NCBI GenBank assembly: GCA_022711595.1
Contig: JAKLET010000003.1
Coordinates: 1 to 64,000, forward strand
Source: Deltaproteobacteria bacterium
GTDB lineage: Bacteria > Desulfobacterota > Syntrophorhabdia > Syntrophorhabdales > Syntrophorhabdaceae
Length of the DNA: 64,000 nucleotides
Direction of reading: 5' to 3'
Part shown: in pieces, positions 1 through 64,000 of the stretch
Layout: every line of letters begins with the position of its first letter
Numbering within the stretch: position 1 is the stretch's first letter
Notes under the pieces: model-generated
Told to the model about the DNA's origin: nothing
Database searches by the model: none
The model's input: only the letters and a program-made list of their open reading frames with translations
Program-made: the position numbers and the translations under genes

Positions 1-50
1 AGGGCGGCAAGACAGTCGGTGCCGGCGTCGTCACCGAGATAATTGAATAA
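1..50 (+). CDS. tuf: Elongation factor Tu, C-terminal end (partial)
   Basis: Only the last 15 codons lie in the window. They end in the typical EF-Tu C-terminus, GAGVVTEIIE, followed by TAA at 48-50. EF-Tu is the GTPase that delivers aminoacyl-tRNA to the ribosome. The order tuf, rpmG, tRNA-Trp, secE, nusG is a well-known bacterial arrangement and supports the call despite the short fragment. Confidence 0.93.
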   Translation, partial: GGKTVGAGVVTEIIE

Positions 51-62
51 AGGGGAATTACA

Positions 63-212
63 ATGCGGCAACTAGTTATACTGGCTTGCGGTGAATGCAA
101 GAACAGGAATTACACAACGACAAAGAACAAACAGAAGACTCCGGACAGGCTGGAGATAAAAAAATATTGCAAACACTGCAGGAAGCACACGAGCCATAAG
201 GAGACGAAATAA
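63..212 (+). CDS. rpmG: 50S ribosomal protein L33
   Basis: This is a 49-residue protein, the normal length for L33, and too short to stand out as an open frame. It carries the CGECKNRNY motif near residues 9-17 and a second pair, CKHC, near residues 36-39, so it is the four-cysteine, zinc-binding form. L33 sits near the E site of the large subunit. It starts at ATG 63, 12 bases after the tuf stop, and is followed within 10 bases by tRNA-Trp, so the three are probably co-transcribed. Confidence 0.95.
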
Positions 213-219
213 TAATTAA

Positions 220-293
220 AGGCCAGTAGCTCTAACGGATAGAGCACCGGACTCCAAATCCGGGTGTTGGGGGTTCGAATCCCTCCTGGCCTG
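220..293 (+). tRNA. tRNA-Trp (CCA)
   Basis: The cloverleaf folds by eye. The acceptor stem is AGGCCAG (220-226) with CTGGCCT (286-292). The D arm has GCTC/GAGC, and the anticodon stem CCGGA/TCCGG holds the loop CTCCAAA with anticodon CCA. The T arm is GGGGG-TTCGAAT-CCCTC and the discriminator base is G at 293. No CCA end is encoded. The gene sits between rpmG and secE, the usual place for tRNA-Trp in many bacteria. Confidence 0.96.
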
Positions 294-311
294 ATAATTT
301 ATGGTGACCCG

Positions 312-512
312 ATGAATTTTAAGAATGCGGTAGAGACTATCAAGGATTACTTCAGGGAAGTATATCATGAAGGAAAGCGTGTTACCTGGCCCTCAAAAAA
401 AGATGCAATGAAAGGTACCTATATAGTGCTTATAACAGTGGTGGTCGCGGCACTCTTCCTTGGTGTGGTCGACATCGGCCTTGCGAAGATCATCCAGGCT
501 CTCTTAAAGTAA
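312..512 (+). CDS. secE: Preprotein translocase subunit SecE
   Basis: This 66-residue protein is the single-span SecE form. An N-terminal amphipathic segment (YFREVYHEGKRVTWPSKK, about residues 13-30, with the family's VTWPS motif) is followed by one transmembrane helix (about 38-60). SecE clamps SecY in the SecYEG channel. ATG 312 is chosen because an upstream in-frame ATG would begin inside the tRNA-Trp gene. nusG follows 17 bases downstream, the classic secE-nusG pair. Confidence 0.95.
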   Translation: MNFKNAVETIKDYFREVYHEGKRVTWPSKKDAMKGTYIVLITVVVAALFLGVVDIGLAKIIQALLK

Positions 513-529
513 GGACCGGTGGAAAAATA

Positions 530-1069
530 ATGGACAACGAAAAGAAATGGTATGTGGTTCACACATATTCGGGATATGAGCAAAAAGTGAAAGAAATGCT
601 CGAAGAAAACATTAAGATCGCCAGGATGGAGGAGTATTTCGGCGATATCATCGTTCCTTCTGAAATTATCATGGAAAAGGTCAAGGGACAGGTAAAAAAA
701 TCCCAGAGGACCGTTTTCCCGGGTTATATAATCGTAAACATGGCAATGAACGACACTACCTGGCATTTTGTGCGCAACACGCCGAAAGTAACAGGCTTTG
801 TCGGTTATGACAAGATGAACCCTCCTGCGCTTCCCGAAAAAGAAGTGAATGATATCATCAACGCGATACAGGAAGGCAAGGGAAAGATCAAACCTAAGAT
901 CCGTTTCGAAAAAGGTGATGGCATCAAGGTTACCGAGGGGCCGTTCACCAATTTTACCGGCAACGTCGAAGAGATAAAACCTGAGAAAGGCAAAGTAAAA
1001 GTCCTTTTGAACATATTCGGCAGAACGACGCCGGTGGAGCTTGATTTTATCCAGATAGAGAAAATTTGA
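530..1069 (+). CDS. nusG: Transcription termination/antitermination protein NusG
   Basis: The protein is 179 residues, normal for NusG. The N-terminal NGN domain begins KKWYVVHTYSGYEQKV and contains the FPGYIIV segment near residue 62. The C-terminal KOW domain (about 125-179) starts at FEKGDGIKVTEGPF. NusG binds the RNA polymerase clamp and links it to Rho or to ribosomal protein S10. It lies between secE and rplK and is probably co-transcribed with both. Confidence 0.97.
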   Translation: MDNEKKWYVVHTYSGYEQKVKEMLEENIKIARMEEYFGDIIVPSEIIMEKVKGQVKKSQRTVFPGYIIVNMAMNDTTWHFVRNTPKVTGFVGYDKMNPPALPEKEVNDIINAIQEGKGKIKPKIRFEKGDGIKVTEGPFTNFTGNVEEIKPEKGKVKVLLNIFGRTTPVELDFIQIEKI

Positions 1070-1082
1070 AGGAGCATGAGAA

Positions 1083-1511
1083 ATGGCAAAGAAAGTTATC
1101 GCATTGGTAAAACTCCAGCTGCAGGCCGGTCAAGCCACGCCGTCGCCTCCTGTCGGCCCCGCTCTCGGTCAGCATGGCGTTAATATCATGGAGTTCTGCA
1201 AGGCCTTCAACGAAAAGACAAAGAGTCAGGAAGGCACTATTATACCAGCCCTGATCACGATATTTTCCGACAGGACCTTTACCTTTGTTACAAAGACGCC
1301 GCCTGCGTCGTTTCTCATCAAGAAGGCGGCAAAACTGGCCAAAGGCGCCCACGCCCCCAAGAAGGAAGTGGCGGGGTCGATAACGAGGTCTTCTGTTCAG
1401 GAAATAGCACAGCTCAAGATGGTCGATCTCAACGCGAAAGACCTTGAGGGGGCCATCAAGATCATAGAAGGGTCCGTCAGAAGCATGGGCCTTGAGGTTG
1501 TTGAGGGTTGA
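1083..1511 (+). CDS. rplK: 50S ribosomal protein L11
   Basis: This is a 142-residue L11 of standard length. It has the N-terminal signature [20 protein letters not shown] and the C-terminal rRNA-binding region, including [17 protein letters not shown]11 binds the GTPase-associated centre of 23S rRNA and is needed for RelA-type stringent sensing. The start at ATG 1083 follows GGAG at about 1070. It is the first gene of the rplK-rplA pair. Confidence 0.97.
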
Positions 1512-1578
1512 AGTAAAAGGGCGCCCGGTACGTTCACGACAGCGTGCTGGCGGCCAACTAATAAAGAGGTGATACACA

Positions 1579-2283
1579 ATGGCACTTTTAGGAAAAAAAT
1601 ATGTCGAAGCGAGAAAGAAGATTGATCGCGAAAAACGCTACGAAATGGACGAAGCCCTTGAACTGTTGCCGCAGATCACCTTTGCCAAGTTCGACGAAAC
1701 CGTTGAACTTGCGCTGAGGCTCGGCGTCGATCCACGCCACGCAGACCAGATGGTGCGCGGCAGCGTTGCCCTTCCCAACGGCCTTGGCAAGACCGTCCGG
1801 GTCCTGGTGTTCGCGAAGGGCGAAAAGGAGAAAGAGGCCCAGGAAGCAGGCGCTGACGTGGTCGGCGCCGAGGAGCTTATTGAAAAGATCCAGAAGGGAT
1901 GGATGGACTTCGACAAGGCCATCGCGACCCCCGATGTGATGGGTATGGTCAGTAAGCTTGGAAAGATACTGGGACCAAGAGGACTTATGCCGAACCCCAA
2001 GGTGGGTACCGTAACGTTCGATATCGCCAAAACAGTCAATGAAATGAAGGCAGGACGGGTGGAATTCAGGGTCGACAAGGCCGGTAATCTCCATGTCCCC
2101 GTCGGAAAGATAAGCTTCGGTAAAGAGAAGCTCATGGAAAATGTCAATTCACTCCTCGATGCGATTATCAGGCTCAAACCGCCCACAAGCAAAGGAACTT
2201 ACATTAAAGGCATGGCGATCAGTACCACGATGAGCCCGGGTATAAAGATCGACCCTGCGTATGCACGAAGCCTGACGAAATAG
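1579..2283 (+). CDS. rplA: 50S ribosomal protein L1
   Basis: This is a 234-residue L1 of standard length. The two-domain pattern is visible, with [18 protein letters not shown] near residues 127-144 and the C-terminal [19 protein letters not shown]1 forms the mobile stalk near the E site and in other bacteria represses its own operon by binding mRNA. An obvious L1-binding mimic before rplK was not found by eye. AGAGGTG upstream of ATG 1579 is the likely ribosome-binding site. Confidence 0.97.
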
Positions 2284-2395
2284 GGAAAGGGTCAGAGAAA
2301 GCAGGTGTGGCGATTGAATACGCCAGTAAGCGATAACGGCCTGCCGAGACTTTTCGCAGCATGGTCTCCCTGACTTTCCATACATATTCTCGAGA
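2284..2395 (+). ncRNA. L10-type ribosomal protein leader
   Basis: The rplA-rplJ gap holds nested complementary segments. GTCAG (2291-2295) pairs with CTGAC (2370-2374), GCAGG (2301-2305) with CCTGC (2340-2344), and TGGCG (2308-2312) with CGCCA (2321-2325). In many bacteria a structured leader at this place binds the L10-L7/L12 complex and represses rplJL. Position and nested helices support that call. The kink-turn details were not checked by covariance. Confidence 0.7.
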
Positions 2396-2413
2396 AAGGA
2401 GGGATGGAAACCA

Positions 2414-2935
2414 TTGGAACGGCAAAAAAAAGAAAAGGTTGTTGAGGAATTAGGGTCAAGGTTAAAAGAGCTGGATTGTCTTTTCCTTGCGGACTACAGC
2501 GGTATGAATGTAGCCCAGGTGACCAAACTGAGGAGAGAGCTGCGCAATGTCGGCACGGATTTCACCGTCGTCAAGAACACTCTTCTCAGGATAGCATCGA
2601 AAGGAACAAAGGCAGAGGTACTACAGGACAAGTTCGATGGCCCCAATGCCATCATCTGCACCAACGCAGACCCTATCAATGCGGCACGTGTCATAGCCGG
2701 CATGGCCAAAGAGATTCCCAACCTGAAAATGAAAGCGGGATATATAGGCAACCGCGCGATAACCGCGGACGATATCCTGAAGCTCGCCACGCTGCCGTCA
2801 CGAGAGGCCCTGATCGGTAAGTTCATAGGCCTTCTCAAGGGACAGCCGTCGAGACTCGTTTACGCGTTGTCGGGGAATCTGAACAAACTTGTGCTCTTGC
2901 TTAACTCGATCAAGATGCAGAAAGAACAAGCCTGA
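2414..2935 (+). CDS. rplJ: 50S ribosomal protein L10
   Basis: This 173-residue protein has the L10 fold. It begins with a basic N-terminus ([12 protein letters not shown]), then the [25 protein letters not shown] region and [10 protein letters not shown] near residue 55. The C-terminal helix anchors L7/L12 dimers. The start is TTG at 2414, set by a strong Shine-Dalgarno sequence (AAGGAGG at 2396-2402); no ATG in this frame fits. It is probably autoregulated through the leader just upstream. Confidence 0.94.
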
Positions 2936-2951
2936 AGGAGGAATAGATAAA

Positions 2952-3341
2952 ATGAGTATTACCCGTGAAGACGTTATTCAGTATATTGAGAACATGACCG
3001 TGCTTGAACTCTCCGAGCTGGTCAAGGCCCTGGAAGACAAATTCGGTGTGCAGGCCGCAATGCCGATGATGGCAGCAGCCCCGGGTGCGGCCGCAGCGGG
3101 ACCTGCCGCAGAAGCCGTGGAAGAGAAAACGGAGTTCAACGTTATCCTGACAGGATATGAAGCTGACAAGAAGATCCAGGTGATCAAGGTTGTACGTGCC
3201 ATCACCGGGTTGGGTCTCAAGGAAGCCAAGGACCTCGTTGAGGGCGTACCGAAACCGGTAAAAGAAGCCGTTTCCAAAGACGAAGCTGCCAACATCAAAA
3301 AACAGCTTGAAGAAGTCAGCGGACAGGTCAAGGTTGATTAA
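2952..3341 (+). CDS. rplL: 50S ribosomal protein L7/L12
   Basis: The protein is 129 residues. It has an N-terminal dimerisation helix ([18 protein letters not shown]), an Ala/Gly/Pro-rich hinge (about residues 38-58) and the C-terminal domain with [20 protein letters not shown], which recruits translation factors. An in-frame start further upstream would overlap rplJ, so ATG 2952 is preferred, behind GAAGGAGGA at about 2934-2942. It forms the rplJ-rplL stalk unit. Confidence 0.97.
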
Positions 3342-3362
3342 AAAACAATTATGCAGGAAACG

Positions 3363-3401
3363 GGGGTCCGGCAACGAAGCGATAATCTTACGCCGGATCC
3401 C
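3363..3401 (+). terminator. rplL-rpoB intergenic hairpin (attenuator or RNase processing site)
   Basis: GGGGTCCGGC (3363-3372) pairs with GCCGGATCCC (3392-3401), ten pairs with one G-U, around a 19-base loop. There is no clean run of T after it. In enteric bacteria the rplL-rpoB gap holds a partial terminator and an RNase III site that reduce polymerase subunit output relative to stalk proteins. The same role is inferred here from place and shape only. Confidence 0.6.
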
Positions 3402-3442
3402 TGTCTTTACTTTAACAACACCCAAATGAGGTGAAATACTTT

Positions 3443-6400
3443 ATGAAAGAAACCTTCCATAACAAGATATTCCGGAAGAATTACGGAAAGATCAAAGAGG
3501 TCCTCGATATCCCCAATCTTATCGAGATCCAGCTTGATTCCTACGAAAAGTTTCTGCAGCAGGACATTGCACCGGAAAAACGCGATGGCATAGGCCTTCA
3601 GGCCGTATTCAACAGCGTTTTTCCTATTCGGGACTCCCACGAGACAACGACTCTGGAGTTCGTGAAGTATGAAGTGGGAGATCCAAAGAATTCTGAGGAA
3701 GAGTGCATTTTCAGGGGTCTTACCTTTGCCGCACCAATGAAGGTGACCATCAGGCTCGTCGTATGGAACGTCGATGCCGATACAAAAGTGCGGGACATCC
3801 GCGCAGTCAAGGAACAGGATGTTTATTTCGGAGAGATACCGCTCATGACGGAGCGGGGGACATTTATTGTAAACGGCACGGAGCGGGTGATTGTCAGCCA
3901 ACTCCATCGCTCGCCGGGTGTCTATTTCGATACAGATAGGACAAAAACCACCATAGGCGGGAACCTTTCCTATACCGCCCGTGTGATACCATACCGGGGT
4001 TCATGGCTTGATTTCGAATTCGATCATAAGGAACTTGTGTACGTAAGGATCGATAAAAAGAAGAAGATACCCGTTACCCTCTTTCTCAAGGCGCTTGGAT
4101 ATTCCGAAAAGGAGATCCTCGATTATTTTTATGAGAAAGAAACGATCATCATAAAAGAGAAAAAGCTTTTCAAGGCGACACCCCTTGCCTTGCTTGTGGG
4201 TCAGAAGGCCCCTTCAGACATCATAAACGAGAAGACTGACGAGGTGCTCGTCAAGAAGCACAAGAAGATCACCAAGGCCGTGATAAAAAAGATGGAGCAG
4301 GCCAACATCCATGAGATACCCGTTACCGATGAGGATATCATCGGAAAAGCGACCTCGGGTGATATCATTGACCCGAAGACGAAGGAAGTCCTGATACCCA
4401 TCAACAAGGAGATAACCGCCGACGATCTTGAAAAGCTCATCCAGAAGAAGGTGAAGCAGTTCGAGATCCTCTTCATCGACAACCTCAATGTGAGCCCTTC
4501 CCTGCGCAGCACGCTTCTCATCGACAAGGTCAATACCAAGGAAGAGGCGCTTATCGAGATATACCGCAAGCTGAGGCCCGGCGACCCGCCGACTATCGAG
4601 TTCGCGGAGACCCTTATCCAGAACATGTTCTTCAGCCCTGAACGCTATGATCTGTCAAGAGTGGGCAGGCTGAAGATCAACCACCGCCTTAACATAGACG
4701 TTGCCCTCGATGTGACCATCCTGAGGAGGGAGGACATCATTGAGGTGGTGAGGCAGCTTCTGAAGTTGAAAGATGCACGCGGACCGGGGGATGATATCGA
4801 CCACCTTGGAAACAGAAGGGTCCGCACCGTGGGCGAGCTCCTCGAGAATCAGTTCAGGATGGGTCTTGTGAGGATGGAGCGGGCCATCAAGGAAAGACTG
4901 ACCTTTCCCGAGATGGAAACACTCATGCCCCATGATCTTGTGAACCCCAAACCTGTGGCTACTGCGGTGAAAGATTTTTTTGCCAGCAGCCAGCTTTCAC
5001 AGTTCATGGACCAGACGAATCCCTTGAGCGAAATCACTCACAAGAGAAGACTCTCAGCCCTGGGGCCGGGCGGTCTGACACGGGAGAGAGCAGGTTTCGA
5101 GGTGCGGGACGTTCACCCGACCCACTATGGAAGGATATGTCCCATTGAAACGCCTGAAGGTCCCAACATCGGCCTTATCGCTTCACTTTCCACTTTTGCC
5201 AAGGTGAATGAGTTCGGGTTTATTGAAGCCCCGTACCGGCAGGTTGTGAACAATAAGGTCACTGACAATGTAAAGTACCTGAGCGCCCTGGAAGAAGAAC
5301 AATACTATATAGCACAGGCCAATGCACCCGTGGACAAGGACGGCACCCTGCTCGGGGAATTTATCCCCGCCCAGAAGGGCGGAAGCGTTTTTCTTGTAAG
5401 CCCCGAACAGGTGGAGTACATGGATGTTTCCCCGAAGCAGCTGGTCAGCGCCTCGGCGGCCCTTATCCCTTTTTTGGAACATGACGATGCCAACAGGGCC
5501 CTCATGGGCTCGAACATGCAGCGCCAGGCCGTGCCGCTTGTGATCACCGAGGCGCCTATAATCGGTACCGGTATGGAACGGGTTGTGGGCAAGGATTCAC
5601 GCGTGACGATCATGGCAAAACACGACGGCGTCATCGAGAGCGTCGATGCGAGCCGCATCATCCTCAAGTACGAGGAGAAAAAAGGCCACGACGAGATGGT
5701 GACGAAGATCGATGTCCACAAGCTCCTCAAATTCAGACGGTCCAATCAGGACACATGCATAAACCAGCGCGTCATTGTGAATGAAGGCGATTTTGTCAAA
5801 AAAGGCGACGTTCTCGCCGATGGGCCTTCGACAGACAGGGGCGAGCTTGCGCTTGGCAAAAACGTCATGGTTGCCTTCATGCCCTGGAGGGGCTACAACT
5901 ACGAGGACTCTGTCCTCATCAACGAGAGGCTCGTGAAAGAGGACGTCTTTACGTCCATCCACATAGAGGAGCTTGAATGCGTGGTGCGTGATACCAAGCT
6001 TGGCAAGGAAGAGGTGACAAGGGACATTCCCAACGTTGGTGACGATGCCCTGAAAGACCTCGACGAGAGCGGTATCATCAGGATCGGGGCAACGGTCAAG
6101 CCCAGCGATATCCTTGTCGGAAAGGTGACGCCAAAGGGCGAAACCCAGCTCACGCCGGAAGAGAAGTTGCTTCGCGCGATCTTCGGCGAGAAGGCGGGCG
6201 ACGTGAAAGACACAAGTCTTCGGGTCCCTCATGGCATCGAGGGCATCATCATCGATGTCAAAGTGCTTTCAAGAAGAGGTGTTGACAAGGACGACCGCAG
6301 CCGGGATATCGAGGATAGAGAGATATCGAATATCCTGAAAGATCAGGAAGACCAGGTAAAGATCATTCTCGATAGTAAGAAAGCGAAAATTGTCGAACTG

Positions 6401-7558
6401 CTGGCAGGCAAGGCCGCACCCGCCGATATCAAGGACGGCAAGGGAAAAATATCCGTCAAGAAGGGTGAAGCCCTGTCGCAGGAGAAGATCACAGCGATGA
6501 GCTTCGACAAGCTCCAGGATCTGAATTTCAACAATGAGGAACTGGAACTGAAAATAAAAAAGATTGTTGAAAGCAAGGAAAATCAGGTCGAATTAATCCG
6601 TCTTATTTACGAAGACAAGATCAACAAGATCAAAAAGGGCGACGAACTTCCTCCGGGCGTTATAAGGACCATCAAGGTCTATGTTGCGATGAAGAGGAAA
6701 GTTGCTGTCGGTGATAAGATCTCCGGCCGCCATGGAAACAAAGGTATCGTGTCGGTCATCCTTCCGGAAGAGGACATGCCTTTTACCGATGACGGGATGC
6801 CCATGGACATCGTGCTAAACCCCCTCGGCGTGCCCTCCCGTATGAACGCCGGACAGATTCTGGAAACACATCTCGGCTGGGCGGCAAAGGAACTGGGCAA
6901 ACGCATAGGTGAGATGGTTGACAACTATTATCGAAACAGTTGCGACGCCCAGCTCATAAAGAAGCAATTGAAAAAGGCATTTTCCAATAATGAACTGAAG
7001 GGCGTTATCGAACGGCTCGACGATGAGGACGTTATCCGTCTCGCCCGGACCTTCGGGGACGGGGTGAACATCGCGGTGCCGGTCTTCGACGGCGCGAAAG
7101 AGGAAGAGATCAAGGACCTCTTCAAGATGGCCGGTATGGCGGACTCAAGACAGACGACGCTTCACGACGGAAGGACCGGCGAGATCTTCCATCATAACAT
7201 CACTGTGGGCAACATGTACTTTCTGAAGCTCCATCATCTCGTTGATGACAAGATACATGCCCGCTCGATTGGTCCCTATTCGCTTGTGACCCAGCAGCCG
7301 CTCGGCGGTAAGGCGCAGTTCGGCGGCCAGAGGCTCGGGGAAATGGAGGTATGGGCTCTTGAAGGGTACGGCGCGGCCTATTCGCTGCAGGAGTTCCTTA
7401 CCATCAAGTCCGACGACGTCAACGGAAGGATCAGGGCCTACGAGGCAATCGTCAAGGGCGAAGATGTGCTGGAGCCCAACCTGCCGGAATCCTTCAACGT
7501 CCTTGTGAAAGAGCTTCAGGGACTTTGCATAGACGTAGAGCTGCTCAAGGAAGAATAA
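3443..7558 (+). CDS. rpoB: DNA-directed RNA polymerase subunit beta
   Basis: This is a 1371-residue beta subunit. The rifampicin-pocket region [17 protein letters not shown] lies near residues 513-529, followed by [26 protein letters not shown] near residues 1092-1104 belongs to the active-site region. Two lysine-rich insertions (about residues 236-352 and 942-1066) lengthen it, as in other Deltaproteobacteria-like forms. ATG 3443 is preferred over the in-frame GTG at 3431 because GAGGTG (3428-3433) is well spaced from it. rpoC follows after 15 bases. Confidence 0.97.
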
Positions 7559-7573
7559 CAAGGAGGAGAGACC

Positions 7574-11754
<4,181 letters not shown>

Positions 11755-11758
<4 letters not shown>

Positions 11759-12564
11759 GGATTACGCAGCTTTCTTTCGGCGATGATCGCCTCTTCGCTT
11801 TTAGGATAAAGCTCTATCACTCTTTTCAATAGAGTGGTAGAGCTTTTTTTGTCATTTGTCATCCTGAAGGCTTCGGCCTGTGACAGAAGCGCCCTGGGTG
11901 CCTTTTCACTCTTGGGATACTTGTCGATGACTTCCTGAAAGTATAGTATGGCCTTGTCGTAGTTCTTGAGGTTCATGTAGGACTCACCTATCCAGTAGAA
12001 AGCGTTGGACGCAAGTGGCGTACCGCCGTATGTTTCGGTAAAGGTGGTAAATTTTGTCACGGCTTCGTTGTATTGACCCCTCTGGAAGTCTGCGAATGCC
12101 TCCTTGTATGTTTCTTCATATTTTGCGTCTATAGGGGCCTTCGTGACCTGTTTGGGGCCTTTTGTCGAGACTGGAGGCACCTCGTCGGGTTTCTTCTTCA
12201 TCCCCGCCATTGTTTTCGATTCGGCCCAGTAGGTCTTTATCTGATAATCCAGTTCGTCAAGCTTTCCCATGATGGTGCGTATTTTCTCATCACGATTGTC
12301 AACAGAGGAGTACATGCTGACAACCTGTTTGCTTAAGTTCTCCTGCTCTTTTTCGATCCTGGAAAGCCTTGTTTCCGTATCCTGTTTGAATTGATAGAAA
12401 TCTCCCTGAATGGAGCTCATGCTCCCCTGGAGCTTTGTGGCCTCTTCGGTCGTGACGCAACCGGCGAGCAACAATATGCACAGAACCGGTATCAGGAAAA
12501 AAGCCCGGTTAACGCAAGCCGGAATCTGCCGACAGTTGTGAATGGAGAAAAATCTCTGGTTCAT
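11755..12564 (-). CDS. cpoB: Tol-Pal system protein CpoB (YbgF), lipoprotein form
   Basis: The protein is 269 residues. A hydrophobic signal segment ends in the lipobox LLAGC (about residues 31-35), so it is probably lipidated, unlike the soluble periplasmic E. coli CpoB. A coiled coil (about 45-105) and three TPR repeats follow, including GEYM-like turns such as [20 protein letters not shown]. CpoB coordinates outer-membrane constriction with PBP1B activity. It lies 9 bases after pal in the lysR-tolB-pal-cpoB direction. RBS GAGGTGA precedes ATG 12564. Confidence 0.88.
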
Positions 12565-12573
12565 CGCTCACCT

Positions 12574-13107
12574 CTATCGATCAAGCTTGAAATGTGCCCG
12601 CCTGTTCTTTGCCCAGGCCTCTTCCGTGCGGCCGGGTTCAGCGGGCGCCTCTTTGCCGTAGGATATCGTCCGCACCCTGCTTGTTTCAATGCCCAGTTTG
12701 GACAGGTAATCCTTTACGGCCTCTGCGCGTTTTTGACCGAGGGCAAGGTTGTACTCAACGGTACCGCGTTCATCGCAGTGGCCTTCGATGGTGACCCTCT
12801 TCCCCCTTTCCTGTTTCATCCATGAACCCACACCTTCTATTTTAGACAATTCGCTGCTGTTTATCGCGTAACTGTCAAATTCAAAATAAACGTCTTTTAA
12901 AATGGCGGCCAGCCTTTCCTGCTCCCGGAGCAGTCTGTCCCGTTCCGCCCTGGCGAGCTCCTCTTCTGCGATGCGCCGTTTTTCCTCGTCCGAGAGGGAC
13001 GAGTCCTGTGTCGTTGTCGTTTTCTGGGTAGTCTGAACTGCCTTGGGGGCGCATCCGACGATGGAGATTAAAAATACTGCCAGGAATAATGCGATAAGTT
13101 TTTTCAT
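12574..13107 (-). CDS. pal: Peptidoglycan-associated lipoprotein Pal
   Basis: The protein is 177 residues. Its lipoprotein signal ends in ISIVGC (Cys19), followed by a charged linker. The OmpA-like domain (about 72-177) contains VYFEFDSYAI, the diaminopimelate-binding GHCDERGTVEYN and LGQKRAEAVKDYL. Pal anchors the outer membrane to peptidoglycan and binds TolB. GGGGAGGAA precedes the ATG. tolB is upstream and cpoB downstream; tolQ, tolR and tolA are not in the window. Confidence 0.95.
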   Translation of the reverse strand: MKKLIALFLAVFLISIVGCAPKAVQTTQKTTTTQDSSLSDEEKRRIAEEELARAERDRLLREQERLAAILKDVYFEFDSYAINSSELSKIEGVGSWMKQERGKRVTIEGHCDERGTVEYNLALGQKRAEAVKDYLSKLGIETSRVRTISYGKEAPAEPGRTEEAWAKNRRAHFKLDR

Positions 13108-13207
13108 AATTCCTCCCCGGTCATAACCATATGACCATTATGTTGTATAAGCGATTTTCCGTTAAATGATGTGTATATGTCCTTCATATCCTTCAAAGCC
13201 CCCGTGG

Positions 13208-14494
13208 TCACGGTGCGAACTTCGGCTGTTCCTCGCTGGAATTGGTAAATTGCAGCGTTTTCTTGTTTTCTCCGTTAAAGAGCATGACATTGATCTTGTT
13301 GACCCCGCCTTTCATGGAAGAGTAAATGATATAACGACCGCAGGGCGAGAACTGCGGTGAATCGTTGACGGTGTGGTCGTTGGTGAGCACCCGCTGGTTG
13401 GCTCCGTCAGGGGTCATAGTGCACACTTCAAAACCGCCCTCTATCTTGGCAATAAAAGCTATGAGATCTCCTTTTGGTGAAAATGAGGGAGCGCTGTTGT
13501 AATTGCCGTGGTATGTCAGTCGTTTTATCTCGCCGTTAGGCAGGGCCTTCGAGAAGACCTGAGGCGAACCGTACATGTCGGACACAAAGACCAGCCTTGA
13601 ACCGTCGGGTGAGACCGTCGGTGATGTAAGGATGCCTTCACGCTGGACAAGGACTCTCTTGCTACGGCTTCCGACGTCGTAAGCGTATATTGTAGAAGTT
13701 CTGCCCGATGTATGAGAATAGATGAGAGTCGATTTGTTGAGCCATGCCATACCGATCTTCATGCCTTCAGAACGGTCTACGAACATCTCGTTTTTTTTAT
13801 CGAAATCAGTGATATACAGATTTGGCCTGCCTTCTTTGTATGAGGTGTAGGCAAGATATTGCCCGGTAGGCGACATGGATGGCGAGAGGGTTATGCTTCG
13901 GTAGCTTGTGAGTTTGCTCATGTTCTGCCCGTCAAAATCTGCGAGATAGACCTCTTTCAGGTTTCTGCCTCCCGCCGTGAAGAGTATGCGGGAGCTCATT
14001 ATTCCTTTCTCGCCGGTGACGGCGAAGATGATATCGTCAGCGAGCCTGTGGGTCATGCGGCGCCATTCGCTCTGCTTTGCCCGGTAACGCTTGGCCAGCA
14101 TCATCGACCCGTCGAGGGTGTCGTAGACAAATGCTTCGAGGGTCACTTCGTTGCCTGTTGTCTGGACGCGCCCCTTGCAGACGACATCGATGCCGATGGA
14201 GCGCCAGTTGGCGAACTTGACCTCCTGTTTCTCTACACCTTCATTGAGGAGCTCCTTGTCAATGAGCGAGGCGGGTGCTGTGATGAAAAAACCTGACAGG
14301 TCGAGATCCTTGTTGAGCAGGTCGCTCATGTCCGTTGCGGACCGGTCGGTCCCCTTGAAATTGGGCACCCCTATAGTGATCTTCTTGAATGTCGTCCCGT
14401 ATACATCGAGATAGACCTTTGCATGGGACGCAGGCGCGGCGGACAGCAATACCGCGATGATGACCAATGCGGTAAAAAAACTATGCTTTTTCAT
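13208..14494 (-). CDS. tolB: Tol-Pal system beta-propeller protein TolB
   Basis: The 428-residue protein has a Sec signal peptide (about residues 1-25, ending SHA). An N-terminal domain (about 26-160) is followed by a six-bladed propeller whose repeats include LSPSMSPTGQYLAYTS, TSPTVSPDGSRLVFVSD and SAPSFSPKGDLIAFI. Periplasmic TolB binds Pal and TolA. The start overlaps the end of the lysR gene by 14 bases and is preceded by TGGAGA, so the two genes are probably translationally coupled. Confidence 0.95.
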   Translation of the reverse strand: MKKHSFFTALVIIAVLLSAAPASHAKVYLDVYGTTFKKITIGVPNFKGTDRSATDMSDLLNKDLDLSGFFITAPASLIDKELLNEGVEKQEVKFANWRSIGIDVVCKGRVQTTGNEVTLEAFVYDTLDGSMMLAKRYRAKQSEWRRMTHRLADDIIFAVTGEKGIMSSRILFTAGGRNLKEVYLADFDGQNMSKLTSYRSITLSPSMSPTGQYLAYTSYKEGRPNLYITDFDKKNEMFVDRSEGMKIGMAWLNKSTLIYSHTSGRTSTIYAYDVGSRSKRVLVQREGILTSPTVSPDGSRLVFVSDMYGSPQVFSKALPNGEIKRLTYHGNYNSAPSFSPKGDLIAFIAKIEGGFEVCTMTPDGANQRVLTNDHTVNDSPQFSPCGRYIIYSSMKGGVNKINVMLFNGENKKTLQFTNSSEEQPKFAP

Positions 14495-15380
14495 GTTTTC
14501 TCCATTTGTCGATTATTTCCACAAGGGCTTTCACCTGGGGAAGAATTGTCTTGCCTTTTCTTGTAATGATATAAAAGGACCTTTTTATATCAGGAAGTCC
14601 CTGTATCGTGACCTCTCTCAATGTGCCTGAAGCAAGTTCGGCCTTAACGGCCATTTTTGAGATGTATGCCATTCCCATCCCGCTTTTGACGGCCTCCTTG
14701 ATGGCTTCATTATCGGATAGTTCGGCAATGATATTGAGTTCGTTCTTACGGAAGTTCTTCAACTTCCCGACGGCAAGTTCAAAGGTATTGCGTGTTGCAG
14801 AGCCGCGTTCTCTGGAGATGAGGAGATGGTCCTTCAATTGCGAAAAAGTTATGGTGCCGGGGTAGTCTGGCGGAGCGATGACGATGATGGTATCGTCGAT
14901 GAACTTTTTATATTCCAGCTTGCCTGTTTCATTCTTGCTGCCGACGATGCCGATATCGAGAGCGCCGGCCTCCATCAAGTCAACGATATTTTTTGTGTCG
15001 GAGATGGTGAGTTCGAAGCGAATACCGCTGTAGCGGTCCTTAAAGTCGGAAAGCACGCCAGGGAGGATGTAAATGCCGGGGATAGTGCTCGCGCCTATGG
15101 TCATTTTCCCTTTTTTGAGGCCTTTGAAAGAATCTATGGCCTCAATGGTGTCCCTTTTCAGGCTCATTATGTCGCGCGCGTATTTAATGAAGATCTCGCC
15201 GGCCTTTGTCAACGTTACGGTGCGCTTGGTCCGGTCTATGAGCCTGACGTCAAAGAAACGCTCCAGGTCGACGATCTGTTTGCTTGCCGTGGGTTGCGTG
15301 ATGCAAAGTTCATCAGCGGCTTTTGTAAAGCTCCTGAGCTCGGCGATCTTCAAAAATGTTTCGATATGCCTTAATTCCAT
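14481..15380 (-). CDS. LysR-family transcriptional regulator
   Basis: The protein is 299 residues, typical for LysR regulators. The N-terminal winged helix-turn-helix (1-60) reads AELRSFTKAADELCITQPTA, followed by the coiled linker and a periplasmic-binding-like effector domain (about 90-295). It is the first gene of the minus-strand block and diverges from the 2-oxoacid oxidoreductase operon across 280 bases. It may therefore control that operon, a common LysR layout; this is inference. The ligand cannot be told from the sequence. Confidence 0.9.
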   Translation of the reverse strand: MELRHIETFLKIAELRSFTKAADELCITQPTASKQIVDLERFFDVRLIDRTKRTVTLTKAGEIFIKYARDIMSLKRDTIEAIDSFKGLKKGKMTIGASTIPGIYILPGVLSDFKDRYSGIRFELTISDTKNIVDLMEAGALDIGIVGSKNETGKLEYKKFIDDTIIVIAPPDYPGTITFSQLKDHLLISRERGSATRNTFELAVGKLKNFRKNELNIIAELSDNEAIKEAVKSGMGMAYISKMAVKAELASGTLREVTIQGLPDIKRSFYIITRKGKTILPQVKALVEIIDKWRKHEKA

Positions 15381-15593
15381 GTGTAAAACATTAAGATATA
15401 TGTCCTTGTAAATGCAATAAAAATGTTCCCTTCAAGTTTTGTGTTCCCCCGGCATCATAAAGTTCCCTTGAATGCCGTGATAAGGAGACGATCGCAATGG
15501 CCTGTATGCTTTTAATATATAAAGGAAGCGGTAAGTTTGCAACTCTTTTTATGATTTCTGCGCGTGCCGCTGCCCGGTGGGCATACAAAAAAG

Positions 15594-15622
15594 TTGACAA
15601 GGTGCGCTCTCGTGGGCTAATC
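15594..15622 (+). promoter_or_regulatory. Sigma-70-type promoter of the 2-oxoacid oxidoreductase operon
   Basis: A perfect TTGACA (15594-15599) is followed after 17 bases by CTAATC (15617-15622), or after 18 bases by TAATCT. It lies about 40 bases before the ferredoxin start, in the 280-base gap shared with the divergent lysR gene. The -10 match is weak, which would fit an activated promoter. Nothing else was recognised in that gap. Confidence 0.55.
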
Positions 15623-15660
15623 TTAATGGTTTTGAATTCGGAAAGGCGGTTTGGTCTTAC

Positions 15661-15870
15661 ATGAAAGGCACGATCAGTATCGATCAGGAACGCTGCAAGG
15701 GATGCGAGCTGTGCATAGAATTTTGTCCCAATAAGGTCATTTATCTCTCCGATAAGTTAAACGCTAAGGGATATTTTGTTGCTGCCTTTGATGACGGAAA
15801 GGAGTGCACCGGGTGCGCAACCTGCGCCGTCATTTGTCCAGATGTTGCCATAGAGGTGATGAAAAGTTGA
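15661..15870 (+). CDS. 4Fe-4S ferredoxin subunit of 2-oxoacid:ferredoxin oxidoreductase
   Basis: This 69-residue protein has two CxxCxxCxxxCP clusters, CKGCELCIEFCP (about 12-23) and CTGCATCAVICP (about 46-57). It therefore carries two 4Fe-4S centres that take electrons from the thiamine-diphosphate site to external ferredoxin. It is the delta subunit and first gene of a four-gene complex. Its stop overlaps the TTG start of the alpha gene (TTGA). It acts in the cytoplasm. Confidence 0.92.
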   Translation: MKGTISIDQERCKGCELCIEFCPNKVIYLSDKLNAKGYFVAAFDDGKECTGCATCAVICPDVAIEVMKS

Positions 15871-16934
15871 AAAAGCTCATGAGCGGAAATGCCGCGCTTG
15901 GAGAGGCGGCGGTCCTTTCCGGCTGCACCTGTTACTTCGGGTATCCCATCACTCCGCAGAACGAGTTGACGGAATACATGGCTAAGAGAATGGGTGAACT
16001 GGGCAGGGTGTTCATCCAGTCCGAGAGCGAGATCGCGGCGATCAACATGGTGCTTGGTGCGTCCGTGGCAGGTGCTCGTGCCATGACGTCATCGAGCAGC
16101 CCCGGTATGAGCCTCAAGCAGGAGGGCATATCATACCTTGCCGCTGACGAACTGCCCGCCGTTATTGTCGACATGGTGCGCGGCGGACCCGGCATGGGAA
16201 ACATATCCCCGGCCCAGTCGGACTATCTTCAGGCAACGCGGGGCGGCGGCCACGGCGATTACAAGACAATCGTTCTTGCCCCGGGTTCCGTGCAGGAACT
16301 GACCGATGTGGTGCCCCTTGCCTTCGACCTTGCCGACAAATACCGCAACCCGGTTGTCATATTGGGAGACGGCATGCTCGGTCAGATGATGGAGCCCGTC
16401 AGCTTCGATGATATCAAGCCGCCGAAAGAATATCCGAAAGACTATATCCTGACCGGTGCAAAGGGAAGGCCTGCAAGGATGGTCAGGTCGCTTCTTTTCG
16501 ATACCAAGGAAGAAGAGGAGCACAACTGGAAGCTTGTTAGAAAATACCAGCGGATGGAGAGCAGTGAGGTCCGCTATGAAACATACCTCACCGACGACGC
16601 CGAAATGATAGTGGTTGCATACGGCATCGGCGCACGGATCGTCAGGGGGGCCATCAAGAGGCTTCGGCAGGAAAACCTGAAGGTCGGTATGATACGTCCC
16701 ATCACGGTCTGGCCTTTCCCGGCAGCCGCGATCCAGGAAATGGCAAAAACCGTCCATGATTTCTTCGTCTTTGAGATGTGTGCCGGCCAGATGATCGAAG
16801 ACGTGAGACTTGCATTGGCGGGGAAGGGACACATCCACTTCTACGGAAGGCCTGGAGGAATTATCCCTACACCCATAGAACTCTATCGGATAATCGCCCG
16901 TCATTACTATACGGCCGCCAGAAGGAAGAAGTAA
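15867..16934 (+). CDS. vorB: 2-oxoacid:ferredoxin oxidoreductase alpha subunit (VorB-like)
   Basis: The protein is 355 residues. The N-terminal pyrimidine-binding domain has CTCYFGYPITPQNELTEYMA and the conserved SSSSPGMSLKQEGISYLA segment; a transketolase-C-like domain follows (about 215-345). The family oxidises a 2-oxoacid with CoA to acyl-CoA, CO2 and reduced ferredoxin. This alpha subunit looks most like the branched-chain (2-oxoisovalerate, VOR) type, though 2-oxoglutarate cannot be excluded. TTG 15867 is chosen for AGAGGTG at 15852-15858; ATG 15879 is the alternative. Confidence 0.88.
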   Translation: MKKLMSGNAALGEAAVLSGCTCYFGYPITPQNELTEYMAKRMGELGRVFIQSESEIAAINMVLGASVAGARAMTSSSSPGMSLKQEGISYLAADELPAVIVDMVRGGPGMGNISPAQSDYLQATRGGGHGDYKTIVLAPGSVQELTDVVPLAFDLADKYRNPVVILGDGMLGQMMEPVSFDDIKPPKEYPKDYILTGAKGRPARMVRSLLFDTKEEEEHNWKLVRKYQRMESSEVRYETYLTDDAEMIVVAYGIGARIVRGAIKRLRQENLKVGMIRPITVWPFPAAAIQEMAKTVHDFFVFEMCAGQMIEDVRLALAGKGHIHFYGRPGGIIPTPIELYRIIARHYYTAARRKK

Positions 16935-17671
16935 TGAAAAAGGCATATGTAAAACCTAAGACCTTAAAAGAGGCCCATTTCCACTATTGCCCGGGTTGCG
17001 GCCACGGAATCATCAACCGTCTCCTGATGGAAGTCATCGATGAGATGGGATTGCGGGAAAAGGCCATCTGCGTAGCGCCGGCGGGTTGCGGCATGCTCCT
17101 GTACAACTATTTCGACATTGACACGCTGGAATCCGCGCACGGCCGCGGAGCGGCGGTAGCCACCGGTATAAAAAGGGTGAGGCCAGATAATCTTGTCTTC
17201 TCCTACCAGGGGGACGGCGATCTCGCCGCCATCGGCACGGCGGAAGGTTTCCACGCGGCTAACCGCGGCGAGCCGATCTCGATCATTTTTGTCAACAATG
17301 GTGTTTATGGAATGACGGGCGGGCAAATGGCGCCAACGACCCTGAAGCAGCAGGTTACGACAACGACGCCCCTGGGAAGGAATCCAATTCTGGCCGGCCA
17401 TCCGGTGCGGATATGCGAGGTATTTTCCATGCTCGACGGGACATCGTACCTTGAACGGGTGGCGGTCAACAAGCCGGCTGCTGTAATAAAGACAAAGAAG
17501 GCCATTAAAAAGGCCTTCCAGTGCCAGCTCGACGGAAAAGGATTTTCACTGGTTGAGATCCTGTCGCCCTGTCCCACGAACTGGAAGATGGGGACAATAG
17601 AGGCCTGCCGGTGGATCGACGAGGTTATGGCGAAGCAATTTCCCATTGGAGTGGTAAAAGAGATCTCATGA
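16934..17671 (+). CDS. 2-oxoacid:ferredoxin oxidoreductase beta subunit (thiamine-diphosphate binding)
   Basis: The 245-residue protein begins with YCPGCGHGIINRL, a cysteine motif for the proximal iron-sulfur cluster. The thiamine-diphosphate/Mg2+ motif runs from GDGD (about 97-100) to NNGVYGMTGGQ (about 123-133). ATG 16934 shares one base with the alpha stop codon. An upstream in-frame start lies inside the alpha gene and was rejected. Reaction and pathway are as for the alpha subunit. Confidence 0.93.
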   Translation: MKKAYVKPKTLKEAHFHYCPGCGHGIINRLLMEVIDEMGLREKAICVAPAGCGMLLYNYFDIDTLESAHGRGAAVATGIKRVRPDNLVFSYQGDGDLAAIGTAEGFHAANRGEPISIIFVNNGVYGMTGGQMAPTTLKQQVTTTTPLGRNPILAGHPVRICEVFSMLDGTSYLERVAVNKPAAVIKTKKAIKKAFQCQLDGKGFSLVEILSPCPTNWKMGTIEACRWIDEVMAKQFPIGVVKEIS

Positions 17672-18207
17672 CGACAAAGACGATATTTTCAGGTTTCGGC
17701 GGACAGGGTGTTCTCTCCATGGGATTTACCCTCGCGAACGCGGCGATGCTCGAAGGCAAGTACGTCACCTATCTTCCGTCCTACGGAGTGGAAGTTCGCG
17801 GTGGTACGGCGAATTGCACCGTCGTTGTTTCAGACGAAGAGATAGCATCACCGGTGGCCTCGGAGCCCGAGTTTGTCGTTGCCATGAACCAGCCTTCATT
17901 TGCGCGGTTCCAGAGTATTCTCCAATCTGGCGGATTGCTCTGCGTGAACGCATCGCTCGTCAACACCGCTTCCGCCAGAAGCGATATAGAGGTTCTGGCG
18001 ATTCCCACAAGCGAGCTTGCGGAAAAACTGGGAACCATAAAGGTCGCCAATATGATCATGCTTGGTGCGCTCATCAAGGCGAGCAGCATCATATCTTTCG
18101 ATGCCATGATAAAGAACCTGGCCGAGCTTCTCGGAGAGGGAAGATCGAAACTCATCAAGCTGAACCGGGAAGCACTTGAAACAGGTTTCAATTACGTCAA
18201 GGAGTAA
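17668..18207 (+). CDS. 2-oxoacid:ferredoxin oxidoreductase gamma subunit
   Basis: This 179-residue protein starts TKTIFSGFGGQGVLSMGFTLANAA, the glycine-rich signature of the gamma domain, and continues with SYGVEVRGGTANCTVVVSD. It completes the gamma-type hetero-octameric enzyme. ATG 17668 overlaps the beta stop by 4 bases (ATGA). The set delta, alpha, beta, gamma is therefore one operon with coupled translation. Confidence 0.93.
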   Translation: MTTKTIFSGFGGQGVLSMGFTLANAAMLEGKYVTYLPSYGVEVRGGTANCTVVVSDEEIASPVASEPEFVVAMNQPSFARFQSILQSGGLLCVNASLVNTASARSDIEVLAIPTSELAEKLGTIKVANMIMLGALIKASSIISFDAMIKNLAELLGEGRSKLIKLNREALETGFNYVKE

Positions 18208-18214
18208 AAAAATA

Positions 18215-18643
18215 ATGGTCATCACACAGATATCGATCAGTCTCGAGAATGTACCTGGCGCGCTCTCCCATGTGAGCGAGATACTCGGCCGCGAAGGGGT
18301 CAACATCCGTGCCATTTCAGTTGCCGACACCTCGGACATCAGCACCGTTCGTTTTGTCGTTGATGACCCCGAAAAAGCCAAGAACATCCTTAAGGGCAAC
18401 GGGTTCAACCCTCGCGAGACAGGCGTCCTTGCCGTGGAAACCCCTGACCATCCAGGCGGGCTGAACGCTGTTCTAAAGCCGCTGCGTGCGGCCGGTATCA
18501 ATGTCCACTACCTCTATCCTCACCTGGGCAGGGTATCGGGCAATGCCATTGTGATCCTCGGTGTTGACCGGACCGAAGACGCCCAGAAGGTGCTGGCGCA
18601 GAATTGGGTAAAGACATTGGGTAAGGAAGTCTATTCAATTTAA
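18215..18643 (+). CDS. Tandem ACT-domain protein
   Basis: The protein has 142 residues with two ACT domains. The first begins ITQISISLENVPGALSHVSEILG and the second ETPDHPGGLNAVLKPLRAAG. There is no catalytic domain. ACT domains bind amino acids, so the protein may sense the amino acid from which the oxidoreductase substrate derives, or regulate an enzyme by direct contact. It starts at ATG 18215, only 7 bases after the gamma gene and behind AAGGAG, so it belongs to the operon. Confidence 0.88.
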   Translation: MVITQISISLENVPGALSHVSEILGREGVNIRAISVADTSDISTVRFVVDDPEKAKNILKGNGFNPRETGVLAVETPDHPGGLNAVLKPLRAAGINVHYLYPHLGRVSGNAIVILGVDRTEDAQKVLAQNWVKTLGKEVYSI

Positions 18644-18644
18644 G

Positions 18645-18830
18645 GGGCTCACGTCGCCCCCTCCACCGGCATAGCCGGATGTAGCCTCCCCCTCTCGCCC
18701 GCCGTGCGTGCTATTTATATCCCCTTAGGGGCTCACGCTTGTTCTGTCATGGGCTCACGTCGCCCCCTCCACCGGCATAGCCGGATGTAGCCTCCCCCTC
18801 TCGCCCGCCGTGCGTGCTATTTATATCCCC
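18645..18830 (+). repeat. Two exact 80-bp direct repeats
   Basis: Bases 18645-18724 and 18751-18830 are the same 80-base sequence, starting GGGCTCACGTCGCCCC and ending TTTATATCCCC. The 26-base spacer contains another copy of the first ten bases (GGGGCTCACG, 18728-18737), so a third, truncated unit is present. Each unit contains a small hairpin (CCGGC-ATA-GCCGG). No protein frame runs through it. The 304-base gap between the ACT gene and the next gene is mostly this repeat. Confidence 0.9.
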
Positions 18831-18947
18831 ATTACATCAAGACGGGACCCCTTGCTCTTTTGGCGTTTCACCTCTCCAATATTCGGGTGGTTTGCTTCTT
18901 TGCTACGCTATGTTATACTATGTCATTCTTGTTGCAAGAAGGTGACA

Positions 18948-19265
18948 ATGAGAACATCCATTATTTGTATCGGCATCATATTCATTTTCGCGTGTGTGGC
19001 GATGACGGCAGGGGCACAACAGGCCGTCTCTGACATCAAAGGAGAGACGCAGGCGCTCCAGCAGCAGATGCTGGGCAACCAGGAGATAATGAACCTGATC
19101 CTGTCCCTGCAGAACGATCCTGATATCCAGCAGGTTCTCCAGGATCCGGAGATCATGAGAGCCGTAAACAGCGGGGACCTCAACGCGCTTATGGCCAATC
19201 CTAAATTTATGCGAGTCATGGACAAACAGGCAGTGCGTGACATCGGGACAAAGCTGCAAAAATAG
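18948..19265 (+). CDS. Secreted STI1-like helical protein, function unknown
   Basis: This 105-residue protein has an N-terminal signal peptide (about 1-25, ending AGAQQA). The mature part is helical and Asn/Asp/Met-rich, with QNDPDIQQVLQDPEIMRAVN and GDLNALMANPKFMRVMDKQ. The pattern of DP and NP turns resembles the STI1/Hop repeat of co-chaperones, here in a periplasmic protein. ATG 18948 follows GAAGGTGAC. No partner can be named from context; the duplicated 80-bp repeat lies just upstream. Confidence 0.75.
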   Translation: MRTSIICIGIIFIFACVAMTAGAQQAVSDIKGETQALQQQMLGNQEIMNLILSLQNDPDIQQVLQDPEIMRAVNSGDLNALMANPKFMRVMDKQAVRDIGTKLQK

Positions 19266-19332
19266 CAGACAGATACTGAATAATAGCACAGGCGAAAGAG
19301 AACATCTTTCTGTTTATATTGTTTTCAAAGAA

Positions 19333-19361
19333 TTGATTTTTTTTAGCCTCCATTCTACAAT
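19333..19361 (+). promoter_or_regulatory. Sigma-70-type promoter
   Basis: TTGATT (19333-19338) and TACAAT (19356-19361) are separated by 17 bases in an AT-rich stretch about 70 bases before the lipoprotein gene at 19430. Four of six and five of six positions match the consensus hexamers. It probably drives the 19430/19685 gene pair. Confidence 0.45.
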
Positions 19362-19429
19362 AATTATATACAAGCCAGATCGGATCGAAAAAAAGCCCGT
19401 GCTAAACCGGGCAATGAAGCGAGGTTTCT

Positions 19430-19666
19430 ATGAAATTCTTTATGGGCGTGGTTATTGGCATGTTTTTGTTATGCGGTTTTCTGGGATGCGAGCGTACCGA
19501 GCGGGCCGTCGATCTCTACAAAAAAACACAAAGCGGGGATAGACAGAAAGAAGAAGGAAAACAGATCGAACCCCAGCGACGGGCAGTGGAGAACAAGATA
19601 AGGGACGCATATAACGCAAAGGACAAAGAATACAGAGAAAAGGAAGAGGCATCTCAGATAAAATAA
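19430..19666 (+). CDS. Small lipoprotein, function unknown
   Basis: The 78-residue protein has a short hydrophobic signal with the lipobox FLGC (Cys20). The mature part is highly charged, with many Lys, Glu, Gln and Arg, and is probably helical. No known domain was recognised. It starts at ATG 19430 behind AGCGAGG and lies 18 bases before a secreted-protein gene on the same strand. The two may work together in the periplasm. Confidence 0.7.
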   Translation: MKFFMGVVIGMFLLCGFLGCERTERAVDLYKKTQSGDRQKEEGKQIEPQRRAVENKIRDAYNAKDKEYREKEEASQIK

Positions 19667-19684
19667 ATTAACAATGGGGGGACT

Positions 19685-20557
19685 ATGACAACAACAACGA
19701 TCCTGAGTTTTCTGCTGCTTTCATTTTTGTGTTTTCAAACGGCTTATGCCATTGATCCGGGCAGGGTGCAGGGCACTCTCAAGATCAATAATGAAACGAT
19801 CGAGCTGAAAGAGGCCTATGCGCATTTCCACGATAACGCGGAAGGGCTGCTGGACCGCCCGAAAGAGATCCGCATCGTTCTTGCGGACCGCAGAATTCCC
19901 CAGGAATCCTTGAGGGGGATAGCCTTTTTGCCGGTAACGACACTGGCCAAAGAAGGGAATGTCCGCGGATTGCTCCTGCAGTTCGATCCGGGGGACCAGG
20001 GCAAAATGGTCGTCACCATCCTTCGCGCGCCATCTCGACAGGGAACATCGCTGACGACGATTTCCCGCGTTGATACGGGTCAGAAACTTTTTAAAAATCT
20101 TGCCATATCAAAGACGCGCGTCGGAGGGGAAACTGAGTATGCGGAGAAAGGTTCTCCGGACAGCGAAAGCTTTCCGGGCATTTCATATTCGGTAAAATTC
20201 AGCGCGCCGCTCTTCAATGAATTGCCGGTCACGGCCGATCTCAAAGGCAAGGCTGCACAAGACAGTCCCCAGGCAAAGGTGCTTCGCGAAAAGATAAACG
20301 CGCTAAAAAAAGGCGATTTTGACGCTGTGAAGCGTTTATCCACGCAGCGGGCGAACCGCAGGATCGACCTTCTCCTGACACAGATGGGAGCCGATCAGGC
20401 AAAGATATTCGCGCAGGAGGCCGCCAAAGAAGAAGAGCAGTCTCTGAAGAGCATAAAGCGCATAGTAGTGCGCGGATCAACCGCGGTCATGATCTTCTCG
20501 AAAAACGCATGGAGCAGTTTTGCGCAGGAAGACGGTCAGTGGAAATCGGATAATTAA
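19685..20557 (+). CDS. Secreted protein, function unknown (290 aa)
   Basis: The signal peptide (about 1-22, ending AYA) gives a periplasmic or outer-membrane-associated protein. Residues about 28-185 look beta-rich, starting RVQGTLKINNETIELKEAYA; residues about 195-285 are mostly charged helices. It is not a family I can name. GGGGG precedes ATG 19685. It is probably co-transcribed with the lipoprotein gene 18 bases upstream. Confidence 0.7.
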   Translation: MTTTTILSFLLLSFLCFQTAYAIDPGRVQGTLKINNETIELKEAYAHFHDNAEGLLDRPKEIRIVLADRRIPQESLRGIAFLPVTTLAKEGNVRGLLLQFDPGDQGKMVVTILRAPSRQGTSLTTISRVDTGQKLFKNLAISKTRVGGETEYAEKGSPDSESFPGISYSVKFSAPLFNELPVTADLKGKAAQDSPQAKVLREKINALKKGDFDAVKRLSTQRANRRIDLLLTQMGADQAKIFAQEAAKEEEQSLKSIKRIVVRGSTAVMIFSKNAWSSFAQEDGQWKSDN

Positions 20558-20669
20558 GAAGACGGGTTATGGGTGATGGGTCATGGAAAAGAGGCCAGTT
20601 CATCGAAACGGAGAGTTTGAAGGTCAGGCGGTATGACATCATCATGGTGCGGGATGCTGACCGCTGATT

Positions 20670-22478
20670 TTACGGGCGGAAGGTTTTCCTGAGCTTTTCG
20701 GCACATTCCGGGCAGTAACCATGGGTGAATTTCGCATCCGAATGGTCCCGTACATATGTTTCTATCTGCTGCCAGTATCCCTTGTCGTTGCGTATCTTTT
20801 TGCATGCAGCGCATATGGGTATAAGACCGCTCAAGGTTTTCACCTGGGCAAGCGCCTCCCGTAGTTCCCCGATAAGTTTTTCCTTCTCCTTTTCGGCCAT
20901 CTTCAGGCCCGTGATGTCGCTCATTGTGGTAAGCACATAGGCGTTGTCCTGGACGAACAGGGGCTCGACAGAGATCAATTCGTAACGGATGTCCCCGTTC
21001 TTTGAGCGCATTTTTATTTCGCGGTCCCGTATCCGCCCTTTCTCTGCAATCTCATCCCCCAGGGCGCGGCGCAATAGCGGATCTGCGATGATGTTCAGGT
21101 CTGTGGACGTCCTGCCTATGACCTCATCCCGTGAAAAGCCTAGTGTTGTGAGAAAGGCGCTGTTGACATCGATAAAAAGGCCTTCATTAAAGGTGGAAAG
21201 GGCCATAAGTGTAGAACTGGCATGGAAAGTCTTGGAGAACTTTTCCTCGGACAATTTGATCTCCGAGATGTCTTTGCTCACACCGAAGAAGACATCCATA
21301 TCGTTCCATGCCCCCCGGACGACCTTTGTTTCCACGGGGACAAGCTTTCCGCTTACGCTGCATAGCGGGATATCACAGTGTTCCGTCCTTCCTTCCAGCA
21401 TGTCCTTTATTGTTTGTACTGCATCTGCATGCCTGTCGGCGGGATGGACCACGAGGACGTTCTTGCCGATCAATTCCTTTCTTTCATAACCAAGGCGGTT
21501 GACCACCGTATCGTTGACCATAAGAATATTGCCTTTCGTGTCGAGGACAAATAGAAAATCATCGATTGTATTGAAAAACGCGGCCAGGTTCTTTTCGCTC
21601 CGGCGAAGCGCAGCTTCGGTCTTCTTCTGTTCCGCGATGTCGTTGAGCATGAGCGCGACGCCGCTGAATTTCCCGCTCACATCAAGCATTCTTTTCAGTT
21701 TTACCTGGAACAGACTGACCCCTTTTTTTGTTCTCAACTCCATTTCGAAAGTCTGTTCCATGTCATTGCCAGCGAAAAATCTATCCACTTTTTCTATTTT
21801 CCAGGGAAGGGGGCCATATTTATTTTGGTTCCCATAATAGGTTGAACCGGGGATATCAACGCCATATAGGAGCTCGGCGGCGCTGTGGTTCAGGCTGTCG
21901 ATCATGCTTTCTGTGTCAAGAAGGATGACGGGGGTCGGTGTGCTTTCAAAAATTGTCAGGTATTTGTTTTTCTCGTTCGTCATGGTTCTGTTCAATGTAC
22001 GCAAGTCTTCCAGCTCTCTGTCGGAACCGAAAGAGGCCCATTCAACGGAAAAACCGATCTCCATGCGGTCGAAGGCTCTTTCAATGAACAGGCGGCAGCG
22101 GTCCTCATCGTTTTTTTGAAAGCCTGCCCTCGAAATGAGGTCGATGTAGCTTTGCCTGTAATATTTCATCAGGCCCAGGAACATTCCCAGGGTGATCCCG
22201 CGGGATCTGTGCTTCTTTGCTTCAAGAATGCCGAAGGATGCGACGGGGTCTTGGGTGTAATCGTCGTCGGGGCCCAGCTCGGGAGGCTCGTCATGGGCCC
22301 TGAGCGCCTGGGTCAATACTTCTGAAAGACCTGTTATGGAAAGCCTCCACGCTTCTTCAAGGGTTGATGTATATTTTGTGAAGTCTCGTATCTTCGCGTA
22401 GTGGAGGATACGCCCCATCAACCATTCCTCGTTTTTGCCTATAAGATCGATCAGGGGAGAAAAGTTATTACGACCCAA
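20670..22478 (-). CDS. Multi-PAS sensory protein with cysteine-rich C-terminal module and no recognised output domain
   Basis: The protein is 602 residues. An N-terminal helical domain (about 1-185) is followed by three PAS domains (about 190-315, 320-435 and 440-555). A short coiled coil leads into CAACKKIRNDKGYWQQIE and CPEC near the C-terminus, four cysteines that could bind metal. No histidine kinase, GGDEF, EAL or receiver domain is visible. The start is TTG at 22478, set by AAGGAGG 7-8 bases upstream. It probably relays a redox or ligand signal to a partner protein. Confidence 0.8.
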   Translation of the reverse strand: MGRNNFSPLIDLIGKNEEWLMGRILHYAKIRDFTKYTSTLEEAWRLSITGLSEVLTQALRAHDEPPELGPDDDYTQDPVASFGILEAKKHRSRGITLGMFLGLMKYYRQSYIDLISRAGFQKNDEDRCRLFIERAFDRMEIGFSVEWASFGSDRELEDLRTLNRTMTNEKNKYLTIFESTPTPVILLDTESMIDSLNHSAAELLYGVDIPGSTYYGNQNKYGPLPWKIEKVDRFFAGNDMEQTFEMELRTKKGVSLFQVKLKRMLDVSGKFSGVALMLNDIAEQKKTEAALRRSEKNLAAFFNTIDDFLFVLDTKGNILMVNDTVVNRLGYERKELIGKNVLVVHPADRHADAVQTIKDMLEGRTEHCDIPLCSVSGKLVPVETKVVRGAWNDMDVFFGVSKDISEIKLSEEKFSKTFHASSTLMALSTFNEGLFIDVNSAFLTTLGFSRDEVIGRTSTDLNIIADPLLRRALGDEIAEKGRIRDREIKMRSKNGDIRYELISVEPLFVQDNAYVLTTMSDITGLKMAEKEKEKLIGELREALAQVKTLSGLIPICAACKKIRNDKGYWQQIETYVRDHSDAKFTHGYCPECAEKLRKTFRP

Positions 22479-22613
22479 ACCCGAACCTCCTTATGCTGTG
22501 TCATCGTGGTGTAACCGGGCCGATCAAGTCTTTAGAAATCATATCATCGATCGGTTTTTTTGCAAGGAAGACTTTTGAGGGGCGACGAACCTTATGTGTG
22601 TTGCAAAAAAACT

Positions 22614-23315
22614 TTATTCCGCAGCGATGTAGCCCTGCTGGTACTGGGAGGCCAGGCAGTATTCGAGATATTCCCTGACAATTTTTTTCGGTCCGTAGGC
22701 CCCGGAGTGTCCATCGCAGATGATGTCCGCCTCGAGAGAGAAGAGTTTTTGAATGGATTCCAGCCATGCGGCCGGATCGCAGTCAAATTCTGTGAGCAAT
22801 GGGGCCCCTATGTCCTGCGCAAAGAGGGTCCGTTCCCGGTCTTTGTCCAGGTAAAGGGAGATTGATCCCGGCGTATGACCGGGGGTATGCACCCAGTTGA
22901 GATCGTATGTTCCGAACCGAAGCGTTCCCGACCCGCCTTTAAGCCTTTTGTCGACCGGCAGTGGTTTGAAGTCCACACCGAAACAGAACGAGGCAGTGAG
23001 CCGTATATCGCCGCGTTCTACGATCTCGGCATCTTTTTCGTGGATGATGAGTGTCGTACCAAAGCGTGAACGAAAGAGAGGGGCCGCACCGATATGGTCG
23101 GCATGGCAATGGGTCATGATAAGGGTCTTCAGATCGCCGCGGTTGAATCCGGCCTTTTCGATATTGGCTATCGTGCGGTCAAAACCGTATCCGGAGCCGC
23201 AGTCGATGAGCACGGGAGGGCCGAGGTCAACAAGGTAAATGGCGCAATCACGCCCGCTTGTCATATCCGGCCCGCCGACACGCCACAGGATGTCAGTTAT
23301 CTGTTGTGGTCCCAT
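22614..23315 (-). CDS. Metallo-beta-lactamase-fold hydrolase
   Basis: The 233-residue protein has the HxHxDH motif as THCHADHIGA, a second metal histidine in HTPGHTPGS, and a later histidine in CDGHSG. The glyoxalase II-like layout suggests hydrolysis of a thioester or similar ester; the substrate is unknown. A longer open frame runs upstream, but it reads through the hairpin repeat at 23316-23412, so ATG 23315 is preferred although its ribosome-binding site is poor. It lies downstream of the large Rossmann-fold gene on the same strand. Confidence 0.82.
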   Translation of the reverse strand: MGPQQITDILWRVGGPDMTSGRDCAIYLVDLGPPVLIDCGSGYGFDRTIANIEKAGFNRGDLKTLIMTHCHADHIGAAPLFRSRFGTTLIIHEKDAEIVERGDIRLTASFCFGVDFKPLPVDKRLKGGSGTLRFGTYDLNWVHTPGHTPGSISLYLDKDRERTLFAQDIGAPLLTEFDCDPAAWLESIQKLFSLEADIICDGHSGAYGPKKIVREYLEYCLASQYQQGYIAAE

Positions 23316-23318
23316 ATT

Positions 23319-23412
23319 AATGAGTTTCAAAGTTTCAGCCGTTTGAGCAGTTTCATTGTTCAAGAAGAAAAAAAGGAAACCGTTGAAACTCTGGAACGGT
23401 TGAAACTGTTTT
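23319..23412 (-). repeat. Imperfect inverted repeat built of GTTTCAA/TTGAAAC units
   Basis: The gap between the two minus-strand genes holds AGTTTCAAAGTTTCAGCC, CAGTTTCA and, further on, CCGTTGAAAC and CGGTTGAAAC, so one half can pair with the other around an A-rich loop (about 23360-23372). It could act as a processing site or a mild terminator between the Rossmann-fold gene and the hydrolase gene. Confidence 0.55.
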
Positions 23413-25137
23413 TTAAAAGTATACCATCTCTTTCGACTCTGCATAGGCATGGGGCCGGCCGCCGCCGAATTCGTTGATGAAGACCCATGCTGTTATCTCG
23501 CCGGCGTCGATGATCGTTTTGCCTTCCTCTGTCTTTTTCCAGAAGAGCATCCCGCGATTGAACCTGGAGCAGTGTTCTTCAGGATATCTGCAGGCATCCT
23601 CCCTGGCCCTGCGCAGCCTTTCCTGCCACCTCCCCATGTTTGAAGGCCTCAGGTCTATCCACTCCCGCGACGCCCACCTTTCTATGTTTTCTGCGTTAAC
23701 GGTCCATGGTTTTTCTTCCCAGTCCTTGTCTTTGACGGCGCGTTTAGCAAAGAGAAGCCTTTCGCCGTCAGGCAAAAGGACGGGGATTCCCATGGAAATT
23801 GGAATGTTTCGTATTCCGTCTTCGATCTCAAGGAGTTTTTCCAATGAATAGGCAAGACGCAGCGGCGAAACGGAAAGGGCATCTTCAATTGTGCCGTAGC
23901 TTTGTTTGATGAGTTTGCACTCCGTGACGAGCTTCGATATCCTTGGTCCGAGAAAACCATAGGTGATGCTGCTGTCTCCCAGGCGTGTCGCCTCTTCGAT
24001 GGCATCGCGCCGCAGGATACCGGCGCGAAAGGTCGGTTCCATGGCTGCACCGTCAATGGCGGAAATGACGTCTTTTGATGTGTTGATCCCGATGATGTTC
24101 ATGACCGCATGATGCGCGATATCTTCAGGCGTGACGAATTCCATGAGGCCCAGAGAGGTGATGGTCTTAAATTCATCAATTGAGAACACCCCGTTTTCAC
24201 CGGTGTCAATATAGACGCCTTCAAGCTCTCTTTCCTGCAATTCGCACCCGTTCCCCGCAAGGTCGTACGAAAAGATTGACCCTTCTGAGAGCTTGTAGGC
24301 GTCTTCAATGGGGCAGTCATAGAGAGGGTATGTCTTGCCGCCCCTTTTGATCGTTCCCCTTGTGATGTTCTTCCATCCGATCATGGCCGCAGGCTTGATC
24401 TCTTTGATAATGGGCCAGCCCGGTGTTTTGCTCAGTGTGTAAAGGAGCATAGTGTGGGCGCCGGCGGTTGCAGCCTTGGCCATGAGCAGCCTGGACGGGT
24501 TCTCTTCGCCATGGGTGAAAGGGATGTTGAGGCCCATGCCGCCGGTACCTGTCGTTCCGATCTTGAGGTATAAGCGGGTGCCGGCCTGCTTCATTGATTC
24601 GTGGAGGATCTGGACATGCCGGATAAGCGGCGGTATGCTTGTTGTGGAAAGCAATTGATACATCATTGCCCTGCTGCTGTCCGGGCCCTCCTGTTCCTTT
24701 TCGGCACCTATTGTTTGATAGGCGTGGTATATGTTCTGGTATGATAGCGCCGTGGCAGTGTTGATACAGTCAATGATGATCTCCGGGCGGTGCTGTGTGA
24801 TAAGCCTGTAGAGCGTGGATTCCGTCAGTATCGTTTCTGACAGCTCATTCAGATTGTCGTCGACAAGCGTATGCAGGTATTCCTCCGAGGCGACGATATC
24901 GGAAAGCCGCATATCTTTAAGAGGCCATCTTACAAATATGTTTCCCGAGGCCGCCATCAGCTTGCAGTACGAAGGCGTTTCAGCGGAGAGTTCCTTAAGC
25001 GCCGACTGCGTTTCCTGTTCACTAAGCGAGGCGATCACAAGCTCTGCGGGCAGATAGCGAAGGATCTGTCTGCAGATAGCTATGCCCACTTCGCCGTATG
25101 CTCCAAGCACAAGGACATTCTTGCCTTCGATCTCCAC
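23413..25137 (-). CDS. Large NAD(P)-binding Rossmann-fold protein, function unknown
   Basis: The 574-residue protein starts with a dinucleotide-binding motif, VLVLGAYGEVGIAICRQIL (glycines near 12, 15 and 17). The rest resembles an extended short-chain dehydrogenase/epimerase only in its first third. A GTTGTGGMGLNIPFTHGE loop (about 195-212) may bind phosphate or substrate. The C-terminal 150 residues are charged and specific. The start is GTG at 25137 behind GGGGGTGAC. The substrate is unknown; a saccharopine-dehydrogenase-like role is possible but not shown. Confidence 0.75.
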   Translation of the reverse strand: MEIEGKNVLVLGAYGEVGIAICRQILRYLPAELVIASLSEQETQSALKELSAETPSYCKLMAASGNIFVRWPLKDMRLSDIVASEEYLHTLVDDNLNELSETILTESTLYRLITQHRPEIIIDCINTATALSYQNIYHAYQTIGAEKEQEGPDSSRAMMYQLLSTTSIPPLIRHVQILHESMKQAGTRLYLKIGTTGTGGMGLNIPFTHGEENPSRLLMAKAATAGAHTMLLYTLSKTPGWPIIKEIKPAAMIGWKNITRGTIKRGGKTYPLYDCPIEDAYKLSEGSIFSYDLAGNGCELQERELEGVYIDTGENGVFSIDEFKTITSLGLMEFVTPEDIAHHAVMNIIGINTSKDVISAIDGAAMEPTFRAGILRRDAIEEATRLGDSSITYGFLGPRISKLVTECKLIKQSYGTIEDALSVSPLRLAYSLEKLLEIEDGIRNIPISMGIPVLLPDGERLLFAKRAVKDKDWEEKPWTVNAENIERWASREWIDLRPSNMGRWQERLRRAREDACRYPEEHCSRFNRGMLFWKKTEEGKTIIDAGEITAWVFINEFGGGRPHAYAESKEMVYF

Positions 25138-25270
25138 GTGTCACCCCCGTATTGGATATGATGATGTACACCATATATACCACAAGAAACCTGTCGGAAG
25201 GAAAGAGGTTTTTCCTTAAAAACGCTGTTTCGCCGCTTGACTTTTTGTTTTCCCTGTCGCACCATAAGGT

Positions 25271-25786
25271 ATGAAAACACGAAAAGCCCCTGCGGCAGGC
25301 AAACGGCGGCCGTCATGGGACTGTTTCTTTCTTTCCGTGCTTTTGTTCTGCGCTGCACTCTCGAACGTTACTTGCCATGCGCAAGACCATGAACGAAAGA
25401 ATCTGACCGTTGCTTTCCTTGATGGAAACGGCAGGGAGGCCTGCCGTTTTTTGGCAGAACTTTCACTGACGCCAACCCAGCGGGAGCAGGGTCTCATGTT
25501 CAGAACCTACATGCGGCGGAATACAGGGATGCTCTTTGTGGAGGAAAGCGATGTAATGCAGAATTTCTGGATGAAGAATACCTATATTCCTCTCGATATT
25601 GTGTTTATAAATGGCAGTTACGAGGTGGTCCACGTTCATGCCGGTGCCCGTCCGCACGACGAAAAAACGATCAGTTCCCGCTATCCTGCCAGGTATGTCC
25701 TGGAGATCAACGCGGGAGAGGCAAGGGAATGTTCCATTCGAAGGGGTACAAAAGTCCAAATCGGCAGGATATCTCTAAAACCCTGA
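25271..25786 (+). CDS. DUF192-family secreted protein
   Basis: The 171-residue protein has a basic N-terminus and a signal segment (about 17-37). The DUF192 core follows, with LTPTQREQGLMFRTYMRRNTGMLF-type sequence and FWMKNTYIPLDIVFI, ending in YVLEINAGEAR. DUF192 proteins are small secreted beta-barrels of unknown role, widespread in bacteria and archaea. It diverges from the Rossmann-fold gene across 133 bases. Confidence 0.85.
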   Translation: MKTRKAPAAGKRRPSWDCFFLSVLLFCAALSNVTCHAQDHERKNLTVAFLDGNGREACRFLAELSLTPTQREQGLMFRTYMRRNTGMLFVEESDVMQNFWMKNTYIPLDIVFINGSYEVVHVHAGARPHDEKTISSRYPARYVLEINAGEARECSIRRGTKVQIGRISLKP

Positions 25787-26144
25787 CCAAAGAAGTATTT
25801 CACCCCTCTCCACGGTTTTTCCACATGGATTGTGAATATTCTGTTGAAAAGTTGTGGAAATGGTTTCTTAACCTCACGATTCAAGCGGGTTTTATTCCAT
25901 CTGCCTCGCGAACGTGCAATCCGAAAAGCCCAATGGTTATAGCTTCTATTGATAGCGCCAATAACTAATATGCTTTTCAATAATAAATCTTCAGTTGAAA
26001 AAAACACCTGTTATTTTAATGGAATTTACAGCCGCCCTGAAACAGGGCCTTTTATCTGCTTGATATCTCATCGTTATTTCTGCAATGGGGAAGACCATAT
26101 TTCTTGTTTAGCTCCGGATCTTTGAATGGAAAGAACGAAATGTA
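25787..26144. other. Intergenic stretch with DnaA-box-like motifs and AT-rich tract
   Basis: No gene was seen in these 358 bases. Near the left end TTTTCCACA (25817-25825), TGTGAATAT (25831-25839) and TGTGGAAAT (25853-25861) each resemble a DnaA box in direct or reverse orientation. An AT-rich tract lies at about 25955-26035. There is no dnaA, dnaN or other replication gene near, so an origin is not claimed. Confidence 0.3.
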
Positions 26145-26173
26145 TTGACATGCGACCCCTAAGCGGTTAAAAT
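26145..26173 (+). promoter_or_regulatory. Sigma-70 promoter of rpmB
   Basis: TTGACA (26145-26150) and TAAAAT (26168-26173) are spaced by exactly 17 bases, six of six and five of six consensus matches. They lie 57 bases before the rpmB start. This is the best-looking promoter in the window and fits a highly expressed, single-gene ribosomal unit. Confidence 0.75.
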
Positions 26174-26229
26174 CTTTGTCTTTAAAGAGCACCTAGTTAT
26201 AGGGCTGTATGCAGGTCAGGAGGTCACAA

Positions 26230-26421
26230 ATGGCAAGAGTCTGTGAGATGTGCGGAAAGGGAAAACAAGTTGGCCATAACGTCAGTCACGCCAACAATAA
26301 AAGCAAAAGAGAGTGGCTGCCAAACCTGCAGACCGTTCGCATCATAAAGGACGGTGAAAGTCGCAAGGCAAGGCTCTGTACGAAGTGCATAAAAAAAGGC
26401 AACTTTCAGAAAGCAGTGTAG
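26230..26421 (+). CDS. rpmB: 50S ribosomal protein L28
   Basis: The 63-residue L28 starts [22 protein letters not shown] and has a second Cxx[10 protein letters not shown], near the end. It is therefore the zinc-binding, four-cysteine form. L28 sits near the base of the large subunit and is needed for late assembly. ATG 26230 follows CAGGAGG. The gene stands alone with its own promoter; a palindromic repeat follows it. Confidence 0.95.
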
Positions 26422-26425
26422 CGAA

Positions 26426-26584
26426 GACAGGTGATGGGTAATGGGAAAGATATCACCTCAAACCCCTCAATCCGCTTACGTCTGATTATACCCTGTTCCG
26501 TAATAGAATATTTTATTACCTTATAAATAAGGGGATGGGTATTTTTTGTTTTCCCTATCACCCATAACCTATTACCTATTACCA
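26426..26584. repeat. Palindromic repeat with GGTRATG heptamer arms (copy A)
   Basis: The gap between rpmB and convergent rel has a left arm GGTGATGGGTAATGGGAAA (26430-26448) and a right arm (about 26550-26584) whose reverse complement contains GGTTATGGGTGATAGGGAAA. The arms flank about 100 bases. The same heptamer-type arms occur at 57265-57355 and, as one arm only, at 20566-20590. It may serve as a terminator for both convergent genes. Confidence 0.65.
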
Positions 26585-26588
26585 GCCA

Positions 26589-28727
26589 TCAGGTTATATT
26601 TCTCGCCCGCTCCACGGAACGCACACCCTTGATCTTCTGGATAGATTTCATGACCTTCTGCAATTGGGACATATGCTCGATTTCGACCTCGTACATGCCG
26701 GCTGCTGATTTATCTGGATATGTCATTGCCTGAGCGCTGATGATGTTGACCTTGTTTGCCGCTATAACACTGCTGATATCGGAAAGCAGGCCCTTGCGGT
26801 CGCTTCCGGTGACTTTAAGTCTGACCGGGAAAGTGTAGTCCTTGTTGAGCTGCCATGAAACTTCCACCTTGCGTTGATCATCGTAAGTGTGGACATTCGG
26901 ACAGTCCTCGACATGTATGGTGAGCCCCCGTCCGCGCGTGATAAAACCGATTATGCCGTCGCCAGGGATGGGGTTGCAGCATTTCGCATAGCGTATGACA
27001 AGTCCGTCGACCCCTTTGATCTTGATGGCATTGTCGCGCCCTTTCTTGAATGTACTGATTATGGTCTTGATCTTCCCCGGCGGTTTTTCGCTCTCGGGGA
27101 CTATCTTGTTGAGAACCTGAAGAGGAGTATAGAGCCCGTACCCGACACTGGCGAAGAGATCGTCTACTGCTTCGAAGCCAAGGTCTTTTGTTATGGGCTG
27201 GAAATCTCCTCCCTTGAGAAGCTTGGTGAAATTCATGTCGTGTTTGGAGAGTTCCTTTTCGAGAAGGTTCTTGCCGAGTTCTATACTCTTTTCACGTTGT
27301 TCCGTTTTGATCCATTGCCTGATTTTTGTCTTTGCCTTGGATGTGGCCACGAAGCCCAGCCAGTCCTTGCTTGGTTTGTGAGTAGGACTTGTCATGATCT
27401 CAACGGTATCACCGCTTTTTAGCACATACCGCAGCGGAACGAGCCTTCCGTTAACCTTTGAGCCCACACAGCGGTGGCCAAGCTCGGAATGGATGGCATA
27501 AGCGAAATCTATAGGCGTGGCGCCTTTGGGCAGTTCCCGAACATCACCCCTGGGAGTGAAGACGTATACTTCGTCGGGGAAAAGGTCGATCTTGAAGATC
27601 TCCATGAACTCCTTGTTGTCCTTGAGTTCCTGTTGCCATTCGATGATCCTTCTCAGCCAGGCGAAGATCCTGTCTTCTTTAGGGTTGAATACATTGCCTT
27701 CCTTATATTTCCAGTGTGCCGCGATGCCCTCCTCGGCAAGTCTGTGCATTTCTTTTGTCCTGATCTGGACCTCGATCTTTTCTCCGTGAGGCCCTATGAT
27801 CTTCGTGTGGAGAGACTGATACATGTTGGCTTTCGGCAGGGCGATATAATCGTTGAATTTGCCCGGTATGGGCTTGTAGAAGGCATGTATGATGCCCAAC
27901 GCCTCATAGCATTCCTTGATCGTTTCCACGACGACCCTGAAGGCGATGATGTCGTAAATATCATCAATGTTAAGCCCTTCCAGGGTCATTTTCCGATAGA
28001 TGCTGTAAAGATGTTTTGCCCTGCCGAAGATATTGGCATCGAGGTGGAACTGTTCGAGTCTCTGTCTCAAAAGACCTATCACCTCGCTGATGTAAGCCTC
28101 TCGTTCCTTTTTTTTCTGGGCGATATTGTCTGCTATAAGCTTGTATTCAGTTGGCTTGAGGTACTTGAATGCGGCGTCTTCCAGCTCGGCTCGAAGCCAT
28201 TCTATGCCAAGTCTGTGCGCCAGAGGGGCATATATCTCGAAGGTCTCCTTTGCGATCTCGATCTGTTTTTCGGGGGAGAGAAAATTCAGCGTCTGCATGT
28301 TGTGATAGCGGTCGGCCAGTTTTACGAGAATGACCCGGATATCCTTGCTCATGGCGAGGATCATTTTGCGGAAGTTTTCGACCCTCGACTCTTCAGAGGT
28401 TTTCAGCGGGATCTTGCTGATCTTTGTGACCCCGTCGACAAGTTCTGCTATCTCCTTGCCGAAGTATTCCTCGATCTCCTCCATGTTTACATAGGAATCT
28501 TCTATAGTGTCATGGAGCAGGCCCGAAACGATGCTCGGGATATCGAGGTTCATTTTAGTGAGAGTGTGGGCCACCTCTAAGGGGTGTATCAGGTAGGGTT
28601 CTCCCGAAAGCCGTGTCTGGCCCTTGTGAGCTTTGGCGGAAAAGATGTATGCCCTCTGGAGCAGTTCCACGTCAGCTTCAGGATTGTACTTCATAACCTC
28701 GTCAACGATATCGTTAAACCGTACCAT
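26589..28727 (-). CDS. rel: Bifunctional (p)ppGpp synthetase/hydrolase
   Basis: This 712-residue long RSH enzyme has an N-terminal HD hydrolase domain with LLHDTIEDS (about 68-76) and synthetase motifs including RAKHLYSIYRKM (about 240-251) and EVQIRTKEMHRLAEEGIAAHW. A TGS domain (about 385-445) and a C-terminal ACT domain (about 635-710) follow. The intact HD motif and the RxK pattern of the synthetase loop point to a bifunctional Rel/SpoT type. It makes and degrades the stringent-response alarmone on and off the ribosome. Confidence 0.95.
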   Translation of the reverse strand: MVRFNDIVDEVMKYNPEADVELLQRAYIFSAKAHKGQTRLSGEPYLIHPLEVAHTLTKMNLDIPSIVSGLLHDTIEDSYVNMEEIEEYFGKEIAELVDGVTKISKIPLKTSEESRVENFRKMILAMSKDIRVILVKLADRYHNMQTLNFLSPEKQIEIAKETFEIYAPLAHRLGIEWLRAELEDAAFKYLKPTEYKLIADNIAQKKKEREAYISEVIGLLRQRLEQFHLDANIFGRAKHLYSIYRKMTLEGLNIDDIYDIIAFRVVVETIKECYEALGIIHAFYKPIPGKFNDYIALPKANMYQSLHTKIIGPHGEKIEVQIRTKEMHRLAEEGIAAHWKYKEGNVFNPKEDRIFAWLRRIIEWQQELKDNKEFMEIFKIDLFPDEVYVFTPRGDVRELPKGATPIDFAYAIHSELGHRCVGSKVNGRLVPLRYVLKSGDTVEIMTSPTHKPSKDWLGFVATSKAKTKIRQWIKTEQREKSIELGKNLLEKELSKHDMNFTKLLKGGDFQPITKDLGFEAVDDLFASVGYGLYTPLQVLNKIVPESEKPPGKIKTIISTFKKGRDNAIKIKGVDGLVIRYAKCCNPIPGDGIIGFITRGRGLTIHVEDCPNVHTYDDQRKVEVSWQLNKDYTFPVRLKVTGSDRKGLLSDISSVIAANKVNIISAQAMTYPDKSAAGMYEVEIEHMSQLQKVMKSIQKIKGVRSVERARNIT

Positions 28728-28940
28728 ACTTTTTCCGATTCTGATATGCAGCCGGGATCATTCCCATCATGACCGGTGATGAGCATCGAAGCCCGGAAAG
28801 GGGTTTTCGTATATTCTCTTTGTCATCGGCGTGCCGTGCGACTGATTGCATAGTATTCTTGATTTATAATACTCCATGCGGTGTAAAATGACAACCAGTA
28901 AAGAACCGTGCGATATGAAAGGGGTGGCGGGCCGTCAGGA

Positions 28941-29288
28941 TCAAACGACGGGGCGGCTGTCGCTGCCAACCGAAGAGAGGCTGCTGTTCCCCGATATCAT
29001 CCTGCGGCCTTTCCTTCTGTCAAGGATCTCGGCAAGCAGTGGTATGAGTAAGCAACCGCAAGGAAGAAGGAATATGAAGAGTGCCGGCACATAGTAGGAC
29101 AAGTGCTTGAGATGCGCCTTGAGCATCCTTCTTTCTTCTTTTGTCCACGATTGCCTGGTATTTCTCGGTTTCATGAGTAATCCCATAAACCCGTTGATCT
29201 TTTCGGCTTCGTGGAGAAGCAGTTTTTTGTTCTTCGCAACCATTTTAAATATTTCACATTTTATCATATGGAACAGGGAAGGCAACAT
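28941..29288 (-). CDS. Small membrane protein, function unknown
   Basis: The protein is up to 115 residues. A basic, charged N-terminal half (KKLLLHEAEKINGFMG and KPRNTRQSWTKEERRMLKAHL) precedes one hydrophobic hairpin or long span (YYVPALFIFLLPCGCLLIPLLAE cut here into two parts by a Gly-Cys turn), then a basic RRKGRR end. ATG 29288 has AAGGAA about 10 bases upstream; ATG 29243 is an alternative. The layout slightly recalls the LETM1 membrane segment; this is weak. It diverges from recD2. Confidence 0.6.
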   Translation of the reverse strand: MLPSLFHMIKCEIFKMVAKNKKLLLHEAEKINGFMGLLMKPRNTRQSWTKEERRMLKAHLKHLSYYVPALFIFLLPCGCLLIPLLAEILDRRKGRRMISGNSSLSSVGSDSRPVV

Positions 29289-29417
29289 AAATAATCATTC
29301 CTTATGGTTCAAAGGGCGCAGATTGCTTCCGGAAACGCTTGTCCACACAGCGCCGACAGGGCCTCAATGGGGCCATGTTTTACTTTTATTATCGGCTGAA
29401 TTCCGATACTATTAAGC

Positions 29418-31646
29418 ATGCCTGATGTTATAGGGACTCAACTGGAGATCAGGGGCCAGGTGGAGCGTGTGACCTTCTACAATGAAGAGAATCAGTACAC
29501 CGTGGCAAAGATCAAGGTGGAAGGTCGCAGTTCGCTTGTCACCATTGTCGGTACGCTCTACGGTGTTGCACCCGGTGAAGTTCTGAGGTTGAAAGGCGGC
29601 TGGGGGGACCATCCCCGTTATGGGCAGCAGTTCAAGGTGATTTCTTACGAAACGCTTGTGCCTGCCACAGTGAAAGGTATAGAGCGCTATCTCGGCTCCG
29701 GCATGATAAAGGGAATAGGTCCGGTGATGGCCAAAAGGCTTGTGTCCAGGTTCGGCGAAAAGACCCTCGATGTTATTGATGCCGATATGGAAAGGCTTCG
29801 CGAGGTCCAGGGGATCGGTGAAAGACGGGTTGAAATGATTAAAGCGGCATGGGACGAACAGAAAGAGGTCCGTAATGTCATGGTATTTCTCCAGGGCAAC
29901 GGCGTGAGCCCCGCTTATGCGGTGAAGATATATCGTTTTTACGGGAGCGACGCCGTTCGTGTGGTGAGTGAAAACCCGTATCGTCTTGCCGTTGATATAT
30001 TCGGCATGGGATTCCTTACGGCCGACAGGATAGCCGAAAAACTAGGCATCGGAAAGGAGGCGCCGCTACGGATCGAAACGGGTGTTCTCTACATACTGGG
30101 GCAGCTTGCAGACGAGGGACACCTTTTTTCTCCGTTCAGTCTTCTCGTTGATAAGTGCAGTGAGGTTCTCGAGGTGCCGAAAGAGACCATACCCGGCGCA
30201 ATAGAACGCCTTTTGGCACAAAAAAAGGTTGTTCTTGATGATTCTCAGACGCTTTCTGGAAACACAAAAATATACGGCAGCGCAATGGTCTATCTCGCTT
30301 CACTTTATATTTCGGAGACCGGGATATCGGATATGATCAAAAGGCTCGTGCTCTTTCCCAAACAGATGCGTCTTCTCAATACCGATGAGGCCCTTCAATG
30401 GGTTCAGGAAAACCTCGGCATTGTTTTTTCTCCAAGACAGTTAAAAGCAGTGCGCTCTTCGATCGAGGAAAAAATGCTTGTCATCACCGGTGGTCCGGGA
30501 ACGGGCAAGACGACGATCATAAACGGTATTATCAGGATCGCCCGCAAGATGGGGCAGAAAGCATTGCTTGCGGCTCCCACCGGAAGGGCTGCGAAAAGGA
30601 TGACGGAGGCCACCGGCTTTGAGGCGAGAACGATACACCGCCTGCTCGAATACTCCCCCCGGCAGGGGTCGTCGGAGGCCGGATTCAAACGCAGCGAATC
30701 AAATCCTCTCGATGCCGATCTTATTGTCATCGATGAGGTTTCCATGGTGGACGTGCCGCTTATGTACCACCTTCTGAAGGCTGTGCCCGAAAAAGCGACA
30801 CTTGTTCTTGTAGGCGATGTTGACCAGCTGCCGTCCGTCGGTCCGGGAAGCGCCCTGAAGGATATTATCACATCAGGGTGCGTTGCGGTTGCGCGGCTCA
30901 ACGAGATTTTCCGGCAATCAGAAAGAAGCATGATCATTGTCAACGCCCACAGGATCAACAACGGCGAAATGCCAGTCTTGGAAAGACCCGCCGAAGGCCC
31001 GAAGGATTTCTTTTTCGTTGATATCGAAGAACCCGGGGAGGTCCTTCAATGTATTGTGGGTCTGTGCAAGGACATCATACCTTCCAGGTTCGGCCTTCAT
31101 CCCCTGAACGATATTCAGGTCCTGTCCCCCATGCACCGGGGCGGCGCGGGCGTGACCAGCATCAACGAGGAACTCCAAAAGGTTCTAAACAGCTCTGCAG
31201 ATGAGATCTCCCGGGGCGGCCGGACATTCAAGACCGGAGACAAGGTGCTTCAGACAAGGAACAATTACGACAAGGATGTTTACAACGGGGATATCGGGAG
31301 GATTGCCGGCATCGACAGGGAAGACCAGGACGTTCACGTAGACTTTGACGGGAAAATGGTATCCTATGATTTCAGCGAGCTTGACGAGATCATGCTTGCC
31401 TATGCCATATCGGTCCATAAATCACAGGGGAGCGAGTACCCGGCGGTTGTTATACCTGTCTTGACCCAGCATTATCTCCTCCTGCAGAGGAATCTTATTT
31501 ATACGGCGGTCACCAGGGGGAAAAGACTGGTCTATCTGGTCGGTACGAAGAAGGCCCTGTCCATAGCCATTCGCAACAACAAGACACGTGAACGCTATTC
31601 CATGCTTGCAAAGCGGCTTAAAGAAGCGATGCGGACAAATAAATAA
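29418..31646 (+). CDS. recD2: RecD2-type ATP-dependent 5'-3' DNA helicase
   Basis: This 742-residue SF1B helicase has an N-terminal OB-like region, then helix-hairpin-helix repeats (about 90-150, with SGMIKGIGPVMAKRLV). Walker A is GGPGTGKTT (about 358-366), Walker B VIDEVS (about 437), and motif VI is AYAISVHKSQGSEY (about 661). RecD2 acts in replication-fork and recombination repair in bacteria with or without RecBCD. It starts at ATG 29418 and appears to be a single-gene unit. Confidence 0.95.
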   Translation: MPDVIGTQLEIRGQVERVTFYNEENQYTVAKIKVEGRSSLVTIVGTLYGVAPGEVLRLKGGWGDHPRYGQQFKVISYETLVPATVKGIERYLGSGMIKGIGPVMAKRLVSRFGEKTLDVIDADMERLREVQGIGERRVEMIKAAWDEQKEVRNVMVFLQGNGVSPAYAVKIYRFYGSDAVRVVSENPYRLAVDIFGMGFLTADRIAEKLGIGKEAPLRIETGVLYILGQLADEGHLFSPFSLLVDKCSEVLEVPKETIPGAIERLLAQKKVVLDDSQTLSGNTKIYGSAMVYLASLYISETGISDMIKRLVLFPKQMRLLNTDEALQWVQENLGIVFSPRQLKAVRSSIEEKMLVITGGPGTGKTTIINGIIRIARKMGQKALLAAPTGRAAKRMTEATGFEARTIHRLLEYSPRQGSSEAGFKRSESNPLDADLIVIDEVSMVDVPLMYHLLKAVPEKATLVLVGDVDQLPSVGPGSALKDIITSGCVAVARLNEIFRQSERSMIIVNAHRINNGEMPVLERPAEGPKDFFFVDIEEPGEVLQCIVGLCKDIIPSRFGLHPLNDIQVLSPMHRGGAGVTSINEELQKVLNSSADEISRGGRTFKTGDKVLQTRNNYDKDVYNGDIGRIAGIDREDQDVHVDFDGKMVSYDFSELDEIMLAYAISVHKSQGSEYPAVVIPVLTQHYLLLQRNLIYTAVTRGKRLVYLVGTKKALSIAIRNNKTRERYSMLAKRLKEAMRTNK

Positions 31647-31876
31647 CCAATGACCAAATTCCAAAAACCTGTGAAATAGCGGAGAAAACAAACCGGAAAC
31701 ACAACCGCAGCGCTCTTTTGTCCCGTTAGGCCAGCATCCTTTTCTGCCATTTTGTGTCCCTGCATTTAACCTCTTGCACATTTTTTCGAAGCATACTATG
31801 ATGTCATTATCACCAGTATCTCAGAAGAATATTATCCGTTGCCGGTCGCTTTTTTAACACAGTGTGGGGAAGGGGG

Positions 31877-33769
31877 ATGTGGGTGAAAAGGCTTGCCGCG
31901 GCATCACTGGTCCTGATCATTCTGGCAGGGCTCTATCTTGCGAGGGTTTACAGCTATCTTCTTTTCCATAGCCTTGTCGAGCTTTTTTCCGTAGTCATAG
32001 CATTCGGCATCTTTATGATCGCGTGGCATTCCCGGGCTTACATCGGGAACAACTACCTGCTTTTCCTGGGAACCGCGTATTTTTTTGTCGGTTCTTTTGA
32101 TCTTATCCACACGCTTGCATATAAAGGCATGAATGTCTTCGCGATACCCGGGGCCAACCTTTCAACGCAGCTCTGGATAGCCGGAAGGTACCTGGAAAGC
32201 ATCACGCTTCTTCTCGCCCCTGTATTTATCCGGAAAAAGCTGAACCCCCCAAAGGTCTTTGTTGTCTATTTCTTTGTGACGGCCGCCGTTTTCATATCTA
32301 TCTTTGGATATGACATCTTCCCCGTTGCCTATGTGGAGGGCGCCGGGCTCACCACATTCAAGGTGATGAGCGAATACATCATAATCACTATGCTGATCGC
32401 CGCGGTATTTGCGCTCATAAGACAGCAGGAGGCATTTGACAAAGCGGTGCTGAGGCTTATGGCAGCTTCAATCTTCTGTGCCGTCGGTTCGGAACTGGCA
32501 TTGACCTTCTATGTCGACGTGTATGGTTTTCCCAGTCTTCTGGGCCATTATTTCAAACTCGTGTCTTATTATCTGATCTATCACGCAATGATCAAGACGG
32601 GCCTCGAAAAACCTTACAGCATTATACTCAGAGATCTGAAGAAAAGCGAGGAGCGGCTGCTTGTCGAAAAGAACAGGGCTGAAACCTATCTTGATATGGC
32701 TGGCGTCATTTTCGTGGTAATAGACATTAACGAAAAGGTTGTTCTGATCAACGGAAGGGGTTGCGAGATACTTGGCAGCGACAGCGAAGAAATAATCGGC
32801 AAGAACTGGTTCGATACCTTCGTGGCTGTTGCAGAAAAAAAGGAAGAGCGCGCTTTTTTCCGCAGTTTTTTGTCCGGGAAGGCCAGCGAAGCTGAATATC
32901 GTGAAAGTGCCATACTCAAGGCAGACGGCAAAGAGCGTGTTATCGCATGGCACTACAGGCTTATTCATGATGAGTTTCGTGAAATAACCGGCATTCTCAG
33001 TTCAGGCGAAGACATAACAGACAGGATCGAGTACGAAAAGGCCCTTGAGAGATACCAGGGGAAGCTTGAACAGCTTGTCCAGAGGCGTACGAAAGAGCTG
33101 GAGAGGACAAACAACCAGCTCATTGCCGTTACAAAGAAGCTTGCCGAGGCCGAAAACATCGAGCGCCAACGCATTGCCCGGGAACTCCACGATCTTATCG
33201 GCCAGAATCTGACGGCACTGGGATTGAACCTCAATATCATGAAGGCAAGACTTACCGGCAAGGAACCGGAGGCCCTGGAGAGCCGTATCAGCGATTCCTT
33301 GTCACTCGTCGAGGAAACGACCGTAAACATCCGTGATGTAATGGCACGGCTGCGCCCGCCGGTCCTTGACGATTATGGCCTTTTTGCTGCAGTGAACTGG
33401 TTTTCGGAGCAGTTCAGGGAGCGAACCGGCGTAAATGTCGATGTCGTGGGAGAAGAGCTTATACCTCGTCTGGATATGCATGTCGAGACGGCCCTTTTCA
33501 GGATAGTCCAGGAGGCCCTCAATAACGTGGTCAAACACTCCGGCGCGACGATCGTTACCATTGTTCTGAAACACAATGGAAAGGGGACCATGCTTACGAT
33601 TGAGGACAACGGTATCGGATTTGACAAGGAAAAAGTGGCCAGGTCCAAAAGATCGGGAAAGTGGGGACTAACGAATATATCCGAGCGTGCCATATCGGTG
33701 GGCGGCAATTGCAGGATCGAGAGCGTTCCCGGAAGCGGGACCCGTATTATAGTGGAGGTTTTTGCATGA
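31877..33769 (+). CDS. Membrane histidine kinase, MASE3-PAS-HisKA_3
   Basis: The protein is about 630 residues. A MASE3-type membrane sensor with seven predicted spans covers about 5-235 (FFVGSFDLIHTLAYKGM is typical). One PAS domain (about 255-380) and a coiled coil follow. The NarL-type dimerisation motif is RQRIARELHDLIGQNLT, with phospho-acceptor His. The ATPase domain has EDNGIGFD. The start is uncertain: GTG 31862, ATG 31877 and GTG 31883 are in frame, and GGAAGGGGG favours 31877 or 31883. It pairs with the response regulator that overlaps its stop. Confidence 0.88.
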   Translation: MWVKRLAAASLVLIILAGLYLARVYSYLLFHSLVELFSVVIAFGIFMIAWHSRAYIGNNYLLFLGTAYFFVGSFDLIHTLAYKGMNVFAIPGANLSTQLWIAGRYLESITLLLAPVFIRKKLNPPKVFVVYFFVTAAVFISIFGYDIFPVAYVEGAGLTTFKVMSEYIIITMLIAAVFALIRQQEAFDKAVLRLMAASIFCAVGSELALTFYVDVYGFPSLLGHYFKLVSYYLIYHAMIKTGLEKPYSIILRDLKKSEERLLVEKNRAETYLDMAGVIFVVIDINEKVVLINGRGCEILGSDSEEIIGKNWFDTFVAVAEKKEERAFFRSFLSGKASEAEYRESAILKADGKERVIAWHYRLIHDEFREITGILSSGEDITDRIEYEKALERYQGKLEQLVQRRTKELERTNNQLIAVTKKLAEAENIERQRIARELHDLIGQNLTALGLNLNIMKARLTGKEPEALESRISDSLSLVEETTVNIRDVMARLRPPVLDDYGLFAAVNWFSEQFRERTGVNVDVVGEELIPRLDMHVETALFRIVQEALNNVVKHSGATIVTIVLKHNGKGTMLTIEDNGIGFDKEKVARSKRSGKWGLTNISERAISVGGNCRIESVPGSGTRIIVEVFA

Positions 33770-34419
33770 GCATAAGCGTGTTGCTTGCGGACGACCATGC
33801 CATCGTCCGCGACGGACTGAAACTCCTGCTCGAGGCCCGGCCCGGGATAAAGGTTGCAGGAGAGGCGACGAACGGAAGGGACGCGGTCAAACTGGCCGCG
33901 AGGTTGCGGCCGGATATCGTCATCATGGACATTGCGATGCCGGAACTGAACGGTATCGAAGCCGCAAAGCAGATACGTGACAACTGCCCGTCATCCAGGG
34001 TGATCATGCTTTCCATGCATTCTTCGACGGAGCACATTTACCGTTCCTTGAAAGCGGGCGCCCGCGGTTATCTTTTGAAAGAGTCTGCCGGTGTGGAAGT
34101 TGTCAATGCAGTGAAAACAGTTTTCAACGGCGGACGGTACCTTAGCGAGAAGATCTCCGAAAAGGTCATCGAGGATTACCTGGAGAGATACGATGATAAA
34201 GAGAAGGCCAATCCCATTGAGCTTCTCTCGCCACGTGAGCTCGAGATACTTCAGTTGGTCGTGGAAGGCAGATCGAGCGCCGATATTGCCGACGCCATCT
34301 TTCTGTCGCCAAAGACAGTCGAAACATACAGAAGCAGGCTTATGCAGAAACTGAACGTCACCGACCTGCCAGGGCTCGTAAAATTCGCCATCAAGCATGG
34401 TCTGACGCCGCTGGAGTGA
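33766..34419 (+). CDS. NarL/FixJ-type response regulator
   Basis: The 217-residue protein has a receiver domain with acidic residues at the start (LLADDHAIVRDG) and the phospho-acceptor Asp55 (IVIMDIAMPE), plus a conserved Lys in YLLKES. The LuxR-type helix-turn-helix (about 150-210) reads LSPRELEILQLVVEG and SPKTVETYRSRLMQKL. ATG 33766 overlaps the kinase stop by 4 bases (ATGA), so the pair is coupled. It is a DNA-binding regulator whose targets are unknown. Confidence 0.94.
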   Translation: MSISVLLADDHAIVRDGLKLLLEARPGIKVAGEATNGRDAVKLAARLRPDIVIMDIAMPELNGIEAAKQIRDNCPSSRVIMLSMHSSTEHIYRSLKAGARGYLLKESAGVEVVNAVKTVFNGGRYLSEKISEKVIEDYLERYDDKEKANPIELLSPRELEILQLVVEGRSSADIADAIFLSPKTVETYRSRLMQKLNVTDLPGLVKFAIKHGLTPLE

Positions 34420-34532
34420 AGCGGGTCAATTATACATCGTTTTTTTCAAACTTTCCTTCATGAGATATCAAACTCTCCCGACATACAAGAACGGGTCGGG
34501 GTTAGTATAATCACTTTTAAATGGGAGAAGAA

Positions 34533-34910
34533 ATGACCGTAGTCATCGTCGATGATCATGTCAATATACGAAGGCTCCTCCATGAGTGGCTCCAGAGTGC
34601 CTTTCCCCAGTGTTCCTTTCTGGAAATGGCGACAGCCAAAGAGGTAATCGCCTATTGCGGGCAGGGACATCCCCGGGCCGTCATAATGGACATCAATATG
34701 CCGGGCATAAACGGGATTGACGCAACAACCAGGCTGAAGGCGCTAAGGCCGGACACGAAGGTGATAATCCTTACCGTACACGAGAATGGTGTGTACAAGG
34801 ATGCGGCGATAAAGGCGGGCGCCAATGCATATATAACAAAAAGGAATCTTTATGACGAACTTGTGCCTGTCTTATCGGGTTTACTTGAATGTCCCGGGAG
34901 GGCACAATGA
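34533..34910 (+). CDS. Stand-alone response-regulator receiver domain
   Basis: This 125-residue protein consists of a receiver only: VVIVDDHVNIRRLL at the start, phospho-acceptor Asp53 (AVIMDINMPG), conserved Thr in ILTVHE and Lys in YITKRN. There is no output domain. Its sequence is closest to NarL-type receivers, so it may compete for phosphate with the full-length regulator encoded just upstream. ATG 34533 is preferred because GGGAGAAG lies just before it; ATG 34521 has none. Confidence 0.88.
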   Translation: MTVVIVDDHVNIRRLLHEWLQSAFPQCSFLEMATAKEVIAYCGQGHPRAVIMDINMPGINGIDATTRLKALRPDTKVIILTVHENGVYKDAAIKAGANAYITKRNLYDELVPVLSGLLECPGRAQ

Positions 34911-35090
34911 TCTGCAGCGGACCATACAATGGCCCCCACCAGCATGGCGTATCGTCACCGGTCCCCATAATAACCCCCCAAAATACCCCTAAGCTTTTCA
35001 AGAGCCGGTCGAATTTGATGCGCCATGCTTTCCTTATACCTCCCGTCCGATACCTTGTGCGATAGCATGGTCTGACCGGGAGAGCGCCAT

Positions 35091-35126
35091 GGTCTGCCCG
35101 GACCTCAAACAGGCTCCGGGCAGACC
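35091..35126. terminator. Hairpin between convergent genes
   Basis: GGTCTGCCCGG (35091-35101) and CCGGGCAGACC (35116-35126) form a perfect 11-pair stem around a 14-base loop. A partial copy, GGTCTGACCGGG, lies at 35069-35080. There is no strong T run on either side. Its place between a receiver gene and the 3' end of the dipeptidase gene suggests bidirectional termination. Confidence 0.5.
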
Positions 35127-35132
35127 AGTATG

Positions 35133-35912
35133 TTATTCAATGGCAAAATCGAAATAAGTATCGGGATAAGGTTCGTTGATTAACGTGAAATGCCACCACT
35201 CCATCTCATAATTGTTGAAACCATGCTTTTCCATAAGTGTTTTCAATAAAAGCCTGGCAGCGCGCTGTTTTTCGCCTATGTCTCTGTTAGCCGTGTGCGA
35301 AAGGGCATGGAAACAGTCAAACCCTGTTCCCATGTCGATGGAATTATCGCCAAAGCGTTTACCCTCCGGCAGAAAACAGGCGAAAAGCTCCTGGCCGGGC
35401 CGATATTCTTCCTGCACGGGAACCGGCACGGGGACGATTGTGAGGTCCACGGTGCTTCCGCGTGAATGGCCGGATTTTGCAGCAATGTAGCCGTCCCTGA
35501 AAAGGTTTTTTTTGTCGACGGTCGGGTAGAATTCATTTTTTGTACTGGTGTCGCCGATGTCCTTTGCCCACCGGACAAAGTGGTCCACCGCCCGCTGGGG
35601 CCTGTAACAATCGTAGATCTTCAGGGAAAAGGAAAATTTCTCAAGATCAGCCTGTGCCTTTGCGAGGGCCTGCGCGGCCTTTATGGTGAGAAGGCATTTG
35701 GGGGCGTTATAGCCGTCGACGCGCCTGCCGATAAAATTGTGCGGACCGTAGTACCGCATATCGATGACAATGGATGGTATGTGTTTTTTCACATCGACAA
35801 AACCATGGGCGGCGGCATCACGGCAGGCGGCTGTGCCGGGGAAAAATGCCGCGAGGAGAAAGAAGATGCAAAGCAGGTTTATATTGCACCTTAAAAAAAA
35901 CCGTTCATTCAT
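35133..35912 (-). CDS. ddpX: D-alanyl-D-alanine dipeptidase (VanX/DdpX family)
   Basis: The 259-residue protein has a signal sequence (about 1-32). The zinc motif is SGHSRGSTVDL and the catalytic Glu and third zinc His are in MEWWHF. The N-terminal KKHIPSIVIDMRYYGPHNFIG is typical of the family. Family members cleave D-Ala-D-Ala. An exported form with no vanA or vanH nearby points to murein dipeptide salvage rather than glycopeptide resistance. The gene stands alone and diverges from a tpx remnant. Confidence 0.93.
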   Translation of the reverse strand: MNERFFLRCNINLLCIFFLLAAFFPGTAACRDAAAHGFVDVKKHIPSIVIDMRYYGPHNFIGRRVDGYNAPKCLLTIKAAQALAKAQADLEKFSFSLKIYDCYRPQRAVDHFVRWAKDIGDTSTKNEFYPTVDKKNLFRDGYIAAKSGHSRGSTVDLTIVPVPVPVQEEYRPGQELFACFLPEGKRFGDNSIDMGTGFDCFHALSHTANRDIGEKQRAARLLLKTLMEKHGFNNYEMEWWHFTLINEPYPDTYFDFAIE

Positions 35913-35997
35913 TCGGACCAGACCTCCTTTTCCGTTTTCATTACACGCTACCAGAGAAGGAAGCTCTTTGCAATAACAACCGCCGGATTATCCTGTC

Positions 35998-36371
35998 ATG
36001 GATATCGCAGGACCATCGGCCCTTCCTTTGCTGTTGCGTGTTTTTATACCAGCACCGGCATCGATACGGCGGCCGCCCCTTCCGAGTGCCGCGAGATCTT
36101 TTTCGGGAGCGCCCGCGGCTTGCCCGTCAAGCAACCGGGGCTTCTTGCACGTCCGGTCTTTGTCATCGATGCATCAGATGCTGTACGTTATGCGCAAATC
36201 GTTTCTTATATTATGAATGAACCTGATTATGGCAAGGCGCTTGAAGAGGTGAAAAAACTTCTTTTGCAGCGTGGTAAGGTCAAGGCGTCCATGGACGGAC
36301 CAAAACCGTTTAAGCGGCCTCTGTGGAGAAAGACCGTTCGGCAGGCAAAGCCCCTGATAGTTCCTGCATGA
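35998..36371 (+). pseudogene. Thiol peroxidase (Tpx) remnant, 5' half missing
   Basis: The frame through 36027-36283 reads as the C-terminal half of Tpx: FAVACFYTSTGID, then REIFFGSARGL, then KQPGLLARPVFVID and NEPDYGKALEEVKKLL. The normal family pattern is FAQxRFC, GI-D, R-xxFGxAYGxx and GLLARAVFVID. The peroxidatic half is absent, the resolving cysteine position reads Tyr, and upstream similarity seems to change frame. The open frame then runs on into the 3' end of the convergent flavoprotein gene. It is a decaying fragment. Confidence 0.75.
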
Positions 36372-37431
36372 GCTCGCTGACCGTCATGACCCTGTCGACA
36401 AGGTAGCCATTGGCGCCTACCGTATAGAGAGGCTCCTCGACATCCGTATTGTAACCGCCGGAGCTGAGAAGGCCGTTGCAGATGCAAAAGTAGTTCGAGT
36501 TATCTTTTTTTGCCCCGCAATTGGTGTAATTGCCTTCCCTGTCTTTTGTCATTATATAACCTTTATCGCAACGGGGGCTTCTTTTGTTGGCAAGCGCGGA
36601 AACAAACATCGGCGAGTCTTTGATCACCATAAAAGGAAGACCGCAGGGTGACCCTGGCGCAGAAGTGACAATGATATCATCCTTTCCTGCATCTATTACG
36701 GCCTGCTTGTATGCGTCGGTAGCGCTGCATTCTGTTGTCGCGAGAAAGCGTGTTCCCATCTGGACACCATCGGCGCCCATATTCAAAAACCTTGCTATAT
36801 CTTCGTGGCTGTAGATCCCTCCGGCGACGATGACCGGGACATCGCCATGTTTGGATACGAAGTCCTTGATAGGAGGCAGAAGGTTCTCAAGCTTGTTCGA
36901 TTCGAGGTCCAGCTCTTCGATCTTGAAGCCCAGATGGCCGCCGGCCAGCGGGCCTTCAAGAACAATTCCGTCAGGCCGGTAACCGAGACGTTCCCATTTT
37001 TTGTAGATGACCTCAAGGGCCCGGATTGACGATACTATGGGGATGAGGGCCGTATCATTCGGTTTTGCTATCCCCGGGAGTCCAAGCGGCAGTCCGCCAC
37101 CCGAGATGATCATATCCGCTTTTGCGTCAATAGCTGCCTTTACGGTGATTTCATAATCCCTTGCGATGGCTACCATTATATTGATACCCGCAACCCCGCC
37201 TTTTTCTTTTGCAAGGGATATCTCTTCGTAAACGGCATCGTAGGTGTTATAAGGCTTGCTGTTCCGTTTTGTCAGAAGCCTGTCCAGACAAGCGCTTGAA
37301 ACGATGCCGACGCCTCCTTCCGAGGCAACGGCGCTCGCAAGCGGAGAAAGGGAAACGCCTATACCCATGCCGCCCTGTATGATGGGCGATCTGATCGTTT
37401 TCCCTTTTATGCTCAATGAAGGAAGTATCAA
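36310..37431 (-). CDS. Nitronate monooxygenase-like flavoprotein with C-terminal cysteine cluster
   Basis: The 373-residue TIM-barrel protein has the FMN-binding pattern of the 2-nitropropane dioxygenase/FabK family: PIIQGGMGIGVS at the start, then GGGLPLGLPG, and VIVAGGIYSHEDIARFLNMG with GADGVQMGTRFLAT. The C-terminal part has four cysteines, from CDKGY to NYFCICNGLL, as in a distinct anaerobe subgroup that may hold an iron-sulfur cluster. The true substrate is not known. It overlaps the end of the tpx remnant. Confidence 0.85.
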   Translation of the reverse strand: MILPSLSIKGKTIRSPIIQGGMGIGVSLSPLASAVASEGGVGIVSSACLDRLLTKRNSKPYNTYDAVYEEISLAKEKGGVAGINIMVAIARDYEITVKAAIDAKADMIISGGGLPLGLPGIAKPNDTALIPIVSSIRALEVIYKKWERLGYRPDGIVLEGPLAGGHLGFKIEELDLESNKLENLLPPIKDFVSKHGDVPVIVAGGIYSHEDIARFLNMGADGVQMGTRFLATTECSATDAYKQAVIDAGKDDIIVTSAPGSPCGLPFMVIKDSPMFVSALANKRSPRCDKGYIMTKDREGNYTNCGAKKDNSNYFCICNGLLSSGGYNTDVEEPLYTVGANGYLVDRVMTVSELMQELSGALPAERSFSTEAA

Positions 37432-37642
37432 TATCGGTCCTTTGTGCCGTGAATCAATTTACATCGGGTAATTTTTAGAAAAGAGATATGAATAAAATGA
37501 AAACACGACTTGGCAAGTATACCATTAAATGTCCCTGATTACAAAACATTCCTGAATGTATCAACTGGCGCAAGGCCGCAGACCAGGTTTTATCCGATCA
37601 ATACGGTGGTGGTCGCCGGAAATGTTGCGCAGTTTTAAGCCG

Positions 37643-37687
37643 GGGTAATACCGCCGGATCATGAATAGGGTGAAAATATGATATAAT
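37643..37687 (+). promoter_or_regulatory. Candidate regulator site plus -10 box before the second kinase gene
   Basis: GGGTAATACC (37643-37652), set in the wider imperfect palindrome GGGGTAATACCGCC, lies about 34 bases before TATAAT (37682-37687). A half-site-like ATAGGGTG follows at 37665-37672. No good -35 hexamer is present, which fits an activated promoter with a regulator bound near -46. The same ten bases recur at 40134-40143 after the partner response-regulator gene. Confidence 0.5.
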
Positions 37688-37708
37688 GAGAACCGGGTTC
37701 AAACGAAC

Positions 37709-39265
37709 ATGCATACCAGAACGGTTAAGAAGGCAAGACAGTCATTGACGGGGCAAAGAAAAACAGAGAAGGCGCTTTTGAACGCCTTGAAACGTGCCGA
37801 CCGCAAGATCCTGCAGCTGACCGAACTGGACAAACAGCACAAAATGTCCCGGAAAGAGTTTGAAAAAAGAACGTATGAACTCAATGAACGCGTAAAAGAG
37901 CTCAATTGTCTCTACACCATATCGAGCATCGTTGAAAAAGAAGGCGCCACCCTCGAAGAGATATTACAGAAGACCGTCGATATCATCCCTGATGCCTGGC
38001 AGTATCCTGCGATAACGAGGGGTCGCATTGTTCTCGGGGAACGCACCTTCTTGAGTGAAGATTTCGTCGAAACCAGGTGGAAACAGTCGCAGAAGATCGT
38101 TGTGCATGGAAGGAGTGCGGGGCAATTGGAGGTCTTCTATGCGGAAAAAAGACCCCATGCCGATGAGGGGCCATTTCTCAAGGAAGAGAGGAGCCTCATA
38201 AACGTCATTGCCGAACGCATCGGAGAGATAGTAGAGCGCAAGTCCGCGCAGGAGGCCCTTCTGGAAAGTGAGTCGAAGAACCGTGCCCTCCTGGAGGCTA
38301 TTCCGGACCTTATGTTCCAGATTGACGACGCCGGTAAGATACTCGGCTTGCATACAGGCAGTTTTATCCAGCTGAAGAACCTGGATGAGGAATTCGTCGG
38401 GAGGAGCGTCTATTTTTTGTCCGATGAAAAGAGGTTTTTACCGAAGAGGGTCCTTGACCAGGTGATGACCTGCGCCAGGCAGTCCATAATTTCGGGGAAA
38501 CCGCAGATATTTGAACGCCATATGTCACTGGGGGGTGAAACGCGCGCCTTTGAGGTCCGCATGGTTTCATCAGGGGCGAATAAGGTGCTCGGGATCGTGC
38601 GTGATATTACGAGACGAAAAAGGCTTGAAAGGGAAATCCTCGAAATTAGCGGCAGGGAACAACGCAGGATCGGCCAGGACCTTCACGACAGTCTTTGCCA
38701 GCATCTTGCCGGTATCGGTTTTATGGGAAAGGTGCTGGAAAGAAAGGTTTCTACCAGCCAGCCTGTTGAACCGGTCGATGTGAGTGAGATCGTGGAGCTC
38801 ATCGATCAGGCGATCACATTGACGAGGGGGTTCGCGCGCGGTCTCAATCCCGTGAGGCTCGAGGCCGACGGGCTCATGCTGGCCCTTACGGAACTGGCTT
38901 CGAACGTGGAAAAGCTGTTCGGGATCACCTGCGGTCTTGAATATAAGGACCCCGTCCTTATCGGGGACAACGCAGTAGCGACACATCTTTACAGGATAGC
39001 GCAGGAAGCCTTGAATAATGCCATAAAACATGGTAAGGCAGATAAAGTGACCATCGCCATGAAACAGGAAGGTGAAGCATGCTTGCTGACGGTGGAAGAT
39101 GACGGGCTCGGGATAGGCAATACGTTGAGCCATGGAAAGGGCATGGGGCTCAACATCATGCAGTACAGGGCCTCCATGATCGGTGCCGTTCTGGATATAA
39201 GGAACCGTGAAAGCGGCGGAACCGTCATAAGCTGCGCATTTGCCAACAGGGTCACACCTTATTAA
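37709..39265 (+). CDS. Soluble histidine kinase, GAF-like/PAS/HisKA_3
   Basis: The 518-residue protein has no membrane span. A coiled coil (about 1-72) is followed by a GAF-like region (about 72-185, ELNCLYTISSIVE), a PAS domain (about 190-305) and the NarL-type dimerisation motif GREQRRIGQDLHDSLCQHL (about 315-333). The ATPase domain has AQEALNNAIKHG and EDDGLGIG. It is a cytoplasmic sensor kinase whose partner is the response regulator 50 bases downstream. Confidence 0.88.
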   Translation: MHTRTVKKARQSLTGQRKTEKALLNALKRADRKILQLTELDKQHKMSRKEFEKRTYELNERVKELNCLYTISSIVEKEGATLEEILQKTVDIIPDAWQYPAITRGRIVLGERTFLSEDFVETRWKQSQKIVVHGRSAGQLEVFYAEKRPHADEGPFLKEERSLINVIAERIGEIVERKSAQEALLESESKNRALLEAIPDLMFQIDDAGKILGLHTGSFIQLKNLDEEFVGRSVYFLSDEKRFLPKRVLDQVMTCARQSIISGKPQIFERHMSLGGETRAFEVRMVSSGANKVLGIVRDITRRKRLEREILEISGREQRRIGQDLHDSLCQHLAGIGFMGKVLERKVSTSQPVEPVDVSEIVELIDQAITLTRGFARGLNPVRLEADGLMLALTELASNVEKLFGITCGLEYKDPVLIGDNAVATHLYRIAQEALNNAIKHGKADKVTIAMKQEGEACLLTVEDDGLGIGNTLSHGKGMGLNIMQYRASMIGAVLDIRNRESGGTVISCAFANRVTPY

Positions 39266-39315
39266 CGGTCCATGGAACATGACGATTGTTTTTAAAGAAT
39301 AAACGGAGGATGACA

Positions 39316-39969
39316 GTGTCAAAAAGAAAGGTATTGATCGTGGACGATCACCCGATACTCCGTAAAGGATTGACGCTCCTTATCAATCAGGAGCCGGACC
39401 TTATCGTCTGCGCAGAAGCGGAGCATGCCCAGATGGCACTGGATGTCATCGACAGCGTGTCGCCTGATATGGCCATCGTTGATATCTCGCTCCCGGGTAT
39501 AGACGGCATCGAGCTTATCAAGATGCTCAGGCTTCGTCATAAGGACCTGCCGGTCCTTGTCGTTTCCATGCATGATGAGGCCCTCTACGCCGAGCGTTCA
39601 TTGCGGGCCGGCGCGCGGGGCTACATAATGAAACAGGAGGCCCTGGAGAAGGTGCTTGTGGCGATCAGGAAGGTCCTAGATGGTGAGATCTTTGTTAGCG
39701 AACGGGTCACCACCAAGATGCTCGAGAAGTTTGTTTCCACCGAGGGCATCAGGGAAACCACCTCCCCCATTGATCTTTTGAGCAACCGCGAGCTTACGGT
39801 TTTCAGACTCATCGGTCAGGGTCACAAGACGCGTCAGATAGCGGAAAAGCTTCACCTCAGCATAAAGACCGTTGAATCGTACCGGGCCCATATCAAGGAC
39901 AAACTGAAGCTTACAGACGGTACGGACCTTTTGAAATATGCCATCCAGTGGACCCAGACCAGTCCGTGA
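39316..39969 (+). CDS. NarL/FixJ-type response regulator
   Basis: The 217-residue protein has VLIVDDHPILRKGL, phospho-acceptor Asp56 (MAIVDISLPG) and Lys in YIMKQE. The LuxR-type DNA-binding domain (about 150-210) has LSNRELTVFRLIGQG and SIKTVESYRAHIKDKLKL. GTG 39316 is chosen because GGAGG (39305-39309) is 6 bases away; ATG 39310 would sit on the ribosome-binding site. It forms a pair with the kinase at 37709. Palindromes upstream of the kinase and downstream of this gene may be its targets. Confidence 0.92.
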   Translation: MSKRKVLIVDDHPILRKGLTLLINQEPDLIVCAEAEHAQMALDVIDSVSPDMAIVDISLPGIDGIELIKMLRLRHKDLPVLVVSMHDEALYAERSLRAGARGYIMKQEALEKVLVAIRKVLDGEIFVSERVTTKMLEKFVSTEGIRETTSPIDLLSNRELTVFRLIGQGHKTRQIAEKLHLSIKTVESYRAHIKDKLKLTDGTDLLKYAIQWTQTSP

Positions 39970-40130
39970 GCCCCGGCAAAGATAGTGCTATCCCCGAGTC
40001 GTTACATACCGCACCGTAAATCGTAAGAGCTTTTTAGAATCTTTTATATTCCGGGCAAGAACAGCCGCAAGTTGTAAGTGCGCTCCCATGAAGGGGAAGA
40101 ACCACTATCGGGAAAAACACTATACTCATA

Positions 40131-40147
40131 ATAGGGTAATACCCTAT
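40131..40147. promoter_or_regulatory. Perfect 17-bp palindrome ATAGGGTAATACCCTAT
   Basis: The two 8-base arms are exact reverse complements around one central base. It shares GGGTAATACC with the site before the kinase gene at 37709. A -10-like TAAATT (40173-40178) lies 34 bases from its centre, the same distance as at the other site. It precedes the amidotransferase remnant and, further on, gdhA. Candidate operator for the adjacent LuxR-type regulator; NrpR is the other candidate. Confidence 0.5.
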
Positions 40148-40241
40148 ACCAAAAACATCCCAACCCTGATTGTAAATTTTGTTTTTATCGGGTTTCATAT
40201 AGTAGCTTTTTCTCATAACAAAAAGGAGAAAAGAGAAAATC

Positions 40242-40457
40242 ATGGAAAAGAGGCTTGTTCTTATTCAACGCGGAAAGTCGGACGATACCGGGCCGCTTCG
40301 GGAAGCCCTAAGTAATTTCGGCTGGAGTCTTGAAACTATTGAGTTGTCTGATGGTGAGCCGTTGCCGAGGAGCCTGGAGAACATTGACGGGCTGATCATC
40401 ACCGGCAGCGATATCAATGTCTACGAGCAGAGTTCGGCGCCGCTGACAGTCTACTGA
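40242..40457 (+). pseudogene. Class I glutamine amidotransferase remnant (N-terminal part)
   Basis: The 71-residue frame reads RLVLIQRGKSDDTGPLREAL, then LSDGEPLPRSLENIDGLIITGSDINVYEQ. This matches the start of GMP-synthase-like class I amidotransferases, which run about 230 residues. The frame stops before the catalytic cysteine loop, and no continuation was found in the 190 bases up to gdhA. RBS AAAAGGAG precedes ATG 40242. It is probably a truncated gene. Confidence 0.6.
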
Positions 40458-40649
40458 TGATCCAGGCTGTTGAGGACCGGATTGATTCGGTGACCTGAAA
40501 CCACACTGCTGTACCAAGACAGGCATTGAAGATGGAAAAACAGGGAGACGGTTCGTAACAAAAGGACCGCTTCCATGGAGAAGAATGCATCAAGAAGATC
40601 GGAAAGGATCTTTAGAATAAAAAATAAACAGTAAGCGGAGGGTGTCCAT
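40458..40649 (+). other. Intergenic stretch before gdhA
   Basis: With the amidotransferase remnant, the whole 39970-40649 stretch (680 bases) lacks an intact gene. This last part contains no clear promoter; TAGAAT (40613-40618) is a possible -10 box without a good -35. The methanogen NrpR operator pattern (GGAA-N6-TTCC) was looked for and not found. CGGAGGG (40636-40642) is the gdhA ribosome-binding site. Confidence 0.5.
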
Positions 40650-42008
40650 ATGTCAGTGATAAGCGATGTAATAGAAAAGATCAAAAAACAGGATCCTCAC
40701 GAATTTGAGTTCCATCAAGCCACAGAAGAAGTCCTGGATAGTCTGGAGGCGACGGTAAAAAAACATCCGGAATTCGTGAAGGCAAAGATATATGAGCGGA
40801 TCGTTGAGCCCGACAGGGTCATAATGTTCCGAGTCCCGTGGGTTGATGACAAGGGAGAAGTGAACGTCAACAGGGGTTTTCGCATACAGTATAACAACGC
40901 GATAGGGCCTTACAAGGGCGGTACCCGCTTTCACCCTTCAGTGAACCTGGGCATACTCAAATTCCTCGGATTCGAACAGATATTCAAGAATTCGTTGACG
41001 ACCCTTCCGATGGGGGGCGCAAAAGGCGGCAGCGATTTTGACCCGAAGGGAAAATCAGACACAGAGGTCATGCGTTTCTGTCATGCCTATATGCTGGAGC
41101 TTTTCAGGCATATAGGTCCAGACTGTGATGTGCCTGCCGGTGATATCGGTGTCGGCGGTCGTGAGATCGGGTATATGTATGGAATGTATAAGAAGATCAT
41201 GAACGACCATACGGGTGTTCTCACGGGCAAGGGTCTTTCATTCGGCGGCAGCCTCATCAGGCCTGAAGCGACGGGTTATGGCTGTGTGTATTTCGCGGCC
41301 GAGATGCTCGCAACACGCGGGCTCGATTTCAAGGGCAAGACAGTAGCCATAAGCGGTTCCGGTAATGTTGCCCAGTTTGCTGTTGAAAAGGTGAACCAGC
41401 TCGGCGGGAAGGTCGTCACCCTGTGCGATTCAAGCTCGACGATCATCGATGACCAGGGCATATCGGGTGAAAAATGCGGCTACGTTATGGACCTCAAGAA
41501 CGTCCAGAGGGGAAGGATAAGCGAGTATGCCGACCGTTTCAATGGTGCTGTGTGCTATATCGGAGAGAGCGTATGGGATGTTATAAAGAGCCAGGGGCTG
41601 AAAATTGACATCGCTCTGCCCTGTGCGACACAGAACGAGATCGACGGAAGCCACGCCGAGGCATTGGTAAAAGGCGGATGCATTTGTGTGGCCGAAGGCT
41701 CGAATATGCCGTCAACACCGGAGGCCGTAAAAGTGTTCCAGGACAATAATCTGTTGTTCGGCCCCGGGAAGGCTGCAAATGCCGGAGGCGTTGCGACATC
41801 CGGTCTGGAAATGTCACAGAACAGCATGAGATTGTTGTGGTCGCGGGAAGAAGTGGACGCCAGGCTCCTCGGGATCATGAAGAGTATCCACAAGTCATGC
41901 CTTGATGCCAGTGAGGCATACGGCAAAAAAGGAGATTACGTTGCAGGCGCGAACATCGCCGGTTTTATGAAGGTTGCAAACGCGATGATGGCCTATGGTG
42001 TCCTTTAA
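40650..42008 (+). CDS. gdhA: Glutamate dehydrogenase (NADP-type)
   Basis: The 452-residue enzyme is of the hexameric bacterial type. It has GPYKGGTRFHPSVNLGILKF, the catalytic-lysine loop TTLPMGGAKGGSDFDPKG, PAGDIGVGGREIGYMYG, and a nucleotide-binding GSGNVAQFAVEKV. It makes glutamate from 2-oxoglutarate and ammonium. The gene for an NrpR-type regulator, a family that represses nitrogen-assimilation genes in methanogens, lies 71 bases downstream on the same strand. Confidence 0.95.
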   Translation: MSVISDVIEKIKKQDPHEFEFHQATEEVLDSLEATVKKHPEFVKAKIYERIVEPDRVIMFRVPWVDDKGEVNVNRGFRIQYNNAIGPYKGGTRFHPSVNLGILKFLGFEQIFKNSLTTLPMGGAKGGSDFDPKGKSDTEVMRFCHAYMLELFRHIGPDCDVPAGDIGVGGREIGYMYGMYKKIMNDHTGVLTGKGLSFGGSLIRPEATGYGCVYFAAEMLATRGLDFKGKTVAISGSGNVAQFAVEKVNQLGGKVVTLCDSSSTIIDDQGISGEKCGYVMDLKNVQRGRISEYADRFNGAVCYIGESVWDVIKSQGLKIDIALPCATQNEIDGSHAEALVKGGCICVAEGSNMPSTPEAVKVFQDNNLLFGPGKAANAGGVATSGLEMSQNSMRLLWSREEVDARLLGIMKSIHKSCLDASEAYGKKGDYVAGANIAGFMKVANAMMAYGVL

Positions 42009-42079
42009 AATTGTAAAGGGTCCGGTGATACAGGGAATGGTTTTTATAATATGTTGTTTTTCAACGGAGGGGACGGTAC

Positions 42080-43177
42080 ATGAATAAAATCATGTTTGCC
42101 GTTCTCTCCGTTCTCGATAAGGCCGGTGCACCTCTTGGTTCCTGTGACATTGCCTTGCATCTTGGCCGGCAGGGGACCGATCTTTCCGAGAGGACCATCA
42201 GGTATTATCTTAAGCAGCTCGACGACAAGGGCTATACCGTGACGGACGGCAAAAAAGGCAGAAAGATCACCGTCCAGGGACGTCAGGAACTGAAACAGGG
42301 GTATGTTTCGGAAAGGGTGGGTTTTATTATCAACAAGATAAACAATCTCTCTTTTCTTTCAGATTTCGGGCCTGACAATGTGAGAGGAAAAGTGATCCTT
42401 AACGTCACGTTCATTCCAGAAGAAAAACTGCAGCACGCCATAGAGATCCTGGGTGTGGTGCTCCGTTCACCTTATTCGATGAGTGACCGTGCGATAATTG
42501 CGAAGACAGGCCAGAGGCTGGGGAGTATTGTCGTGCCTGACCGCATGGTTGCCGTCGGAACGATGTGCAGCATCACCCTGAATGGCATGTTCCTTAAGCG
42601 CGGCATCCCTGTATCCACAAAACTGGGAGGCCTCGTCGAGGTGATAGACGGAAAACCGGCCCGCTTCACCCAGGTGATCAGTTATGAAGGTTCTTCCGTT
42701 CCCCCGCTCGAGATCCTCATCAGGAGCAGGATGACTGATGTTCTGGGGGCGCTGGAGAACGGGTCAGGGCTCATCCTTGGAAGCTACCGCGAGATACCGG
42801 AAAACAGTATTGCGGACGCGAAAGATGTCCTTGCCAGGATGGCCCGGCACGGTTTCGGCGGTATTGTGCTTTTCGGCCGCTCCGGTGAATCATTTCTCGG
42901 CATTCCGGTCACGGACGGCAAGGCCGGCCTTGTGGTGCTTGGCGGTCTCAATGTGAACGCCGCTCTGGAAGAGGCAGGTGTCAGTAATTCGAGCCAGGCA
43001 ATGGCAACACTCTGCGAGTATCCAATGTTGAGTTCCGTAGAGTCGTTGGAGAAGGCCTATCTTTCGGAGAAGGCCCCGGCACCGCTTTTTATCACGAAAT
43101 ATTTTTCGAGAACGCGGGAAGATGGTGATGACGGTTACTGGTCGGTCTTAAGGGCGCTGAAGCAGACAACCATCTGA
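42080..43177 (+). CDS. nrpR: NrpR-type nitrogen regulator (winged helix plus DUF128 domain)
   Basis: The 365-residue protein has an N-terminal winged helix (about 1-75, with LSERTIRYYLKQLDDKGY). One large NrpR domain (DUF128, about 85-330) contains LGSIVVPDRMVAVGTMCSITLNG and TKLGGLVEVIDGKPARFTQ. In Methanococcus NrpR represses nif, glnA and gdh genes and is released by 2-oxoglutarate. Its place next to gdhA fits that role in a bacterium. GGAGGGG precedes ATG 42080, and TATAAT lies at 42045-42050. Its end overlaps the convergent gene by 43 bases. Confidence 0.85.
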   Translation: MNKIMFAVLSVLDKAGAPLGSCDIALHLGRQGTDLSERTIRYYLKQLDDKGYTVTDGKKGRKITVQGRQELKQGYVSERVGFIINKINNLSFLSDFGPDNVRGKVILNVTFIPEEKLQHAIEILGVVLRSPYSMSDRAIIAKTGQRLGSIVVPDRMVAVGTMCSITLNGMFLKRGIPVSTKLGGLVEVIDGKPARFTQVISYEGSSVPPLEILIRSRMTDVLGALENGSGLILGSYREIPENSIADAKDVLARMARHGFGGIVLFGRSGESFLGIPVTDGKAGLVVLGGLNVNAALEEAGVSNSSQAMATLCEYPMLSSVESLEKAYLSEKAPAPLFITKYFSRTREDGDDGYWSVLRALKQTTI

Positions 43178-45741
43178 GTTACGATATCGGCGAACAACCT
43201 CATTTCATCTTTTTCCGTGTCAACAACCGTTACGATCCCTTCATACCGGGCGCTTTCAGGAACAAGGATGGATAGCAGGTTGTATTTTCTGTCGAGGATC
43301 GCCCGATTGAATTGGGAACCTTTATTATCGGGGAAGATGGCCACATAGAAGATCCCCGTTTCGACAAGGTCCTGGAAAAAATGTGTTCCGAAGGAGAGTT
43401 CGGGCATCACATTGCCCATGCTGTGGGCCAGTTCGACCAGGACCGCGATATTATTTATTTCAGAGAAACGAACGGGGACACCCAGTGATGGAGTGGTGGT
43501 TCCCCATCTGCCGGGACCTATGAGTATCGTCGGAAGCTTTTCCTGACCCGGTATCTGCCTGTTCACCCGGCCGATGAGGCGGGCTATATCATATTTCTCA
43601 GACAACGACAATGCTCCGTAGCCTTCAGGATCGACAAAGATGATCCGCTTGATCTGCTCCGTGATATTGCTGCCCATGAAATTACCTGATGACTGGAAAA
43701 GGACCTTCCTTGCAGGTATGTTCCGGGGTATCCTTACCCTTTTTTCCTTACCTTTTGTCTGGAGCGGTCTGCACTGCACGAGGTTGATCTGAAAGGTGTC
43801 CCTGCCGGTGAAATTGATCGTGAATTCGATATCAACAGGATAATTGTAGTGGGATTCGAGGGTCTTGAGCATTTTATTCATGATCCCGGGAAGAGGTGTG
43901 TCGGACATTAGCCTGTCAAATGTCAGGGTCCATGTTTCCTTCACACCAAGCCCCCTCTCCTGCATGAATTGCCTTGCTTCATGGTCCTCCACGGCTATCA
44001 GCCCCCTGTCGGCCTTCATCCCGCTGGTTATGATATCGTTCACGGGAACCGTTTCAAGGGTGTTTTTTTCAATGTTGAGGACATCGGCATTATGCTGTGA
44101 ATATTTTTTTTTGTCGCCTGGCCCGGAATGGGGCCTCATGAGCGGGGCATCAAGGGCGACAATGCGTGGATAATCATGTTCTACGCGATTAACGGCCCTT
44201 GTGCCCAGGCCGGCCACAAGCCGGAGCATGCCTGCCCTGGGGTCCATGTCGCGTCTCCAGACAAAGGTATTGTATGAGATTCCCACTCCGGCAAGATCGG
44301 GATAAAAGAACCGGTCACGATAGGACCCGGACACCCTTTGCACCAGCAGGGCCATCTGTTCGTCCTGTTGATCGAGCCCTCTCTGGAGTCGATAAGCCAG
44401 GGCATCTTCGTTCATGGTGCTGGCGAAAATGTGACGGACATATTCGATAAACTGTTTGTAACGCTGCTCGGGCGCGCCCTGGTTGACGCAGAATATGCTT
44501 TCATATTTACCCGCGAAGGCGTTCCCGAAGGCATCTTCCAGGAGACTGCTTGACCGGAGTATTATGGGTGATTGTCCGAAATACTCAATGAGGCGCCAGA
44601 ACTGTTCTTCGATCTCATCGGGAAATGATCCTTCCAGCATATTCTCGCGCAATGTGCGGGCCACCGCGAAATATCCCTCTTTTGTTTTTTGTTCCATGCG
44701 CAGCTTCCACCATCCGTTTTCCACGAGATAGGTGTAGAAGACGTCGGAGCCGATGAAAAACGAATCATGGGGCTCCAGATAGTTTTGCCAGTCAACAGAT
44801 GCGTCCGATGAGAGTATCTTGCGCGCCAGAAGCATACCCACTGTTTTTCCGCCGATGTAGCCGGTCCCGATCAGACGTGTCTTTATGGCGATAAGATCTT
44901 CAAGGGCTAAGTGTTTTTTGGCAAGGGTCAGTATCCTTTCCTCGCGGCCGATCATGATCTTGCAGAGGTGGTCGAGTACGGCCTCTTTTTCTTCCCTGCC
45001 GACGTCCCGGCCCATGAGCTCTTCGACGCGGATAAAAAGCCTGTCCCAGTGATCAAGGTTCCTTTTTGCGAGCTCCATCCCTTTTCCGGAGATCCGCGTG
45101 AGAAGGCGGCCCGTATCGGCGCTGCTTGTGACAGGGACAAACCTGTCTTCTTTCCGGAGGTGCGGCAGGAACATTGTCGGTGAATGCCTTCCACGGACCT
45201 TCAGGGGGTGGACAAAGATGTTCTTATCGACGTTGTAAACATCGATAAGAACCTGGGTGGTCTCCCGGATGCGCGCAACGGTCTTGAAAGAATGGTTGTC
45301 TCGCAGAAGCGCGAAATATGCAATAGTGTTGAGCTGATACAGATATGGACAGGATATCACGAAGAAATTGCCGATCATCAGGTCGGTTGCCCAGGCCGAC
45401 AGGAGATCGGAAAGGGAATCGAAAACGTAATAAACGTCAACCCCTTCTTCGGTTATGATGTTGTATACCTGTGAAGTGAAAGACTCGAAACCGCTTCGTG
45501 CGTCAAGGACATGTACCCGGACGTTGCTGTTGCCTTCTATAATGGGTTGATGGCCGGCGAAACGCATATATACGATCTTTCTGCGTTCCTTGATCGCCCG
45601 TTCGATAAAAGGCCTCGCGAAGAACAGGTAGTCGTTAATGGAATCCACCTGCCAGACGACATTGTCACCACTTCTCAGACCATCGATGATGTCGTCGATG
45701 CCTTTGAGTCCCGTGCTCTCCCGTGTAAGTATCCTCGCCAT
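43135..45741 (-). CDS. KaiC-like domain fused to PEP synthase/PPDK-like ATP-grasp region
   Basis: The protein is 868 residues. The first about 210 residues resemble a KaiC/Rad55 domain (STGLKGIDDIIDGLRSGDNVV) but lack the Walker A lysine. The rest is the ATP-binding half of PEP synthase or pyruvate phosphate dikinase, with GGKTVGMLLARKIL, SPIILRSSSLLEDAFGNAFAG and a C-terminal VLIGPGRWG-like segment. The phosphohistidine and PEP-binding domains are not seen. It may be a regulatory or novel phosphotransferase rather than a gluconeogenic enzyme. Confidence 0.75.
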   Translation of the reverse strand: MARILTRESTGLKGIDDIIDGLRSGDNVVWQVDSINDYLFFARPFIERAIKERRKIVYMRFAGHQPIIEGNSNVRVHVLDARSGFESFTSQVYNIITEEGVDVYYVFDSLSDLLSAWATDLMIGNFFVISCPYLYQLNTIAYFALLRDNHSFKTVARIRETTQVLIDVYNVDKNIFVHPLKVRGRHSPTMFLPHLRKEDRFVPVTSSADTGRLLTRISGKGMELAKRNLDHWDRLFIRVEELMGRDVGREEKEAVLDHLCKIMIGREERILTLAKKHLALEDLIAIKTRLIGTGYIGGKTVGMLLARKILSSDASVDWQNYLEPHDSFFIGSDVFYTYLVENGWWKLRMEQKTKEGYFAVARTLRENMLEGSFPDEIEEQFWRLIEYFGQSPIILRSSSLLEDAFGNAFAGKYESIFCVNQGAPEQRYKQFIEYVRHIFASTMNEDALAYRLQRGLDQQDEQMALLVQRVSGSYRDRFFYPDLAGVGISYNTFVWRRDMDPRAGMLRLVAGLGTRAVNRVEHDYPRIVALDAPLMRPHSGPGDKKKYSQHNADVLNIEKNTLETVPVNDIITSGMKADRGLIAVEDHEARQFMQERGLGVKETWTLTFDRLMSDTPLPGIMNKMLKTLESHYNYPVDIEFTINFTGRDTFQINLVQCRPLQTKGKEKRVRIPRNIPARKVLFQSSGNFMGSNITEQIKRIIFVDPEGYGALSLSEKYDIARLIGRVNRQIPGQEKLPTILIGPGRWGTTTPSLGVPVRFSEINNIAVLVELAHSMGNVMPELSFGTHFFQDLVETGIFYVAIFPDNKGSQFNRAILDRKYNLLSILVPESARYEGIVTVVDTEKDEMRLFADIVTQMVVCFSALKTDQ

Positions 45742-45761
45742 TGCAGTTGTTTTTTAAGTGT

Positions 45762-46169
45762 TTATTTTTTTTCCTTTGTAAAAGCTTCCCATTCGCCCCG
45801 GCCTTTGAGGACCTCCCTGAAGACCTCAAGCGCTTTATTGACAAGCGGCATTCCCCCGTACGGCGCGAGCTGGAAGAAGACCTCGGCGAGTTTTTTCGGA
45901 TCGCAGCCGACATTCAGGGCGGCATTGACATGAAGCTTCAATTCGTCGGCTGCGCCGAGGGCTGCAAGCATGGCGCAGGCAGCCATCTGGCGTTCGGGCA
46001 GAGTGAGCACCGTCCGTGAATAAAGATTGCCCGTGATGAACATGGAGAGGTCATTCGCCAGGTCCCTGTCGAAGGCTTTCCAGGTGAGGTACGGAGGGTC
46101 CATTTTGATGCCGCCGGTCCAGAGTTTTTTCGCTGTTTCCTGGGTTCTTTTTTTTATTTCGTCATCCAC
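45762..46169 (-). CDS. Carboxymuconolactone decarboxylase-family protein
   Basis: The 135-residue all-helical protein has the CMD pattern: [24 protein letters not shown]-type helices followed by [23 protein letters not shown]. The AhpD redox CxxC is absent, so it is not a peroxidase-reducing member. Decarboxylase activity in an anaerobe is doubtful. It lies 20 bases upstream of the KaiC-like/PPDK-like gene on the same strand and may be co-transcribed. GGAGG is present before ATG 46169. Confidence 0.85.
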
Positions 46170-46297
46170 TGTGGTCCTCCATTTTTTTCAAGGTTTTATC
46201 ACGCATCTTTCAGTTGCGTCAAGGGACTGATGGCTTTATTTCGTATCGGAAAGATGGTAGAATGGATGCGATAATGTTAAAAAACAAGGAGGACCTG

Positions 46298-46882
46298 ATG
46301 AAACGATCCCTTCTGTACGGGATGATCGCAGTGATGTTGATGATGCTCACCGGCTGCGGCTACAACGAGATCCAGAAGAACGAAGAAACTGTAAAGGCCG
46401 CCTGGGGTGATGTGGAAGCCACATATCAGCGCCGCATGGACCTCATACCAAATCTTGTGGAAACCGTGAAAGCCTATGCGAAGCACGAGAGCGAGACCCT
46501 TCAGGCTGTGACTGAGGCCAGGTCCAAGGTTGGCAGTGTCCAGGTCTCGAAAGACATGATCGGCAACCCGCAGGCGATGGCACAGTTCCAGCAGGCCCAG
46601 GCATCAATGAGCGGTGCCCTCTCAAGGCTCCTTCTTGTTGCAGAGCGCTACCCTGACCTCAAGGCCAGTCAGAATTTCCGCGACCTTCAGAACCAGCTCG
46701 AAGGAACGGAGAACAGGATAAATGTGGCCCGTACCCGTTATAATAAAGCTGTGCAGGTATTTAACACGTCGATCAGGGTATTTCCCAACAATCTGACCAA
46801 CAATTTCATTTTAAAGCTGCAGCCCAAGGAGGCATTCAAGGCTGAGGCGGGTGCCGACAAGGCGCCGAAGGTGAAGTTCTGA
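46298..46882 (+). CDS. lemA: LemA-family lipoprotein
   Basis: The 194-residue protein has a lipobox LTGC (Cys18). The LemA core follows: [59 protein letters not shown] and [23 protein letters not shown] 46298 is set by AAGGAGG at 46287-46293, well inside a longer frame. LemA proteins are long helical bundles of unclear role, often next to a TPM-domain gene, as here. Confidence 0.94.
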
Positions 46883-46890
46883 CGGGAAAG

Positions 46891-47823
46891 ATGCTAAAAA
46901 ACCAGGGGAAGGCAACTGAAACGGTAAAACCCATGGGATACTTTGTGCTGTTTTGCGTGTTCTGCGCCATTGCTCTTGCACATAGTGCCGCGTTTGCCCT
47001 CGATGTGCCTCCCCTTAAGGGCCGGGTGAACGATTACGCGAACATGATGTCTCCCGGAATTCGCACGCAGCTCGAGACGGTGCTCAGGGACTTTGAAAAG
47101 TCCGACTCGACACAGGTTGTTATTCTTACCATCGATTCCCTTGAGGGGGATACTATCGACCAGTTCGGGATCAGGGTGGGGGAAGCCTGGAAGATCGGCC
47201 AGAAGGGAAAAGATAATGGCGTTATCTTTCTTGTGGCAAAAAATGACAGGAAGACCCGAATAGAGGTGGGCCGGGGCCTTGAAGGTAAGCTCACCGACCT
47301 GACGGCCGGGCGCATTATTCAGCTTGTCATCAATCCGCAATTCAAGAAAGGTGATTTTGATGCCGGGTTCTCTTCCGGTGTCAAGGCCATCATCGATGCC
47401 ACGCGAGGCGAGTTCAAGGCTGAAGGCCGCGGCAGGGGCGCAGGTTCCAAAGTGAAGGGCCGCGGAGGCATAATGACCGCCCTGCCATTTCTCATCATCG
47501 GGATCATTGTTATCATCTTTATCGGCAGGATGTCCCGTTATGCTGGAGGTGCTGTCGGGCTGGCAGGATTTCCACTGATAGGGTTCTTTGCCGGGTTTTC
47601 CTTGCTGGTGATTGTCATAATGGGAATTATCGGTGCCGTTCTGGGTCTGTTCATCCCCCTTCTTTTTGGCCGGTCTTCCGGCGGCGGTACACATAGCGAT
47701 GGGGGATGGGGCCCCGGCGGCGGCTTCATCGGCAGTTCCGGCGGCGGAGATTTCGGCGGGGGGGACGATTTCGGCGGCGGCGGCGGAGATTTCGGCGGCG
47801 GCGGGTCTTCAGACGACTGGTAA
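46891..47823 (+). CDS. TPM-domain (YgcG-like) membrane protein
   Basis: The 310-residue protein has a signal sequence (about 15-37), then the TPM phosphatase-like domain (about 40-170), with LKGRVNDYANMMSP, TQVVILTIDSLEG, GKDNGVIFLVAKNDRK and IEVGRGLEGKLTD. Two hydrophobic spans (about 193-210 and 222-262) follow. The C-terminal tail is nearly all Gly, Ser, Asp and Phe. It pairs with lemA, 8 bases upstream. The TPM domain probably faces the periplasm; its exact activity is unknown. Confidence 0.92.
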   Translation: MLKNQGKATETVKPMGYFVLFCVFCAIALAHSAAFALDVPPLKGRVNDYANMMSPGIRTQLETVLRDFEKSDSTQVVILTIDSLEGDTIDQFGIRVGEAWKIGQKGKDNGVIFLVAKNDRKTRIEVGRGLEGKLTDLTAGRIIQLVINPQFKKGDFDAGFSSGVKAIIDATRGEFKAEGRGRGAGSKVKGRGGIMTALPFLIIGIIVIIFIGRMSRYAGGAVGLAGFPLIGFFAGFSLLVIVIMGIIGAVLGLFIPLLFGRSSGGGTHSDGGWGPGGGFIGSSGGGDFGGGDDFGGGGGDFGGGGSSDDW

Positions 47824-47966
47824 TGGTTCGCTAAGGCCGCTTTCTTTTTATTCACGTTGCATTCCTTTCCCGTTTACACCTCGCATTTTACCATTCATTG
47901 AATTATATTATTTCATGCTTTTCGTGACGGAATGTTTTTAATTTGAGCGGAGAGAGATACAAAACA

Positions 47967-48647
47967 GTGGAAAAAGACAGAGGGCTTTACCTGAGGCCTA
48001 CCGAAACCATAGACAGTGGCAGCGATGCGGTCCGCACGGCGGCAGGGAAGCTCACAGGGGGTCTCCATACTGAAGGCGAAAAGGCCCGGGCGCTTTTCTA
48101 TTTTGTCAGGGACGAGATCCATTACAATGTCTATATGCTTTCGACCTTCATCGAGGATTTCAGGGCAAGTGTTGTTCTGGGTCGAGGGAAGGGATATTGT
48201 GTTCAGAAGGCGGTCCTGCTGGCTGCCATGGCGAGGGCGGCGGGCATTCCATCGCGCCTGATCTTCGCGAAGATACGCAACCACAAAGTACCGGTCGAAC
48301 TGCTGAAACAGACCGGCGTCGACCATTTCCCGAGCCACGGCTATACCCAGCTTTTTATGAACGGAAAATGGATAAGCGTCACACCTGCGTTCGACAAAGC
48401 CCTGTGTGAAAAGACAGGTGTGCCCGCATGTGATTTTGACGGCAAACACGATGCGTCGCTGAGCCCCGTTGACCTTGCCGGAAACCCCTACGTGGAATAC
48501 CTCGAAAAGTATGAACCTCAGGCGGACCTGCCCTTTGACTGGCTCTATGGAAAGATCTCGCCGATATGGGGGCACAAGCGGCCCTGGATGAGTGAAAGGG
48601 ATTCGAAAGGGCACATAATGCCCCTGTCGGGATACCGCTTTCCGTAA
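47967..48647 (+). CDS. Transglutaminase-like cysteine protease-fold protein
   Basis: The protein is about 226 residues. The triad can be read as Cys in GKGYCVQKAVLLAAMARAAG, His in SHGYTQLFMNGKWISV and Asp in TPAFDKAL. There is no signal peptide, so it acts in the cytoplasm. Substrates of this family range from peptides to glycan-linked amides. The start is uncertain: GTG 47967 follows GGAGAGAGA, while TTG 47943 has no ribosome-binding site. A small Cys-rich protein gene follows at once. Confidence 0.8.
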   Translation: MEKDRGLYLRPTETIDSGSDAVRTAAGKLTGGLHTEGEKARALFYFVRDEIHYNVYMLSTFIEDFRASVVLGRGKGYCVQKAVLLAAMARAAGIPSRLIFAKIRNHKVPVELLKQTGVDHFPSHGYTQLFMNGKWISVTPAFDKALCEKTGVPACDFDGKHDASLSPVDLAGNPYVEYLEKYEPQADLPFDWLYGKISPIWGHKRPWMSERDSKGHIMPLSGYRFP

Positions 48648-48652
48648 AGGAG

Positions 48653-48874
48653 TTGTCTATCAAACCAAAGAGCGGTTATTGCATCAACTGTGACAATAAA
48701 CATGGTTGCAAGTCGAGAACACCCCCCTGTATCGAGGAGATGGCATCTCACAACATCGATGCCCCGTCGGGCAAGCAATACCTTATTGAGAGACACAAGA
48801 CAGGTCTTTGCAGGGACTGTCCTTTCCTGCGTTCCTGCTGGAAGATGGAAGAGTATAAGAAGATGGCAGGATAA
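48653..48874 (+). CDS. Small cysteine-rich protein, function unknown
   Basis: The 73-residue protein has seven cysteines, including CINCDNKHGC near the start and CRDCPFLRSC near the end, which suggests one or two metal sites. No known domain was recognised. The only usual start upstream of the first cysteine, TTG 48653, touches AAAGGAG (48646-48652), too close for normal initiation. An ATC at 48659 would be well spaced. It follows the transglutaminase gene by 5 bases and is probably coupled to it. Confidence 0.65.
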   Translation: MSIKPKSGYCINCDNKHGCKSRTPPCIEEMASHNIDAPSGKQYLIERHKTGLCRDCPFLRSCWKMEEYKKMAG

Positions 48875-48943
48875 AAACGGCTTGAACGTTAACGGCAAAG
48901 GCATCATAAGCCATTATTGCTCCCCGGTCCGGATGGACCATGC

Positions 48944-48990
48944 TGAAAAGCGCTTCCGGGGAACCAGAAATCCCTGGAAGCGCTTTGTTG
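48944..48990. terminator. Strong hairpin terminator between convergent genes
   Basis: AAAGCGCTTCC (48947-48957) pairs perfectly with GGAAGCGCTTT (48976-48986), and extra G-C pairs extend the loop side. Read on the minus strand the stem ends in a T run (TTTTC); on the plus strand GTTGTTCC follows. It should end both the small Cys-rich gene and the OmpA-type gene. Confidence 0.75.
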
Positions 48991-49039
48991 TTCCTTAAAT
49001 GAAGGATCAAAAAATTACAGGTGTGTTCTCTGCCGCTCT

Positions 49040-49717
49040 TTATGCCTGTCTCGGTATTACGCGGACCTCGACACGCCTGTTCTGCTGCCGGCCGCCTTCG
49101 TTATTATTGCTCGCAATCGGCTTGCTTTCGCCGTAGCCGATTGTGGTCAGGCGTGACGGGCTTACCCCCATACCGACAAGAGCATTTTTGACGGCTTCCG
49201 CGCGGCGTTCGGAGAGCTTCTGATTGTAACTGTCGGACCCGGTGCTATCGGTGTGACCTGCGATCTGGATATTTGTTTCTGGGTACTGCCTGAGGACGTT
49301 TGCGACACGCTGGACTTCATCGTAGGCGCCGGGGAGCAGAGTGGAGGAATTCGTTGCGAAAAGGTAATCCGATTTGAAGGTAACCGTGAGCACATCAACG
49401 GATTGTTGCCTGGCTCCAGCGATTATCTCTTGTTCCCGTTTCATCGTCGCGGCCTCGGAATTTGCTATGGCCTGGCGCATGGACTGTTCCTGTTTGTCCA
49501 TGTAGTGGCCGATGGCAGCGCCTGCAAGTCCTCCCACAACTGTCCCGATGCCTGCGCCGAGAAGGGTCGATTGGGTATCACGTCCGATTGCCTGTCCGAC
49601 GCCTGCTCCCACTGCGGCGCCAACACCTGCCCCGACGAGCGTTCCTGTCTGTGTATGCGTTGCACAACCGGCAAATCCGACGGCAATAATGGCCATCAAA
49701 ATAATGAATTTTTTCAT
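49040..49717 (-). CDS. OmpA-family lipoprotein with glycine-zipper region
   Basis: The 225-residue protein has lipobox FAGC (Cys18). A glycine-zipper segment (about 26-72, rich in GAGVGAAVGAGVGQAIG) is followed by a short coil and an OmpA-like domain (about 110-225). That domain has FATNSSTLLPGAYDEV, the peptidoglycan-binding GHTDSTGSDSYNQKLSERRA and GYGESKPIASNNNEGGRQQN. It anchors the outer membrane to murein. AGAGGAGA precedes ATG 49717. It stands alone. Confidence 0.92.
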   Translation of the reverse strand: MKKFIILMAIIAVGFAGCATHTQTGTLVGAGVGAAVGAGVGQAIGRDTQSTLLGAGIGTVVGGLAGAAIGHYMDKQEQSMRQAIANSEAATMKREQEIIAGARQQSVDVLTVTFKSDYLFATNSSTLLPGAYDEVQRVANVLRQYPETNIQIAGHTDSTGSDSYNQKLSERRAEAVKNALVGMGVSPSRLTTIGYGESKPIASNNNEGGRQQNRRVEVRVIPRQA

Positions 49718-49818
49718 TTCTGTATCTCCTCTTTAATTGGTTGTATGTTTTACAGTGTATATAATTATGCAAAACCTTGTCAAGAGTCACTTCTTCTGGC
49801 AGTAAAGAGGGACGGTTT

Positions 49819-50790
49819 TTAGTTATACTTGAGGGACACTTCGTGGTAGATCGACTCGATCGTTGCCGCGTCGAGGCGGTCGAAATCCCGTTCCATGGGG
49901 GTGACGATTACGCCGGCCATTTCCATGACTGCGGGACTGACGACGATCCGTTCCTCACCTTCCTTGAAAAAGGCTGCCGGTCGATGGGCCCGGCGGGGAA
50001 AAACAAGAAGGCGCCAGCTTTCCCCGTTGAAATGCCCCATAATGTTGACCATGGGTTCTTCTTCCGAAGGAAAAGCCTTTTTTTTCAGTACTTCCAGGTG
50101 TTCGCAGAGTGCGTCCCGGACGGTATGGGCCGCTTCGCCTTCGATGATAATAACATCACGCCCAAGACCGATGCCGAGATATTGACGGATCCCGTGGTCG
50201 CGGTTTACGGGAAGGAGGTTTTTTTTATCGTTGATCTCGTTTTCGATAGGCATCAGTCCTGACGGCACCGCCTGGAAATGAAGATGGTCCGGTGCGGAGG
50301 CGCCGCATCTGGGGCCATTGTAAAGCGTTGTCCAACGGGCGCCAAGCTCCGCTGCGATTTGAAGAAAGTCGTCTGCATGTTCAACGATTCCCTGCGGGCG
50401 GTGTTCGAGGCTGGCCAGGGTCAGGTGGGAAGGCACTGCGGGCCTTGGGTTTCCCAGTATGAGATATTTATTGCGGTAGAGGATACCCTTTTGTTGTTCC
50501 GGCAAATTTGAGGAGCATAAAAAGCAGGGCCGCTCTCGGATGTCCTGCGGGCCCACAGAAGCAGTTGTGTTTACGGCCCTTCCGGGATTGAAAATAAGGC
50601 GGACCGAGAAACCCCTGCAGTGGACATTTCGAAGCCTGACACCTCTCAAGGCCCTGTAGGCATTTCCAAGCTCCAGCCAGGAAACGGTTTGCTGTGCGAG
50701 AAGTTCATTGCATAATACAGACAGGCTTTGCACATTGCCGGCGTCGTCGAAGGTTCTGTATATCCGGTCCGCGATCTTTTCCCTGTTCAC
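49819..50790 (-). CDS. DUF4922-family HIT-like nucleotidyltransferase or phosphorylase
   Basis: The 323-residue protein has the histidine-triad-like motif HLHFQAVPSG (about 168-177), after LYNGPRCGASAPDHLH. An earlier pair CFLC (about 89-92) may bind zinc. These features resemble GDP-galactose phosphorylase and Ap4A phosphorylase relatives, which transfer nucleotides through a covalent His intermediate. It is the last gene of the SpoIID operon and overlaps the GT2 gene by 4 bases. A role in releasing sugar-1-phosphate from a nucleotide sugar is inferred. Confidence 0.8.
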   Translation of the reverse strand: MNREKIADRIYRTFDDAGNVQSLSVLCNELLAQQTVSWLELGNAYRALRGVRLRNVHCRGFSVRLIFNPGRAVNTTASVGPQDIRERPCFLCSSNLPEQQKGILYRNKYLILGNPRPAVPSHLTLASLEHRPQGIVEHADDFLQIAAELGARWTTLYNGPRCGASAPDHLHFQAVPSGLMPIENEINDKKNLLPVNRDHGIRQYLGIGLGRDVIIIEGEAAHTVRDALCEHLEVLKKKAFPSEEEPMVNIMGHFNGESWRLLVFPRRAHRPAAFFKEGEERIVVSPAVMEMAGVIVTPMERDFDRLDAATIESIYHEVSLKYN

Positions 50791-52268
50791 TTGCCCGGCC
50801 CCTTGAGCATCTCCTGTCTCCTCAGGATCTCTTCGGTTCTAATGGAATCCTTGAATGCATCGTTTTTGTTTGCCGCCTCGATGGAGAGCGCCGCGTCGGT
50901 GTTGCCCGTCCAGCGCCTGCACAGGTACAGACTTTCGTAGATCCTCCCGATGCGGTATTGCCGGCAAATGTTCAGTGCCGCGGCGTAATCTTCTCCGTAG
51001 CTGACGTTGAGAAAGCCGATGGTGCGCATGACGGCCGTGTCGAAGGCACGGGGGGCACCGAGGCCGTTGATTCGCAGCGCATTGTTGTGGCCATTGTCGT
51101 CAGTCCATTCGCGGTGGTCTATGAGTCCCGGAGGTATCTGTTCCAGTTTTTCGTTGACTATCGTATAGGAACCTACCACCATGGCGTAGCTGCCTTCCCG
51201 GAGGGTATCTACTATCGTACCCAGGACGAGGGGGTTTTCGTAGAGGTCGTCTGAATCAAGCTGTATTGCATAGCGACCGCAGAGATCGCTGAAAAGGGCC
51301 TCGTTCCAGCACCCGCCGATACCAAGGTCCTGTCTTGCCGGGATGATGTGTTTAAGTTTCTTTTCCCTGGCTGCGAGGCTGGCAATGATGCGGGATGTTC
51401 CGTCCGTGGAATGATTGTCGACAACAATAACGTTGAACGAGAATTCAGTATCCTGCGTAAGTGCGCTTTGCACGGCATCCGCGACCGTTCCCTTCCTGTT
51501 CTTGACGGGGATTATGACGGATGCCTCAACGGGAAAGGACTGTCGCCCTGTTTCCCCGGTTTTTTTAAGTCTTTCAGGCGGCAGCCAGGCCCCGATCCTT
51601 TTGAGGTGACCGGTAAAGACAGTTTCCATCTCTCTCTGCAGTACCTGGTTGCGAGGGTCGACATAGGCGAAGTGCGGTTCACCATCAAGGCCCTCTTTTT
51701 GCGTGATGATGCTGTAGAGTGGTTTTTTTATATGATGGACAATATTTTCAATGGACATCTTGAGGCGAAGATCATACAGCGCTGAGTGCCGGACTGCCGG
51801 AGCAGGGCCATATTTTTCCAGCACGCTCCTGACGATCCGGGTATTGAGAAGTATAAGACTGCCAAAGTTAAAGTCGTCTCGAACGCTCCCGGGCTGATAA
51901 TCATTCAGGGGGTGAAGCGTCTTTTCATTTCCCGTTTCGTCGTAGAAATCAGAGTATGTAAGGCTTGAGCCTGTAGACCTGGCGGCTTCTAAAATCTTCT
52001 CCAATGTCTTCGGTCCGATCGATACAGGGTGGGAGGGAGGGATTATGAGGAGATATTCCGTTTGTATCCGGGCCAGGATCACCCTGAGCGTTTCACGGGA
52101 AGCAAAGGAACCGGTACTGAGGACGCTGCATCTGGGGATGGTGTCGGGGATAGGTTCATGACCGACAACAAGGACCTCTTCAACCAGTTCCGATCCGGAA
52201 AGAAACTTAAGGGCAGGCAGGAAGAACGGCCCTGCTGTGTGTGTGCAAACAACGGCAAGAGGTCTCAT
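50787..52268 (-). CDS. Glycosyltransferase family 2 with extra N-terminal domain
   Basis: The 493-residue protein has a C-terminal GT-A domain (about 245-480) with ASVIIPVKNRKGTVADAVQ, VVDNHSTDGTSRII and the metal-binding DSDD. The N-terminal 230 residues (PLAVVCTHTAGPFFLPALKF) look like a second, degenerate GT-A fold without a clear DXD. MRP at 52268 is the chosen start because AGGA lies 9 bases upstream; the longer form from 52319 would overlap the kinase gene and has no ribosome-binding site. No membrane span is visible. Confidence 0.87.
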   Translation of the reverse strand: MRPLAVVCTHTAGPFFLPALKFLSGSELVEEVLVVGHEPIPDTIPRCSVLSTGSFASRETLRVILARIQTEYLLIIPPSHPVSIGPKTLEKILEAARSTGSSLTYSDFYDETGNEKTLHPLNDYQPGSVRDDFNFGSLILLNTRIVRSVLEKYGPAPAVRHSALYDLRLKMSIENIVHHIKKPLYSIITQKEGLDGEPHFAYVDPRNQVLQREMETVFTGHLKRIGAWLPPERLKKTGETGRQSFPVEASVIIPVKNRKGTVADAVQSALTQDTEFSFNVIVVDNHSTDGTSRIIASLAAREKKLKHIIPARQDLGIGGCWNEALFSDLCGRYAIQLDSDDLYENPLVLGTIVDTLREGSYAMVVGSYTIVNEKLEQIPPGLIDHREWTDDNGHNNALRINGLGAPRAFDTAVMRTIGFLNVSYGEDYAAALNICRQYRIGRIYESLYLCRRWTGNTDAALSIEAANKNDAFKDSIRTEEILRRQEMLKGPGK

Positions 52269-52294
52269 GGGCCATATCCTAACATGCTTTTCCC

Positions 52295-53296
52295 CTAAAG
52301 TTCCATTGCCATCCGGCATTCCGTAATAAGGCCTTGAAGCGATGAAAGTGCTGGAACATGGGAGGCGGCGAGACGAAGGTTTTCAAGCCCTGCGGGGACA
52401 TTGCCGAGAAAGTCTTCGAGTCCTTTCACTTTCCCTAAAAAACCGTACGCACCGAGGGCCTGCATGAGGCGCTGAACAGAGGCTTCCCAGAAGGAGCCCT
52501 GAAACGCATCCCAGTCAAGCTCCTGGGAGGAAAGGACATAATAGAACGAGAGAAGGTCTTCCCGCTCATCTTCCGAAAGGGAAACGTAGGGATCGCACAG
52601 GAGCGAACCAAGGTCATAGAACGGGCTCCCGAAACGCATTCCCTGGAAATCGATAAGGTAGGTTTCACCGTCCCGGACCATGACATTCCGGGATTGGAGA
52701 TCGCGATGGATAAGTGAACGCTCCCGGGCGTCCAGTCTCTCTCCAAGCGCGGCAAGCTCTGCTTCCAGCTTTTCCGTGAAGTCAGGGTCGGGGTTGATGT
52801 TGCAGAGGCCTTTTACGAAATGGTCAAGGAAATATATTCGTTCAAAGCGATAGAGGTTCGGCCCGAAGCCTTCCATGAGCCTTATCCGCTCCGAAGGGAA
52901 ATTGTTTTCGGAGATGGAATGGAGTCTTTTGGCGGTGCTCAAGGTCTTTTGGTAAAGCGGCCGTCTTTCGTCCCACGGACGCTCCCTGAACGACCAGAGG
53001 TCGTCATTTCCCATGTCTTCCATGATCATAATATGGCGCTCAGGGTCGTGACCGATCAAACGGGGCACAGGTATGCGGCTGCTGCCGAGAAAGGCGGCGA
53101 TGTCGGCGTAGTACGTGTTCTCCGTTCTACGTGGATCATAGTCGATAACGATGGCAGTTTTATCACCCGACCACGTGAAACGGTAAAAGGTCCTGTCTGA
53201 CCCCCGCGCAGGAAGCGGTCGCAGCGTGGTTTCAGGGGAAGGTCCGATACCCAGCGCTTCGCGGGCATAGTCTGCCAGATAGGTGAGCTCGGTCAT
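52295..53296 (-). CDS. Sugar kinase of the aminoglycoside phosphotransferase fold (AmgK-like)
   Basis: The 333-residue protein has a kinase-like fold. RGSDRTFYRF is the nucleotide loop, LIHRDLQSRNVMV (about 210-222) the catalytic loop, and LIDFQGMRFGSPFYDLGSLL the metal-binding segment. Length and partner match AmgK, which makes MurNAc or GlcNAc 1-phosphate in the Pseudomonas recycling route. The adjacent nucleotidyltransferase, overlapping by 4 bases, would be the MurU equivalent. Sugar specificity is inferred only. Confidence 0.82.
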   Translation of the reverse strand: MTELTYLADYAREALGIGPSPETTLRPLPARGSDRTFYRFTWSGDKTAIVIDYDPRRTENTYYADIAAFLGSSRIPVPRLIGHDPERHIMIMEDMGNDDLWSFRERPWDERRPLYQKTLSTAKRLHSISENNFPSERIRLMEGFGPNLYRFERIYFLDHFVKGLCNINPDPDFTEKLEAELAALGERLDARERSLIHRDLQSRNVMVRDGETYLIDFQGMRFGSPFYDLGSLLCDPYVSLSEDEREDLLSFYYVLSSQELDWDAFQGSFWEASVQRLMQALGAYGFLGKVKGLEDFLGNVPAGLENLRLAASHVPALSSLQGLITECRMAMEL

Positions 53297-54024
53297 TGAT
53301 ATTCTCCGGTCCTATTAAGATTTGCGTTTAGTTTATTGTATACTTCAATGGAGCCAATATCATGCCACTGTCCTTCGTCGATTACGGTTCCCCGGATGGA
53401 GCCGGGGCTGTCGACGATCCTTCTTAAGAAAAGATCGACAACAGATTCGATTCTGCCTGCCTCCATGTGTCCGAGGATCGAGGTTTCGACAGCGTATATA
53501 CCGGTGAACAGGCAGGTCATGGCCCCCTTTTTTTCAAGAGTGCCGCGCATATCACATATATTTCCTTTTTCGTCAATGTCCACGTTGAGGAGCGGTCCGC
53601 TGCTTCTCAGGGCAAGGGTCGCCTCAGGGCGGTTTTGCTCATGCCCTTCGGTCAATCTCTGCAGGGGGATGTCTGAGAGGATATCGCCGTTGTAGCACAG
53701 GATGGTTTCGTCCTCCGTGAGGAGGTCTTCGATGTTCTTCAACCCTCCCGCCGTATCGAGCAGTACCGGCTCGTATCTGAAATGGATCGGGGCGCCTTTC
53801 CATCGACCGTCCGGGAACGTTTTACTGTATTTATCCGGACTGTGATGCGTATTGATGATGAACCGGTCGACGCCTGCCTGCGCAAGGTGGTCCATGGCGT
53901 ATGTGATAATGGGACGCCCCCCCACGGACAGAAGGGGTTTGGGACATCTTTCTGTGAGCGGCCGCAGGCGTGTGCCCAATCCCGCGCCCAGGATAAAAGC
54001 TGTCTTGTACCGGCGTTTTTTCAC
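53293..54024 (-). CDS. Sugar-1-phosphate nucleotidyltransferase (MurU/RfbA-like)
   Basis: The 243-residue protein has the nucleotidyltransferase signature AFILGAGLGTRLRPLTERCP, followed by KPLLSVGGRPIITYAMDHL. LLDTAGGLKNIEDLL and ILCYNGDILSD hold the metal-binding Asp. It has no acyltransferase domain, so it is a single-domain enzyme like MurU. It would activate the product of the next gene's kinase as a nucleotide sugar. It lies 39 bases after the SpoIID gene. Confidence 0.88.
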   Translation of the reverse strand: MKKRRYKTAFILGAGLGTRLRPLTERCPKPLLSVGGRPIITYAMDHLAQAGVDRFIINTHHSPDKYSKTFPDGRWKGAPIHFRYEPVLLDTAGGLKNIEDLLTEDETILCYNGDILSDIPLQRLTEGHEQNRPEATLALRSSGPLLNVDIDEKGNICDMRGTLEKKGAMTCLFTGIYAVETSILGHMEAGRIESVVDLFLRRIVDSPGSIRGTVIDEGQWHDIGSIEVYNKLNANLNRTGEYQ

Positions 54025-54063
54025 AGTTGTTTGATTTCCATGGTCATGATCTGACGTTCACTT

Positions 54064-55395
54064 TCAGTATATCTTCTTAAGTTCGGCCCCGCTGAAATAG
54101 TGTTCCAGGATCTGCCGGGCATTGAATCCCTTCGTTGCCATGACGGCGGCGCCTATCTGGCACAATCCCACCCCGTGCCCCCAGCCTGCGCCATCTATTA
54201 TGAACCTTTCTATATTGCCGCTGGCTGCACGCTCGGCCGAAACGATAAATGCGCTGCTGTAAAGGTGGCTTCGGGAGAGCCATTTTCGTATCTCGAGCTC
54301 CTTGCCGACGACGACACTTCGTTTTGAACCGGTTATTTTAAGACGGAAGATCCGTCCAGACGGACCGCGTTGAAGGGGTATGATCTCTTCGAGCTCTCCA
54401 AAGTCCATACCGGAGCGTTCTTTGAGGATGTCTTCGAGCTCTTTGCGGGAATACTCGACCCTCCAGCGGAAAAACGCTGCTGTTTCCCGGTCGAAACCGG
54501 GAAGAATGGTGGCGAGAAGTGCGTCGTCCTGTGTGTTGCAATAGGCATCAGGAGAGGATAGTACCCAAAGGGCGGCCTTTTTCTCATCCGTTATCGGTTC
54601 ATGAGGGATCGGAGAATCGGAGACACTGGTCAGGTAAGGTATTTTCGTGTCTTCCCAGGCTGTTTCATAATTGTCCGTGAGGCCTCCACAGGCTTTATAA
54701 TACCTGGCATCGCAGACCTTCCCCTTATAGGTGATGACCGTGCCGGCTGTTTCCGCCACCGCTTCTTCAGCATTTTTTGATATGATCTTTGTGATGCCCT
54801 GGTAACGCTGGCAGTGATCGTCTGCGCAGACGTCGAAAATATCGTGATCTTCCCTGTTATACCATCGTGTGAATTCCCCTTCTTTTTCGGTGATCTTTGT
54901 CTGTCCGGGAAGGACCGTTTTTTGATCGAGCGCGGCAAGAAGCCAACTGCGTGACATGATGGCATGGGCCTTCAAGAATTCTTTTGGTGCCTCGGCGCTC
55001 ATTTCTGACGATATGACGCTTGAAAGGTAATCTTCGAGAGAGATCTCGTTAATGGCGGCGAGAGTGCCGTCCTCCCTGGCACGAAGGATGAGGTTGCCCA
55101 TGAAGGCTTGATCTTCTTTTCGCTCCCAGTGGAACTGGATGCCGATGGTCACGCCTGAGAGCCGGAAGGTCGAACCCTGGTCCGAGACGAGCCTTATCGG
55201 TGAGCCGCTGATAATGCGCCGGTGGCCTTCGTCAAAAAGTGTTACCGAAGAGCTTTCGATCTTCGCGTGGAAAGGTCCGGACAGAAGACCCGTCCCTTCG
55301 ATGAGGAAATGGCCGTTGAGGCGACCCGCCACCTCGCTTTGACGGTCTATGATCCCGACGTTGATCACCGGTCCCTGCGGTGTTTTCACATTCAT
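54064..55395 (-). CDS. SpoIID/LytB-domain protein
   Basis: The 443-residue protein has SpoIID motifs: SLEDYLSSVISSEMSAEAPKE (about 120-140), KAHAIMSRSWLLA, ARYYKACGGLTDNYETAW and the C-terminal GAGWGHGVGLCQIGA. SpoIID is a lytic transglycosylase acting on denuded glycan strands; relatives activate amidases. No signal peptide is visible in this form, so its place in the cell is unclear. ATG 55395 is chosen for GAAAGGAGCT directly upstream. It is the first gene of the operon. Confidence 0.9.
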   Translation of the reverse strand: MNVKTPQGPVINVGIIDRQSEVAGRLNGHFLIEGTGLLSGPFHAKIESSSVTLFDEGHRRIISGSPIRLVSDQGSTFRLSGVTIGIQFHWERKEDQAFMGNLILRAREDGTLAAINEISLEDYLSSVISSEMSAEAPKEFLKAHAIMSRSWLLAALDQKTVLPGQTKITEKEGEFTRWYNREDHDIFDVCADDHCQRYQGITKIISKNAEEAVAETAGTVITYKGKVCDARYYKACGGLTDNYETAWEDTKIPYLTSVSDSPIPHEPITDEKKAALWVLSSPDAYCNTQDDALLATILPGFDRETAAFFRWRVEYSRKELEDILKERSGMDFGELEEIIPLQRGPSGRIFRLKITGSKRSVVVGKELEIRKWLSRSHLYSSAFIVSAERAASGNIERFIIDGAGWGHGVGLCQIGAAVMATKGFNARQILEHYFSGAELKKIY

Positions 55396-55657
55396 AGCTC
55401 CTTTCGTATATTCAGGATTTGTTAACCTTATTACTTTTTTAAGGACATTGTCAATGAATCCCAATTATCGACGATATTGTCGTTCGTACAGATATCTTTC
55501 GACACATCTTGCCTTGCCGTTTTATGTCCTGTCATGAAATAATAATTTATATGCTATTAATATCAATATGTTACAGATGATGCTTCTTTTGGTATTGTTC
55601 TTGCTGAATATTCATGAATAAAAAATGGATGAAAATAAAGGAATAGTGGAGGGGTTT

Positions 55658-55984
55658 ATGAAAAAGGGAATCTTGATAATACTCGCTTTTGCAATATTGT
55701 TTGTGACGTTGTTGCCGGCGATGAGTTACGCGAGAGGTCCGGGTTACCATCATGGATGGGGGCCAAGGCACCACTATCGGGGTCCTGGTCCTGGTTATGG
55801 TTGGGGCATTGCCGGAGCGGCCGTTGGCGGACTTGTTCTTGGTACGATAATAGGGAGTACCATATCCGGGCCGGCATACGTGGAACCCCGGCGTGTGTAT
55901 GTGGCGCCGCCTCCTCCCCCTCCACCTCCGAGGGTATACTATTATTATCCACCGCCCAAAAGGGTATACGTATACCCGTACTGA
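55658..55984 (+). CDS. Secreted glycine- and proline-rich protein
   Basis: The 108-residue protein has a signal peptide (about 1-24, ending SYA). A Gly/His/Tyr-rich stretch and a glycine-zipper span (AAVGGLVLGTIIGSTI) follow, then a tail of eight prolines and Tyr/Pro/Val repeats. Similar small proteins are common in proteobacteria and of unknown role, perhaps linked to the outer membrane. ATG 55658 follows TGGAGGGG. A strong terminator lies just downstream. Confidence 0.82.
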   Translation: MKKGILIILAFAILFVTLLPAMSYARGPGYHHGWGPRHHYRGPGPGYGWGIAGAAVGGLVLGTIIGSTISGPAYVEPRRVYVAPPPPPPPPRVYYYYPPPKRVYVYPY

Positions 55985-55989
55985 TCAAG

Positions 55990-56054
55990 AAGGGGCTCAG
56001 GGTTTAGAGGTCAGAAAAATCTTTCTGAACCCTTGGTTCCTGAGCCCTGTTTTT
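55990..56054 (+). terminator. Rho-independent terminator
   Basis: AGGGGCTCAGG (from 55991) pairs with CCTGAGCCCT (56039-56048), and TCAGAA/TTCTGA forms an inner stem. TTTTT follows at 56050-56054. It ends the Gly/Pro-rich gene and separates it from the convergent lipoprotein gene, whose stop codon begins at 56053. Confidence 0.8.
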
Positions 56055-56622
56055 ATCTTTTGTAATCCCAATCCGCGTCGATCCAGGTTATTGTCGGGGG
56101 GCTGTCGATGCGTTTCAATATGCTGCCGTCAAAATATAGATAGTCCTTTATGTAACGCCTGCACCTGGATTCTTCCTTATACCTGGCGGGAGGGACGAAG
56201 ATAGCCTTGTCCCCTTTTTGTTTTTTCTTTTGATACTCTTCCCATTCGTCTTCGTATTGGCGCCTGAATTCATACTCATCCTTGAGCACCTGGAATTTTT
56301 TGCAGTCGTAACCGGGGTATGTCCACTGGCTGCCTCCCCTGTAATAAGGTTCTCCCCAGGCAATATAGACCTGTGTTTGAGTGAAGCCCGTTCTTATCTG
56401 TCCGTTCTTTATCAGGGCCTGGACGTCCGGGGGATAGGAATCGAACTCGGCCTGGCGTTCACGGATCCTGTTATCGACAGCTGAACAACCCGAAAGAAGA
56501 ACAGACAGGAGAAGCAGGACGAAAAGTGCGAAAAAGGGTAAAAACAAGCGCCCCGGTTTCGCCGGGAAAGAACTATTGCAGACCCCTTTTTGGGATCTTC
56601 TTCGGTTCGATGCGCAGGACAT
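56053..56622 (-). CDS. Lipoprotein, function unknown (189 aa)
   Basis: The protein has a long N-terminal segment with a strong hydrophobic stretch and lipobox LLSGC (about 41-45). The mature part contains YPPDVQALIKNGQIRTGFTQ and VYIAWGEPYYRGGSQWTYPG. The fragment with IRTGFTQTQVYIAWGEP resembles the SmpA/BamE-like turn in other envelope lipoproteins. ATG 56622 is set by GGAGG 6 bases away; an open frame continues upstream but has no such site. Probably outer-membrane anchored. Confidence 0.75.
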   Translation of the reverse strand: MSCASNRRRSQKGVCNSSFPAKPGRLFLPFFALFVLLLLSVLLSGCSAVDNRIRERQAEFDSYPPDVQALIKNGQIRTGFTQTQVYIAWGEPYYRGGSQWTYPGYDCKKFQVLKDEYEFRRQYEDEWEEYQKKKQKGDKAIFVPPARYKEESRCRRYIKDYLYFDGSILKRIDSPPTITWIDADWDYKR

Positions 56623-56802
56623 AAAACCTCCAGAACGTGGATAATTTTTTGCGATATGATCATACGATACCCCTTTTTCGTAATGCGCGCAACAAAAAGA
56701 GGGGAAGAAGGCCAACGGCTCGTGTAGCCTGCTTTACCGACAGGACTCTGAAAACGGTGTAAAAAAGCAACTCTCAATAGAAAAATAACGATACAAGGGG
56801 GC

Positions 56803-57258
56803 ATGATGAAGAAGCACTGGATAGTTCTTGCTGCGCTCATGATATCTTTTGTTGCGGTATCGTCCGCCCGAGGACTCTGTGTGAAGTCATCCAGGGCCAA
56901 TCTGCGAACGGGTCCCGGAATGAAGCACAAAGTGGCCTGGCAGGTTTACATGTACATGCCGCTGGAAAGGATCGGACGTTCAACCAACAAATACTGGTAT
57001 GCTGTCAGGGATGCCGACGGGGATACATTCTGGGTTCACAAGGGTCTGGTAACAGATTCTTACAGGTGTGCCGTTGTCAACGTTGAAAAAGCAAATGTAC
57101 GGAAGGGGCCCGGAAAAAAGTACTCAACCGTGGAGGACAGTCCCGCTCAGAAGTATTATTCATATAAGGTCATATCAAGGAAAAAGAACTGGATCAAGGT
57201 GAGGGATGAATGGGGTGCCGTTGGGTGGATCAGGAAAGATCTGCTCTGGATAAGGTAA
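56803..57258 (+). CDS. Secreted protein with two bacterial SH3 domains
   Basis: The 151-residue protein has a signal peptide (about 1-23). SH3-type repeats follow at about 25-85 (SSRANLRTGPGMKHKVAWQV) and about 88-150 (EKANVRKGPGKKYSTVED, ending VGWIRKDLLWI). Bacterial SH3 domains bind cell-wall peptides or metals. No enzyme domain is attached. ATG 56803 follows AAGGGGG. Confidence 0.88.
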   Translation: MMKKHWIVLAALMISFVAVSSARGLCVKSSRANLRTGPGMKHKVAWQVYMYMPLERIGRSTNKYWYAVRDADGDTFWVHKGLVTDSYRCAVVNVEKANVRKGPGKKYSTVEDSPAQKYYSYKVISRKKNWIKVRDEWGAVGWIRKDLLWIR

Positions 57259-57264
57259 TAAAGG

Positions 57265-57355
57265 CAGGTCATAGGTCATGGGCGATGGGTAATAGGTAGC
57301 AAGAGGAAAAGCTTTTGTGTTTTTCCAATTACCTATTACCCATCGCCAATTACCT
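57265..57355. repeat. Palindromic repeat with GGTRATG heptamer arms (copy B)
   Basis: GGCGATGGGTAATAGGTA (57281-57298) and its exact reverse complement (57330-57347) form an 18-pair stem around a 31-base loop that can itself pair (GGAAAA with TTTTCC). The outer flanks CAGGT and ACCTG extend it. It lies between two convergent genes, like the related copy at 26426-26584, and can terminate both. Confidence 0.8.
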
Positions 57356-57364
57356 GTCTTTGGT

Positions 57365-57895
57365 TTACTTTTCCACAATCTTCATGATGTGGATATTCGT
57401 CGGTCCGCCGGATGCCTTGGCGGTGATCTGGATGTTCCTCATGTCACCCTTCTTGCCCGTCATGAACATTGCCATCTTCTGGTCACTTGAGGTCTGATCC
57501 ATGGACTGCTGAACATCCTTCAGATTGGATTTGTAAAACGAGACCACCTTGTCGAAGCTGTCATTGGTGGTCATCATATAGGCGGCCGCCAGACCAGAGG
57601 CGGCACCTTTCTTTGACTCGCTGAACTGCCCTGAGGAAACGACCTGCGCGCCGGGATAGACCGGAGCTCCCAGTTCGGCCTCGCTGACCGCCTGAGGTCC
57701 TGTTTTGACGGTCACGGACCCTTCTTTCCCTTCGATCTTGACCACTCCTTCTCCCGGGCCCCCTGGTTTTGCAGTTACTGTTACCTTTCCGTCAGGGGTG
57801 GAGAAGGTTTTTGTTTCCTCTCTGCCGCACCCCGCCACACATAAAGCGGCCAGGATCACTATCAATGCGCCAAGAACGACACCCTTGCTTTTCAT
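57365..57895 (-). CDS. Lipoprotein, function unknown (176 aa)
   Basis: The protein has lipobox VAGC (Cys23). A short beta stretch (FSTPDGKVTVTAKPGG) and APVYPGAQVVSSGQF follow, then a domain with NDSFDKVVSFYKSNLKD and IQITAKASGGPTNIHIMKI. The latter pattern, a predicted alpha/beta domain with a YPGA turn, recurs in other envelope proteins of unknown role. ATG 57895 is set by GAAGGAGGA. It lies 104 bases downstream of the MBL-fold lipoprotein gene. Confidence 0.75.
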   Translation of the reverse strand: MKSKGVVLGALIVILAALCVAGCGREETKTFSTPDGKVTVTAKPGGPGEGVVKIEGKEGSVTVKTGPQAVSEAELGAPVYPGAQVVSSGQFSESKKGAASGLAAAYMMTTNDSFDKVVSFYKSNLKDVQQSMDQTSSDQKMAMFMTGKKGDMRNIQITAKASGGPTNIHIMKIVEK

Positions 57896-57999
57896 GTTTT
57901 CCTCCTTCTTTTCGGTTGTGGACCGGTTTTGTCGTATGCAGCACATTATAAAGCAAGACGGGGGCAAATACAACACACCTTGACGGTGCTTCCCGGGAC

Positions 58000-59130
58000 C
58001 TATCTGGCCCTTCCTTTGAGCGGTATGATCTGGCCCACGTCCATGATGAGAAAACGCGACGGATCGAGCTTCTTTTCAACGATCTTCCGTTTCAGTTCCA
58101 GTGCCGGATACCCGGGAGGTTCGTCGCCGAGGTGGAAGGTCCCCCACTGGGTGGGTATGAAATACCCGGCATTCAGATCGTGGAAGGCATCTATGGCCTC
58201 ATCGATGTCCATATGGGCATAGTGCATGAACCATCTCGGCTGGAACGCCGTCGTGGGCATGAGGACGTAGTCGATGCCGGGATAGCGCACGCCTATTTCT
58301 CGATACCCTATGAAGTACCCGCTGTCGCCGGCAAAATAGATCTTCAGTTCAGGTGTGGTGATCATAAAGCTTGCCCAGAGCGTTGTGTTCACGTCCTGCC
58401 CGATCCTTCTTGACCAATGCTGCATTGGGAGGCAGGCGATCTCTGTGCCGTTTCCGGCATCGGCGGTCTGCCACCAGTCCATCTCAACGACATTGTCTTT
58501 GCCGAGACCTTTTATGAATTGTTTCAGTCCGAGGGGTACAAAGAAGCGTGTATCATCAGGCAGGGACTTGATGGTCTCGCTGTCAAGATGATCATAGTGA
58601 TTGTGGGATATGATCACGTTGAGCCTTTTTGCGCCGAGGTTCTTCAAATCCTGTGTGGTGATCGCGGGCGGGACCTTTCTTTTGGGAAAAAGGGCCCTGT
58701 CGGAGAATATGGGGTCTGTAAGCCACAGATCGCCTCTGAGCCTGATCAGAAAGGTGGCGTGGCCCACCCACATGATGAGATCACCATCCGGCATTGATTT
58801 AATGCGCCCCGGAGCGTCGGGGACCACGGAAGGCTTGAAATTTTTCTCTTCGTCGGTGTAGTGTTCTTTCCGTGAGAGCTTCCACTTCAGCAATCGCATG
58901 AAGCCTTTTTCCTCCCCGGGCATCCAGGGGTTGAAGAAAAGGCCGTCTTTGAAATGAGGCGCGTAAAGATCGGATGACTTTGCAGAGTCTACCTTTTTTC
59001 GCCATGCGGTCTCATCAAAACTTTGAGGGCCACTGACACAGCCTGCCGCGACAAAGAATGTAAGTAAAAAGACAACGTGAACCTTAATGGCTATCTTGCG
59101 CCAGTCGATTCTTTTTGCCTTTGGTCTCAG
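58000..59130 (-). CDS. Metallo-beta-lactamase-fold lipoprotein (NAPE-PLD/UlaG-like), CTG start
   Basis: The core has WVGHATFLIRLRGDLWLTDP, the metal motif SHNHYDHLD and FAGDSGYF, as in the NAPE-phospholipase D/UlaG-like branch. A shorter frame from ATG 58923 lacks any secretion signal. Reading further upstream gives a basic N-terminus, a hydrophobic stretch and lipobox VAAGC, then DETAWRKKVD. The only start that fits is CTG 59130, in the overlap CTGA with the stop of the previous gene and 5 bases after AAGGAGG. That gives 376 residues. Substrate unknown; outer-membrane or periplasmic face. Confidence 0.75.
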   Translation of the reverse strand: MRPKAKRIDWRKIAIKVHVVFLLTFFVAAGCVSGPQSFDETAWRKKVDSAKSSDLYAPHFKDGLFFNPWMPGEEKGFMRLLKWKLSRKEHYTDEEKNFKPSVVPDAPGRIKSMPDGDLIMWVGHATFLIRLRGDLWLTDPIFSDRALFPKRKVPPAITTQDLKNLGAKRLNVIISHNHYDHLDSETIKSLPDDTRFFVPLGLKQFIKGLGKDNVVEMDWWQTADAGNGTEIACLPMQHWSRRIGQDVNTTLWASFMITTPELKIYFAGDSGYFIGYREIGVRYPGIDYVLMPTTAFQPRWFMHYAHMDIDEAIDAFHDLNAGYFIPTQWGTFHLGDEPPGYPALELKRKIVEKKLDPSRFLIMDVGQIIPLKGRAR

Positions 59131-60164
59131 GTTGCCCTCCTTCCGATGATCTCGGTGAACAGACGTAAATAGCTGCCGATCTCATCTCCCCTCCGACAGT
59201 CGTCGAGGACACGCTGCCTGCCGCGAGCGGCGATCTTCTCGCACAGGTCCGTGCTTCCAAGAAGACGCAGGGCGTTTTGAACAAAGGAGGACCCGTCATG
59301 GAAAAAGAAGGCTTCGACTCCGTCTGTTGCCATGCTGCGATGGCCATCGTTTTGAGACAGGAGACAAGGCGTGCCGGCGAGCATGGCCTCACGGACCCCA
59401 TGCGGCATTCCTTCCGCGATGCTGGCCGATGCGAAAATGGTCCCTGCGCGCAGGAATGAGGTGACCTCATCATGGGGTATGGCCCCGACATGGATGATCC
59501 ATGGGTTCATGCGGCAGGTATCGAGAAACGATTCCCCGCTTTGCTTATCTATGATCGACCCGGCATGCACATATAGAAGATCGGGGACATGTCTTTTGAG
59601 CTCCGACAGGTGGTCTATCAGTGTGGTTATCCCCTTTATCGGACGGATGCCTGCAAGGCCCACAACAACAGGGGCCTTCCGGGGCAGGCCAAGCTTCGCC
59701 CTGTAATCTCCGTCTGGTGGAGGCAGGGAGAGGCCGTTGGGAATGATGCGGACCTTTCGGGGGAGAGAAAGCTTGTTTTGCGTGAGTATGCTGCCCATGG
59801 AACTATTGAATACAGTTATACGATTGGCAAGCCGGAGGATATCTGCGATCACGGGTGCCCTTTCGGCGTCATTTATCATCTCGTTAATATCGGTTCCCCG
59901 CAATGAGACAACGATCGGTATTTTGTCAAGGGAGGTAATTCCGAAAAATGCTTCGCTGCAGCGCCAGCCATGCATGACTAGGGACACGTCGGGGCCAAAA
60001 AGCGCGGTCTCTTCCCTGGCCTCGTTCCTGGATATGTTCGAACAGTCTTCAATGAGGCGCACATCGTGGCCATACCGGATGAACCCGTCACGCAGCCGGG
60101 CCGCTGCGATGCTGTTGCCGCAAAGCGTTTCGAGGCAATATGGCGTACAGATGAGAATCTTCAT
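59127..60164 (-). CDS. Glycosyltransferase family 4
   Basis: The 345-residue GT-B enzyme has an N-terminal acceptor half with NSIAAARLRDGFIRYGHDV and VSLRGTDINEMI. The donor half includes VVVGLAGIRPIKGITTLIDHL and FASASIAEGMPHGVREAMLAG, with the conserved EGMPHGVREA glutamate. ATG 60164 overlaps the ATP-grasp stop by 4 bases (ATGA) with GGAG upstream; a start 18 bases earlier was rejected for that reason. Donor and acceptor are unknown. Confidence 0.88.
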   Translation of the reverse strand: MKILICTPYCLETLCGNSIAAARLRDGFIRYGHDVRLIEDCSNISRNEAREETALFGPDVSLVMHGWRCSEAFFGITSLDKIPIVVSLRGTDINEMINDAERAPVIADILRLANRITVFNSSMGSILTQNKLSLPRKVRIIPNGLSLPPPDGDYRAKLGLPRKAPVVVGLAGIRPIKGITTLIDHLSELKRHVPDLLYVHAGSIIDKQSGESFLDTCRMNPWIIHVGAIPHDEVTSFLRAGTIFASASIAEGMPHGVREAMLAGTPCLLSQNDGHRSMATDGVEAFFFHDGSSFVQNALRLLGSTDLCEKIAARGRQRVLDDCRRGDEIGSYLRLFTEIIGRRAT

Positions 60165-60976
60165 TGATGGTTTCTCCACCATGCGGCGACGCTTTTCGCC
60201 ATTGGACCGGCAAGATCAAGTCCGGCAAGGGCTTCGTAATATAACCGCGGCGCAGAATTGACCTCGAGTACCAGGCATGAGCCTCTGCTCTCGATGATAT
60301 CCACGCTGCCCGCGGCGAGACCCAGGGTTTCAAGGGCCCGTGTAGCCATAACGGCCATATCTGGCCGGCATTCCACCAGGACCGGAGGCGCCCCTTCAGA
60401 GCAGTTGAAGATAAAATCGCTTCCCTGTGAATCGGTCCTCAGTGCCGCGATGACCATACCACCGGCTGCGGCGACGGTGAAGGTCCTGTCATGTGTGATA
60501 CAGGGCTGGACGATGTAGAGGGCCCGGTTTTCTCTCGGGATGTCTTCCGTGTTCTCAATGAGCCTTATGCCACGGCCCCCCCAGCCGATTCGAGGCTTGA
60601 CGACAACGGGCCGGTCACCCGGCGGCAAATTGTCTAGCATGAAGGAGTCGACCGTGGCAACACCGGCGTATCGAAGGGCCGAAAATGTTTCCCATTTGTC
60701 CTCTGCCAGGACTATCGATTGGGAAGAAGGAAAGACATGATGCCCCTTTTTTTCGAGGGATGCGGCAAGACCGTGCACAAAGTCCAGGTCTTCACGGCAG
60801 CGCAGGTCATAGCGGAGCCACACAAAAGGAAAGTGATCGTGGGAGGCCATGTTTTTCGCGAGCTCTACCAGGGCAACGCGGAAACCAAGTCTTTCAGCGC
60901 CCGCGCGAATGAGGGCGTCACTCATGGCGTCTATCTCGTTTCCGTATACACTGTAGTCCGCGATTTCCATATTCAT
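60161..60976 (-). CDS. RimK-like ATP-grasp ligase
   Basis: The 271-residue protein has the ATP-grasp pattern: FSALRYAGVATVDSF, VVVKPRIGWGGRGIRLIE (about 129-146, Lys and glycine loop), YIVQPCITHDRTFTV and a terminal metal-binding LVLEVNSAPRLYYEAL. Enzymes of this fold join a carboxylate to an amine with ATP. Here it may add an amino acid or amine to a glycan or carbohydrate acid. ATG 60976 overlaps the YdjC stop by 4 bases. Confidence 0.88.
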   Translation of the reverse strand: MNMEIADYSVYGNEIDAMSDALIRAGAERLGFRVALVELAKNMASHDHFPFVWLRYDLRCREDLDFVHGLAASLEKKGHHVFPSSQSIVLAEDKWETFSALRYAGVATVDSFMLDNLPPGDRPVVVKPRIGWGGRGIRLIENTEDIPRENRALYIVQPCITHDRTFTVAAAGGMVIAALRTDSQGSDFIFNCSEGAPPVLVECRPDMAVMATRALETLGLAAGSVDIIESRGSCLVLEVNSAPRLYYEALAGLDLAGPMAKSVAAWWRNHQ

Positions 60977-61743
60977 AGCGGTATTTCCACTCCAAAAAAG
61001 GCTTCGCGGAAATTTGTGAGCCTCAATCCCGCCAGAAGTTCTTTGGTCCTTCCGGAAAGAAGGGCCTTGCGTTCAGTATCGCGCTGCGCGACATACCTTA
61101 AACCTTCGATGGGCCCCGTTTTCCTGCCTGGATGGCACATCATTTCCGTTATCCCCGGTAAAAGGCCCGAAAGCTCGTCTGCTATCCGGTCTTCCGTCCA
61201 GTAAGGGGCTGGGTCGACAGCGCCGATAAAATGGTCGGCCGTGGCTACGCCGGCTCGACGGCAATGATGTTTCATCATGTCGGTAGGGCACCTCAATGGT
61301 ATACCCAGTTCCCCGGCTGCCTCCAGCATGATCGTAAAAATGGCCCCGTCTCTGCGGTGGAGGTGCTTGTGGGCATCGAGATGGCTCGGCCTCGCCCCTG
61401 CAATATCGATGAATCTCGCGAGCTGGGCCCCCAGTTCTTTGTGAACGTCGCGTTCGTTAAAACTTTCAAGCCGTTCGTGGCCGTCACAGAAAAAGGCCCC
61501 GTTCTTATCCACGAGACTGGCCGGAACCGGATCAGAACAGGGATGTCCCTGCGTCAGGTTGAAATGAAGGCCCAGTGAGACGCCTGCGTCCAGAAAAGGT
61601 ATGATATCAGGGACGTACGGTCCGTTCACGAAAAGGCTTATCGATGTCACTGTTCCTGCCGTGACGGCATCGAGTATCCCGGCATCGATATCGGGATGGA
61701 GCCCGGCATCATCGGCGTTGATAATAAGGAAACTGTTGCTCAT
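60973..61743 (-). CDS. YdjC/ChbG-family carbohydrate deacetylase
   Basis: The 256-residue protein starts LIINADDAGLHPDIDAGIL, with the family metal-binding DD, then GLHFNLTQGHP, HLDAHKHLHR and MMCHPGRKTG. ChbG removes an acetyl group from N-acetylated chito-oligosaccharides; relatives deacetylate other N-acetyl sugars or lipids (HpnK). It overlaps the methyltransferase stop by 4 bases and the ATP-grasp start by 4 bases. No signal peptide, so it acts in the cytoplasm. Confidence 0.9.
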   Translation of the reverse strand: MSNSFLIINADDAGLHPDIDAGILDAVTAGTVTSISLFVNGPYVPDIIPFLDAGVSLGLHFNLTQGHPCSDPVPASLVDKNGAFFCDGHERLESFNERDVHKELGAQLARFIDIAGARPSHLDAHKHLHRRDGAIFTIMLEAAGELGIPLRCPTDMMKHHCRRAGVATADHFIGAVDPAPYWTEDRIADELSGLLPGITEMMCHPGRKTGPIEGLRYVAQRDTERKALLSGRTKELLAGLRLTNFREAFFGVEIPL

Positions 61744-62456
61744 CGAAGAGTTCCTTTCCAGAGACGGGCCATGAAGTATGGGCCCTTTTCATCTTCGAAG
61801 AATTCCGACATCCCTTTTTCTCTCAATCTCACGATATATTCGAACATTCCCTCCGTAAGGGAGTTGAATTCTTCACGTGTGAAATAGCGTTTTTTTTCGG
61901 AGATCATCTGTGTCTCAAAACCTTCACGGAAAATTGTAAGCACTTTTTTCGGGTTTGCAATACTATTGAGATAAAGATACAGGGTGCCGCCCGGTGCAAG
62001 CTTCGCACGCGCCGAAAGGATCAAAGGGACAAGGTGTTCCGTTCCGTCCTCTCCCCCGTAATAGCGGTGATCGAAGGGGTGCGGCGCCGGTTTATGCGGA
62101 AGGAGGGCGGCGATAAGATCGACGGGTCCATTCACAGGTTCAAGCAGGCTGCCTTCAAGAAATTCAACGTTGCCCGTGTTGTTGATGGTGGAATTGTACC
62201 TGGCTGCTTCAAGTGATTCCTTGTCTATATCGGTCCCTGATACCCGAGAAGCACCTGCGAGGGCCATGTAGATCCCCAGAACACCCGTCCCGCAACCCGC
62301 GTCAACGGCACGGGCTCCCCGTGGAACATCCATGTGGAGCATCATGAACGCCGTTGCGTGATCAGACAGCTTGGCGCGGGGCCCCCATTCGCGTATGATG
62401 CCCGCCGGTGTGTCCAGGATGGCCTCCTGCCAGTCGTCAGGTTTCTTGAGCTTCAT
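61740..62456 (-). CDS. Class I SAM-dependent methyltransferase
   Basis: The 238-residue protein has the SAM motif AVDAGCGTGVLGIYMALAGA (about 49-68) and the acidic loop GTDIDKESLEAAR. It resembles PrmA/PrmC-type enzymes in LSDHATAFMMLHMDVPRGA but the usual NPPY is replaced by LLPHKPAP. The target is therefore unlikely to be a Gln or Asn side chain. It is the first gene of the five-gene operon. No good promoter was seen in the 217 bases up to creB. Confidence 0.85.
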   Translation of the reverse strand: MKLKKPDDWQEAILDTPAGIIREWGPRAKLSDHATAFMMLHMDVPRGARAVDAGCGTGVLGIYMALAGASRVSGTDIDKESLEAARYNSTINNTGNVEFLEGSLLEPVNGPVDLIAALLPHKPAPHPFDHRYYGGEDGTEHLVPLILSARAKLAPGGTLYLYLNSIANPKKVLTIFREGFETQMISEKKRYFTREEFNSLTEGMFEYIVRLREKGMSEFFEDEKGPYFMARLWKGTLR

Positions 62457-62673
62457 TGTCAGTTCAGTTTAACATTCGGGCAATCCCCGCGCAACTGGTC
62501 CCGGTATACAGATCACAAGAGATTCTCTGATTTTCATGATCTTTTCACGGTCTTTTCAAAATTATTTCACTGCAGCCGTGTAATCTGAAGGCGTGTTGAC
62601 AGACCACATGACAATTGGCGCGCAGGGTGATACAATGTGCATCGAAACCGCAACGGGGGGTGGAACAGATATC

Positions 62674-63354
62674 ATGAGAACAAGGATACTGATCGTTGAT
62701 GATGAACCTGCCATAGTGGATACCATACAGTATGCCCTTGAGACGGACGGTTTTGAGACCGTGTGCCTTTTCTCCGGGGAATCGCTGATGGATGTCATTG
62801 CACAGCAGCGGATCGACCTCGTTGTCCTCGATATCGGGCTTCCCGATATAAGCGGGCTCGAGCTGTGCAAGGAGATAAGAAAGACGCGTGATGTCCCCGT
62901 CATTTTCCTCACGGCAAGGACCGATGAGATCGACCGTGTCGTGGGTCTTGAGATAGGGGCGGATGATTACATCACAAAGCCCTTCAGTCCAAGAGAGCTC
63001 GCGGCAAGGGTAAAAGCGGTTCTCAGGAGGACGAACAGCAACTATAATAAGACCTCCTTCACGGAGGCTTTCAGAGTGAACGAATCAAAAAAACAGATCA
63101 CCTATTACGGTGAGGCCCTTGATCTGTCCAGGTATGAATACGAGATCCTGAAAACGTTCATCCGCCGCCCGGGCCATGTTTTTTCACGTGACCACCTTAT
63201 GGACCTTGTGTGGGAACAGCCGGACACCAGCCTTGACCGGACGGTCGATGCCCACATCAAGAACATAAGGGCAAAGCTGAAGGCCGTAAAACCTGAACTG
63301 GAAGCGATCGTAACACACCGCGGCATGGGCTATTCGCTGAGGGACGACCTATGA
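62674..63354 (+). CDS. creB: OmpR-type response regulator (CreB-like)
   Basis: The 226-residue protein has ILIVDDEPAIVDTIQYAL, phospho-acceptor Asp53 (LVVLDIGLPD) and the conserved Lys in DDYITKPFSPRELAARVK. The C-terminal winged helix (about 130-225) includes LSRYEYEILKTFIRRPGHVF and LDRTVDAHIKNIRAKL. The partner kinase gene overlaps it by 4 bases. CreB-like regulators in other bacteria respond to carbon or cell-envelope stress. Earlier starts exist but ATG 62674 gives the normal N-terminus. Confidence 0.87.
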   Translation: MRTRILIVDDEPAIVDTIQYALETDGFETVCLFSGESLMDVIAQQRIDLVVLDIGLPDISGLELCKEIRKTRDVPVIFLTARTDEIDRVVGLEIGADDYITKPFSPRELAARVKAVLRRTNSNYNKTSFTEAFRVNESKKQITYYGEALDLSRYEYEILKTFIRRPGHVFSRDHLMDLVWEQPDTSLDRTVDAHIKNIRAKLKAVKPELEAIVTHRGMGYSLRDDL

Positions 63355-64000
63355 GGCTGGGCACCCGCGTCTTTATCGCCTACCTGGTTATTTCTGTGAT
63401 CTGCTTCTACTATCCTGTCCGGTACATCGTCAAGGAACTTCGTACTTTTTTCAGTGAAAGCGTGGAAGATTCCCTTGCCGACCAGGCAAATATCCTCGCA
63501 TCCATTGTCGGCACACAGATGGAGGCGGGCCGTTTTAAACCGGATGACCTCTATAGGGCCTTCGAAACCGTTTACAAACGGTCGTTGAAGGCGAAGATAC
63601 ATGATTTTATGAAGACCAGTGTGGACCAGAGGGTCTACATCACGGACACAAACGGCAAGGTTGTCTTCGATTCGGAAGACAGGGCAAATATCGGTGCCGA
63701 TTACTCCCGATGGAGAGATGTGGCGCAGACCCTGGGCGGCGAGTATGGCGCGCGCGCTTCCAGGAAGAACCTGAAAGACCCGACAACATCCGTTTTCTTT
63801 GTTGCCGCGCCGATAGTAGTCCACGGAAAGACGGCCGGTGTCCTGACGGTGGCAAAACCGACCACGAACATCAACGCCTTTTTCGAAAAGGAAAAGCCGA
63901 AGATCCTTGGCTTGTGGTCCATCTTTGGTGCTCTTGCCATTGTGCTCGCTTTTTTACTGTCCCTGTGGATCGCCCGGCCCATCAAACGTCTCACGGAATA
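63351..64000 (+). CDS. creC: CreC-like sensor histidine kinase (partial, runs off window)
   Basis: ATG 63351 overlaps the creB stop (ATGA). The 216 residues in the window have a membrane span (about 7-25) and a periplasmic sensor region (about 30-180) with RVYITDTNGKVVFDSEDRAN, typical of CreC. A second span (about 188-206) leads into the HAMP start IARPIKRLTE. The kinase domains lie beyond the window edge. Confidence 0.87.
   Translation, partial: MRLGTRVFIAYLVISVICFYYPVRYIVKELRTFFSESVEDSLADQANILASIVGTQMEAGRFKPDDLYRAFETVYKRSLKAKIHDFMKTSVDQRVYITDTNGKVVFDSEDRANIGADYSRWRDVAQTLGGEYGARASRKNLKDPTTSVFFVAAPIVVHGKTAGVLTVAKPTTNINAFFEKEKPKILGLWSIFGALAIVLAFLLSLWIARPIKRLTE

Follow-up and report, generated by a model that had tools for sequence, protein, structure and literature searches.

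A conserved pair of palindromes upstream of gdhA as the probable operator of a neighbouring NarL-type response regulator

The window analysed here, a 64,000-nucleotide stretch of a deltaproteobacterial genome, encodes in succession a sensor histidine kinase, a response regulator, a small protein, a glutamate dehydrogenase (gdhA) and an NrpR-like protein, followed by a convergent PPDK-like gene (Table 1). In the regions first compared, the order kinase–regulator–gdhA–nrpR was kept in 17 of 19 relatives; in one of the other two the contig ends inside gdhA, and in the second (G003) nrpR lies elsewhere. The nearest orthologues of the regulator come from Syntrophorhabdus and Deltaproteobacteria bins, and a kinase, of the HisKA_3 type in the window, adjoins the regulator in all 30 regulator-bearing family genomes. 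No structured RNA was found between 36000 and 43500 (Rfam, E ≤ 1), and a plasmid search with the promoter as query returned no match. This bacterium has two NrpR-type regulators, one encoded in the window at 42080–43177 and one at G000:C57:84243-85193; several family genomes have none.

Table 1. Features of the kinase–regulator–gdhA locus and the basis of each assignment
Feature	Position	Strand	Basis
Sensor histidine kinase, partner of the regulator	37709-39265	+	PAS_4, HisKA_3, HATPase_c
LuxR/NarL-type response regulator, proposed ligand of the tandem sites	39316-39969	+	Response_reg and GerE
Operator site 1 (putative), ATCGGGAAAAACACTAT, centre ~-91	40107-40123	.	Rank 2 of window; conserved partner of site 2
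Operator site 2 (putative), the palindrome of the earlier note, ATAGGGTAATACCCTAT, centre ~-67	40131-40147	.	Rank 1 of window; unique in genome; conserved
-35 element TTGTAA	40170-40175	+	Family alignment
-10 region TTTCATATAGT, exact hexamer uncertain	40193-40203	+	TTTTATA-like block in most genomes
Small gene, 71 aa, amidotransferase-like N-terminal part	40242-40457	+	dN/dS; weak NCBIfam match
gdhA, glutamate dehydrogenase, proposed target gene	40650-42008	+	Domain and NCBIfam matches
nrpR-like gene; probably same transcription unit as gdhA; not the tandem-site ligand	42080-43177	+	Domain matches; NrpR distribution
PPDK-like gene, convergent	43135-45741		
Second decamer copy, chance match, outside the system	37643-37652	.	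Genome count, alignment, site rank

The earlier note had drawn attention to the palindrome ATAGGGTAATACCCTAT and to a copy of its ten-base core, GGGTAATACC, upstream of the kinase gene, and had read the two as a shared motif bracketing the kinase/regulator pair. Both are present as described, the palindrome being perfect, with 8-bp arms around one central base, and the decamer standing at 37643–37652. The -10-like hexamers TATAAT (37682–37687) and TAAATT (40173–40178) likewise start about 34 bases past the respective centres, but TAAATT is not conserved as a -10 element, since it overlaps a conserved -35 element. The decamer has six matches in the 3.55-Mb genome, exactly as many as its reversed control, and was discarded as a genome-wide motif; perfect palindromes with arms of at least 8 and a spacer of 0–1 number two in the window, approximately the random expectation. 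A site matrix built from relatives alone, with the window left out, ranked 40131 first and 40107 second of 63,984 window positions, and the best 17-mer at 37643 came in at rank 2396. Upstream of the kinase gene, alignment with five relatives (G011 giving only partial cover, its stretch beginning at its contig end) revealed a conserved TATAAT and no decamer. The scan of relatives thus bore out the palindrome, conserved before gdhA, but not the copy at 37643, and with no conserved site upstream of the kinase in the relatives aligned the suggested autoregulation of its promoter is not supported. We give almost no credence to a reading in which the kinase gene and the gdhA unit are jointly controlled through a common decamer: the decamers are identical and lie at similar distances from -10-like hexamers, but they occur at chance frequency, and the copy at 37643 is neither conserved nor ranked as a site. 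Judged by sequence comparison, that copy is a chance match, different in kind from the palindrome. The case illustrates that a palindrome may look ordinary by its frequency and still be functional, when 2.5 kb away an identical copy of its core is not. Another perfect palindrome, the 16-bp GGGTATACGTATACCC, occupies 55962–55977 and seems, on inspection by eye, to fall at the 3' terminus of an open frame. The pattern GGGTA-N(0-12)-TACCC, of which the sequence at 55962 is a copy, was tried as an NrpR-like operator and rejected, with 31 places against 43 in the control.

Together with its neighbour at 40107–40123, the sequence at 40131–40147 forms a tandem pair of 17-bp imperfect palindromes, ATAGKG-N5-CCCTAT, 24 bp apart. 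The regulator is present in 30 of 39 family genomes (E ≤ 1e-50), and all 30 have the pair between regulator and gdhA; 29 of them carry gdhA downstream of the regulator without a contig break, whereas the contig of G004 stops before gdhA. When sites were scored without anchoring, the two best of the intergenic stretch lay 23–24 bp apart in 27 of the 30 genomes, and in the same 27 site 2 started exactly 39 nt before a TTG; the exceptions were G002 and G028, which have a weak second site, and G029, in which site 2 is one base short. Arm complementarity reached 60% for site 2 (29 genomes) and 66% for site 1 (26 genomes), with shifted-register rows dropped, compared with a mean of 28% and a maximum of 38% for shuffled site 2. 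Some Syntrophorhabdus genomes have a degenerate site 2. Conservation across the family marks the 40131 palindrome as regulatory DNA, and of the two tandem sites it is the one nearer the promoter.

The TTG belongs to a conserved -35 element, TTGTAA, at a fixed distance from the pair, in a promoter that reads towards the small gene, gdhA and nrpR. Its invariance is partly by construction, because the family rows were anchored on ATTG; conservation of the preceding CC (97% and 100%) is independent of that anchor, as is the distance from site 2 to TTG. Beyond TTG the -35 element is a poor match to the consensus, and a TTTTATA-like block is conserved downstream of it at -10 spacing. If transcription starts about 7 nt after this block, the two sites would be centred near -67 and -91, in place of the single site near -46 proposed earlier. 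An inverted repeat over the -35 element and spacer (CCTGAT/ATCGGG), seen in Syntrophorhabdus, was set aside, as it is 66% paired family-wide, little above other registers.

Genome-wide, ATAGGG-N5-CCCTAT has one mismatch-free copy, at this locus, and one place with a single mismatch, a lone site on the border of a long open frame (C1:16686); a control pattern gave 10. A tandem profile run over whole genomes found its best match at this place in all 30 regulator-bearing genomes, including the three (G011, G023 and G035) left out of its construction, and only weak matches elsewhere in them. In the nine genomes without the regulator, the best matches were weak (E of 0.006 or higher), and three had none at all. 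Because the palindrome is unique in its own genome and the profile is best here in 30 of 30, the regulator looks local, in a scan that single or strongly divergent sites could escape.

The regulator combines a receiver domain (PF00072) with a GerE helix-turn-helix domain (PF00196), both above cut-off, and in an alignment of 12 its acidic pair D10/D11, the phosphoacceptor D56, S84 and K106 are conserved, D10 being replaced by E only in L217. Its best NCBIfam match is MctR (NF052445) at 153 bits, under the family cut-off of 300 bits, and identification as MctR was rejected. Among the nine family genomes without the regulator, a gdhA orthologue occurs in just two, G015 and G019 (G026 carries a relative at 36%), and neither has the pair: they reach tandem sums of 4.1 and 3.6, whereas the 30 genomes with the regulator have a median of 33.8 and none of them falls below 20.4. 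A Fisher test of pair versus regulator (30/0 against 0/2) gives 0.002, ignoring relatedness, for family genomes that are mostly incomplete bins related to one another; part of the association is explained by co-inheritance, since regulator, sites and gdhA adjoin, and the genomes with gdhA but no regulator number just two. In G015 one AT-rich, palindrome-like 17-mer lies 137 nt before gdhA (score 16.2, shuffle P 0.002); it has neither the GGG/CCC core nor a partner and could be either a chance occurrence or a remnant. Instead of the kinase/regulator pair, this genome (L106/L108) has in front of gdhA a gene that by eye is Crp/FNR-like.

NrpR is a nitrogen repressor known from methanogens, and nrpR directly follows gdhA in 17 of the 19 relatives first compared. 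The tandem sites could on these grounds be NrpR operators, at which the protein encoded downstream of gdhA would repress the gdhA unit, and the earlier note had named NrpR as an alternative ligand. We consider this very improbable. NrpR operators of methanogens (GGAA-N6-TTCC or GGTA-N6-TACC) are also short palindromes near nitrogen genes, but their arm, spacer and NrpR linkage are not found here. Five of the 11 genomes examined (G004, G008, G009, G029 and G035; completeness 88–96%) gave no match to the NrpR domain at E ≤ 0.001, and all five carry the pair. Contigs end in or near gdhA in G004, G008, G009 and G035, and the cleanest case is G029, as it has 2.3 kb of sequence past gdhA without nrpR. 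In G003 nrpR sits on a different contig, and the 3.8 kb that follow gdhA contain no copy. G015, conversely, keeps nrpR beside gdhA though it lacks both regulator and pair. This double dissociation, the pair without NrpR and gdhA–nrpR without regulator lacking the pair, argues for the regulator and not NrpR; the position of the pair upstream of the promoter and the palindromes found by regulator homologues in other phyla also count against NrpR. Binding by some other, unlinked regulator seems hardly less improbable, as pair and regulator go together in 30 of 30 genomes, and palindromes also lie beside homologues of the regulator where the surrounding genes differ. On comparative grounds the LuxR-type regulator at 39316 is, as first suggested, much the likeliest ligand.

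Beyond the family we considered seven further loci with regulator and gdhA (L158–L162, L165 and L167; L230 and L231 duplicate L161 and L162). Their tandem-matrix scores were 30.7 for L159, 15.7 for L160, 29.9 for L161, 7.7 for L162, 16.2 for L165 and 33.1 for L167, with one strong and one weak site in L162 and L165. In L158 about 3.8 kb separate the regulator from gdhA, and the two stretches scanned there, with scores of about -2 and -1, contained no clear site. A palindrome scan of 58 loci with a homologous regulator (51–61% identity) and no gdhA found one scoring at least 16 in 13 loci and at least 18 in 8, compared with means of 0.75 (maximum 4) and 0.21 (maximum 3), respectively, for 300 permuted symmetric matrices. 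The other 45 had no site scoring at least 16, and their regulators may bind other sequences. Near-consensus copies adjoin homologous regulators in other phyla without gdhA: in Sulfurimicrobium (L174), ATAGGGGAATCCCCTAT lies at the end of the regulator gene, and in four Verrucomicrobia (L218, L221, L214 and L210) the palindrome is upstream of the operon, at about 2.73–2.79 kb. The L218 operon comprises an AraC-type gene with a PocR domain, kinase, regulator and an acyl-CoA synthetase-like gene, and the position of the palindrome at the head of the Verrucomicrobial operons suggests autoregulation there. Since sites occur beside homologous regulators at loci without gdhA, the palindrome appears to travel with the regulator and not with gdhA.

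Taken together, the pair is very probably the tandem operator of the response regulator at 39316–39969, placed near -67 and -91 and probably activating the gdhA unit; the palindrome at 40131, conserved in the family, would act as a regulator site for the unit towards gdhA much as the earlier note supposed. The phosphorylated regulator, probably as two dimers, would bind at both centres and help RNA polymerase at this promoter, whose -35 element (TTGTAA) is weak, and transcription would then cover the small gene, gdhA and nrpR. The conservation and geometry of the sites, their tie to the regulator gene and their independence of NrpR are observed; we infer physical binding, phosphorylation dependence, activation over repression and the start site from sequence. 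The regulator might instead bind the pair and repress, or switch between repression and activation depending on phosphorylation; the evidence for binding would be identical, and NarL-type regulators can both activate and repress. We regard this as unlikely, because both sites lie upstream of the -35 element at fixed spacing, the usual place for an activator, and that element matches the consensus poorly beyond TTG.

The proposed switch can be set beside several known systems. The GacA-type palindrome, TGTAAG-N6-CTTACA, has likewise 6-bp arms, a 5–6-bp spacer and a NarL-family dimer, but differs in half-site sequence. NarL sites consist of TACYYMT heptamers in 7-2-7 order; DegU is a wide transition-phase regulator, and rocG encodes a catabolic enzyme. 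At the ogt promoter of Escherichia coli, NarL activates transcription from sites at -44.5 and -77.5 and, in a derivative promoter, also from -67.5 (PMC7419079), which resembles the present locus in the NarL-type response regulator, the two upstream sites and the possibility of activation from -67.5, but with sites at -44.5/-77.5 instead of ATAGKG-N5-CCCTAT sites 24 bp apart. In Bacillus subtilis, control of rocG by DegU links a NarL-family regulator to expression of a glutamate dehydrogenase gene (PMC4348106), but here the regulator is encoded beside gdhA and strong sites occur only there. Literature searches on this regulator, its operator and bacterial NrpR operators, judged by titles and abstract openings in a library short of most subscription journals, brought up no account of this system. 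The analysis gives a candidate operator to a subfamily of response regulators, so far uncharacterised, from syntrophs that are mostly uncultured. It also suggests that glutamate dehydrogenase has its own two-component switch in organisms also carrying bacterial NrpR, and provides a 17-bp motif usable to find targets in Planctomycetota, Verrucomicrobiota and others.

The small gene ahead of gdhA is a real gene, given the purifying selection indicated by dN/dS values of mostly 0.06–0.17 among eight Syntrophorhabdus copies (two comparisons gave no value, synonymous sites being saturated). Its product is similar to the start of class I glutamine amidotransferases, over their first 70 residues, but lacks the catalytic part; the NCBIfam match (E 0.0016) stays well under the cut-off. 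Its structure model has a mean pLDDT of 75.8, and a fold search gave no match at E ≤ 0.001, amidotransferases appearing only among weak matches. Two loci outside the 39 family genomes, L162 and L165, also carry an amidotransferase-like small gene. Among 11 genomes outside the genus, nine have by eye an unrelated frame of 76–90 aa in the same place, L043 has an amidotransferase-like gene, and L051 looks broken. A broader idea, which we offer tentatively and hold to be doubtful, is that a cross-phylum NarL-type subfamily kept the operator ATAGGG-N5-CCCTAT while changing targets, and that, in the gdhA branch, interchangeable small proteins encoded in the leader ahead of gdhA, here a truncated protein of amidotransferase type and in other genera an unrelated one of 76–90 aa, tune glutamate dehydrogenase itself; if true, one switch would set both how much of the enzyme is made and how active it is. 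The one 76–90-aa frame searched against Pfam and NCBIfam had no match, and those of L045–L050 and L052–L054, between regulator and gdhA, share a WEMDH...ELRDKFHLLRYYL stretch.
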